A stretch of 41,074 bases of DNA from Porphyromonadaceae bacterium. Lineage in GTDB: Bacteria > Bacteroidota > Bacteroidia > Bacteroidales > UBA12481. A model generated the notes under the pieces. The model ran no database searches, had not been told where the DNA came from, and saw only the letters and a list, made by a program, of their open reading frames with translations. Positions 1 to 41,074 of this stretch are shown here, piece by piece (positions within the stretch are counted from its first letter, which is position 1; every line of letters starts with the position of its first letter). The position numbers and the translations under genes are program-made. The stretch lies in the NCBI GenBank assembly GCA_007280905.1, contig QYQM01000094.1, positions 1 through 41,074 of the forward strand, given 5' to 3'.

Positions 1-122
1 AACCCAAAGGTCAATAACTGTTTCTGCGAGCTCAGGTTTTGGGCCTGGCTCCAGGCAATACTCACTGTCAGCATAATCGCCAACAGACTGAGCAGCTTTC
101 CGAAACGTAGGTGTTTACTCAT
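1..122 (-). CDS. Exported protein, N-terminal fragment only (runs off the left edge)
   Basis: Reading the minus strand from an ATG at 122 gives 40 codons before the window ends. The start is MSKHLRFGKLL, followed by a hydrophobic stretch (LLSLLAIMLTVSIAW) and SQAQ, which looks like a Sec signal peptide with cleavage after an A-Q type site at about residue 33. No domain is visible in what remains, so function cannot be assigned. The AT-rich 160 bp upstream (123-281) separates it from the 3' end of nadE and presumably carries its promoter, but I see no clear TAnnTTTG box. The protein is probably periplasmic, outer-membrane or secreted. Confidence 0.6.
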   Translation of the reverse strand, partial: MSKHLRFGKLLSLLAIMLTVSIAWSQAQNLSSQKQLLTFG

Positions 123-281
123 AATGTTAAATAAAAATTAATAATTAAAGTTAAAGTTAATTTCATACTCTTCTTTAAGAGGATATATCAATCCCCATAA
201 TTCCGCTAAAATAACGACATTAACAATACCAACCAAATATTTTTATGAAGAAGTTGATAGATTGATAGGTTGAGGGTTGTG

Positions 282-1952
282 CTAATATTTTGCTACGATC
301 GGCATTCGGCGGCCCATGCCGAAGGCTTTAGAAGATACCCGCAGGATCGGGGGCGATTGGAAACGCTTGTATTCGCTGCGATTGACGAGCGAAATTACTT
401 TTTCAACCACCTCTCTCTGAAATCCGTTACTGATTATGGTTGCCACCGGCTCTTTCATTTCGATATACCGGTAAAGAATCAGATCCAGCACATTATATTC
501 CGGTAGTGAGTCGCTGTCTTTTTGCCCGGGTCGCAATTCAGCGGATGGTGCCTTTATAAATATATTGGGTGGTATAATTACCCGATACCTGTTTACATAA
601 CGGGCAATCGCGTAAACATCGGTCTTGTAAACATCACCCAGAACAGATAAACCTCCATTCATATCTCCATATAAAGTGGCATACCCTACAGCAGCCTCAC
701 TCTTGTTGGAAGTATTCAACAAAATCATATTCTGTTTATTAGCCAAAGCCATCAGAATTACTCCCCGTATCCTTGCCTGCAGGTTCTCTTCAGTTACATC
801 TTCAGGAAGATTAAGAAATTCAGGTTTAAGTTGTTCAAGAAAGGATTCCATCATCGGATCCACCGGGATGCGGCTCCATTTAACTCCGAGGTTGTTGGCA
901 AGATGAATGGAATCTGTAATCGAATGATCAGATGAGAAGCGCGATGGCATCAATACAGGCAGAACATTTTCCGCGCCAAGAGCTTCAACTGCCAAAACCA
1001 GTGTGAGAGCAGAATCCATTCCTCCGGAAAGCCCTAAAACTGCCCGTTTGAAACCCATCTTCGAAAAATAGTCTTTGATACCGAAAACCAGTGCTTTGTG
1101 CATCATTTCTAGCCGGTATTCCTCGCTGAGATTGATTTCAGGTGCAGCCGCCCTGGTATCATGCGGGTTCGTTAAATTCTCAACGACATATGACCTGACC
1201 TCTTCTGCAAAAGGTGTAAACCGATCGACTATCATTCCGTGCCGGTTGAGGACCATTGAGGATCCGTCAAAAATCAATTCGGTATTTGCTCCAACCTGGT
1301 TGCAATAAAATAATGGAATGCCATATTTGCTTACATTTTGACGCAGCACTTCTTCCCGGGCATTTATCCTGTTAGCCGCAAAAGGGCTTGCCGAGATATT
1401 AATCATAATACCGGGCTGGTGTCTGGTTATAAAATCCATGGGTGAAACCGTATACAACCGGGATCTGGAAAATGCATTCTCAACGGGTTGATCATCCCAG
1501 ATGTCTTCACAAATGGTTAAAGCGATCCTTAATCCCTTAAATTCGACAATATTAAATTCAGAATTTGGCTCAAAATACCGATATTCATCAAAAATGTCAT
1601 AGGTCGGAAGAAGCGTTTTGTGCCGGACAGCCAAAATCTCTTTGTTGGCCAGAAGGTATGCGGCATTATATAATTTCTTACCCTTTTCATTAGGGTTGAT
1701 GGCGGGACTACCAACAATGACGGCAACTTTGGATGTACAATCGGTCAGAAGCCGGATGCTTTCCCCGCACCGGTCAATAAAATCACGTTGTTCAAGCAAA
1801 TCCAGAGGAGGGTAGCCACAAATTGACAATTCCGAAAAAACAATCAGATCAACTGCTTCTTTTTCAGCCTTTTTAATGGCATCCCTCATTAGATTCAGAT
1901 TGCCTTCAAAATCAGCAATCCGGAAGTTTAACTGTGCTATGGCGATTTTCAT
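282..1952 (-). CDS. nadE: Glutamine-dependent NAD+ synthetase
   Basis: Makes NAD+ from deamido-NAD+, ATP and glutamine, the last step of NAD biosynthesis, in the cytoplasm. The 556-residue protein has two domains. Residues 1-260 are a nitrilase-like glutaminase with the triad E41 (in FSELSICGYPP), K112 (RHKTLLPTYD) and C148 (ALTICEDIWDD). Residues 280-556 are the ammonia-dependent synthetase with the ATP-pyrophosphatase loop SGGMDS at 309-314. The length fits the two-domain form, which uses glutamine rather than free ammonia. It starts 3 nt after the stop of the upstream barrel gene on the same strand, so the two are probably cotranscribed. The stop TAG is at 282-284. Assignment is secure from the motifs. 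Confidence 0.96.
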   Translation of the reverse strand: MKIAIAQLNFRIADFEGNLNLMRDAIKKAEKEAVDLIVFSELSICGYPPLDLLEQRDFIDRCGESIRLLTDCTSKVAVIVGSPAINPNEKGKKLYNAAYLLANKEILAVRHKTLLPTYDIFDEYRYFEPNSEFNIVEFKGLRIALTICEDIWDDQPVENAFSRSRLYTVSPMDFITRHQPGIMINISASPFAANRINAREEVLRQNVSKYGIPLFYCNQVGANTELIFDGSSMVLNRHGMIVDRFTPFAEEVRSYVVENLTNPHDTRAAAPEINLSEEYRLEMMHKALVFGIKDYFSKMGFKRAVLGLSGGMDSALTLVLAVEALGAENVLPVLMPSRFSSDHSITDSIHLANNLGVKWSRIPVDPMMESFLEQLKPEFLNLPEDVTEENLQARIRGVILMALANKQNMILLNTSNKSEAAVGYATLYGDMNGGLSVLGDVYKTDVYAIARYVNRYRVIIPPNIFIKAPSAELRPGQKDSDSLPEYNVLDLILYRYIEMKEPVATIISNGFQREVVEKVISLVNRSEYKRFQSPPILRVSSKAFGMGRRMPIVAKY

Positions 1953-1955
1953 ACA

Positions 1956-2639
1956 TCAAAATACTATACCCATATTTAATCCAACCTGGTTGATCCGGGC
2001 ATTATCAGCCTTCTGGCTATCATTCTCCCTGGTTACATCCAGAAAAGTATTCTTGTAAACGATGGCAAATTGAAGGCTAAGTCTTTCTCCGAGTGAGTAA
2101 TTTATTCCTATTCCGGTATGCCAGGCAAGATTAAACTTGTTGACACCTTGCTGAAATGGCTCTTTTTCAATATTGTTATCGGTTGCATTAATGAATGCTT
2201 GGGTATTAAACATCGGATCCAGGCCGATTTCAGCAAACAAGGTTGAATACCCGATTTCGGGCATTATAAACTTCAATGCTACCGGAATCTCAACATATTG
2301 AAGGCGATAAGTGACCCTGGTACCGGGCTGCAAGATATCATGGCCGTGAATCAGATCCAGATACAGGGCATCCTTATAAATTATATTACCTCCGGTTTGG
2401 TTCAGGTTCAACCCGAAAGATAAAGCATAAAACCTCTCGAATTTATAATCCATCCGCAATCCACCCTCAGTACCAAGCCTGACTGGTCCTTGACCAAGAA
2501 AGGATTCATCGGCGTGTATCCAGTTAAGATGGGGCTGGAGGCTGAAAGCAAAACTTACCCGTCGGTCAGAATGCTGTGCATGCAGCAATGTAGAGCCAAA
2601 TAAAAGGATTATTGCTGCCAGAAAGACTTTTGTTTTCAT
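1956..2639 (-). CDS. Outer-membrane beta-barrel protein, PF13568/PorT-like
   Basis: 227 residues from the ATG at 2639; an alternative ATG at 2645 adds only Met-His. A signal peptide (KVFLAAIILLFGSTLLHAQ) is followed by alternating hydrophobic and polar strands, including the stretch VEIPVALKF and glycine-rich turns. The chain ends in an aromatic residue (GIVF), as outer-membrane barrels do. This pattern fits the Bacteroidota family PF13568, which includes the T9SS protein PorT, but many paralogues exist and I cannot say this is PorT. It lies immediately upstream of nadE (3-nt gap) and diverges from the gldB-like gene across about 66 bp, so the two promoters must be close or overlapping. Confidence 0.8.
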   Translation of the reverse strand: MKTKVFLAAIILLFGSTLLHAQHSDRRVSFAFSLQPHLNWIHADESFLGQGPVRLGTEGGLRMDYKFERFYALSFGLNLNQTGGNIIYKDALYLDLIHGHDILQPGTRVTYRLQYVEIPVALKFIMPEIGYSTLFAEIGLDPMFNTQAFINATDNNIEKEPFQQGVNKFNLAWHTGIGINYSLGERLSLQFAIVYKNTFLDVTRENDSQKADNARINQVGLNMGIVF

Positions 2640-2705
2640 ATGCATCGCAAGATTTTCAGTAATTTTAACGTTTTGCCATCGGCATTAGTATTGATAAGTA
2701 CAGTT

Positions 2706-3710
2706 ATGAAGACAAATCCCTTAATCTTACAGTCAAAAATAGGCATTCTTATCCTAATCTTAGTTATCGGAACCGTTGCCTGTGACCGCCGGAAAAAAAC
2801 AGGTCACGGTTCATTGATCAGGTTTGAAAAACTGGTTTTCACGATATCCCCTGCCAGCTTATCCGATAGCATCCATCTTAATCACAACAATTTAGTTCCA
2901 TTTTTCAGGATTTTCAATGAAGAAGTTATCAGAATTGGCCCGGATAGCCTTCCCGGGTACGCTGGGCAACTGGAGAGATTTATCGGTGATTCATTGATCT
3001 GGCGCGTATATACCGAGGTAGACAAATCAGCCGGTTTATATCAGGAGAGCTGCCGGAAAATTGATGATGCATTGGGTCGCTGGGCTACCCTTACCGGAAA
3101 TAAACGTCCCGATAATCTGATCACGTTTATATCGGGTTTCAATCAATCATTCATCACTTTACCGGGGTGCCTGGGAATTGGGGTAGATAATTACCTGGGT
3201 TCTCAGAGTCCATTTTATCGGGGCTTAGATATACCCATTTATATCCGGAAAAATATGAACCCTGACAATTTGCCAGCTGACGCAGTGAGAGCCTGGTTAT
3301 ATAGCGAATTACCAGGGCCGGCACCAGATGGAGGATTTCTCGACCGGATGATTTACGAAGGCAAGGTATATTATATTGCCAGTAAGTTATTACCCAAACT
3401 CAGTGATGAAAAATTGTTTCATTATACTGAAGAACAATTGAATTGGTGCCATGTTCAAGAGAAAGCGATGTGGAAATATCTGGCCGAACAGAAGATACTC
3501 TTTTCAACCGAACGATTGTCTATCAGGAAATTTATCGAGGAGGCACCATTCACCCGTGATTTCGGGAATGAGTCACCCGGAAGGGTGGGCGTCTGGATTG
3601 GTTACCGAATTGTAAGCAGCTATGTGAAGGCTACCGGAATGAATCTTAAGGATCTTATCGGTATAACCAGTGCAAAAGAAATTCTATCCGGGTCGAAGTA
3701 CCATCCTTAA
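2706..3710 (+). CDS. gldB: GldB-like lipoprotein
   Basis: 334 residues from the ATG at 2706. The open frame extends back to 2640, but the added 22 residues precede a clear lipoprotein signal: MKTNPLILQSK, a hydrophobic run, then IGTVAC with the lipid-acceptor Cys at about residue 26. The body has features I associate with GldB, such as a GIGVDNYLG stretch before a Tyr-rich YRGLDIPIYIRK segment. GldB is required for gliding in Flavobacterium; homologues also occur in non-gliding Bacteroidales, where the role is unclear. Neighbours are the divergent barrel gene and nadE. It has no obvious enzymatic motif. A generic DUF lipoprotein is the alternative. Confidence 0.75.
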   Translation: MKTNPLILQSKIGILILILVIGTVACDRRKKTGHGSLIRFEKLVFTISPASLSDSIHLNHNNLVPFFRIFNEEVIRIGPDSLPGYAGQLERFIGDSLIWRVYTEVDKSAGLYQESCRKIDDALGRWATLTGNKRPDNLITFISGFNQSFITLPGCLGIGVDNYLGSQSPFYRGLDIPIYIRKNMNPDNLPADAVRAWLYSELPGPAPDGGFLDRMIYEGKVYYIASKLLPKLSDEKLFHYTEEQLNWCHVQEKAMWKYLAEQKILFSTERLSIRKFIEEAPFTRDFGNESPGRVGVWIGYRIVSSYVKATGMNLKDLIGITSAKEILSGSKYHP

Positions 3711-3746
3711 ACTAATTATTCTCAACTTTGTTAAAACTAAACATTC

Positions 3747-3751
3747 AGGAG
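3747..3751 (+). promoter_or_regulatory. Strong Shine-Dalgarno site of the ferritin gene
   Basis: AGGAG at 3747-3751 lies 7 nt before the ATG at 3759. Such a clear site is unusual in this window, where most genes lack one, and suggests efficient translation of the ferritin and, by coupling, of the flavodiiron protein. Confidence 0.6.
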
Positions 3752-3758
3752 AAGAGCT

Positions 3759-4280
3759 ATGATAGGTAAAAAAATACAAACCGCTATCGATGAACAAATT
3801 AATGCCGAGATTTGGTCAGCATATCTGTATCTGTCGATGTCCGCTTATTTTGAAAGGCAGAACCTGCGCGGTTTTGCTAATTGGATGAAAATCCAGTGGC
3901 AGGAAGAGGTTACCCATGCCATTAAATTCTTCGATTATGTTCATTCCCGTGGAGGCCAGGTAAGCCTGAAACCCATTGCAGCAGTGCAGATTGATTGGAA
4001 AAATGCCATAGAGGTATTTAGTGAGACTTTGAAACATGAGCAGCATGTAACTGCACTGATCAATAACCTCGCAAATATTGCTGTGGAGGAAAAAGACCAT
4101 GCCACAAACAGTATGCTTCAGTGGTTTATCGCCGAACAGGTTGAAGAGGAGGCTAATGCGGAGCAGATTCTGGTACAGTTGAAAATGATCGGCGACAATG
4201 GTTATGGTTTGCTCATGCTCGACCGGGAACTCGCAAGCAGGGTATTTGTGGATGCAACGAAAGCGGCGAATAATTTATGA
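3759..4280 (+). CDS. ftnA: Non-haem bacterial ferritin
   Basis: Stores iron as a mineral in a 24-subunit shell and oxidises Fe(II) at a di-iron ferroxidase centre. The 173-residue length is typical. The ligand positions match the E. coli FtnA pattern exactly by count: E17 (NAEIWSAYLYL), E50 and H53 (QEEVTHAIK), E94 (LKHEQ), Q127 and E130 (AEQVEEE). Its stop overlaps the start of the next gene by 4 nt (ATGA at 4277-4280), so translation is coupled. The pairing with an oxygen/NO-reducing flavodiiron protein points to protection against iron and oxygen stress. The start is supported by the AGGAG site. Confidence 0.96.
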   Translation: MIGKKIQTAIDEQINAEIWSAYLYLSMSAYFERQNLRGFANWMKIQWQEEVTHAIKFFDYVHSRGGQVSLKPIAAVQIDWKNAIEVFSETLKHEQHVTALINNLANIAVEEKDHATNSMLQWFIAEQVEEEANAEQILVQLKMIGDNGYGLLMLDRELASRVFVDATKAANNL

Positions 4281-5437
4281 AGGCAATAAAAGTTAAGGAA
4301 GGAGTTTACTGGGTTGGAGGGATTGACTGGAATCTCAGGAGCTTTCATGGCTACCTGACTCAGCGGGGAACAACCTATAATGCCTATCTGATCATTGATG
4401 AGAAAATCACCCTGATCGATACGGTTAAATCATATCTGACCAGTGAGATGCTGGATAGGATTCGTTCGGTGGTTGATCCATCGAAAATTGATTATGTAGT
4501 ATGCAATCATGTAGAGATGGACCATTCCGGCGGCCTGCCGGAGATTATGAAAATAGCGCCGAATGCGGCCCTCTTCTGTTCACCCAAAGGAGAAACCGGT
4601 TTGCGTGAACATTATAAGGAGAACTGGAATTTTAAACCCATGGAATCAGGGACGGTTCTTAACCTGGGAAAAAGAAACCTCCATTTCATTCTGACTCCTA
4701 TGGTTCACTGGCCGGATAATATGGTGGTCTATATGCCTGAGGGCAAGATCCTGTTTTCCAATGATGCATTTGGACAACATCTGGCTTCGTCGGAGCGCTT
4801 TGATGATGAATATCCTTTGGATATTACCATGTTGGAAGCACGAAAGTACTATGCAAATATTGTGCTTCCATACTCCAAACAGGTTCAAAAGATCCTGGTC
4901 GGAATTACAGACATTGATATAGAAATCATTGCCGATAGTCATGGCATCATCTGGCGAAAGCATGTTAAAGAAATCATCAGCGGTTATAAAAGCTGGGCCA
5001 GCAATGAAACCCGCAAAAAGGCACTAATTGTTTACGACACCATGTGGCACTCCACGGAAGCGATGGCATTGGCTATTCAGGATGCTTTTGAGCAAAGCGG
5101 TTATGTTACTTCCCTTTTGAGTTTACAATACAACCACATTTCAGATATCATGACAGAAGTAATTGATTCTGAATATATTTGCATAGGTTCTCCTACTTTG
5201 AACGGACGAATGTTGCCGACGATGGCCGCATTCCTTACCTATCTGTTGGGGTTAGCACCCAAAAACCGAAAATCCATTGTGTTCGGGTCATATGGCTGGG
5301 GTCCTAAACAGATTGAGGAAATTGCCACCACGATGACCGAGTCGGGATTTAATGTGGTTGCCACCGAAAAGATAAAATATGTTCCCTCGGCAGAGGACCT
5401 GGATGCATTGCGGGTAAGGATCCTAGGGTTACTGTAG
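4277..5437 (+). CDS. Flavodiiron protein (A-type flavoprotein, O2/NO reductase)
   Basis: Reduces O2 to water and/or NO to N2O in the cytoplasm without releasing reactive oxygen species, taking electrons usually from rubredoxin. The 386 residues contain a metallo-beta-lactamase-like domain with the di-iron ligands H78-x-E80-x-D82 (CNHVEMDHSGG), H144 (MVHWPDN), D163 (FSNDAFGQH) and H222 (ADSHGIIWR). From about residue 249 a flavodoxin-like domain follows, with the FMN-binding loops YDTMWHSTEAMA, GSPTLNGRMLP and GSYGWGPK. There is no C-terminal rubredoxin fusion, so it is the simple class A form. It starts within the ferritin stop codon. The TAG stop at 5435-5437 abuts the repeat element that follows. 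Confidence 0.95.
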   Translation: MKAIKVKEGVYWVGGIDWNLRSFHGYLTQRGTTYNAYLIIDEKITLIDTVKSYLTSEMLDRIRSVVDPSKIDYVVCNHVEMDHSGGLPEIMKIAPNAALFCSPKGETGLREHYKENWNFKPMESGTVLNLGKRNLHFILTPMVHWPDNMVVYMPEGKILFSNDAFGQHLASSERFDDEYPLDITMLEARKYYANIVLPYSKQVQKILVGITDIDIEIIADSHGIIWRKHVKEIISGYKSWASNETRKKALIVYDTMWHSTEAMALAIQDAFEQSGYVTSLLSLQYNHISDIMTEVIDSEYICIGSPTLNGRMLPTMAAFLTYLLGLAPKNRKSIVFGSYGWGPKQIEEIATTMTESGFNVVATEKIKYVPSAEDLDALRVRILGLL

Positions 5438-5602
5438 GTACCTCCCCCTGCCCCCTCCTTATGAAGGAGGGGGGAAGAGGCCTCTGAGTAGCGTGACGCG
5501 ACCCCGGAAGGCCAGGGTGACAAGGGGACTCACAAAAAACAGCACAAAAGGAAAATGCGGAGCACACCCACTCCTTCATAAGGAGGGGGCAGGGGGAGGT
5601 AC
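5438..5602. repeat. 165-bp MITE-like element with 32-bp perfect inverted ends
   Basis: The arms 5438-5469 and 5571-5602 are exact reverse complements over 32 nt (gtacctccccctgccccctc and on through ccttatgaaggag). The left arm is itself a hairpin: ccccctcctt, atg, aaggaggggg (5451-5473). The 101-nt interior is G+C-rich and holds no convincing gene. It lies between two convergent genes, directly after the flavodiiron stop and overlapping the last codons of the M20 gene. No target-site duplication is evident. It could fold as a bidirectional transcription terminator, or it may be a dispersed non-autonomous element. Confidence 0.8.
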
Positions 5603-6784
5603 TTCGGGGCACGAGCAGGCCTGCATGGCCAGCCATGCCATCATTCCCATACCATGGGTGAGGGCAGATTCATTGATATCAAATTCAGGATGATGAACAG
5701 GGTTATTGAAATTTCCGCCCCCGGTTCCTAACCGGTAGAAAACAGCAGGGAACCTCTGTGCATAGCGGGAGAAGTCTTCACCGGTCATCCGTAAAGGCAA
5801 AGTGGCGATCTGATCTGGTCCGGCATAACTGACTGCCAGGTTTTTTAAAACACGGGTGAGTTCAGGATCATTCTTAAGGGAAGGGTATCCCGGAACGAGA
5901 CGGCAGTCAAGCGTAGCCCCCATTGAGGAGACTATGCCGCTTGCCATTTTTTGTATTTCATCGAGTGCAATTTGCCGCCATTGTTCGTCCATTATCCGAA
6001 AAGTGCCTTCGAGTTTTACGGTTGGAGGAATGACGTTGGTAGAACCAGGGGCATCGAATTTGCCAAATGACAGGACTGCCGGGATATCAGCCGGTATGCT
6101 ACGGCTGACAATCTGCTGCAGGCTAACCACGAGATGACTGGCAATCAGCACAGGATCAATGAGTTTATGCGGCAATGCGCTATGACCGCCAATTCCTTTA
6201 ACGTCCAGGTAAATCTCATCTGTTGACGCCATATATGGCCCTTCACGGAAGCCAAACATACCCGCGGGTAATTCGGGATAAACATGTTGAGCAATAATAA
6301 AATCAGGTTCAGGATGATCGAGCAAACCCGATTCCAGAATTTTTTGCGCTCCACCGGGAAGAACCTCCTCCGCTGGCTGAAAGATAAACCGGATGCGACC
6401 GTTCCAATCATTCCTGAGTGATGAAATGATCTTAATGGCTCCCAGAAGAGAGGCAGTATGAACATCATGTCCGCATGCATGCATGACGCCGGCATTTTTC
6501 GATCGGTAATCGCAGGTATTCGTTTCAACAATTGGCAAGGCATCAATATCGGCCCGCAAAACAAGGTATTTCCCGCTCTCCGATCCCTCAATCACTCCGG
6601 TAATCCCGGTATTGGCGATTCGCTCATGGCTGATGCCCCATCCGTCGAGAATTCTTTCAATAAATCCTGCTGTTTCAAACTCTTGAAATGACAACTCCGG
6701 ATTTGCGTGGATAGTTCGGCGAATGGTGATGATTTCATCAGAGAGCTGTGTCGCCAGGCTTTTGATTGTATCCGGTTTCATCAT
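5576..6784 (-). CDS. M20-family amidohydrolase (N-acyl-amino-acid / hippurate hydrolase type)
   Basis: Zinc- or manganese-dependent hydrolase that removes acyl groups from N-acyl amino acids; the precise substrate is unknown. The 402 residues start MMKPDTIKSL and show the family landmarks IHANPELSFQEFET, RADIDALPI (about 77-85), MHACGHDVH with metal ligands C104 and H106, QPAEE (136-140), QHVYPELPAG, and HHPEFDINE near the C-terminus. It is cytoplasmic, since no signal peptide is seen. The last residues (VPPPAPSL and the stop at 5576-5578) are encoded by the right arm of the inverted repeat, so that element appears to have replaced the original 3' end after MMAWLAMQA without touching a catalytic residue. 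Confidence 0.93.
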   Translation of the reverse strand: MMKPDTIKSLATQLSDEIITIRRTIHANPELSFQEFETAGFIERILDGWGISHERIANTGITGVIEGSESGKYLVLRADIDALPIVETNTCDYRSKNAGVMHACGHDVHTASLLGAIKIISSLRNDWNGRIRFIFQPAEEVLPGGAQKILESGLLDHPEPDFIIAQHVYPELPAGMFGFREGPYMASTDEIYLDVKGIGGHSALPHKLIDPVLIASHLVVSLQQIVSRSIPADIPAVLSFGKFDAPGSTNVIPPTVKLEGTFRIMDEQWRQIALDEIQKMASGIVSSMGATLDCRLVPGYPSLKNDPELTRVLKNLAVSYAGPDQIATLPLRMTGEDFSRYAQRFPAVFYRLGTGGGNFNNPVHHPEFDINESALTHGMGMMAWLAMQACSCPEVPPPAPSL

Positions 6785-6793
6785 ATTGATTTG

Positions 6794-9700
6794 TTAAAAA
6801 TCCAGACTAAGTGACAGATAAAAAATTCTTGGCAGGATTGTATGATTCTCAATTCCCCAGGCCCAATCAGCCCTTACGAAATAACCCAGCAGCCGGCTCC
6901 GGAGACCAAAACCAAAACCCGAGACAATCGGTTCATTGCCTTTATCGATCACAATAATCAAAGGTCCGTTTTTGATGACTTCACGGTTCAGGTGATTTCT
7001 TTTATCCCAGGGTGTTGGTCCGCTCCATGCAGTGCCAAGATCAAAAAAACCGACAATCTGGAAATTATTAAGAAAATCGGAGTTGATCGGTTTATTTGCA
7101 AAATACCTGAAAATCGGCCAACGAAGTTCAGAATTAAAGACAGCGAAACTATTACCGTTTCGGATATTCTGTGAAAATCCTCTCATGTTGGTAGCAAGAG
7201 TCTGATATACAAAGCTTTGCGTGGTATCTATCGGCATACTACTGTCGAATGTTGGAACAGTCCGGGATAGATTGATCCAATTATCAACCCCACCAAGGTA
7301 ATAGATTAACCGGCTTCCTCCGAACGAAGTGCTCGCGGCAAACCGGTTAGCCCAGATCAGAGTCCGGTGAATTGGCTGGTAATGCCGGATATCGGCCCCA
7401 ACAATAAAAACATCGGACCAATTCCCGTTAACTTGTTGATAATACTCACCGAATACTTTGTACCTAATACCCTCATAAAGGTTAAGGGTGATCATCCTGG
7501 TATTATCAAAAATATATTCAAGCTTGAGTCCGGCCCAATATTTTGTAATCCCCTTCTTATTCATATTCTGCTGGTCGGTCGAAAGAAAGCTATACCTATC
7601 GATACGGCCATTCAGGGTAGCTTTCAGTGCATTTACCTGGCTGAAAGGATATTTCAACAGGTAAAAGAGTTCCTGAGTTGTTGCCTTGACAATAGAAGAA
7701 TAATCCTGGGTGGGAGTCTGATAAACCTGCCGGTGGAAAATGATCTCCTTATCCAGTCGCTTTTTCAGGTTTTCAAAGCTCAGCATATATTCATTGCTCT
7801 CAAAATCAGCCCCAAACCGAACACCTCCGATGAGTTTATAATCTTCAAAAAGATCCTGCGTACCTACTTTGAATAGCATGTTGAATCCGGGGTTATAATA
7901 AACAGCCCCACCGGTAAATGACTGATAGGAAGAGTTCAGGAAGGTAAAATCGACCTGAGAAGCCAGATAGTTTATATAGAAGGCTGGTTGATAAATCCTC
8001 AAGGGTGGAAAATCGAAAACCCGGCCGGTTACCGGATCTTTCAAACCCGGGTCAGAAATTCTTTGGGACCTTGCTGTTGAAGCCGGGGCATTTCTTTCTG
8101 CCTCAAAAACATAATTATTGATGTTAATACCGGTTTTTTGTGCAAGGGTATCGGGTGTTAGAGTCAGCGGACGATGGGGTAAGGAAGGAGTAACCGTAAC
8201 GGAAGCGGCAGATGCAGCGGCGGTCCTGATACTATCCTGGCGGGCAAGATCACGTGACAATTTGGTACGGAAAGCAGTAATCGGTAAGGGCGCTGCTGCC
8301 GGTAAAGCTTGATTAAGTGTTCCCCTGGCCAGCTTATATTTCCCGTTGGAGTAAATCAATGATGACCATTCGTTTGTTGACTTCGAGAATGACTGGTCAA
8401 GGATATTGCGGCTATAATTGGTTAATGGGGTAGATTTGGTACTAAACGAATAGTGTACTGTTGTATCAATTGAAATGATTGCACTGTCATATTCAGCCAT
8501 ATATCTGTTTCGCAGGCCATTATCATCCCCCAGATAGTAGTATTTATGATCTGCCAGCCGGTCGGGTTGGAACCGGTCGACATATTCATCTTCGGCCAAT
8601 CGTATCAGATGATCAGCCTTAGCGGTATAATCATAGATAAATATGTCCAGATTCTGTTGTTGTAACTGTTTGTCATTCTGCTCCTCCAGTGAAATATCCT
8701 TCCGGTTGCTGGTAAAAATAATTCTGGAGGATTTATCAATAAACCTTGGGGAAAAATCATCTGCCCGGTCGTTTGTAATTCGTTCGCTGGTATTGGCAAC
8801 AAGGTTGTATACAAAGATGTCCGATTGGCCATTGATCACTCCGGATAATACCAGGTTCAATCCGTCATCAGAATAAGAATAATCGAGAATTTTATCATAT
8901 AGTTTGATTTCCTGATGTTCCCATTTTCGGGTATCAAGCGGGTAAAGGCTGTACCGGATTTTGCCTTTATATTCCATAATCATGGACAGCAGACCTGAGG
9001 AGGGGTGCCAGGCCAGTGCAGGGAATGAATAGTCTTCGATCTGACCCAGTTTTGCACCTGTTTGATAGATTTTTTTCGATTTATTGGTTTGAACATCATA
9101 CAGCATGACACGGATTTGTCCCTCACTGTTTGATGTATAAGCAATATAATGCCCATCGGGACTGATTCTGGCTCTCAGGAACTCGGTTCCTTTTCGGTTT
9201 TTTAATTTAACCAGTTGAGAATCCGGTCTATCTCCCTGATGCGCAACTTCTGCATATCTGGTTTTATAAAAATTAAGCCATTCATAACTAAGCGCATTAA
9301 GGGTAGTACCCAGGACGTTAAGAAATCCGGATGAGATATTTCTGTTGATTCTTGTAAAATAGACTATGGTCGGAATGACTGACTTCCCGAAAGCCTCTGA
9401 AATAAAATTCCAGATGGAATGGCCTGCATAAATCGCATCCTGGCCTTCCAGGCGATTGAATTTATCGAATCGTCCGGATAGGATGCCATCTTTAACCCGG
9501 TTTTCCGTTTCGACATCCCAGCCTTTTGACAAGAAGGAGATTAGTCCGTTATAATACCACTCCGGCAGGTTCAGCAGGGTTGAACTGGCCAGACGGTCGC
9601 GCATGGTGCCTCCATAAAGCATCTCCTGCATGATCACTTCGGTAATTGCAGCCAATATCTGCTGATCGAATTTGCGGTAATCTCCCCCAAAATAGAGAAA

Positions 9701-10114
9701 TACCTTATTGTCGATAATACGGGTTACCCCGCCGATGTTGGTTTCATCTTTACCCGAAACCAGGCCAATATTGCTTTGCCGGTAATCTGACAACCGGTTA
9801 TACACTAAAAATATGATTCGTTTGGACAAGGAATACTCGAAGAAATTCTCAAGCCTGGTCAATTCACGGTAGGCAAACCGGCTCACATATTCGGCCAGTT
9901 CCTTTCCTTTGGGATAGAAATATACGTCATAACGGTCAAACCGGTAAAAAGATGCGAAGAACTCACTTTCGAGCACTTCCGACTTTGGATATTGAATACG
10001 GTTCTTTCCAAAGCTCATATTGAGTCCATTATAGAACTGAGCCCTGGCCGGATGGCCGGTCAGGAAAATGATTACCATGAGTAATCCCAATAATATCCTT
10101 GTAATTCTACCCAT
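6794..10114 (-). CDS. Large outer-membrane protein: degenerate peptidase domain, WD40-like propeller, Omp85-like barrel
   Basis: 1106 residues. Signal peptide 1-26 (ITRILLGLLMVIIFLTG to ARAQ). Residues about 50-270 resemble the peptidase-MA/gluzincin fold seen before PD40 repeats in Bacteroidota proteins, but the place where HExxH is expected reads ITEVIMQEM (about residue 165), so catalysis is unlikely. Residues about 300-640 hold repeated PDG-YIAYTSN and IFVYN-like blades of a TolB/DPP-IV-type beta-propeller. A Ser/Ala/Thr-rich linker follows (about 640-720). From about 740 to the C-terminal LSLSLDF the sequence is strand-rich and ends in Phe, as in surface-antigen/BamA-like barrels. It starts 9 nt before the upstream M20 gene's coding region on the same strand. 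The role is unknown; a surface assembly or binding scaffold is an inference. Confidence 0.8.
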   Translation of the reverse strand: MGRITRILLGLLMVIIFLTGHPARAQFYNGLNMSFGKNRIQYPKSEVLESEFFASFYRFDRYDVYFYPKGKELAEYVSRFAYRELTRLENFFEYSLSKRIIFLVYNRLSDYRQSNIGLVSGKDETNIGGVTRIIDNKVFLYFGGDYRKFDQQILAAITEVIMQEMLYGGTMRDRLASSTLLNLPEWYYNGLISFLSKGWDVETENRVKDGILSGRFDKFNRLEGQDAIYAGHSIWNFISEAFGKSVIPTIVYFTRINRNISSGFLNVLGTTLNALSYEWLNFYKTRYAEVAHQGDRPDSQLVKLKNRKGTEFLRARISPDGHYIAYTSNSEGQIRVMLYDVQTNKSKKIYQTGAKLGQIEDYSFPALAWHPSSGLLSMIMEYKGKIRYSLYPLDTRKWEHQEIKLYDKILDYSYSDDGLNLVLSGVINGQSDIFVYNLVANTSERITNDRADDFSPRFIDKSSRIIFTSNRKDISLEEQNDKQLQQQNLDIFIYDYTAKADHLIRLAEDEYVDRFQPDRLADHKYYYLGDDNGLRNRYMAEYDSAIISIDTTVHYSFSTKSTPLTNYSRNILDQSFSKSTNEWSSLIYSNGKYKLARGTLNQALPAAAPLPITAFRTKLSRDLARQDSIRTAAASAASVTVTPSLPHRPLTLTPDTLAQKTGININNYVFEAERNAPASTARSQRISDPGLKDPVTGRVFDFPPLRIYQPAFYINYLASQVDFTFLNSSYQSFTGGAVYYNPGFNMLFKVGTQDLFEDYKLIGGVRFGADFESNEYMLSFENLKKRLDKEIIFHRQVYQTPTQDYSSIVKATTQELFYLLKYPFSQVNALKATLNGRIDRYSFLSTDQQNMNKKGITKYWAGLKLEYIFDNTRMITLNLYEGIRYKVFGEYYQQVNGNWSDVFIVGADIRHYQPIHRTLIWANRFAASTSFGGSRLIYYLGGVDNWINLSRTVPTFDSSMPIDTTQSFVYQTLATNMRGFSQNIRNGNSFAVFNSELRWPIFRYFANKPINSDFLNNFQIVGFFDLGTAWSGPTPWDKRNHLNREVIKNGPLIIVIDKGNEPIVSGFGFGLRSRLLGYFVRADWAWGIENHTILPRIFYLSLSLDF

Positions 10115-10137
10115 CGCTAATTGACGGTTGAAATTAT

Positions 10138-10145
10138 TAATTTTG
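10138..10145 (+). promoter_or_regulatory. Candidate Bacteroidota -7 box (TAATTTTG) for the DUF1573-meaB operon
   Basis: TAATTTTG fits the TAnnTTTG consensus and sits 30 nt upstream of the ATG at 10176, a sensible leader length. A convincing -33 TTTG at the usual spacing is not seen, so confidence is moderate to low. Confidence 0.4.
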
Positions 10146-10175
10146 ATTTGTTTTACTCTTACTAATTCTGATAAT

Positions 10176-11273
10176 ATGAAACGATTGATAATAGCTCTTT
10201 GTTTGGTTATTATGGAAGGTCAATTTTACAATAATTATGCCCAGTTTACCGAACCTTCCATAACTTTTGATAAAACAAGTTTCAATTTCGGCAATATCAA
10301 CGAACTTGACGGATTAAAAACTCATGTTTTCAGTTTCACCAACAATGGTAGTCAGCCCCTTATTATAAATGACATTACTTCTACCTGCGGGTGCACTGTT
10401 CCTGAATGGATCAAGGAGCCGATACCTCCGGGCGGTACCGGAACAGTAAAAGTCACCTTTGACCCGCTTGGCAGACCCGGGGCTTTTCGTAAAAACATCG
10501 CAGTAAAAACCAATGCCCGGGAATCAACGGTTGTTCTTTATATTGTCGGATTGGTAAGTCCGAAACCCAAAACGGTAGCCGATGATTTTCCGATTAAGAT
10601 AGGGAACCTGCGGTTGGCAACCAATCATGTTTCGATGCAAACGGTTCTGAATTCTCAGATCAAGGTTGATACGGTCCGGATTTTTAACGACAGCGACTCC
10701 CTCCTGAATGTATCCATTTCCGATGCCCCTGTGCATCTTTCCTTCTCAGTATTGCCACCTTCGCTGGAACCAAAAAAGAGAGGGCTGATTTATGTGGCAT
10801 TTGACGCCAGGAAGATGAATGACTGGGGTTTTGTGCTGAGCCGGGTAATTTTTAGATTGAACGGAGTTCCCGTCACGGAAAATATGCTTGCCGTTAGTGC
10901 AACGATTCAGGAGGATTTCAGCAAGTTAACGCCTGAGCAGAAGTTATCGGCTCCAAGGGCAAAGCTGGATGAGGAATCATTTAATTTCGGTACGATAACT
11001 CCAGGACAACCTGTTGCTCATGATTTCATACTCAAGAATGAAGGTAAGGATCCGTTAATCATTCGAAAAATATCAACCACCTGCGGGTGTACTGCCTCAA
11101 AACCTGACAAATACGAAATCAAAGGCGGAGAATCTACAACATTAAAATGCACTTTTGACAGCCGTGGGAAAATCGGCAAGCAATTCCAGACAGTAACCTT
11201 GATCGTAAATGATCCGTTACAATCAATGCTGGTATTACGTTTCATCGGGAATGTTGAATCCACCGGCAAATAG
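10176..11273 (+). CDS. Exported protein with two DUF1573 (Ig-like) domains
   Basis: 365 residues from the ATG at 10176; the frame is open from 10128, but the inner start gives a proper signal peptide (KRLIIALCLVIMEGQFYNNYAQ). Two DUF1573 repeats are clear, each with a FNFG start and a TCGCT motif: about residues 31-130 (FNFGNINELDG, STCGCTVPEW) and 265-360 (FNFGTITPGQ, TTCGCTASKP). Between them is an Ig-like segment without the Cys motif. DUF1573 proteins are abundant exported proteins of Bacteroidota with unknown function, related in fold to ASPM/SPD-2/Hydin beta-sandwiches. The stop is one base from the start of meaB, so the two are cotranscribed, although no functional link is known. Confidence 0.85.
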   Translation: MKRLIIALCLVIMEGQFYNNYAQFTEPSITFDKTSFNFGNINELDGLKTHVFSFTNNGSQPLIINDITSTCGCTVPEWIKEPIPPGGTGTVKVTFDPLGRPGAFRKNIAVKTNARESTVVLYIVGLVSPKPKTVADDFPIKIGNLRLATNHVSMQTVLNSQIKVDTVRIFNDSDSLLNVSISDAPVHLSFSVLPPSLEPKKRGLIYVAFDARKMNDWGFVLSRVIFRLNGVPVTENMLAVSATIQEDFSKLTPEQKLSAPRAKLDEESFNFGTITPGQPVAHDFILKNEGKDPLIIRKISTTCGCTASKPDKYEIKGGESTTLKCTFDSRGKIGKQFQTVTLIVNDPLQSMLVLRFIGNVESTGK

Positions 11274-11274
11274 T

Positions 11275-12411
11275 ATGGAAGATCAGAATCAGCCCAATCA
11301 GAAATTAGATTCTGCTCTGAGGGTTAATTCAGGGATCGACCAGCCACCGTCGGTTGATCCGAAAGCAGCACAGCGCTTCATCAGGAAAAGGAAGACGATA
11401 CTTTCAGCAAAAGAATATGTTGATGGGATTCTTGCGGGTGACCGGACGGTTCTGAGCCGGGGAATTACCCTGATTGAAAGCCATCGGCCCGACCATGTAA
11501 ATATTGCTCAGGAGATAATAACCGGTTGTTTACCTCATTCCGGGCGGTCCATCAGGATTGGTATCACCGGCGTTCCCGGAGTCGGGAAAAGTTCATTTAT
11601 CGAAGTGCTTGGAAGCTATCTGACCAGGCAGGGAAAAAGGCTTGCTGTACTGGCTATTGACCCCAGTAGTGAAAGATCTAAAGGAAGCATTCTGGGAGAC
11701 AAAACCAGGATGGAAAATTTGAGTAATGATCCGAAAGCTTTTATCCGTCCTTCTCCTGCGGCAGGCTCACTGGGAGGTGTAGCCCGTAAAACCAGGGAAA
11801 CCATGATTCTTTGCGAAGCAGCAGGATTTGATGTGGTATTTATTGAAACTGTTGGCGTTGGCCAATCCGAAACTGCCGTTCATTCCATGGTCGACTTTTT
11901 CCTGCTACTGATGTTGGCCGGAGCCGGCGACGAATTACAGGGTATCAAGCGGGGTATAATGGAAATGGCTGATACTATTGCGATTACTAAAGCTGATGGA
12001 GATAATGTCAGAGCTTCTGATCTGGCTTGTATGGAATACCGGAATGCCCTTCACCTGTTTCCTCCGCCTGAAAGTGGCTGGTCGCCAAAGGTAATCGCCG
12101 TTTCTGCCCGTGAAAACCGGGGACTGGACACCCTGTTGGGTATATTCTCAGACTATTTTGATCACGTTAATGCCAATGGATTTCTTGAAAAACGACGTAG
12201 GGAACAATCGAGGCACTGGTTGTTTACAACCATTCAGGAACAGCTTCTGGATGGTTTCTATCGTGATCCGCATATTGCCAGGAGAATAAAAGATGTTGAA
12301 AAGAAGGTGATGGAAGGCCGGATGACTTCTTTCCAGGGAGCAATTAAATTGATCGGGGAGTATCACAGGGAGGAGCGTGAACAGCATGGCTCCTCCCCCA
12401 CCCAATCATGA
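11275..12411 (+). CDS. meaB: Methylmalonyl-CoA mutase-associated G-protein chaperone
   Basis: GTPase of the MeaB/ArgK (G3E) family that gates adenosylcobalamin loading and protects methylmalonyl-CoA mutase. 378 residues from the ATG at 11275 (one nt after the preceding stop). The longer open frame to 11209 lies inside the DUF1573 gene and is unlikely to be used. Motifs: P-loop GVPGVGKSSF, switch region AIDPSSERSKGSILGD, IETVGVGQSE, base-recognition ITKADGDN, and the C-terminal dimerisation segment. The N-terminal 35 residues are low in similarity and probably disordered. No mutase gene is in the window. The 3' end overlaps the convergent serine hydrolase by 6 nt. Confidence 0.94.
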   Translation: MEDQNQPNQKLDSALRVNSGIDQPPSVDPKAAQRFIRKRKTILSAKEYVDGILAGDRTVLSRGITLIESHRPDHVNIAQEIITGCLPHSGRSIRIGITGVPGVGKSSFIEVLGSYLTRQGKRLAVLAIDPSSERSKGSILGDKTRMENLSNDPKAFIRPSPAAGSLGGVARKTRETMILCEAAGFDVVFIETVGVGQSETAVHSMVDFFLLLMLAGAGDELQGIKRGIMEMADTIAITKADGDNVRASDLACMEYRNALHLFPPPESGWSPKVIAVSARENRGLDTLLGIFSDYFDHVNANGFLEKRRREQSRHWLFTTIQEQLLDGFYRDPHIARRIKDVEKKVMEGRMTSFQGAIKLIGEYHREEREQHGSSPTQS

Positions 12412-13548
12412 TCCCGCAATTTCGAGGCCTGCATTGAGCCATGTGAAAAAATCTGCGGGAGTGCCAGCTATCCGTTCGGTTGCACGTTTGTGCCCCAATC
12501 GCACAATTACGGTGTTCAGTTCCGGGACAACGATAATATACTGGCCATTTATTCCTCTCATATAATAAACCTGGTAGCCCCTGTATTTCATTAACCACCA
12601 TTGCCAGCCATAATAATCTACATTTTTGCCATTCTCATCGATCAAATGACTGACCGGGGTGAGTGCCTGATTAAGATATGATTCCGACACAAGTTGTTTA
12701 TCATTCCATTTACCATGATTGAGAATGAGCTGACCAAAACGGGCAAAATCCCTTACGTCGGTATTAAAGCAGCAGTATGCTTTTTCAACACCATTGGGTT
12801 TATCGATTGACCAAAGAGCATCATGTCGGGCCCCCATCGGTTTCCACAATTTTTCTGACGCGTAAGAACTAACCTTTTGGTGTGTAGCACTTTCAATGAT
12901 CATGGCCAACAATTGGGTATTACCGCTTTTATAGTCATAGAACTTGCCAGGTTCGCGCATGACAGTCTGATTCAGCACCAATCCGGGCAGATCTTTGCCA
13001 TAGTAACCTTTGGTTGTCATAGAAAACGCACTTGAATAGGCCTCATCCCAGCTCAGGCCCGAACTCATTTCCAGCAGATGACGGATGGTGACCTTGGCTT
13101 TATCTCCTTCCTTGAATTCGGGAAGAAAATCCCCGGTTGGCTGATCAACACTTTGAATATATCCTTCATCCAGAGCAATTCCGATCAGAAGGGATATAAT
13201 AGATTTGGCCATTGAAAAGGAGTTCGATTTCGAATCAGATGAATAGCCCTCCCAATATTTCTCAAACAGAATCTTTTGATCCTTTACAACCAGAAAGGCC
13301 ACGGTTTTGTATTTTTCAAATTCCTTTTTGTAAGCATCTGGAATGTTTTTCTGGTTATAGCCGGGAACCTCGGCCCATGGCTCATAATTTCCAGCTGCTA
13401 CCACACGATTATCAAAAATGGTATAATCATCAATATCAACCTGTTGATAAATCAATGCTTTTCGCAGGTATTGAGGGCAAACAGCATAGGCAACTGCCAG
13501 AACTGCAATGATGATCAACAGGATGCGGGTGAAGCGAAATTTTTTCAT
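12406..13548 (-). CDS. Membrane-anchored beta-lactamase-fold serine hydrolase (NylB-like)
   Basis: 380 residues with an N-terminal hydrophobic anchor or signal (about 8-24). The class C beta-lactamase/esterase fold is shown by the SxxK motif S112-M-A-K115 in FSMAKSII, the Tyr motif Y206-K-S-G-N in DYKSGNTQLL, and the RHLLEMSSGLSW stretch at 156-167 typical of PF00144. The Y-x-S-G-N form resembles 6-aminohexanoate-dimer hydrolase (NylB) relatives rather than true beta-lactamases. The substrate is unknown; an esterase or peptidase acting in the periplasm is the likeliest. Convergent overlap with meaB is 6 nt. Upstream lies the hairpin repeat at 13577-13629. Confidence 0.88.
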   Translation of the reverse strand: MKKFRFTRILLIIIAVLAVAYAVCPQYLRKALIYQQVDIDDYTIFDNRVVAAGNYEPWAEVPGYNQKNIPDAYKKEFEKYKTVAFLVVKDQKILFEKYWEGYSSDSKSNSFSMAKSIISLLIGIALDEGYIQSVDQPTGDFLPEFKEGDKAKVTIRHLLEMSSGLSWDEAYSSAFSMTTKGYYGKDLPGLVLNQTVMREPGKFYDYKSGNTQLLAMIIESATHQKVSSYASEKLWKPMGARHDALWSIDKPNGVEKAYCCFNTDVRDFARFGQLILNHGKWNDKQLVSESYLNQALTPVSHLIDENGKNVDYYGWQWWLMKYRGYQVYYMRGINGQYIIVVPELNTVIVRLGHKRATERIAGTPADFFTWLNAGLEIAGS

Positions 13549-13576
13549 AACAATTTCATGTTATTTGGGTTTGACT

Positions 13577-13629
13577 GTAGAAACGCATAATTGCGTCTTA
13601 GGTAGAGACGCAATTATGTGTCTCTACCT
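13577..13629. repeat. Paired inverted repeat, GTAGAGACGC-type hairpin
   Basis: The unit at 13600-13629 folds into a 13-bp stem (aggtagagacgca with tgtgtctctacct, one G-T wobble) and a 4-nt loop. The unit just before it (13577-13600) is a diverged reverse-complement copy. It lies between two divergent start codons, so it is not an ordinary terminator. Similar hairpins are common dispersed repeats in Bacteroidota and Cyanobacteria, from memory. Confidence 0.65.
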
Positions 13630-13692
13630 AATATTTCATCTGAAAAATACAATAATTGGCTGTAATTTTACAAGTTTTTAATTTGAAAACCC

Positions 13693-15084
13693 ATGAATTA
13701 CGATTTGATAGTGGTAGGCAGCGGTCCGGGAGGATATGTTGCGGCCATCAGGGCTTCGCAGCTTGGTCTTAAAACAGCTGTTATAGAGAAAGCCGAACTG
13801 GGTGGTATTTGTCTGAATTGGGGTTGTATACCAACCAAATCATTACTGAAATCCGCACAAGTTTTTGATTATGTGAAGCATGCCTCTGATTTTGGAGTGA
13901 TTGTTGAAGGTACGGTAAAGCCGGATTTCATTGGTATTATTGGCAGGAGCAGATCGGTTGCAGAAGGAATGAGCAAAGGGGTTCAATTTCTGTTAAAGAA
14001 AAACAAGATTGAAGTCATCCAGGGATCCGGGAAGCTTGCCGGATCAGGAAAGGTCACTGTTACAGATCATACAGGTGCCGAAACGGTTTATGAAGCCCGG
14101 AACATTATCCTGGCAACCGGAGCAAGATCGAAAGAGCTGCCCAATCTGACACAGGATGGAAAGAAAATCATCGGGTATCGTGATGCTCTGGCACTCGAAA
14201 AATTGCCGGTTTCGATGGTGGTAGTGGGATCAGGAGCGATAGGCACCGAATTCGCATCATTTTATAATAGCATGGGAACCGATGTTACCCTGGTTGAGTT
14301 TTTACCGGAAATTGTTCCGCTTGAAGATGAAGAAGTTTCAAAGGCACTGGCCCGTTCGCTAAAAAAAGCCGGAATTAAGATCATGACCGAATCCTCAGTG
14401 GAATCAGTCGAAATCAAAGGTGAAACATGTCTGGTTTCCATTAAAACCAAAAAAGGTATTGAAATCAGGGAGGCAGAAATAGTTCTGTCGGCAGTTGGGG
14501 TAACGGCAAACCTGGAAAATCTTGGACTCGAAGCTGCCGGTGTACTACTAGAAAAGGGAAAAGTCAAGGTAGATCAGTATTACTGCACATCAGTACCCGG
14601 AATCTATGCCATAGGGGATATTGTACCCGGACAGGCACTGGCTCATGTAGCTTCGGCTGAGGGGATAATCTGTGTGGAAAAAATTGCCGGACTGAATCCT
14701 GAACCGCTGGATTACAACAATATACCCGGATGCACCTATACCACCCCGGAAGTTGCATCAGTGGGATACACCGAAAAAGCTGCTAAAGAAGCCGGTTTCG
14801 ATATCAAGGTAGGCAAGTTTCCTTTTACAGCCTCCGGAAAAGCCAGTGCCGCCGGAGCAAAGGATGGATTTGTGAAGCTCATTTTCGATTCAATGCATGG
14901 TGAATTGTTGGGAGCTCATCTGATCGGAAGCAATGTTACTGAAATGATTGCTGAACTCGTTGTGGCCCGAAAGTTGGAAATCACAGGACACGAGTTGATC
15001 AAAACGGTTCATCCCCACCCCACTATGTCAGAAGCAATCATGGAAGCTGCAGCTTCTGCTTTTGGAGAAGTTATTCATCTTTAA
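13693..15084 (+). CDS. lpdA: Dihydrolipoyl dehydrogenase (E3)
   Basis: Flavoprotein that reoxidises dihydrolipoamide of 2-oxo-acid dehydrogenases and the glycine cleavage system with NAD+. 463 residues with the FAD-binding GSGPGGYVAA (9-18), the redox-active disulfide C40/C45 in GGICLNWGCIPTK, the NAD-binding GSGAIGTEFAS, the FAD-binding YAIGDI motif, and the C-terminal catalytic pair H442/E447 in VHPHPTMSE. It is the only E3 in the window, while E2 and E1 components lie at 36.6-40.3 kb without their own E3, so it could serve them. uvrA follows directly, its likely ATG 4 nt past the lpdA stop. Confidence 0.96.
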   Translation: MNYDLIVVGSGPGGYVAAIRASQLGLKTAVIEKAELGGICLNWGCIPTKSLLKSAQVFDYVKHASDFGVIVEGTVKPDFIGIIGRSRSVAEGMSKGVQFLLKKNKIEVIQGSGKLAGSGKVTVTDHTGAETVYEARNIILATGARSKELPNLTQDGKKIIGYRDALALEKLPVSMVVVGSGAIGTEFASFYNSMGTDVTLVEFLPEIVPLEDEEVSKALARSLKKAGIKIMTESSVESVEIKGETCLVSIKTKKGIEIREAEIVLSAVGVTANLENLGLEAAGVLLEKGKVKVDQYYCTSVPGIYAIGDIVPGQALAHVASAEGIICVEKIAGLNPEPLDYNNIPGCTYTTPEVASVGYTEKAAKEAGFDIKVGKFPFTASGKASAAGAKDGFVKLIFDSMHGELLGAHLIGSNVTEMIAELVVARKLEITGHELIKTVHPHPTMSEAIMEAAASAFGEVIHL

Positions 15085-15088
15085 TAAA

Positions 15089-17938
15089 ATGACAGGCGAC
15101 CAGTTTATTGAAGTTACCGGAGCTCGGGTACATAATCTTCGTAATGTTGATGTAAAAATTCCCCGTCATAAGCTTACGGTAATTACCGGGCTAAGTGGAA
15201 GCGGAAAATCTTCCCTGGCTTTTGACACGATCTATGCCGAGGGCCAGCGAAGATATATGGAAACCTTCTCTGCCTATGCCCGTCAGTTTCTCGGAAGCAT
15301 GGAGCGACCGGATGTGGATCAGATTACCGGATTAAGTCCGGTTATCTCGATTGAACAGAAAACAACCAGCAAGAATCCTAGAAGTACAGTTGGCACTACC
15401 ACTGAAATATATGATTTTCTAAGGCTTCTATATGCCCGTGCGTCAGAAGCATTTTCCTGGGAAACAGGAGAAAAGATGGTACGGTATACGGATGATCAGA
15501 TCCTGTCTAGAATTCTTGACAAATTTTCCGGTGAAAAGATTCTGATTCTCTCCCCTCTGGTAAAATCAAGGAAAGGTCATTATAAGGAATTATTTGAACA
15601 GGTCCGTAAAAAGGGATACATCTATGCCCGGATTGATGGTGCAATCAGGGAATTATTGCCAGGGCTGAAACTCGACCGGTATAAAACACACAATATTGAA
15701 ATGGTTGTGGACAGGCTGGTGGCCAGTCCGGATCAGTCCAGGCGCATGAAAGATTCGATCATGACAGCTATGAAGGAGGGAAAAGGAGTGATCCTGATCA
15801 CCGGATTTGAGGGACAAATGCCGACTTACTTCAGCCGCCACCTGATGTGCCCGACCACGGGAATTTCATATGATGAGCCGGCACCAAACAGCTTCTCATT
15901 TAACAGTCCACAGGGAGCCTGCCCGGTTTGTAAAGGGTTAGGTTATGTGCATGAGATCGACAACAGTAAGATTATCCCTGATGCTAAAATCAGTATAAAG
16001 GATGGAGGGATTGTTCCTTTGGGTAAATATCGCCAGAGCATGATTTTCTGGCAGCTTGAGGCTATCGCCCGGAAATATGGGTTCAAACTCGAGGATCCTA
16101 TATGTGATTTGCCTGAAGAGGTACTTCAGATTATCCTCCTTGGATCCGAGGAATCATTCAAACTCGAAAACACACCGCTTGGCTTATCGTCCAATTATTT
16201 TCTGAGTTTTGAAGGGATCGTAACCTATATTGGCCAGCAAAAGGATGAATCAACCTCAAAGAAGGCACAGAAATGGGCGGATCAGTTTATCCGTACCACC
16301 AGCTGCGCAGAATGTGAAGGCACAAGGCTCAAGAAGGAAAGCCTATACTTTAGGTTGGATAATAAGAATATTGCCGAGCTGGCAGAGATGGACATCTCGC
16401 AGCTTTTGAATTGGTTCGATGGTATCGAATCAAGGCTGTCATCCGCCCAGCAACAGATTGCCAGGGATGTACTGAAAGAGATCAGGGCCCGTCTAAAGTT
16501 TCTGCTGGATGTGGGATTAAATTACTTATCACTGAACCGGGCAACCCGAAGCTTATCAGGTGGAGAGGGGCAGCGGATCCGGTTAGCTACCCAGATCGGA
16601 TCGCAACTGGTTAATGTCCTGTATATTCTTGATGAGCCTAGTATCGGGCTGCATCACCGGGACAATCTCCAGCTGATCAACGCTCTGAAACAATTGCGTG
16701 ACCTTGGAAATTCAGTGATTGTTGTTGAGCATGATGAGGATATGATCCTCTCGGCTGATTATGTCATCGACATGGGCCCTCATGCCGGTCGACATGGCGG
16801 TATGGTGGTTGCTACCGGAAAACCCGCTGATATTATACAGGCAGATACCCTGACCGGTGCTTACCTGAAAGGAGAGAAGAGGATCGGAGTTCCGTCCATC
16901 CGCAGGAAATCCGATGGCAAACAGTTGGTACTTAAGGGAGCCAGGGGGCACAATCTAAAGAATGTTAACATCAGCATTCCCCTTGGACAGTTTATTTGTA
17001 TTACGGGCGTTTCAGGCAGCGGAAAATCATCACTGATAAATGAAACCCTGCATCCTATCCTGAGTCAGGCCTTTTATAATTCAGTTCAGGATCCCCTGCC
17101 TTACGAGTCGATCAAAGGCATTGAACTGATTGACAAGGTAATAGAGGTTGATCAATCGCCGATTGGCCGTACACCCAGATCTAATCCGGCAACCTATACC
17201 GGTGTATTTGGGGAAATCAGAAAATTGCTGGCAAAACTACCGGAATCTCAGGTCAGGGGCTATGAACCGGGACGATTCTCATTTAACGTCAAAGGTGGGC
17301 GTTGTGAAACCTGTCAGGGTGCAGGGGTAAAAACCATTGTAATGAATTTCCTCCCGGATGTGTATGTGCATTGTGAAGCTTGCAACGGAAAAAGGTATAA
17401 CCGTGAAACACTGGAAGTCAGATATAAAGGAAAATCTATTTCTGATATTCTGGACATGACCATCAGCCAGTCGATGGAATTTTTCGAGAACTCCCCCAAT
17501 ATTGTTCGGGCCTTACGGACTTTAAACGACGTTGGATTGGGGTATATTACACTCGGCCAATCGTCCACCACCCTATCCGGAGGCGAATCACAGCGGGTGA
17601 AACTCGCCAACGAACTGGCCAAAAAAGATACCGGGCGGACGCTTTATATCCTGGATGAACCGACTACCGGGTTACATTTTGAAGATATCCGGGTATTGCT
17701 CGGTGTGCTGAACAGATTGGTTGAGAAAGGCAACACGGTTGTTGTGATTGAACATAACATGGAAGTCATTAAAGTGGCTGATTACATTATTGATCTGGGC
17801 CCTGAAGGGGGACTTTCCGGTGGAAAGATTGTGGCTGCCGGAAAACCGGAGGAAATAATTCTTAACAAGGATTCATATACTGGAAAATTTCTAAAAGAAG
17901 TATTAACTTCATACCATAAATTAAATAAGTCAATATGA
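15089..17938 (+). CDS. uvrA: Excinuclease ABC subunit A
   Basis: DNA damage sensor of nucleotide excision repair; a dimeric ABC ATPase that loads UvrB. 949 residues from the ATG at 15089. The frame is open to 15062 inside lpdA, but MTGDQFIEVTGARVHNL is the usual UvrA beginning. Landmarks in order: Walker A GLSGSGKSSLAFD, EGQRRYMETFSAYARQFL, zinc-module cysteines CPVCKG and CAECEGT, first signature SGGEGQR, second Walker A GVSGSGKSSLIN, the DNA-binding zinc finger CETCQG ... CEACNG, second signature SGGESQR, and Walker B LYILDEPTTGLH. Its stop overlaps the next gene by 4 nt (ATGA). Confidence 0.97.
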   Translation: MTGDQFIEVTGARVHNLRNVDVKIPRHKLTVITGLSGSGKSSLAFDTIYAEGQRRYMETFSAYARQFLGSMERPDVDQITGLSPVISIEQKTTSKNPRSTVGTTTEIYDFLRLLYARASEAFSWETGEKMVRYTDDQILSRILDKFSGEKILILSPLVKSRKGHYKELFEQVRKKGYIYARIDGAIRELLPGLKLDRYKTHNIEMVVDRLVASPDQSRRMKDSIMTAMKEGKGVILITGFEGQMPTYFSRHLMCPTTGISYDEPAPNSFSFNSPQGACPVCKGLGYVHEIDNSKIIPDAKISIKDGGIVPLGKYRQSMIFWQLEAIARKYGFKLEDPICDLPEEVLQIILLGSEESFKLENTPLGLSSNYFLSFEGIVTYIGQQKDESTSKKAQKWADQFIRTTSCAECEGTRLKKESLYFRLDNKNIAELAEMDISQLLNWFDGIESRLSSAQQQIARDVLKEIRARLKFLLDVGLNYLSLNRATRSLSGGEGQRIRLATQIGSQLVNVLYILDEPSIGLHHRDNLQLINALKQLRDLGNSVIVVEHDEDMILSADYVIDMGPHAGRHGGMVVATGKPADIIQADTLTGAYLKGEKRIGVPSIRRKSDGKQLVLKGARGHNLKNVNISIPLGQFICITGVSGSGKSSLINETLHPILSQAFYNSVQDPLPYESIKGIELIDKVIEVDQSPIGRTPRSNPATYTGVFGEIRKLLAKLPESQVRGYEPGRFSFNVKGGRCETCQGAGVKTIVMNFLPDVYVHCEACNGKRYNRETLEVRYKGKSISDILDMTISQSMEFFENSPNIVRALRTLNDVGLGYITLGQSSTTLSGGESQRVKLANELAKKDTGRTLYILDEPTTGLHFEDIRVLLGVLNRLVEKGNTVVVIEHNMEVIKVADYIIDLGPEGGLSGGKIVAAGKPEEIILNKDSYTGKFLKEVLTSYHKLNKSI

Positions 17939-18642
17939 ATCAAGATGATATGATCCGGGATGCTTTTAAGAACAAATCCTGGAACGAATTAAAAACCGAA
18001 AATTCCTGGCAGATTTTTAAAGTTATGGCCGAGTTTGTCGATGGTTTTGAGAAGCTTGGCAGGATCGGACCCAGTGTAGCCGTGTTTGGTTCAGCCCGAA
18101 CAATGCCTGACAATAAATATTATGTAGTTGCGGAAGAGATTGGTTACCGGTTAACCCAACTGGGGTATGGGGTAATAACAGGAGGAGGTCCGGGTATTAT
18201 GGAAGCTGCCAACAAAGGTGCGCAGCGGGGAAAAGGAAAATCTATCGGTATCAATATTGATCTTCCGCATGAACAGAACCACAATCCTTATATTGATAAT
18301 GATAAACTGATCAGTTTCGATTACTTTTTCGTTCGTAAGACTATGTTTATGCGCTATTCACAGGGGTTTATCGTGCTCCCGGGCGGATTTGGCACATTTG
18401 ACGAACTATTCGAGGCCCTTACCCTGATAGAGACCGGAAAGATCGGCAAATTTCCCATCGTTTTGGTCAGTAAAGAATACTGGGGAGGTTTGATTAAATG
18501 GATCAAAGAGGTAATGCATGCCCGTGAACATAATGTAAATATCACCGATTTTGATCTTTTCCATTTGGTTGACACTGCGGAAGAGGCGGTTAAGGTTATA
18601 GATGATTTCTATGAACAGTATTTGCTCAGCCCGAACTTCTAA
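17935..18642 (+). CDS. LOG-family Rossmann-fold protein (nucleoside 5'-monophosphate phosphoribohydrolase type)
   Basis: 235 residues of the TIGR00730/LOG family. Members cleave the N-glycosidic bond of nucleoside monophosphates, including cytokinin ribotides, although bacterial roles are often unclear. The diagnostic motifs are GGGPGIMEAANKG and PGGFGTFDELFE, with the conserved AVFGSAR strand near the N-terminus. Translationally coupled to uvrA through a 4-nt overlap. The coupling with a repair gene may hint at a nucleotide clean-up role, but that is an inference. It is cytoplasmic, with no signal peptide. Confidence 0.9.
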   Translation: MNQDDMIRDAFKNKSWNELKTENSWQIFKVMAEFVDGFEKLGRIGPSVAVFGSARTMPDNKYYVVAEEIGYRLTQLGYGVITGGGPGIMEAANKGAQRGKGKSIGINIDLPHEQNHNPYIDNDKLISFDYFFVRKTMFMRYSQGFIVLPGGFGTFDELFEALTLIETGKIGKFPIVLVSKEYWGGLIKWIKEVMHAREHNVNITDFDLFHLVDTAEEAVKVIDDFYEQYLLSPNF

Positions 18643-18661
18643 GAAGACTATTTTCTGACCG

Positions 18662-18725
18662 GCATTCGTTGTCAGCGACGGGGTCCCCGCTTGTCAGCAT
18701 TCGTGGTCAGGGACGGGGTCCCGGC
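18662..18725. repeat. Direct repeat of 29 nt, two copies
   Basis: 18662-18690 and 18697-18725 match at 26 of 29 positions (gcattcgttgtcagcgacgg and onward, compared with gcattcgtggtcagggacgg). It is followed by ccggcctgcgccgggatgac. This G+C-rich intergenic sequence between convergent genes looks like dispersed repeat material, not coding DNA. Confidence 0.65.
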
Positions 18726-18766
18726 CTGCGCCGGGATGACACTTCTCCGAGGGTAACACCCTGTTC

Positions 18767-18808
18767 TGCCTACTGCCTACTGCATACTGCTTACTGCTTA
18801 CCGCCTAC
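18767..18808. repeat. Degenerate heptamer tandem array (TGCCTAC), six copies
   Basis: Six consecutive 7-mers: tgcctac, tgcctac, tgcatac, tgcttac, tgcttac, cgcctac. The final copy contains the reverse complement of the miaA stop codon (18805-18807). It is AT/GC-balanced and non-coding. Such arrays can expand or contract by slippage. Confidence 0.75.
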
Positions 18809-19728
18809 TGACTTTTCAAAACGACTTCAATCTTCTCTTCCAGCGAGAGTTCCCCCGGAATCCATATAATCGGGATGCCGCGTCGTTCCATTCCGCGGAA
18901 CCAGGTCATCTGGCGTTTGGCGAATTGATGGATGGCGGTATTCAGTAAGGAAAACATCTCGTTATAAGTAATTTTGCCCAGGCAATAGAGAGTCAGGTAT
19001 TTGTATTCCAGGCCGTAATACATCAAATCCTCGGGTTTTATGGTAACAAGAAGTGTTCTTACCTCCTCAATCATACCATTTTTTAGCCGTTCAGATAATC
19101 GTTTGGTAATCCTTTGGCGCCGGATTTCTGTATCGTAACTGATTCCAAAAACCTTTGCTTGAATTCGTGGATTTATCTGTTTCACAGGCCTTGATTCTAT
19201 GTTTGATCTGGCTATCTCTATGGCCCTGATCAGGCGATCACGGTTTGTTGTATCGGACTGATTGTGAAGAGGACCATACGATTTAAGCAGGTCTGCAAGT
19301 TCTTCGTCTGACTTATCCTCTATACTCTTCCGAAACTCTTCGTTTACAGGAACTTCAGTCAGATTAAATCCCCTAAGGATGGCTTCGGTATAAAGGCCGG
19401 TTCCTCCGCATAGGATTGGTAATTTTTTACGGCTGCGGATATCCTCATAAGCTTTCCGGAAATCCTGCTGAAAATCGAATAAGGAGTATTTTTCACCTGC
19501 ATCTATCTGGTCGATCAGGTGGTATTTTATATTGATATCGCCTATCCGGTAATCCGAGAGATCCTTGCCTGTTCCGATATCCATTCCACGGTAAACCTGC
19601 CTTGAGTCGGCACTGATCACTTCACCACCCAACAGTAGTGCAAGGTGAGCTGCCAGGGTTGTTTTTCCTCCTGCGGTATGGCCGATCAGGGCCAGGAGAT
19701 CCAGCTCGGGGTAATCAGGGTTATTCAT
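18805..19728 (-). CDS. miaA: tRNA dimethylallyltransferase
   Basis: Adds a dimethylallyl group to N6 of A37 in tRNAs reading UNN codons. 307 residues from the ATG at 19728; a TTG at 19734 is a less likely start. Motifs: P-loop GHTAGGKTT (the usual form is GPTASGKT), ISADSRQVYRGMDIGTGK, the LCGGTGLY loop, the TTNRDRLIRAIEI segment and a C-terminal AKRQMTWFRG helix. Divergent from smpB with a 39-bp gap. The C-terminal codons are normal, but the stop itself falls in the heptamer array. Confidence 0.95.
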   Translation of the reverse strand: MNNPDYPELDLLALIGHTAGGKTTLAAHLALLLGGEVISADSRQVYRGMDIGTGKDLSDYRIGDINIKYHLIDQIDAGEKYSLFDFQQDFRKAYEDIRSRKKLPILCGGTGLYTEAILRGFNLTEVPVNEEFRKSIEDKSDEELADLLKSYGPLHNQSDTTNRDRLIRAIEIARSNIESRPVKQINPRIQAKVFGISYDTEIRRQRITKRLSERLKNGMIEEVRTLLVTIKPEDLMYYGLEYKYLTLYCLGKITYNEMFSLLNTAIHQFAKRQMTWFRGMERRGIPIIWIPGELSLEEKIEVVLKSQ

Positions 19729-19743
19729 GATCAATAAAAGTAG

Positions 19744-19751
19744 TACTTTTG
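19744..19751 (+). promoter_or_regulatory. Bacteroidota -7 box (TACTTTTG) of smpB
   Basis: TACTTTTG followed by CGCC fits the TAnnTTTG promoter consensus and is 16 nt upstream of the smpB ATG. A -33 element is not clear. The 39-bp divergent gap leaves room for little else. Confidence 0.5.
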
Positions 19752-19767
19752 CGCCAAGGTAAACAGA

Positions 19768-20217
19768 ATGGCCAACAAGATCAGTATAACCAACAAGCAG
19801 GTTTACAGGGAATATGAAATCCTTGAAAAATATACTGCCGGAATTGTCCTCTACGGGACCGAGATCAAATCGATCCGTCAGGGAAAGGCAAGCCTATCGG
19901 ATTCATGGTGTAACTTTATCGATGGAGAACTGTATGCCAGGGGTTTACAGATTGCAGAATATAGTTTTGGCACCCATAATAACCATATCCCCAAGCGAGA
20001 CCGAAAACTTCTTCTTTCCCGCCATGAATTAATAAAACTGGAAAGAAAGGTGAAGGAGAAGGGTTTTACCATCGTTACTATTGAACTCTTTCTCAACGAT
20101 ACAGGGCTCGCCAAGCTGGAAATCGGCCTTGCACGCGGGAAGGCTATTCACGATAAGCGGGAGGATATGAAGAAGAAGGATATGGATAGGGAGATGGAGA
20201 GGCACTTTAAGAAATAG
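19768..20217 (+). CDS. smpB: SsrA-binding protein
   Basis: tmRNA partner in trans-translation that rescues stalled ribosomes. 149 residues; family features include ITNKQVYREYEI, YTAGIVLYGTEIKSIRQG, the YARGLQIAEY strand, and a basic C-terminal tail (DKREDMKKKDMDREMERHFKK) that enters the ribosomal A site. Monocistronic by appearance, with its own -7 box upstream and a hairpin terminator beginning at its stop codon. No tmRNA gene was found in the window. Confidence 0.96.
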   Translation: MANKISITNKQVYREYEILEKYTAGIVLYGTEIKSIRQGKASLSDSWCNFIDGELYARGLQIAEYSFGTHNNHIPKRDRKLLLSRHELIKLERKVKEKGFTIVTIELFLNDTGLAKLEIGLARGKAIHDKREDMKKKDMDREMERHFKK

Positions 20218-20252
20218 ACTGTAAGACTGTAAGACCGTCTTATAGTCTTTTT
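20216..20252 (+). terminator. Rho-independent terminator of smpB
   Basis: agactgtaagac (20216-20227) pairs with gtcttatagtct (20237-20248) with one G-T wobble and a 9-nt loop, followed by a run of T. A second agactgtaagac copy (20224-20235) could pair instead. It sits between convergent genes. Confidence 0.75.
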
Positions 20253-21005
20253 TCAGAGTGCTCTGCCGGGAATTGTCAACCGCACCATTGTGCCGACCCC
20301 GATCTGGCTGCTGACCTCAATGAAGATATCCATCATATCGCACAGTTTTTTAACAACAGACAGACTCATGCCCCTGGCCTTCATTTTTTTCCCTAATGGA
20401 GTATCGGCCGGAGGGAACATCTCAAACAAATTCCTCAATGTTTCTTTATCGATTCCGCAACCGGTATCGTTAACTTCGATCGTGCAATTGGAAGGAGAGG
20501 TCTGTTTGATCACAAGGTCAATACTTCCCAATTTTGTAAACCGCAAACTGTTCTCCATCAATATTTTTATGATCTGAAACAATCTTCCCTTATCGGTAAA
20601 AACCTTAGCTAAAGCATCAGGTGGGGCGATATATGAAATCGCCAAATGGTTTTTCTCGTATAAGGCACTCATCTCATCCATTTCAATCTTTAACTCATCG
20701 ACGAGGTCTTTGAAGTAAACATTTTTGTAAAAAAGTTCAAGATTTCCTGTTTCCATTTTAGCCAGATCGATCAGATTAGACATCAGATCGAGCAGTTTTC
20801 GGGAGCTCCGTGCTATCATCAGGCAATAGCTGCGCTGGTCAGTCCGTGAAACCCGGGGTTCGGCCAGCAAGTCGGAGAAACCTATGATTGCACTCAGCGG
20901 TGTTCTGATATCATGGGAAAGTCCGGACAAATAATTCGGGAAAAGGTGGTTGGCGTCTTCCAATGCCGGTTTGACCTTTTCAAGCAGGTCGATTTGATTA
21001 TTCAT
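20253..21005 (-). CDS. Small histidine kinase (HisKA plus HATPase, no sensor domain)
   Basis: 250 residues. The dimerisation/phosphoacceptor helix carries H31 in LSHDIRTPLSAIIGFSDLL. The catalytic domain shows an N box (MENSLRFT), G1 box (NDTGCGIDK) and G2-like region (GKKMKARGMSLSVVKKLC). No transmembrane segment or PAS domain precedes the H box, so it is cytoplasmic and would need a partner for input. No response regulator is adjacent. Its 5' part (about the first 55 codons) and upstream sequence recur in decayed form at 25727-25870. Related sequences usually belong to hybrid or PAS-linked kinases, so this could be a truncated descendant. Confidence 0.88.
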   Translation of the reverse strand: MNNQIDLLEKVKPALEDANHLFPNYLSGLSHDIRTPLSAIIGFSDLLAEPRVSRTDQRSYCLMIARSSRKLLDLMSNLIDLAKMETGNLELFYKNVYFKDLVDELKIEMDEMSALYEKNHLAISYIAPPDALAKVFTDKGRLFQIIKILMENSLRFTKLGSIDLVIKQTSPSNCTIEVNDTGCGIDKETLRNLFEMFPPADTPLGKKMKARGMSLSVVKKLCDMMDIFIEVSSQIGVGTMVRLTIPGRAL

Positions 21006-21140
21006 CTGATAATGATTGTAATTCCAAATCTAAAATTACGGGGGATTATTTTGAATAAGCAGCTAAATGGCAATTATTTGACCAAAGAATAATTTCCCCC
21101 CCTGAAATGAATAAACAGATGCCTTAGAATAAGTGGTGCA
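20843..21140. repeat. Left copy of a diverged direct duplication (kinase 5' end plus upstream region)
   Basis: 20843-20990 aligns with 25727-25870, and 21101-21140 aligns with 25870-25912, in the same orientation. Shared stretches include cctatgattgcact, gtccggaca and tttgacctttt. The right copy lacks about 110 nt between these two blocks. The left copy retains an intact kinase gene. Confidence 0.75.
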
Positions 21141-21159
21141 AATGCAACTGGTGGTTTTA

Positions 21160-21924
21160 TCACCGGGTCTTCCCCATATGCCGGATTTCCAGATCCCTTA
21201 CCTTTAACTCCAGTTGCCCGGGATAATAAACCAAGCACTCCATGCGGCCATCCACTGGGGCATTTTGGACTCGCCCCCTAAGCCGAAGTAACTGCCAATG
21301 GTCACCAATATCCTGGAGTGAATGGGAATCTTCAAAATAAATTCCGTCAGAATCAGATTGTATCGACTTCAATATCAACCGACCGGGGTTCCTGGCATCC
21401 TGATTAAGAACACAGACGGTCACCTCAATGTAATCCCCATCCTCAACCCCAATAATAACACACTTTTCCGATACCGGCTTTGATGGATTCAATACCTCCA
21501 AACCAGAACCCCTAACTGACCCCCCAACTATAGGCAATGTACCTGTTGCCTTTTCCCCCCATCCATCTTTGTTCCTCACCCTGATGATCATTTCTTTATT
21601 TTCCGGGTTGACGAAAACTGTATCCTTTTCGATTCTTATGCTGGTTTGTGCCGCAAGTGTATCCAGCCAACTTAAAAGTACACCAGCATTCCTGCCGGGC
21701 GAGGAGTAGAGAAAGATATCTCTGCCGTATTTCAGGATGGACTCGGGATCGGCTTCAATAGTACGGAACCACTTCGGGTTGCTGGCTTTACCCTCCCAAG
21801 TAAGAACGTTAGGATAGATTTTATGGAAAGCATCATACAGCCGGTGCCGGTGAGCCACCCAGCTGATTCCGTAAACCAGGGCATTTTCAACCATCGGACC
21901 AGCCAGCCAGGTGGGTTCGATGAA
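21160..21924 (-). pseudogene. Truncated C-terminal copy of the GT-C membrane protein
   Basis: The reading frame is homologous to residues about 417-661 of the protein at 27435-29420. Shared blocks include FIEPTWLAGPMVENAL, ADPESIL, IYSSPGRNA (left copy LYSSPGRNA), DGIYFEDS, LQDIG-HWQLLRLRG (right copy GHGWQ) and IRHMG. Homology stops abruptly at about 21924, where the membrane-spanning 400 residues should begin, and a TGA lies a little further upstream in this frame. The remaining frame is open, with a possible ATG at 21894, but it lacks a signal peptide or membrane segment. It is most simply a remnant left by a rearrangement. A free-standing domain protein is possible but less likely. Confidence 0.75.
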
Positions 21925-22016
21925 CCAAAGAAGTGCAAACAGAATGTTTACGATACATGGGATTACTTTTCAAAGGTTGCTAAGGCCAGAAGGTTGAGCA
22001 TTGCAGATTAGAGCAG

Positions 22017-22211
22017 GTGGTGGCTCTTTATGAGATCAATGACACACCCAGCATCAAAGAGATTGAGGAATTTAGGACTGAACTGCGGTGCCAGATTAAA
22101 CTTATGGAATACCGCATTAGTACATTAAGACCAACAGATCTGGATGAGTCTATTCTGGACTTCTACAGAGAGATGCTGGATGATTTAGACAGTCTGATCC
22201 CGACAGAATAG
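22017..22211 (+). CDS. Small hypothetical protein (64 aa), possibly a gene remnant
   Basis: Opens at a GTG (22017). The frame reads on upstream to a TAA near 21981 without an ATG. Composition is coding-like, acidic and predicted helical (EIEEFRTELRCQIKL, LDESILDFYREMLDDLDSL). Another frame just upstream ends in FSKVAKARRLSIAD before a stop, so this may be the frameshifted tail of a once longer gene. I recognise no family. It sits between the GT-C fragment and the GH16 gene in the rearranged segment. Confidence 0.3.
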   Translation: MVALYEINDTPSIKEIEEFRTELRCQIKLMEYRISTLRPTDLDESILDFYREMLDDLDSLIPTE

Positions 22212-22662
22212 GTCGCTTTCTCTGAAAATCACTTCGCAGGGTAACTACCGCTTAAACTCACGAGGATAATTTTATTATTCATGCATTCAACTACTTACAT
22301 TATAGTTGAAAAATTTTTCAAAAAGCGGGTTACCTTTTGGATTGTTTTCGTATTAACAGATGAACACCTGCCAATACAATTTATTTTAACCACTAACAGA
22401 CCACATTTATGGCACCAAATAGATACATATTCAAAGCCGGATTCTAATCAATAGTTTTGCCCAATGAATCCGGCATAGTATAGACCGTTTGGGCCGATTT
22501 GCATTAGTACAACTGCATAATCAAAATCCATCGAAATAAATGAAATTGGAGGAGCCCATTAATAAATTTTAATTAAAATATCAAGGCCAATAATATTTCT
22601 CTACTAAAACATGAAATGTTTTTTATTCTTTTGCTAAATTATTACTAATAATATTTATTTTT
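22212..22662. other. 451-bp AT-rich intergenic region upstream of the GH16 gene
   Basis: No ORF of note. It holds a perfect 9-bp inverted repeat, gccggattc/gaatccggc (22436-22444 and 22466-22474), and a small hairpin aaaacat-gaa-atgtttt (22606-22622) followed by a T-rich run about 40 nt before the GH16 ATG, which looks like a leader hairpin or terminator. A clean TAnnTTTG box is not seen; TTATTCTTTTG at about 22623 comes near. Promoters for the secreted pair presumably lie here. Confidence 0.45.
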
Positions 22663-23721
22663 ATGAAAAAAGCAATCAAATATTTTAAAATCATTGCATT
22701 TCTGCTGATATGGAATGATATCCCAACAATTTGCCAAACGCCCTTCAACGATCCTAATTGGAATACTACAAATCTCCAATTCAATATCAGTTTTATTAAT
22801 ACCCTACCAGATACTGTAAATACATGGCTACCTAACGTTTCGAGTGCTCAGTCCCTAATTTACAGTGGGCCCCCATGCACACATGATAAGGTTTATTACA
22901 CCCATCAATTCCAGAATATGTTCACGGATTCCCAAGGTTTGCATTTTGTTGCAAAGTATTTGCCAACCCAGATTTATCGAAAACGTTTAGATTATTGGCG
23001 ACCTGACACTGTTCTTTGCGATGGTTACACTAACGCCATGTATTTCAACTATACCTCGGCAGCATTAACGTCAAGACAGGATTTTAAATATGGCTATTTT
23101 GAGGCCTCAATAAAAGTACCTCAAGGTCAAGGGCTGTTTCCGGCGTTTTGGATGCAGCAGTATAATCAAGAATTTGATATTATGGAAATGACACCAGAAC
23201 AGTCGGCCTCTGCGATTGTGTATCAAGCAAATGTATATGGGACTACAATTAAAAGTAAGGATATAGTGGGCCCGTGGGGCACTCCCTCGATCAATTTGTC
23301 TGATACATTTCATAAATACGGAATCGAATGGTCAATGGGAAGAGTAACATTTTTTCTCGACGATTCGCCTGTGAGAATGACTTCAGGTCCGCTTGGAACG
23401 TTCATCGCAGACATTAACATTCAAATAATTCTAGATTTATGTGTTAATCCGTGGGGTCAGGTCACCAATCCACCACCCGACAAGGAAATGATAGTCAGAT
23501 ATGTTAAGGCTTATTCTTTTAAAGCTCAGAGTGGAAATATTACTTCAATACCAGATTATAATTCCTTTAATTATAAGGTGTATACAACGTATGTCCTTGG
23601 TAGTTCAACTGTAAATGCTTCTAATGTCTATCTTCGAGCGAAAGATCTTATTCAATTCAATAACGATTTCGAAGTTCCCCAAAACAGGAATTTCTACGCA
23701 ATAACTACAAAACTTAATTAA
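22663..23721 (+). CDS. Secreted glycoside hydrolase family 16 (beta-glucanase-like)
   Basis: 352 residues. Signal peptide MKKAIKYFKIIAFLLIW to about residue 25. The GH16 jelly-roll is marked by GYFEASIKVPQGQGLFPAFW (about 144-163) and the catalytic motif E170-F-D172-I-M-E175, nucleophile and acid/base of the retaining mechanism. A WSMGRVTFFLDD strand follows at about 224-235. GH16 members hydrolyse beta-1,3/1,4-glucans, laminarin, agarose or carrageenan; the sequence alone does not fix the substrate. The last 60 residues (NVYLRAKDLIQF and onward) look like a short beta-structured tail often found in secreted Bacteroidota proteins. It lies 12 nt before the S74/T9SS gene. Codon use is visibly more AT-rich than the housekeeping genes. 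Confidence 0.9.
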   Translation: MKKAIKYFKIIAFLLIWNDIPTICQTPFNDPNWNTTNLQFNISFINTLPDTVNTWLPNVSSAQSLIYSGPPCTHDKVYYTHQFQNMFTDSQGLHFVAKYLPTQIYRKRLDYWRPDTVLCDGYTNAMYFNYTSAALTSRQDFKYGYFEASIKVPQGQGLFPAFWMQQYNQEFDIMEMTPEQSASAIVYQANVYGTTIKSKDIVGPWGTPSINLSDTFHKYGIEWSMGRVTFFLDDSPVRMTSGPLGTFIADINIQIILDLCVNPWGQVTNPPPDKEMIVRYVKAYSFKAQSGNITSIPDYNSFNYKVYTTYVLGSSTVNASNVYLRAKDLIQFNNDFEVPQNRNFYAITTKLN

Positions 23722-23733
23722 AAATCTGAAACC

Positions 23734-24723
23734 ATGAAAACAATACAAAAAATTAATTTTTCGATCTTCTTATTGATATTTTTAAGTACCCCAGGCTTCA
23801 CACAAATGAGAGTCTGGAATAACACTACTGAAAGTGTGAATGGCCAAGTGTTAATAGGAGATTTCACCAGCCCTTGGGATGGTCAACTTAATATCAAAAA
23901 TACTACCCCTGATAAAAGAACATTATATCTTCAGCATAATGCTTCATCTGATGGTAAACACTGCCTCACAATTAACGTTAACAGATTATTGTCTGAAGCT
24001 TGGGTTGTGATGTATAATGGGGCTGCCAAGTCTTTTGCTAGAGGTAATGGGAATATTTATTCAAACGGCGTTTTATTGACTTCAGATAGTACATTAAAAA
24101 GAGACATTAAGCCTTTATTAAGTGTTAAGAAACAGCTTTTTATGCTTAATGGCTATTCTTATTATAGGAAAGACGATGGTGGCCTGCTCCCAAAAAGGGA
24201 GATTGGATTCCTAGCTCAAGAAGTTGAAAAAGTATTTCCAGAAACCGTTGATACAGCTTTTGGTGGCAAGAAAGTACTTTCCTATACATCTATGATTCCA
24301 ATTATTGTTGAAGCAATGAAAGAGCAACAAACTGAAATTGAACAGTTGAAAGGACAAATTTCCAATCTTTCTGACCGGCTAGAAAGCCTGGAAAAGAAGT
24401 TTGAGAAAGGAGGTTTAGCTCCTGCGCCTCAAAACAATACCGCAGCTGCAAATCCCGAACAATCAAATTTATTTCAAAATACGCCTAATCCATTTTCGGA
24501 ATCAACAACAATTCGGTATAGCCTTCCTTTAGCATGCAGTACCGCACGGTTGATCATTTTCGATTCACAAGGTATCGAGAAGAAGAACTTTCTAATAGTA
24601 TCTCGTGGCGTTTCGGAAACCATAATTAATGCTCGAGAGCTAAATCCAGGAACTTATGTATATACCTTAGTGGTTGATGGCCGTTCCGTGGATACAAAAA
24701 CCATGATATTGACAGCTAATTAA
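23734..24723 (+). CDS. Secreted protein with S74 chaperone domain and T9SS type A sorting domain
   Basis: 329 residues. Signal peptide 1-24 (KINFSIFLLIFLSTPGFTQ). After a short N-terminal region, residues 117-200 form a peptidase S74 intramolecular chaperone domain, beginning S117-D-S-T-L-K122-R-D-I, the self-cleavage site and Ser/Lys dyad of the family, with IGFLAQEVEKVFPE and a SYTSMIPIIVEAMKE helix. A coiled coil follows (about 195-225, EIEQLKGQISNLSDRLESLEKKF). Residues 246-329 are a T9SS C-terminal sorting domain (LFQNTPNPFSESTTIRYSLP ... NPGTYVYTLVVDG ... KTMIL). It would trimerise and be exported or surface-attached via T9SS. Cotranscribed with GH16. Confidence 0.9.
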   Translation: MKTIQKINFSIFLLIFLSTPGFTQMRVWNNTTESVNGQVLIGDFTSPWDGQLNIKNTTPDKRTLYLQHNASSDGKHCLTINVNRLLSEAWVVMYNGAAKSFARGNGNIYSNGVLLTSDSTLKRDIKPLLSVKKQLFMLNGYSYYRKDDGGLLPKREIGFLAQEVEKVFPETVDTAFGGKKVLSYTSMIPIIVEAMKEQQTEIEQLKGQISNLSDRLESLEKKFEKGGLAPAPQNNTAAANPEQSNLFQNTPNPFSESTTIRYSLPLACSTARLIIFDSQGIEKKNFLIVSRGVSETIINARELNPGTYVYTLVVDGRSVDTKTMILTAN

Positions 24724-24747
24724 TTATAATTTAATTCGTTAGGGAGG

Positions 24748-24780
24748 AAGAGGTTGTCGAAGGAAAGGCAACCTCTTTTC
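24748..24780 (+). terminator. Rho-independent terminator after the GH16/S74 pair
   Basis: aagaggttg (24748-24756) pairs perfectly with caacctctt (24769-24777), 12-nt loop, followed by a T-rich tail (ttcttattt). It is 25 nt past the stop. Confidence 0.75.
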
Positions 24781-24884
24781 TTATTTGAAGGTTTAATATA
24801 CTGTTGTTCAGAAAGATTCAAGTTTAAACTTTTTTATCTAACCAAGATAACGTTACACCGTTTCATTTAATAATCATCTTTGTT

Positions 24885-24892
24885 TATCTTTG
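24885..24892 (+). promoter_or_regulatory. Candidate -7 box (TATCTTTG) of the methyltransferase gene
   Basis: TATCTTTG fits TAnnTTTG and lies 64 nt upstream of the ATG at 24957. The -33 position does not match TTTG well. Confidence 0.35.
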
Positions 24893-24956
24893 AAAGCGCT
24901 TCTCAACTTTACAAAGGGAAATAAGTGTTTCGACAAAGAACCAGAATTCTCATCTC

Positions 24957-25721
24957 ATGAAATTAAAATATCAGATTAACCTCCCTCTTGATTCCCCGGA
25001 ACGGACAATAATTCATAGGAATTTAATTAAATCAAAAAAGTTTCTCAGAAAATTATATGAACAATGGTATTCTGAGTTCTCAAATGAAATCTCGTCTAGT
25101 CCCCAGGGTTTATTATTGGAACTGGGCTCTGGGGGAGGTTTCCTGAAAGAGATGGAACCAAGGGTTATTTGTTCGGATGTCATAGACCTACCCACTAATG
25201 ATATGACATTTTCGGCATTAGAAATGCCTTTTGAAGATCAATCCGTGGCTGCTATTTTTATGACTGACGCTATGCACCATATACCGGATTCTGAGAAATT
25301 CCTCCAGGAAGTAAATAGAGTATTAGTGGACAATGGCAAGTTGATTTTGATAGAGCCTGCTAATAGTATTTGGGGGAGGTTTATTTTTAGGAACTTCCAT
25401 CACGAACCTTTTGATCCAAGAGCTTCCTGGACTATCCCATCATCCGGTCCTATGTCGGGAGCTAACGGTGCATTGCCCTGGATTATCTTCGTAAGAGACT
25501 TTTTAATTTTTCAACAGAAATTTCCTAAACTCGAGATACAAGTTATAAATTACAGGAATCCGGTTTTATATCTGGTGAGTGGCGGAGTTTCTTATCGACA
25601 ATTGTTGCCTGATTTCTTTTACGGATTCTTAAATCTTATAGATAAAACACTGCCAAAGATATCTAAACAATTATCCATGTTCATGCTTGTTAAGATTACT
25701 CGAATTCCGGAACTACACTGA
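24957..25721 (+). CDS. Class I SAM-dependent methyltransferase
   Basis: 254 residues. The SAM-binding motif I is LLLELGSGGG (52-61), followed by an acidic strand end (ICSDVID) and the DAMHHIPD motif typical of UbiE/PF08241 small-molecule and glycan-precursor methyltransferases, then VLVDNGKLILIEPAN. The C-terminal half has aromatic and hydrophobic segments (PWIIFVRDFLIFQQ, LLPDFFYGFLNLI) that may contact a lipid or membrane. The substrate is unknown; the neighbouring GT2 and GT-C genes suggest a lipid-linked or surface-glycan target. Its stop directly abuts the decayed kinase copy. No strong Shine-Dalgarno site. Confidence 0.85.
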   Translation: MKLKYQINLPLDSPERTIIHRNLIKSKKFLRKLYEQWYSEFSNEISSSPQGLLLELGSGGGFLKEMEPRVICSDVIDLPTNDMTFSALEMPFEDQSVAAIFMTDAMHHIPDSEKFLQEVNRVLVDNGKLILIEPANSIWGRFIFRNFHHEPFDPRASWTIPSSGPMSGANGALPWIIFVRDFLIFQQKFPKLEIQVINYRNPVLYLVSGGVSYRQLLPDFFYGFLNLIDKTLPKISKQLSMFMLVKITRIPELH

Positions 25722-25726
25722 TCGGC

Positions 25727-25870
25727 CCGTGAAACTATGGGTCAGCAAGCAAGTTGGAGAGACCTATGATTGCACTGACCGGAGTTCGTATATCATACGA
25801 CAGTCCGGACAGATAATTGTGAAATAGGTGGTTCACGCTTCCAATATTGGTTTGACCTTTTCCAGAAGGT
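25727..25870 (-). pseudogene. Relic of the histidine kinase 5' end (right repeat copy)
   Basis: Minus-strand translation gives LLEKVKPILEA, then after a one-base frameshift NHLFHNYLSGLSYDIRTPV, then SAIIGLSNLLADP and a stop. The intact kinase reads NHLFPNYLSGLSHDIRTPL at the same place, so the phosphoacceptor His is Tyr here. The rest of the gene is missing. It begins 5 nt past the methyltransferase stop. Confidence 0.85.
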
Positions 25871-25953
25871 CTGAAATGAAAAAACAGATGCCGCATAATA
25901 ATTGGCTGAAGAAATAGAATTGATGTTAATTTTAACCCGTTAACAATCGAAGC

Positions 25954-27369
25954 ATGTTAGAAACAGGAAAAGAGGTGATCCATGATTATTTCGACCGTTT
26001 GGCAGCACAACGCGACAGGTGGCGCAGGCGCAACTGGTTTTATCACCGGACAATGGAAAAGCAATACCGGATGATAATTCCGGAAGGTTCATCGGTTCTG
26101 GAACTCGGGTGCGGAATGGGAGATTTATTGAATGCTGTAAAACCGGGTGTAGGCTGCGGGATTGATTTTTCAGAAGGCATGATAGAAAAGGCTAAAACCA
26201 AGTATCCGGGATTATCATTCTATCATGCTGATGCCGGACTCTTTACCTGTGATATCCGCTTCGATTACGTGATCATGAGCGACCTGCTCAGTTCTTTATG
26301 GGATATTCAGGAGGTGATCAGAAACCTTAGGAACCTGATTCATCCGCGGACAAAGATCATTATCTCATCATACAGCTATATTTGGGAACCAGTACTCCGT
26401 TTCGGTGAATTTGTCGGCCTTAAAGCCAAACAGCCTCTTCAAAGCTGGCTAACGGTTAGCGACATATCAGGACTATTAAACATTGAAAAATTTGAGATTG
26501 TAAAAGTCAACCGGAAGCTTCTTCTACCTATTTACCTGCCGATTATTAACCTGATTATTAATACTTTTCTCGCTAATCTCCCGGGGATTAACAGTTTTTG
26601 CCTCATCAACCTGATTACGGCCCGGCCGGTATTCAGGAAAGAGGAGCAATATTCAGTAAGCATTATTGTCCCGGCCCGGAATGAAAAAGAAAATATTGAA
26701 AATGCCATTAAACGTACGCCGGCATTCGGGACTCATCAGGAGTTCATTTTTATTGAAGGAAATTCCAGCGATAACACCTGGGAGGAAATCCTCAGGGTTA
26801 GGGATACCTATCCTGAAAAGGATATCAAAGTTTTGAAGCAATCAGGCAAAGGAAAGGGTAATGCCGTTCGTGAAGCTTTTGAGGAAGCCAGTGGCGAAAT
26901 ACTTATGATTCTTGACGCTGACCTGACCACCCCTCCAGAGGATATGCCCAAATTTTATGAAGCACTTTCGATGAACCGGGGTGAGTTCATAAATGGGTGC
27001 CGGTTGGTATATCCGATGGATAAAGAAGCCATGAGGTTTCTCAACTTCCTGGCAAACAAGTTTTTTGGTTGGTTTTTCTCCTACATTTTGGGCCAGCGCT
27101 TAAAAGATACGTTATGCGGGACTAAAGTTCTGTTCAAAAAAGATTACGAATTAATCAAGAATAACCGTAAATATTTTGGAGATTTTGATCCATTCGGAGA
27201 TTTTGATCTGATCTTTGGCGCTGCCAAACTGAACCTGAAGATCACTGAAGTAATTGTCAGGTACCGCGACAGGGAATATGGATCAACACAGATCAGCCGT
27301 TTCAGGCATGGCATTTTATTAATACGGATGAGCCTGTTTGCAGCACGGAAAATTAAATTCACACGATGA
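25954..27369 (+). CDS. Fusion of a SAM methyltransferase and a GT2 glycosyltransferase
   Basis: 471 residues. Residues about 40-185 are a class I methyltransferase (VLELGCGMGDL at 48-58, IDFSEGMIEKA, DYVIMSDLLSSL). Residues about 190-225 are hydrophobic (LLPIYLPIINLIINTF), perhaps a membrane contact. From about 233 a GT2 domain of the DPM1/polyprenyl-phosphate type follows: VSIIVPARNEKENI, FIEGNSSDNT, nucleotide-binding DAD at 321-323 in MILDADLTTPPEDM, GCRLVYPMD and the DTLCGTKVLF motif typical of DPM1-like enzymes. It probably transfers a sugar to a polyprenyl phosphate used by the downstream GT-C protein. The start is the first ATG after the duplicated sequence. Confidence 0.88.
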   Translation: MLETGKEVIHDYFDRLAAQRDRWRRRNWFYHRTMEKQYRMIIPEGSSVLELGCGMGDLLNAVKPGVGCGIDFSEGMIEKAKTKYPGLSFYHADAGLFTCDIRFDYVIMSDLLSSLWDIQEVIRNLRNLIHPRTKIIISSYSYIWEPVLRFGEFVGLKAKQPLQSWLTVSDISGLLNIEKFEIVKVNRKLLLPIYLPIINLIINTFLANLPGINSFCLINLITARPVFRKEEQYSVSIIVPARNEKENIENAIKRTPAFGTHQEFIFIEGNSSDNTWEEILRVRDTYPEKDIKVLKQSGKGKGNAVREAFEEASGEILMILDADLTTPPEDMPKFYEALSMNRGEFINGCRLVYPMDKEAMRFLNFLANKFFGWFFSYILGQRLKDTLCGTKVLFKKDYELIKNNRKYFGDFDPFGDFDLIFGAAKLNLKITEVIVRYRDREYGSTQISRFRHGILLIRMSLFAARKIKFTR

Positions 27370-27434
27370 TTCAGAAAGCATTTCACAAAAATTGTTTGAC
27401 TGTATAGATTAATAACGATTAAACGCCAAACAGT

Positions 27435-29420
27435 ATGTTAACTACCAGATTTAGGCAAATAGTACTACTATTAATTCCAGTTCTTTACCTGGCCTGGAGC
27501 CTGCAGTTGAATCTTTTGGGAGGCCCCTTTTCTTTATCCCGGAGTGACCCTGAATATCCCTATTTACTGAACGGTTTAAACTGTGCCACGCTGGATTTCA
27601 ATAACATCGGGCACACCGATCATCCCGGAACTCCATTTCAGATGATAACCGGGCTATTTATCAGAGTGACACATGTTTTCATCGGGCAGGAACCTCTTGT
27701 CCAGGATGTTCTTTCGCGTCCTGAAACGTATCTTGCATGCGCTTCACTTTTCCTCTCTTTTCTTACCTTCCTGCTTCTATACTGGCTGGGCGATATTGCC
27801 ATCCGCCATGAAGGCAAGCTGACTGGTGCCATTATCCTTCAAGCCTCAATCCTCCTGAGTACAGTTTTGCTTGAAATGCCGATCAGGTATAGTCCTGACC
27901 GGATGCTTGTAATTTATAATATCGCATTTGCCGGATTTACCATTAAATATCTGTTAAGTAAGAATTATCCGATCAGGTTATATGCAATCATTTCCGGAAT
28001 ACTGATGGGTGTTGGCGTTGCTACAAAATTCAATTTTCTTCCTGTCCTCATTATTCCGCTGCTGCTGATTCCGGATTTCCGGAACAGGCTTATCTATGGT
28101 TTCACCATTGCAGCCTCGTTTTTTATCAGTGTGCTCCCGATACTCAGTAAATTCAAGGAATTTCGCCAGTTTATCTCCGGAGTTGCATCTCATGACGGCC
28201 TGTACGGACATGGATCACAACAAATGATCAACTGGAAGTCATTCAGCCACAATTTTTGGGAGTTGCTATCGTATAATCCGGCTTTTTCGATTATTCTGAT
28301 TATATCAATCGGATTGATTCTTTTCTATTTTCTGGATAAAAAGAAATTTAATGCTGATGACCGCCTCCTCTTGGTACTGAAAGCCTTTGTTTTAGCCTCT
28401 TTTGTAGGATTCATTTTAGTGTCGAAACACTTCAAGGTCTATTACTTTGCACCCGTATTGAGCTTATGCGGACTGGTATTATTCATGATCTGGAAGATTT
28501 CAGGTGTTCAGATGAAATCAAAGAAAACACATACGATTTCAACCATTGCTCTGCTCATAATACTCGTGGTTATATCCGTAATTCCTTTGCCAGCGCAATA
28601 TCGATCCCGGATAGCCCAAAAGCGGGCCAATCTGAAAACACAGCAATTTTTTGCGGAAAATGTTACGCGAAAGGATTTGCTTTTCATCGAACCTACCTGG
28701 CTGGCCGGTCCAATGGTGGAGAATGCCCTGATGTACGGAATCAGCTATGTTGCCCACCGTCAGGAGTTCTATCTGGATTACAAGCAGATTTACCCCCACG
28801 TGATTACATGGGAAGGTACCGGTAAGAATCCCGGGCTTTCCCGGACAGCTGAAGCCGATCCTGAATCTATTCTTTTTAGCGGCAGGGACATATTTATTTA
28901 TTCCTCACCGGGACGGAATGCCAGCGTACTGCTAAATTTCCTTGATACATTGGCTGGTAGATTCGGAACGTGGGTTTCCAGGGATACAGTATTTTCGAAC
29001 TTAGAAAATGAAGACCGGGTAATCAGGGTAAGAAATATAGATGGATGGTCAACCCTGCTTGATATTAAGAAGATTACCGATCCTGCTGAATTGTCGCCGG
29101 CGAACCCGATAAGCCAGGCAATACCAATAACAGGCGTAACTGCCGGTGATTACCTGGAAATAACCATCCGCATTTCCGGTAACGATAATGATGCCAGGGG
29201 ACGTATAATTGCTCGATCCGTTCAATCAGATCAGGATGGAATCTATTTTGAGGATTCCGGATCTCTTCAAGACATTGGCCATGGCTGGCAGCTCTTACGA
29301 TTACGCGGAAAATTAAATTCAACTCCGGCCGACGGAAAGATGGTTTGCCAAGTTTATTATCCCGGAAACAAAACAATCACCGTTCAGGACTTGCAAATCA
29401 GGCATATGGGACGCAGATAA
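27435..29420 (+). CDS. Multispanning GT-C-type membrane protein with soluble C-terminal domain
   Basis: 661 residues. Residues 10-385 contain about nine or ten hydrophobic segments, consistent with a GT-C (PMT/ArnT-like) glycosyltransferase that uses a polyprenyl-phosphate sugar. The first periplasmic loop carries the acidic pair D38-x-E40 (RSDPEYPYL), the usual GT-C catalytic motif, and a HTDHPGTPFQ stretch. From about 395 to 661 there is an extracytoplasmic region without membrane segments, ending IRHMGRR and probably beta-rich (GDYLEITIRIS, WQLLRLRGKL, MVCQVYYPG). This C-terminal region is duplicated at 21160-21924. It follows the GT2 fusion by 65 nt. The target is unknown. Confidence 0.8.
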   Translation: MLTTRFRQIVLLLIPVLYLAWSLQLNLLGGPFSLSRSDPEYPYLLNGLNCATLDFNNIGHTDHPGTPFQMITGLFIRVTHVFIGQEPLVQDVLSRPETYLACASLFLSFLTFLLLYWLGDIAIRHEGKLTGAIILQASILLSTVLLEMPIRYSPDRMLVIYNIAFAGFTIKYLLSKNYPIRLYAIISGILMGVGVATKFNFLPVLIIPLLLIPDFRNRLIYGFTIAASFFISVLPILSKFKEFRQFISGVASHDGLYGHGSQQMINWKSFSHNFWELLSYNPAFSIILIISIGLILFYFLDKKKFNADDRLLLVLKAFVLASFVGFILVSKHFKVYYFAPVLSLCGLVLFMIWKISGVQMKSKKTHTISTIALLIILVVISVIPLPAQYRSRIAQKRANLKTQQFFAENVTRKDLLFIEPTWLAGPMVENALMYGISYVAHRQEFYLDYKQIYPHVITWEGTGKNPGLSRTAEADPESILFSGRDIFIYSSPGRNASVLLNFLDTLAGRFGTWVSRDTVFSNLENEDRVIRVRNIDGWSTLLDIKKITDPAELSPANPISQAIPITGVTAGDYLEITIRISGNDNDARGRIIARSVQSDQDGIYFEDSGSLQDIGHGWQLLRLRGKLNSTPADGKMVCQVYYPGNKTITVQDLQIRHMGRR

Positions 29421-29449
29421 ATAAAATATTAAAATTCAGTCACATCAAG

Positions 29450-32400
29450 ATGATCAAATCGATGACTATTTCCCGGTTAAGTCTCATGTTCGGACTTGCC
29501 GTATTTTCTCTGCAGTTGACTGCATCGGAGAAAACACCCAAAGTCTTGTGGCAGATTGGGAAAACTGACCGGAATACAGCGGAATTTGCACTGGCTCCGT
29601 CGGCGCACAGACAATTCACTCATGACGGCTTTTTTATCATCGGTGCATCGGATCCTGCAAAGGATTGGCCATACGTGCAGCCCGGACCGGGTGATACCTG
29701 GGCCGGTGGCCGCCCGCATACCTACACGATTGCATTCGGGATGAAGGAAGCAGGCAAAACCGACTCCTGCAAACTTATTATTGATCTGGCGGATACACAC
29801 AATTCGATACCCCCAGTGCTTGAAATCAAAATTAATGACCAATCTTTTTCATTAGATATGCCTGCAGGCAGCGGAGATGCCTCGATCAACGGTGATCCGG
29901 CTGCTGGTAAACCCTACCAGATTCAGCTAAGTTTTCCATCGTCAGGATTGAAAAAGGGAACCAACGAAATATCAATCACATCCAAATCGGGCAGCTGGAT
30001 ACTTTACGATGCTTTAAGGCTGGAAGGCCCTGACTACCTGAAACCTGAGCCCATGAATACTTATCTGGCCATCACGGATATCCAGGCGTCACAAGGGGTT
30101 TATTCACAGGGCGGGGCGCTTTACCGCGACGTCAGGCTCACGGTTCAATATGCAGGCAAGTCATTTTCGGGCAAGCTGACTTCGAATGGCATGGCTCTTT
30201 CTGAAGTGGATATAATACCTGGCGGTCAGGCATTTACGATCAAGATTCCTGAAGTTTCCCAATCAGCGGTTTATAATTTTGGAATCAACAAGGGCGAAAA
30301 ACCCGTTGTATCAAAAGATCTGGTGGTAAGGCCGGTGAAGAAAATGACTATTTACATACTGCCCCATTCACATACCGATATAGGCTATACCGAAATCCAG
30401 ACGGCAATCGAAGAAAAACAGGTGAAAAACCTGGTTGACGGTATCCGCTATGCCAAACAAACGGCCGGATATCCTGAAGGTGCCCGTTTTGTTTGGAACG
30501 TGGAAGTGACCTGGGCTGCCGACCTGTATTTGAACCGGTTGGGTGAGGAAGCCAAAAAAGATTTCTTTGAGGCGGCCAAAAACGGGCAGATATCCTTCAA
30601 CGGAATGTATCTGAATGAATTAACCGGCCTCTGCCGGCCGGAGGAATTATTGCGCCTGTTCAAATATTCTACTGAACTGGCAAAAACGACAGGCCAAACC
30701 ATTGATGCGGCTATGATCAGCGATGTACCGGGATATACCTGGGGAACAGTAACAGCTATGGCACAGGCCGGGATCAGATATTTCTCGGTGGCACCCAATT
30801 ATTTCGACAGGATTGGTGATATCCTGGAAAAGTGGGAAAATAAGCCATTCTGGTGGATTTCCCCATCCGGACAAGAAAAAGTTCTGGTTTGGATCCCGCT
30901 CAAAGGTTATGCGCTTTCGCATATGATCTCAAAACTGACACCTGAGTGGGTATCAGATTACCTGGGGCAACTTGCAAAAATGAATTATCCGTATGATATT
31001 GCACACATACGCTGGAGCGGTCATGGCGATAATGCGGTTCCCGACCCGGCCATTTGTGAATTTGTAAAAGACTGGAACACAAAGTATACCTGGCCAAAGT
31101 TCATTATATCCTCAACCAGTGTGGCTTTTAGTGCTTTTGAAAAGAAATACGGAAAACAGATCCCATCCGTGTCGGGCGACTGGACACCTTATTGGGAAGA
31201 TGGGGCCGGTTCATCGGCTTTGGAAACCGGGATAAACCGGAATACAGCCGAGCGTCTCAGTCAAGCTGAGGTACTCTGGGCTTTGCAGGATCCGGCAAAA
31301 TATCCGGTTGGAAAATTTGAAGATGCCTGGAAAAAGGTTCTGCTCTATTCAGAACATACCTGGGGAGCCTGGTGCAGCATTACTGATCCTGAAAACCAAA
31401 TGACTAAGGAACAATGGGAGATCAAGAAGGGCTATGCAAATGAAGCAGCCGGAATGACGGAGGAATTGTTTAAACCGCGGATGACCGATGTCCTAGGGAG
31501 TAAGATTGACATAGTGAATACCAACAGCTGGACACGGAAGGAGATGGTTTTCTTATCGAAAGAGCAGAGTTCTGCCGGGGATAAGGTGGTTGATGAATCG
31601 GGCAAGATTATGAAATCCCAAAGGCTTGCCAATGGGGAACTGGCAGTTCTCGGAACTGTTATTGCACCATTTTCATCGTCAAAGTTTACGATAGTGACGG
31701 GCAAGGTTATTCCGGAAGGCTCCGTGATCATTTCCGGGAATAAAATCAGCAACAATCTGATTGAATGCGCAATCGATCCGATCAAAGGAGATATTACATC
31801 ATTGATTGACAAGCGGACCGGGAAAAATATAATAGATAAAACCGGAGGGAAAGCCGCAAATCAGTACATTTTCCTGGAAGGCAATGATCTGGCAAACCTG
31901 AAAAGTAATGGCCAGGTGAAAATCACCATCAAGGAAAACGGCCCGCTCGTGGGATCTGTTGAAATAACCTCGGAGGCTCCCGGATGCAACAAACTGATAC
32001 GGCAGGTCTGGTTGTCCCATGATGCAGATTATCTGGTTATTATCAATATAGTGGATAAGAAGCGTGCCCCGATGCCTGAAAAAGTGGGCGAATGGTATAT
32101 GGCACAGAATAAGAACAAAGAGAGTGTGAATTTTGGATTTCCGTTTGCTGTTCCCGGAGGGGTAATGAGGCTGGACCTGCCTTTAGGTCAGATGATTCCG
32201 GAGCAGGATCAGATGCCAGGTGCTTGCAAGAACTGGTTTACGGTTGGTCGTTGGGCCGATGTGTCCAACGAGCGCGAAGGAGTAACCTGGGTTACGTTGG
32301 ATGCTCCTCTTGTTGAGGTAGGGGAGATTTCGGCTACCCTGATCGGATCACAGAATAATCCGGATATCTGGAGAAAAAAGGTTGAACCCACTCAAACCCT

Positions 32401-32818
32401 GTATTCATGGGCAATGAACAACCATTGGGGTACCAATTACCGCCAGCACCAGGAAGGTCCTATAATGTTCCGGTATATTCTGAGACCGCATGGGGCATTT
32501 GACGCAACGGAAACATCCCGGTTTGCCACCGGATTCAGTCAGCCACTCATTGTCAGGCCAGCATCCAGGGAGCCTTACACCGCACCATTTACACTTGACA
32601 GCAAATCGGTTACGGTTATTGCTTTCAAGCCGGCAGATGATGGTGACGGTTTTATACTCACCCTATATAACCCGGGAAAATCGACAGACAACTTTACTCT
32701 GAAACCCGTATCAGGAAGCAAGACATGGATGTGCAATACGGGTGAAAATAAATTAGGTGAGTTACCAGGAACTGTTGAATTAGCCGGCCAGGGGGTAATG
32801 ATGGTGAGGTTCTGGTAG
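29450..32818 (+). CDS. Secreted GH38-like alpha-mannosidase family protein with N-terminal lyase-type domains
   Basis: 1122 residues from the ATG at 29450; the frame is open from 29345 inside the upstream gene, but MIKSMTISRLSLMFGLAVFSLQLTA is a signal peptide. Residues about 30-193 resemble the beta-sandwich CBM-like domain of rhamnogalacturonan lyases (VLWQIG, AFGMKE, WILYDALRLEGP). After an Ig-like linker, the GH38 (beta/alpha)7 domain begins at about 300 with the zinc ligands H308 and D310 in PHSHTDIGYT and the likely nucleophile D425 in ISDVPGYTWG. The C-terminal half is the GH38 beta-sandwich region (MNNHWGTNY, FRYILRPHG). It probably acts on alpha-mannoside or related glycans in the periplasm or outside. 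No sugar transporter is adjacent. Confidence 0.85.
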   Translation: MIKSMTISRLSLMFGLAVFSLQLTASEKTPKVLWQIGKTDRNTAEFALAPSAHRQFTHDGFFIIGASDPAKDWPYVQPGPGDTWAGGRPHTYTIAFGMKEAGKTDSCKLIIDLADTHNSIPPVLEIKINDQSFSLDMPAGSGDASINGDPAAGKPYQIQLSFPSSGLKKGTNEISITSKSGSWILYDALRLEGPDYLKPEPMNTYLAITDIQASQGVYSQGGALYRDVRLTVQYAGKSFSGKLTSNGMALSEVDIIPGGQAFTIKIPEVSQSAVYNFGINKGEKPVVSKDLVVRPVKKMTIYILPHSHTDIGYTEIQTAIEEKQVKNLVDGIRYAKQTAGYPEGARFVWNVEVTWAADLYLNRLGEEAKKDFFEAAKNGQISFNGMYLNELTGLCRPEELLRLFKYSTELAKTTGQTIDAAMISDVPGYTWGTVTAMAQAGIRYFSVAPNYFDRIGDILEKWENKPFWWISPSGQEKVLVWIPLKGYALSHMISKLTPEWVSDYLGQLAKMNYPYDIAHIRWSGHGDNAVPDPAICEFVKDWNTKYTWPKFIISSTSVAFSAFEKKYGKQIPSVSGDWTPYWEDGAGSSALETGINRNTAERLSQAEVLWALQDPAKYPVGKFEDAWKKVLLYSEHTWGAWCSITDPENQMTKEQWEIKKGYANEAAGMTEELFKPRMTDVLGSKIDIVNTNSWTRKEMVFLSKEQSSAGDKVVDESGKIMKSQRLANGELAVLGTVIAPFSSSKFTIVTGKVIPEGSVIISGNKISNNLIECAIDPIKGDITSLIDKRTGKNIIDKTGGKAANQYIFLEGNDLANLKSNGQVKITIKENGPLVGSVEITSEAPGCNKLIRQVWLSHDADYLVIINIVDKKRAPMPEKVGEWYMAQNKNKESVNFGFPFAVPGGVMRLDLPLGQMIPEQDQMPGACKNWFTVGRWADVSNEREGVTWVTLDAPLVEVGEISATLIGSQNNPDIWRKKVEPTQTLYSWAMNNHWGTNYRQHQEGPIMFRYILRPHGAFDATETSRFATGFSQPLIVRPASREPYTAPFTLDSKSVTVIAFKPADDGDGFILTLYNPGKSTDNFTLKPVSGSKTWMCNTGENKLGELPGTVELAGQGVMMVRFW

Positions 32819-32834
32819 AAATTAATCAGGCTAC

Positions 32835-34358
32835 TTATCCAATGAGAAAATCAACCTCCAGGTTGCTGTATACATTCAGGAAACCGGCCAGCTGCGAAGT
32901 AATCAGGCTAACGCCACCCACCTGATTCGATTCCACATTCAGTGGCATTACCGGATCATGGAGAGATAGCCGGAGCAGGAACCACCCATTACCGCTTTCG
33001 GAATTGCATGATACTCTTATACCTTCGTGATTATCGGGGACAATGCTCCAGCCATCAACCTGATGCACAAATGCGTGCAGGTCATTGATCACTTTATTGC
33101 CGAGGGCTTTAAAATCCGGGGTTTTTATCTTGATTCTGAACTCCTTACTCTCCACCGGCATGATCAGATTATCAGTTAGTTTATGAAAGCTCTCTCCCCG
33201 TAAGCGCAGTTTTGCTGCCTTAATCAGGATTTTGGTCATCAGATAAGCACCATCGTCAAGGAAATAATTCTCTTTCAGGGCCGCGTGGCCACTCGTTTCA
33301 ATCGCCAGCCAGGATTCAGAGCCCTCCCTGTTCAGCCTGATGGCCTCATTAATAACGTTTTTATATCCCCGTTTAAACCGACGATGAATCCCTTTAAGAT
33401 CCCGGGTAATAAATGTGGTGAGACCATCAGAAGTAATAGAATCCGTAACGATGGCAGTGCCAGGATGTTCTTCAAGTATAATACAGGATATCAATGCGAT
33501 AAGTCGATTTCGATTGATAATCGCACCAGTATGACCCACAGCAGCTGCGCGGTCAACATCGGTATCGAAAATGATCCCGAAATCTGCGTGGTTTTCCAGG
33601 ACCGCCTTTTGAATAAATTGCATAGCCGAATCATCCTCCGGGTTGGGAACATGGTTCGGAAACCAGCCATCCGGATCGAGGAACTGACTTCCTGTTGTGA
33701 CAGCTCCAAGCGGTTGCAGCACTTTATCGACAAAGAAACCACCGGAACCATTACCGGCATCTACGACGATATGAAAACCGAGAAGGGGATTATTAAAATG
33801 TTTGGGGTGATTAACCTCATTTCTGATCGTATTAACCAGGAAATCTGAATATTCCCCGATCAGATCAAATGATGATTCTTCGCCTGGAGTGACTGATGGA
33901 AGTGCAGAGCCGGTGGCTGCTTTTTCCAGGATGCTTGAAATATTCTGTTTATCCAATCCACCATCCTTAGTGAAGAATTTCAGGCCGTTCCGGTTAAACG
34001 GCAGATGGCTGGCGGTCAGCATCACCGAACCGTAATAATTGGTTTTGTCGAAAACTGTTGACATAAACATGGCGGGAGTTGAAGCCAGACCGCAGTTAAC
34101 GGCATTTGCACCGGTGTGGAGAACTCCATTAATAAAGGCCTTCATCAGATCGGGACCCGAAATTCTGGAATCGCGGCCTACGGAGATCGTCAGGATTTCA
34201 GGGCTGCACTTTTTACGTTCAGACAACCACGAAACAAATGCGATTGCGATTTTTTCAACAATTTCAGCCGAAAGGTTAACCCGTTCTCCAGGGACGCCAT
34301 CGGATGCGACACCCCGGATGTCTGATCCGTTTTGCAGGGAATGCCAGTTAAATGACAT
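32835..34358 (-). CDS. Phosphohexomutase (phosphoglucomutase/phosphomannomutase family)
   Basis: Interconverts hexose 1- and 6-phosphates through a phosphoserine intermediate. 507 residues. Motifs: VGRDSR (60-65), the phosphoserine loop TASHLP with S117 (canonical TASHNP), the Mg2+ loop D265-T-D-V-D269-R, the sugar-binding loop E354-TSGHA, and the C-terminal phosphate loop DNHEGIRV. The Asn-to-Leu change in the phosphoserine loop is unusual, and it could alter sugar preference. It is downstream of the dehydrogenase on the same strand, separated by 143 bp that contain a cruciform repeat. Substrate (glucose, mannose or other) not resolved. Confidence 0.9.
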   Translation of the reverse strand: MSFNWHSLQNGSDIRGVASDGVPGERVNLSAEIVEKIAIAFVSWLSERKKCSPEILTISVGRDSRISGPDLMKAFINGVLHTGANAVNCGLASTPAMFMSTVFDKTNYYGSVMLTASHLPFNRNGLKFFTKDGGLDKQNISSILEKAATGSALPSVTPGEESSFDLIGEYSDFLVNTIRNEVNHPKHFNNPLLGFHIVVDAGNGSGGFFVDKVLQPLGAVTTGSQFLDPDGWFPNHVPNPEDDSAMQFIQKAVLENHADFGIIFDTDVDRAAAVGHTGAIINRNRLIALISCIILEEHPGTAIVTDSITSDGLTTFITRDLKGIHRRFKRGYKNVINEAIRLNREGSESWLAIETSGHAALKENYFLDDGAYLMTKILIKAAKLRLRGESFHKLTDNLIMPVESKEFRIKIKTPDFKALGNKVINDLHAFVHQVDGWSIVPDNHEGIRVSCNSESGNGWFLLRLSLHDPVMPLNVESNQVGGVSLITSQLAGFLNVYSNLEVDFLIG

Positions 34359-34403
34359 AAAACGTGGAATAGTTGGTCATTAATTGATTTTCTGTAAGAA
34401 CTC

Positions 34404-34479
34404 ACCACGGAGACACGGAGATCACGGAGTTTCACGGAGATTTCTCCGTGTTTCTCTGTGTTCTCCGTGCCTCCGTGGT
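34404..34479. repeat. 76-bp CACGGAG-rich inverted repeat
   Basis: accacggagacacggagatc and the following cacggag units on the left are mirrored by ctccgtg units ending ctccgtggt on the right, forming a long imperfect cruciform. It stands between two minus-strand genes and could attenuate or process the transcript. Similar elements are dispersed in many Bacteroidota genomes, from memory. Confidence 0.75.
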
Positions 34480-34501
34480 TTTTTGTAACATTTCGTAGCT
34501 G

Positions 34502-35773
34502 CTAAGCAGTTGTGATTTTTGCATGATTATCAAGAAGGAATTTTTCAGCCTCGTTATTCCACAATCCATTGTGTTTCAACACTAATCGGTCCAGCTCCCG
34601 GAACACCTCATTATCCCTGCCTTTCTGAGCAAAATCGGTGATAGCGGTCAATTCCATGTTGATATTGGTATAAATGAGCTTCTTGCCACCGGGAATCTCC
34701 GGAAGGTGAAGGGTTGTGGGGATAACGGCATCCAACCCGCCGATATGCGTAACCATAACGGCCGGGTTGATCACCCCGTGCGACATGAGGCTCAGGGATT
34801 CGATCATATCCTCTGTATTGCCGCCGCTGGTGCCAACCACATGGGTGGATGCATAATGCACATTGAAAAAGTTGAACTCAGCCTTGAAATCAGGGTTTGT
34901 AGGCCCTGCAAAAAAATTCAGACACCCGTCGCGTCCGAGAATCCGATCGGCCTGTTCAGTAACCTGCCTGACCGGAGCAAAAACGAAAACATCGTCATAG
35001 CCTTTCCCGCCTGTTAAGGAGAGAAGGAACTCATCCGGATCCTTCATGTCCCTGGTGTTCGCAAAGAAGAGTTTGACCCCGCATCTGGCTGCTTCGCTCT
35101 TAGGGTAAATCGATTCCGCCCTTTTTAGACGTTCACCGTCAGTATCGGTTATAACCAACAGCCCGGGGCGATGATCACAATGGATTGCATAATCAATGGC
35201 ACCCAGGCCCATAGCCCCTCCACCGGCCAGAATTGCCATATTTCCACCTTTAACCACCCCCATATGATGGACATAGGATCCGGAAAGCGTATGATAATTG
35301 GCATTAAATGCACCAACAATGCACGACATGGGTTCAGAAAGGGAAGCCATGAAGTAACCATCACCGGTATATTCCAGCAGACAATTCATTTCCATCACCT
35401 CATTCGGAATAATGACATAGGTTGAATCGCCCCCGATGTAGCGGTAGGAATAACCGGGTGCATCCAGACTTCCTTTATAATTCATGGCCGGCTGGATGGA
35501 AAATTTGCTCCCTGCCCGGAATTTACTTGTCCATTTGGCACCCACTTCAATGATTTCGCCACAAAACTCGTGACCGATCATGGTGGGATTGATATGAATA
35601 TCATCAGGAATCCTTTTGTGATCGGATCCCTGTTTAGCTGCTTTGTACGATGACATGCAAATGCTGTCGGATATCACATGTGCCAGAATTTCATCTTCCT
35701 GCAATTCGGGCAGTTCAAATTCTTCCAGGCGTAAATCGTTCTTACCATAAATTCTTACTGCTCTGGTTTTCAT
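34502..35773 (-). CDS. Zinc-dependent MDR dehydrogenase, SorE (sorbose-1-phosphate reductase)-like
   Basis: 423 residues of the medium-chain dehydrogenase superfamily. Catalytic zinc ligands are probably C39 (DSICMSSYK), H68-E69 (MIGHEFCGE) and E147 (LSEPMSC). The NAD(P)-binding fold is marked by ILAGGGAMGLGA (181-192) and VITDTDGERL. The four-cysteine structural zinc lobe seems absent, as in SorE-type enzymes. The overall length and the extended N-terminal half point to the SorE group, which reduces L-sorbose 1-phosphate, but the real substrate is unknown. The regulator follows upstream with a 9-nt gap, so they are cotranscribed. Confidence 0.8.
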   Translation of the reverse strand: MKTRAVRIYGKNDLRLEEFELPELQEDEILAHVISDSICMSSYKAAKQGSDHKRIPDDIHINPTMIGHEFCGEIIEVGAKWTSKFRAGSKFSIQPAMNYKGSLDAPGYSYRYIGGDSTYVIIPNEVMEMNCLLEYTGDGYFMASLSEPMSCIVGAFNANYHTLSGSYVHHMGVVKGGNMAILAGGGAMGLGAIDYAIHCDHRPGLLVITDTDGERLKRAESIYPKSEAARCGVKLFFANTRDMKDPDEFLLSLTGGKGYDDVFVFAPVRQVTEQADRILGRDGCLNFFAGPTNPDFKAEFNFFNVHYASTHVVGTSGGNTEDMIESLSLMSHGVINPAVMVTHIGGLDAVIPTTLHLPEIPGGKKLIYTNINMELTAITDFAQKGRDNEVFRELDRLVLKHNGLWNNEAEKFLLDNHAKITTA

Positions 35774-35782
35774 GTTTGATTT

Positions 35783-36508
35783 TTAAAAGGCGCCAAATAG
35801 TGCATGAGTCTCCGTGTTGCAATATAACGACGAATACACGAAAAAGTTGGTTCGGCTGGTTTCCAGTTTCCGTTCGAGGTAAAGGATTGGCTTTCCCTTC
35901 TTAACCTTAAGGATGTCAATGATCTTTCCTTCGGCTGAAATGGCTTTTAATCGCTGAACTCCTCCCTTGATCTCAATGGAATAGTTTTTCCGGAGAATTT
36001 CGAACAAAGATTTATTTTCAAATGTGCGCGAGCAAAAACGCGGAAGGTTCACGTTTGCGATATAACTTATATCGTAGAAAAGAGGAATTTCATTCACCAA
36101 CCTTATCCTTTCCAAAAATATACAACCTGATTCAAGCTCGACCGGTGAAAGATCGAATATGAACTTCCCGGGCCATTTGATAATCGTTGGTCCGGAAAGG
36201 ATGTGGGTTTTAAGGATTTTCTTTCCGATGGCTGAAGTAGTTCCTGAAACAGACAATATTCCGATATCATGAGGGATTTGGTGAACGATACTGCCCTTCC
36301 CCTGATGTTGATGAATCAGTCCGTCGTTGGTGAGTTTCGAGAGTGCATGCCGCACGGTTGGACGGGTTATCTGGTGCAACCGGCATAATTCGTTTTCCGA
36401 GGGCAGGATGTCGCCTTCCTGATAAACGCCTTCCAGAATATGCTTCCGAAGCAACTCATAAATCTTACGGTACTGGGGAATCCCCTTATCAGAAACATGT
36501 ATATACAA
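35783..36508 (-). CDS. GntR-family regulator, HutC/UTRA subfamily
   Basis: 241 residues. The N-terminal winged helix (about 8-75) includes PQYRKIYELLRKHILEG, LPSENELC and TRPTVRHALSKL. The C-terminal UTRA domain (about 95-240) binds small ligands, often sugar phosphates or amino-acid derivatives (VNEIPLFYDISYI, SSLYCN). No in-frame ATG exists; the start is a TTG at 36508, with the codons for Tyr-Ile-His lying in a TGTATATACA palindrome. It precedes the dehydrogenase gene on the same strand and diverges from the E2/E1 genes, so it probably controls both sides and itself. Ligand unknown. Confidence 0.93.
   Translation of the reverse strand: MYIHVSDKGIPQYRKIYELLRKHILEGVYQEGDILPSENELCRLHQITRPTVRHALSKLTNDGLIHQHQGKGSIVHQIPHDIGILSVSGTTSAIGKKILKTHILSGPTIIKWPGKFIFDLSPVELESGCIFLERIRLVNEIPLFYDISYIANVNLPRFCSRTFENKSLFEILRKNYSIEIKGGVQRLKAISAEGKIIDILKVKKGKPILYLERKLETSRTNFFVYSSLYCNTETHALFGAF
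36498..36507. promoter_or_regulatory. Palindromic operator candidate (TGTATATACA) at the GntR start
   Basis: Perfect 10-bp palindrome overlapping the TTG start at 36506-36508. HutC-subfamily GntR regulators are known to bind sites of the TGTATATACA type, which supports autoregulation. It is the only clear copy I see in the divergent region. Confidence 0.6.
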
Positions 36509-36525
36509 GTCGAGTAATATTTTTT

Positions 36526-36533
36526 CAAAACTA
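36526..36533 (-). promoter_or_regulatory. Candidate -7 box for the GntR gene
   Basis: On the minus strand 36533-36526 reads TAGTTTTG, matching TAnnTTTG, 18 nt upstream of the TTG start. The palindrome lies just downstream, a good position for repression. The -33 box is not clear. Confidence 0.4.
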
Positions 36534-36556
36534 ATGTATTTATCAATAATAATAAG

Positions 36557-36564
36557 TATTTTTG
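36557..36564 (+). promoter_or_regulatory. Candidate -7 box for the E2-E1-PHP operon
   Basis: TATTTTTG matches TAnnTTTG, about 69 nt upstream of the E2 ATG. It faces away from the GntR promoter box. The -33 element is unclear in this AT-rich stretch. Confidence 0.35.
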
Positions 36565-36632
36565 AAAAATTATTTTTCTTATTGCTTTAACATGTAATCA
36601 TAAGTTAGAAAAATAGTCCAACAACAAACTAC

Positions 36633-37862
36633 ATGGCTAATCCTGTTATAATGCCCCGTCAGGGACAATCTGTAGAAAGCTGCATCATCAGCAGCTGGTT
36701 TAAAAACGAGGGGGATGAAATCCAAAAAGGTGACATACTTTTCAGTCATGAGACCGACAAAGCCGCCTTTGAATGCGAATCCGAATTTGCAGGAATCTTA
36801 CTGAAACGCTTATACCAGGAAGGCGACGAAGTTCCTGTTTTGAAGATCGTTGCAATAATCGGCACTCCGGGTGAATCGATTGATCAGTTCAGCGACGAAT
36901 CAGTTGACTCAACCCACGAGGGAATAGTCAGTGTTGAAAGCAAGGAAGTGGAGGATTTTACTGCTATCACCGGATTGACGGTTGCCAGGCTGGAAGGAGA
37001 AAAGATCAGGATAACACCGCGGGCAAGGAATAGAGCCAAAGAGCTAGGGATCAGTTTTGAAGGTATACAAGGATCAGGTCCGGAGGGCAGAATTATCGAA
37101 CAGGACATTATTCTGGCAGGGAAATCTGATTCATTCGCTACCCCACCGGCATCATCTGTTGGTGAGGAATTTGAGATCAGAAAGCTTTCAAACATGAGGA
37201 AGATTATTGCAGCCAAAATGAAGGAATCGCTTCAAAACTCCGCCCAGCTGACTCACCACACCAGCGCTGATGCGCGTCGGTTGCTGGAACTGCGCAAAAA
37301 AGCCAAAGAATCTTTTGAAAAAGGAGCTTCGGAAAACATTACCATCAATGACATGGTGTGCTTTGCTGTTATCCGGGCACTCAAAAAGCATCCCATGGTC
37401 AATTGTCATCTGCTTGGCGATACCATCAGCATATTCCATAAAGTACATCTGGGATTGGCCGTAGATACGGACCGGGGGCTAATGGTTCCCACAGTGAAAA
37501 ACGCAGATGATCTGTCCATTCAGAGGTTAGCTGCCCAATTAAAAGCAGTCGCCGACAATTGTAAGAAGGGGAATATCAACCCCGAACTGCTTGCCAGCGA
37601 GGCTGCTACCTTCTCTGTATCAAACCTGGGTTCCTATGGAGTCGAATTATTCACACCTGTGATCAATTTACCGCAGGTTGCGATTCTGGGCGTCAATACA
37701 ATAATTAACCGCCCCACCGACCTCGGCAACGGCGTGTTCGGCTTTGTGCCCTTTATCGGTTTGTCACTGACCTATGATCACCGCGCCATCGACGGAGCTC
37801 CGGCATCAGCCTTTTTACGGGAAATCCGGTTGGAGATTGAGAATCTTGATTTTACTATTTAA
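36633..37862 (+). CDS. 2-oxo-acid dehydrogenase E2 (dihydrolipoyl acyltransferase)
   Basis: 409 residues with three parts. A single lipoyl domain (about 1-78) carries the lipoyl-lysine K43 in HETDKAAFE. A peripheral-subunit-binding domain lies at about 128-165 (ITPRARNRAKELG, GSGPEGRIIEQDI). The catalytic core follows, with the H383-R-A-I-D387-G motif near the C-terminus in TYDHRAIDGAPAS. It transfers an acyl group to CoA; whether acetyl, branched-chain or another acyl group cannot be told. The next gene, the fused E1, starts 8 nt later. The first gene of an operon divergent from the GntR regulator, so likely induced by that regulator's ligand. Confidence 0.92.
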   Translation: MANPVIMPRQGQSVESCIISSWFKNEGDEIQKGDILFSHETDKAAFECESEFAGILLKRLYQEGDEVPVLKIVAIIGTPGESIDQFSDESVDSTHEGIVSVESKEVEDFTAITGLTVARLEGEKIRITPRARNRAKELGISFEGIQGSGPEGRIIEQDIILAGKSDSFATPPASSVGEEFEIRKLSNMRKIIAAKMKESLQNSAQLTHHTSADARRLLELRKKAKESFEKGASENITINDMVCFAVIRALKKHPMVNCHLLGDTISIFHKVHLGLAVDTDRGLMVPTVKNADDLSIQRLAAQLKAVADNCKKGNINPELLASEAATFSVSNLGSYGVELFTPVINLPQVAILGVNTIINRPTDLGNGVFGFVPFIGLSLTYDHRAIDGAPASAFLREIRLEIENLDFTI

Positions 37863-37870
37863 TAACCCCA

Positions 37871-40339
37871 ATGCCAAGAATTCAAAATATCGATCCTGCA
37901 AAGGTTAGAAAACCCAGCCAGATTACTTTTGGCAATATACCTGTTAATCAATACAATAAAACCATTAGCCAGGAGCAGAATAATTATTCGACTGACGATT
38001 TTGTAAGGATTTACCGCGACATGGTCATCATTCGTGAGTTTGAGGTCATGCTGAATAAGATCAAAACAACCAACGAATATTTCGGTATCAAGTATAATCA
38101 TCCAGGCCCGGCTCATCTTTCGATCGGACAAGAAGCTTCAGCAGTAGGGATGGCCTATAACTTGTCAATTGAGGACTATATTTTCGGATCGCACCGGAGC
38201 CATGGAGAGATTCTGGCAAAAGGCCTTTCGGCCATTCATCAGCTGGATGATACAGCATTGATGAACATCATGAAGAATTTTTTTAGCGGGAGTGCTTTAA
38301 AGGTTGTTGAAAACGGTCATCAGGGAAGCGTTAAAGAACTGGGCATCAAGTTTCTTCTATATGGCACTCTGGCTGAGATATTTGCCCGGGAAAATGGATT
38401 CAACAAGGGCCTTGGTGGTTCGATGCATGCATTCTTCACCCCGTTCGGAGTATATCCGAATAATGCCATTGTCGGAGGATCGGGGGACATTTCTGTTGGA
38501 GCTGCTTTGTATAAGAAGGTCAACCGCAAGCAGGGTATTGTTGTCTGCAATATTGGCGATGCTTCGATGGGTTGCGGCCCTGTTTGGGAAGGCATCAGTT
38601 TTGCCACTATGGACCAGTTCCGTACGCTCTGGAAAGGAGAATACAAAGGAGGCCTGCCCATTCTGTTCAATTTCATGAACAACCAGTACGGGATGGGTGG
38701 ACAAACCTGCGGGGAAACCATGGGTTACGATATTCTCGCCCGGATAGGGGCAGGAGTGAATCCGGAAATGATGCATGCCGAGCGGATTGATGGTTATAAT
38801 CCACTGGCTGTAATCGATGCTTTCAGAAGGAAAAAGAAAATTCTGGAAGATCGCAAAGGACCGGTTTTGCTCGATACGTTAACCTACCGGATCAGCGGTC
38901 ATTCGCCTTCTGATGCTTCATCATACCGCTCAAAAGAAGAAGTTGAAGCCTGGGAAAGGGCAGATTCCATTCTGACATTCCGCGATCAGCTTATTGAGGC
39001 AAAAGTTGCTACCCCTGAACAGCTGGATAGTATCACTGCAAATACCATAGCTGAGATTAAACAAACGCTGACCCTTACCATTGATGAAAAGGTTTCGCCA
39101 CTGCTGAACCTGGTAAAGAGTCCGGAAACCATCAGTGCCATGATGTTCTCCAACCAATCGGCCGACCGGATGGAAGAAGGCAAATGTGAAGTATTGATAC
39201 CGATGGATGAAAATCCCCGGGTTAAACAAATAAAAACAAAGGAACGCTTTCATAGAGGAAAAGATGGGAAGGCCGTTTCCAAACTAAAACAATACCAATT
39301 GCGCGATGGTATTTTCGAAGCTATTATGGACCGGTTTTATAAGGACCCGACCCTGGTTGCTTACGGAGAAGAGAATCGCGACTGGGGTGGAGCCTTTGCT
39401 GTGTATAAAGGCCTTACGGAGGCTCTTCCCTATAACCGCCTGTTCAATTCCCCGATTTCGGAGGGTGCCATAGTGGGTACCGCCGTCGGATATGGGATGT
39501 GCGGTGGCCGGGCATTGGTGGAAATCATGTACAGTGATTTTCTCGGACGATGCGGTGATGAGGTATTTAACCAATTACCTAAATGGCAGGCCATGAGCGG
39601 TAATGTAATAAAAATGCCAGTGGTGGTAAGGGTTTCTGTAGGTTCAAAATATGGCGCACAGCATTCTCAGGATTGGTCGGCACTGGTGGGCCATATTCCC
39701 GGATTAAAAGTAGTTTTCCCTGCAACCCCTTATGACGCAAAAGGATTGATGAACGCAGCACTCCAGGGTACCGACCCCGTGATTTTCTTCGAAAGTCAGC
39801 GGATTTATGATATCGGCGAAATGTTTCATGAAGGCGGTGTTCCTGAAGGTTATTACGAGATCCCGATTGGGGAACCGGATATAAAACGGGAGGGTAATGA
39901 TCTGACCATCTTAAGCATCGGATCAACCCTTTACACGGCAGTGAAAGCGGCTGATATCCTCAAAGAGAAATATTATCTGACAGCAGAGATCATCGATGCC
40001 AGGAGCTTGTCGCCATTTAATTACGAATTGGTAATCGAATCTGTGAAGAAGACTGGTAAGATTATTCTCACGAGTGATGCCTCAACCCGCGGTTCCTTCC
40101 TGAAAGAGATGGCTCAAACCATTACTGAACTTGCCTTCGATTACCTCGATGCTCCTCCTGTGGTGGTAGGATCGAGAAACTGGATCGTCCCGGCCTACGA
40201 ACTGGAAAACTATTTCTTCCCGCAGCCCGACTGGTTACTGGATGCGATCCATGAAAGAATAATTCCCCTTAAAGGTCATAGGGTTACCAGCAACGCAACA
40301 CCGAACGAACAGATCAGAAGAAATAAATATGGGGTTTGA
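37871..40339 (+). CDS. Fused E1 alpha/beta 2-oxo-acid dehydrogenase, atypically long
   Basis: 822 residues. The alpha half (about 40-420) has HRSHGEILAKG, GGSMHAFF and the thiamine diphosphate motif from G229-D-A-S to N270-N271. The beta half (from about 478) has AYGEENRDWGG, SPISEGAIVG, GGRALVEIMY, AQHSQDWSAL and PATPYDAKGL. The alpha half carries an extra segment of about 45-50 residues between HGEILAKG and GGSMH (about 118-180), and the spacing between the two thiamine motif ends is about 12 residues longer than usual. Pyruvate, acetoin or branched-chain substrates are all possible; these insertions and the sugar-gene neighbours make a non-standard 2-oxo acid plausible. Confidence 0.88.
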   Translation: MPRIQNIDPAKVRKPSQITFGNIPVNQYNKTISQEQNNYSTDDFVRIYRDMVIIREFEVMLNKIKTTNEYFGIKYNHPGPAHLSIGQEASAVGMAYNLSIEDYIFGSHRSHGEILAKGLSAIHQLDDTALMNIMKNFFSGSALKVVENGHQGSVKELGIKFLLYGTLAEIFARENGFNKGLGGSMHAFFTPFGVYPNNAIVGGSGDISVGAALYKKVNRKQGIVVCNIGDASMGCGPVWEGISFATMDQFRTLWKGEYKGGLPILFNFMNNQYGMGGQTCGETMGYDILARIGAGVNPEMMHAERIDGYNPLAVIDAFRRKKKILEDRKGPVLLDTLTYRISGHSPSDASSYRSKEEVEAWERADSILTFRDQLIEAKVATPEQLDSITANTIAEIKQTLTLTIDEKVSPLLNLVKSPETISAMMFSNQSADRMEEGKCEVLIPMDENPRVKQIKTKERFHRGKDGKAVSKLKQYQLRDGIFEAIMDRFYKDPTLVAYGEENRDWGGAFAVYKGLTEALPYNRLFNSPISEGAIVGTAVGYGMCGGRALVEIMYSDFLGRCGDEVFNQLPKWQAMSGNVIKMPVVVRVSVGSKYGAQHSQDWSALVGHIPGLKVVFPATPYDAKGLMNAALQGTDPVIFFESQRIYDIGEMFHEGGVPEGYYEIPIGEPDIKREGNDLTILSIGSTLYTAVKAADILKEKYYLTAEIIDARSLSPFNYELVIESVKKTGKIILTSDASTRGSFLKEMAQTITELAFDYLDAPPVVVGSRNWIVPAYELENYFFPQPDWLLDAIHERIIPLKGHRVTSNATPNEQIRRNKYGV

Positions 40340-40343
40340 TGCA

Positions 40344-41074
40344 ATGGCAAATTTCCTGAAACATTTTCCAAAAATCGAGGAGCTTTTAACGTTCCCGGTC
40401 CCGGCCGGTTTAAATTATGAGGTTAACGGCCATATCCATACTCCCTATTCTTTCAGCGCTTTTTCCGATGTTGAAACGATTTTTCAGATGGCGGTCAAGG
40501 AGAATGTCAAAATCGTGGGCATCAACGATTTCTATACCACCAGCGGGTATTCTGAGTTTCACAGGAATGCAGTGAAAAGCAAAACTTTCCCGATGTTCAA
40601 CATCGAGTTCATCGCCCTGGATCGCGAATTGCAAAAAAAGGGAATCAGGGTTAATGATCCTAATAATCCGGGACGCATCTATTTCAGCGGTAAGGGGCTG
40701 GATTTTCCGGAAAGCCTGGATGCGGTTCATGCCGCTATTGTGGAAAAAGTAAAAAACGAAAGTCTTCGTCAGGTTGAGACTATGGTCGACAAAACCAATT
40801 TAGTTCTTGCTGATATTCATTCTGATCTGCGGCTTGACTGCCAGGATATCCGAAAAAACTATGCACGGGATTTGGTGAGGGAGCGCCATATCGCCAAGGC
40901 ACTTAAAATCTCCATATTTCAAAAATTCCCAACGTTAACAGAACGGATAGCATTCTTGTCGACTCTTTATGAAGGCAAAAAGCCCAAAGCGAATATGGAA
41001 ACCGACTCTGCTGTTGAAATTGAAATCCGCAATAATCTCCTGAAAGCCGGCGGGAAGGCTTTTGTTGAAGAGGA
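40344..41074 (+). CDS. PHP-domain protein, C-terminus beyond the window
   Basis: Starts at ATG 40344 (4 nt after the E1 stop) or at ATG 40329, which overlaps the E1 end. The first 243 codons are open to the window edge. The N-terminal metal motif HIH in NGHIHTPYSFSAF, followed by VKIVGINDFYTTSGY, marks a PHP phosphoesterase-type fold; the IEFIALD strand continues it. PHP proteins hydrolyse phosphoesters, as in histidinol phosphatase and nucleoside phosphatases. Its coupling to E1/E2 suggests removal of a phosphate from a pathway intermediate, an inference. The function is not otherwise identifiable. Confidence 0.75.
   Translation, partial: MANFLKHFPKIEELLTFPVPAGLNYEVNGHIHTPYSFSAFSDVETIFQMAVKENVKIVGINDFYTTSGYSEFHRNAVKSKTFPMFNIEFIALDRELQKKGIRVNDPNNPGRIYFSGKGLDFPESLDAVHAAIVEKVKNESLRQVETMVDKTNLVLADIHSDLRLDCQDIRKNYARDLVRERHIAKALKISIFQKFPTLTERIAFLSTLYEGKKPKANMETDSAVEIEIRNNLLKAGGKAFVEE

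Follow-up and report, generated by a model that had tools for sequence, protein, structure and literature searches.

In Vibrio cholerae, T6SS effector-immunity modules are described as displaced sequentially, with remnants of old modules staying beside the new ones, and homology-facilitated illegitimate recombination was proposed as the route (PMC5361080). Transformation-induced merodiploidy is described as unequal crossing-over in which donor DNA becomes partly repeated in the chromosome, giving duplications bordered by repeats (PMC3784515). Dimorphic loci are described as backbone sites that hold exactly two alternative segments, and 10-18% of variable segments were flanked by repeats (PMC2884548). 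For xenologous replacement in Bacteroidetes, a search of the literature found nothing.

The locus analysed here lies in a 41,074-nt stretch of a Porphyromonadaceae bacterium (assembly GCA_007280905.1, contig QYQM01000094.1), hereafter the window, and was compared with seven congeners. Its best explanation, to which we give an even chance, is that two versions of the locus recombined and left this scar, DNA of a related lineage carrying one and the resident chromosome the other. Such a process is of an already known and ordinary kind, caught here at an informative stage. The features are listed in Table 1.

Table 1. Features of the locus, with positions in the window and the basis of each assignment.
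Feature	Position	Strand	Basis
smpB, conserved left anchor	19768..20217	+	Pfam SmpB; adjoins HK in G003, G004, G005, G006, G007
HK, intact short histidine kinase (HisKA + HATPase_c, 250 aa)	20253..21005	-	Pfam
Left repeat copy, HK 5' part and upstream region	20830..21136	.	alignments, shuffles
Methyltransferase-GT2 (MT-GT2) stub, codons ~22-32, in left copy	21133..21166	+	shuffle test
661B fragment, C-terminal ~256 codons, open frame, rest missing	21160..21936	-	aa identity, tree, AU test
AT-rich stretch, no recognised gene	21937..22662	.	
GH16-family glycoside hydrolase	22663..23721	+	PF00722
Peptidase_S74 (endosialidase chaperone) protein with T9SS sorting tail	23734..24723	+	PF13884; TIGR04183
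Small methyltransferase MTs	24957..25721	+	Pfam; 70% identical congener homologue
HK', decayed HK 5' end (codons ~5-58), right repeat copy	25713..25871	-	alignments
Intergenic DNA	25871..25953	.	25871-25905 also in left copy; 25897-25947 G006-like
MT-GT2 fusion (cassette A)	25954..27369	+	Pfam; 88% aa to G006, 75% to G007
661A (cassette A)	27435..29420	+	predicted many-helix, beta-rich C-terminal part; 68% to G006
GH38-like alpha-mannosidase, conserved right anchor	29345..32818	+	Pfam

The kinase 5' end and its upstream region are repeated in the same orientation, as the original prediction had stated. Local alignment of 20800-21170 with 25690-26060 scored 151, against a mean of 19 and a maximum of 30 in 500 dinucleotide-preserving shuffles. 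In the HK part, 126 of 153 aligned nucleotides were identical between 20835-20990 and 25718-25871, with four one-base gaps, and a weaker match (73% over 30 nt) extended the repeat outward to 20830/25713. The right copy is indeed decayed. Besides the one-base gaps, the codon of the phospho-acceptor His (CAT at 20915 in the left copy) reads TAT (Tyr), and the loss of about 108-112 nt further on lowers the copy spacing from 4881-4883 to 4769. The alignment continues past the kinase coding part, so that the repeat is longer than first described. A 35-nt intergenic block is common to both copies (21102-21136 and 25871-25905; 30 of 35 sites identical, 0 of 2000 shuffles). The left copy also contains the MT-GT2 stub, in which 21133-21166 matches 26019-26049 with a score (31 or 33) that none of 2000 shuffles reached; about 117 nt are missing ahead of this match, and the spacing returns to 4886. 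The segment junctions were placed at about 21166 and about 25703-25718. When the genome was searched at the DNA level, no third copy of the repeat emerged; outside the window the matches were only 19-30 nt long. The best of these, 30 nt on contig C79, lies inside a gene, which we take by eye to encode a PEP carboxykinase, and was considered a chance match.

In the congeners, the site between HK and the GH38-like gene holds one of two cassettes. Cassette A, found in G006 and G007, consists of MT-GT2 and the membrane protein gene 661A, directed rightward; cassette B, found in G004 and G005, consists of a GT2 gene (GT2B) and 661B, directed leftward. On its right side the window carries an intact cassette A; on its left side cassette B is reduced to the final ~256 codons of 661B. 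Close HK homologues stand next to smpB in five of the seven congeners, and the mannosidase gene, whose true start is probably further right than 29345, adjoins the cassette in G002, G004, G005, G006, and G007. SmpB-HK on the left and the mannosidase gene on the right share one contig in G004, G006, and G007. In G005 the anchors are on two contigs, the assembly being interrupted within HK, where the contigs overlap by exactly 141 nt. In G002 the mannosidase gene is accompanied by the B genes, and the HK side and a close HK are lacking. The same backbone anchors enclose different gene content, as at a dimorphic exchange locus. The kind of relative called for by the original prediction, with one kinase adjoining MT-GT2, is represented by G006 and G007, in which the two start codons are 123 and 153 nt apart. 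None of the seven congeners was seen to carry both cassettes, and no GT2B was found in the window's own genome at E<=1e-30. The idea that type B is type A inverted was rejected: at a threshold of 1e-5 the B loci contained nothing that matched MT-GT2, and the identity of GT2B to the MT-GT2 of G027 was only 23%. An MT-GT2 stub was not detectable in the type B loci (G004, G005), where at best 52 of 500 shuffles scored as high.

The fragment on the left belongs to type B. Its amino acid identity was 69.7% to the 661B of G004 and 67.3% to that of G005, compared with 56.7% to the window's own 661A. The 661 tree split A from B at 100/100 and placed the fragment with B. Grouping the fragment with the window's own 661A was rejected (AU p 0.0003), as was holding that 661A with the gene of G005 (p 1e-71). 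The cassette type does not agree with the backbone tree, a conflict that marks dimorphic loci: G004 has B and G006 has A, and the backbone groups them at 100/100. Because of the B affinity of the fragment and this conflict, the direct repeats are read as a recombination scar and not as a mobile-element insertion. Moreover, the segment starts with a fragment of a B gene in the same place and orientation as in G004 and G005, and this points to an event between two locus versions. The 661 protein itself is not claimed as a GT-C enzyme, since the AlphaFold model of 661A was poor (mean pLDDT 50.6), no PDB sequence matched (best E 0.13), and Foldseek matches, several of them carbohydrate-binding modules, had TM-scores of only 0.10-0.15 by query. 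No Pfam or NCBIfam family matched 661A.

The segment between the copies had been described as AT-rich and foreign-looking, and this holds in part. The GC content was 0.32-0.38 over 21937-25721 against 0.44 for the window, and the 661B fragment beside the left HK has 0.485. The best match of the GH16 protein among 59 relatives was only 36% over 163 aa, and in the congeners searched both the GH16 and S74 genes had only distant matches. The T9SS tail matched TIGR04183 at 23.8 bits (cut-off 23), and 22267-22428 resembles an element that the genome carries at two further sites. The description does not suit MTs, in view of its congener homologue. Homologues of MTs adjoin those of MT-GT2 in G017 and G045, and MTs may function together with its neighbour instead of being a random passenger. 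Its DNA similarity to G006 ends at 25703, with the last codons and the stop at the junction with HK'. Pfam identified GH16, Peptidase_S74, and methyltransferase domains in the tested ORFs of the segment, nothing in the 661B fragment and, as predicted, no recombinase. An Rfam search of 20900-26100 and a tRNA search of the window found none, and a repeat scan of 20000-28000 found no inverted repeat joining the two borders, only the long diverged direct repeat.

The repeat, the two cassette types, the B affinity of the fragment, and the position of both junctions are observed; a transfer between genomes, the mode and direction of recombination, and the sequence of events are inferred. The HK-mannosidase site would serve as a cassette-exchange site in the genus. 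Incoming DNA from a related lineage, carrying HK and one cassette, would have recombined with a resident carrying the other version. The homologous anchor would have consisted of HK together with the intergenic DNA and the beginning of MT-GT2, and the far end may have been joined without homology or through unequal crossing-over. The result would be two kinase starts in direct orientation, with cassette A whole on the right and remnants of cassette B on the left. One HK copy would have been cut to its first ~58 codons and left to decay, the left MT-GT2 would have been cut to a stub, and most of 661B and all of GT2B would have been lost. The recombination reading is supported by the intergenic DNA, which was G005-like on the left (21066-21114, matching the region upstream of HK) and G006-like on the right (25897-25947, matching DNA upstream of MT-GT2), each with 0 of 500 shuffles. 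No donor or intermediate genome was found for it.

Two observations count against recombination and agree with duplication within the lineage, in which a tandem duplication of the HK 5' end, the intergenic DNA, and the MT-GT2 start was followed by deletions and by the arrival of 661B and the AT-rich genes. By blastn, HK' is closer to the HK of the window (79.5% over 156 nt) than to that of any relative (G005, 72.7% over 117 nt), and the two copies show only 5 differences in the 35 sites of their common intergenic block, fewer than expected from a deep split. The sharing of this block and of the MT-GT2 start by both copies also fits duplication. However, 17 of the 27 differences between HK and HK' are synonymous (63%), where about 10 (~37%) would be expected had HK' drifted freely since duplication (P 0.003-0.008, with a simple model and a short comparison of 153 nt). 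This count leaves out five differences at the unsure outer edge, with which it becomes 20 of 32 (P 0.001-0.004). Constraint on both copies throughout, at omega 0.1-0.2, was not rejected (P 0.08-0.62). Since the synonymous excess places much of the divergence in a time when both copies were constrained, the sequences suggest that they diverged before one decayed. Duplication would accommodate this only if HK' had long been functional. The scar had been proposed as an insertion or a tandem duplication. The single-HK relatives fit insertion, but a plain insertion does not agree with a segment that starts with a 661B fragment, and a pure tandem duplication supplies no source for a fragment that groups with the B genes of other species and lies in B geometry beside the left HK. 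We consider within-lineage duplication unlikely, though a serious contender.

A common ancestor may instead have carried both cassettes, with lineages losing either one and the window keeping a trace of the second. The dN values were alike within A (window-G006, 0.223) and within B (G004-G005, 0.238), near those of HK for the same pairs (0.213 and 0.215-0.226), as such an ancestral double locus would allow. HK, however, adjoins MT-GT2 in both repeat copies, so the ancestor of the window had no B between them, and the lack of a double-cassette congener also disfavours this history, which appears improbable.

Joining of two strains with different cassettes during assembly is more doubtful still. 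The genome is a draft of 185 contigs, and the break inside HK in G005 is the usual mark of a graph branch, but an assembler would not invent decayed copies with one-base gaps and a stub, and the genome is listed as 99.27% complete and 0.56% contaminated. Arrival of the AT-rich genes on a transposon or integrative element, with the repeats as target duplication, is hardly credible: low GC and the distantly matched GH16 and S74 genes favour it, but recombinase, tRNA, and paired inverted border repeats were absent from the regions searched, 661B lies inside, and a duplication of ~340 nt far exceeds the target duplications of transposons.

Beyond the proposed recombination scar, we suggest tentatively that exchange at the HK-mannosidase junction takes place throughout the genus, that two old, oppositely directed alternatives of a glycan-related module (GT2 + 661) have been kept there across species, and that this chromosome, with both present, is in mid-swap. 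If the scar reading holds, glycan-related modules could be exchanged even though they carry no recombinase, and a small genome set (A, B, and both) would make it possible to ask if selection acts on the alternation; that phage pressure on surface sugars would be the selecting force is speculation. A chromosome that retains parts of two cassettes can easily escape notice, since a duplication of the anchor gene is all that it seems to show.

The locus resembles the T6SS modules described in Vibrio cholerae (PMC5361080) in the probable swap of a module at a fixed chromosomal site with an old remnant beside the new. It differs from that description in that the cassettes carry glycosyltransferase and membrane-protein genes, only a gene fragment makes up the remnant, and part of the anchor gene occurs twice. 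Homology-facilitated illegitimate recombination, homologous at one end and illegitimate at the other (PMC3240628), could leave such a scar, of which only the product is seen here. The merodiploid duplications described span about 100-900 kb (PMC3784515), whereas the copies here are 4.9 kb apart and diverged. Finally, the dimorphic loci described vary within species (PMC2884548), whereas the two cassettes here alternate between congeners that are so diverged that their synonymous sites approach saturation.

The locus in the window is best read as two versions of one locus joined together. Its layout was compared among seven congeners (G001–G007, a thin sampling). Type A (G006 and G007) has the histidine kinase gene (HK) divergent from and directly adjoining the methyltransferase-GT2 gene (MT-GT2), then 661A and the mannosidase gene; the single kinase next to MT-GT2, for which the original prediction had proposed this comparison, was seen in both. 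Type B (G004 and G005) has HK, then 661B and a stand-alone GT2 gene (GT2B), both on the HK strand, then the mannosidase gene. G002 carried the B genes without the HK side: the mannosidase gene, 661B, within which the contig ends, and a GT2B whose reading frame is interrupted in the assembly. A close HK was not found in it (best match, 27%). The remaining two were of neither type: in G003 the neighbour of HK is an epimerase-family gene, and next to an NDP-hexose 2,3-dehydratase gene on a separate contig sits an A-like 661; G001 had neither a 661 match nor a close HK. A search of the genome contigs with the 661 alignment returned six loci, those of G002–G007.

Features of the locus and related sites (window positions unless a genome is named)
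Feature	Position	Strand
HK, intact	20253..21005	-
Stub, remnant of MT-GT2 start	21133-21166	
661B fragment	21160..21936	-
Short open stretch	22020-22211	+
Non-coding element	22267-22428	
Non-coding element, own genome	G000:C166:11338-11520	
Non-coding element, own genome	G000:C126:26273-26454	
GH16 gene	22663..23721	+
Peptidase_S74 gene (S74)	23734..24723	+
Small methyltransferase gene (MTs)	24957-25721	+
HK', decayed HK 5' end	25713..25871	-
MT-GT2	25954..27369	
MT-GT2 start matching the stub	26019-26049	
661A	27435..29420	
MTs of G001	L087, 9986-10312	
GH16- and S74-like genes, G029	G029:C17:21178-24602	

On its right side the window holds the complete A cassette (MT-GT2 and 661A); on its left side HK and the stub are followed by 661B cut down to its final ~256 codons, whose end points towards HK as in the B genomes. 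Identity of this fragment to 661B was 69.7% in G004 and 67.3% in G005, against 56.7% for the neighbouring 661A. The 661 tree split A from B at 100/100, and a grouping of the fragment with the window's own 661A was rejected (p 0.0003). The best tree placed it with G004 at weak support (73/72), while G005 was not rejected (p 0.219). The window's 661B would have come from a B-like junction. No GT2B was found in the source genome (185 contigs, of which the window is contig 103) at E<=1e-30.

The direct repeat proved real, with a local alignment score of 151 against a maximum of 30 in 500 shuffles. In its HK part, 126 of 153 bases were identical with four one-base gaps, and the alignment confirmed the His to Tyr change in the right copy. 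Matching pieces were spaced by 4881-4883, then 4769, then 4886, which indicates that ~112 nt were lost from the right copy, close to the ~110 originally predicted, and ~117 nt from the left. The third piece, missed originally, is the stub, which matches the MT-GT2 start apart from four mismatches and three single-base insertions (score reached by 0 of 2000 shuffles). HK lies beside MT-GT2 in both copies, so both are indicated to stem from A-like junctions. Recombination with a relative's DNA, anchored in HK/MT-GT2, would be the simplest path. Of the proposed insertion or tandem-duplication scar, a recombination scar at the repeats is the best reading; the B-like affinity of 661B points to two joined locus versions.

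Synonymous sites between these species are near saturation. G006 is nearly identical in the stretch that the stub matches (against G006 the stub scored 23, a score reached by 3 of 2000 shuffles), so the stub gives no age for the scar. Not one stop interrupts the 256 codons of the 661B fragment, where free drift predicts 3.4 at 0.1 substitutions per site (P of none 0.03) and 1.7 at 0.05 (P 0.19); it was therefore recently cut off or is still in use. Between HK and HK', 17 of 27 differences were synonymous. Decay of HK' from birth would give ~37% (P 0.003-0.008), and constraint on both copies throughout 76-87% at omega 0.05-0.1 (P 0.002-0.08), although omega 0.2 fits (P 0.62). These counts are best fitted by two alleles that diverged while both worked, one of which later decayed. 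The shared intergenic block, with 5 differences in 35, suggests a smaller divergence and speaks against a deep split of the copies. In addition, every relative's HK is further from HK' than the window's HK is.

The backbone tree (SmpB, mannosidase, UvrA, DLD and HK combined; G006 covering only 34% of columns) grouped G004 with G006 (100/100) and, not firmly, the window with G005 (89/91). The window was about equidistant from G005 and G004 in SmpB (94.6 vs 94.0) and mannosidase (81.9 vs 81.4), and HK was the outlier (82.6% vs 70.8%). In 150-nt windows G005 was nearer by 3-14 points across 20335-20784; elsewhere single windows favoured it by up to 9, and G004 was nearer at 20935-21084. This gives only a hint that HK itself was exchanged. 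Two G005 contigs (ends of L044 and L045) stop inside HK and share an identical 141-nt stretch there, in the manner of an assembly-graph branch, so the two halves may derive from different strains; HK may also be polymorphic or duplicated there.

The segment between the copies had been called AT-rich and foreign-looking. GC was indeed 0.32-0.38 from 21937 to 25721, and GH16 and S74 had only distant matches among congeners, but MTs has a 70% identical homologue in G006, at a different site. The G007 homologue is frameshifted; that of G001 apparently lacks the middle ~130-140 codons, with both ends kept. In G017 and G045, which belong to other families (L085 and L086), an MTs homologue lies immediately upstream of MT-GT2. 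Besides the window's own, 11 genomes had an MT-GT2 match at E<1e-100 among 59 relatives searched, and the arrangement was seen in these 2 of the 11, some contigs ending too close to the gene to judge. This adjacency suggests a functional pair. In the window, MTs is again upstream of MT-GT2, with HK' in between; it may have arrived with the segment or mark an older MTs–MT-GT2 order. DNA similarity to G006 ends at 25703, before HK' starts (25713-25718), so the last MTs codons derive from the junction. In G029, of another family, GH16- and S74-like genes lie <=3.4 kb apart; in the window the two are neighbours. The short open stretch left of GH16 reads by eye like a protein tail ending at ~22211, with stops further upstream in frame.

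A non-coding element of ~160-180 nt, 67-80% alike, occurs in the window and twice elsewhere in the genome, each time ~155-235 nt upstream of a same-strand ORF whose start looks, by eye, like a signal peptide. It is possibly a shared leader or promoter. Near the C166 copy, ~300 nt ahead of it, is the end of an ORF that by eye resembles an IS630 transposase.

In NCBIfam the GT2 parts show a resemblance to polyprenyl-phosphate sugar transferases, at scores far below the cut-offs, and on this basis both cassettes may modify glycans. In process and outcome the window locus is similar to Vibrio T6SS module displacement (PMC5361080) and to dimorphic loci (PMC2884548), so it would be a fresh example of an already known process.
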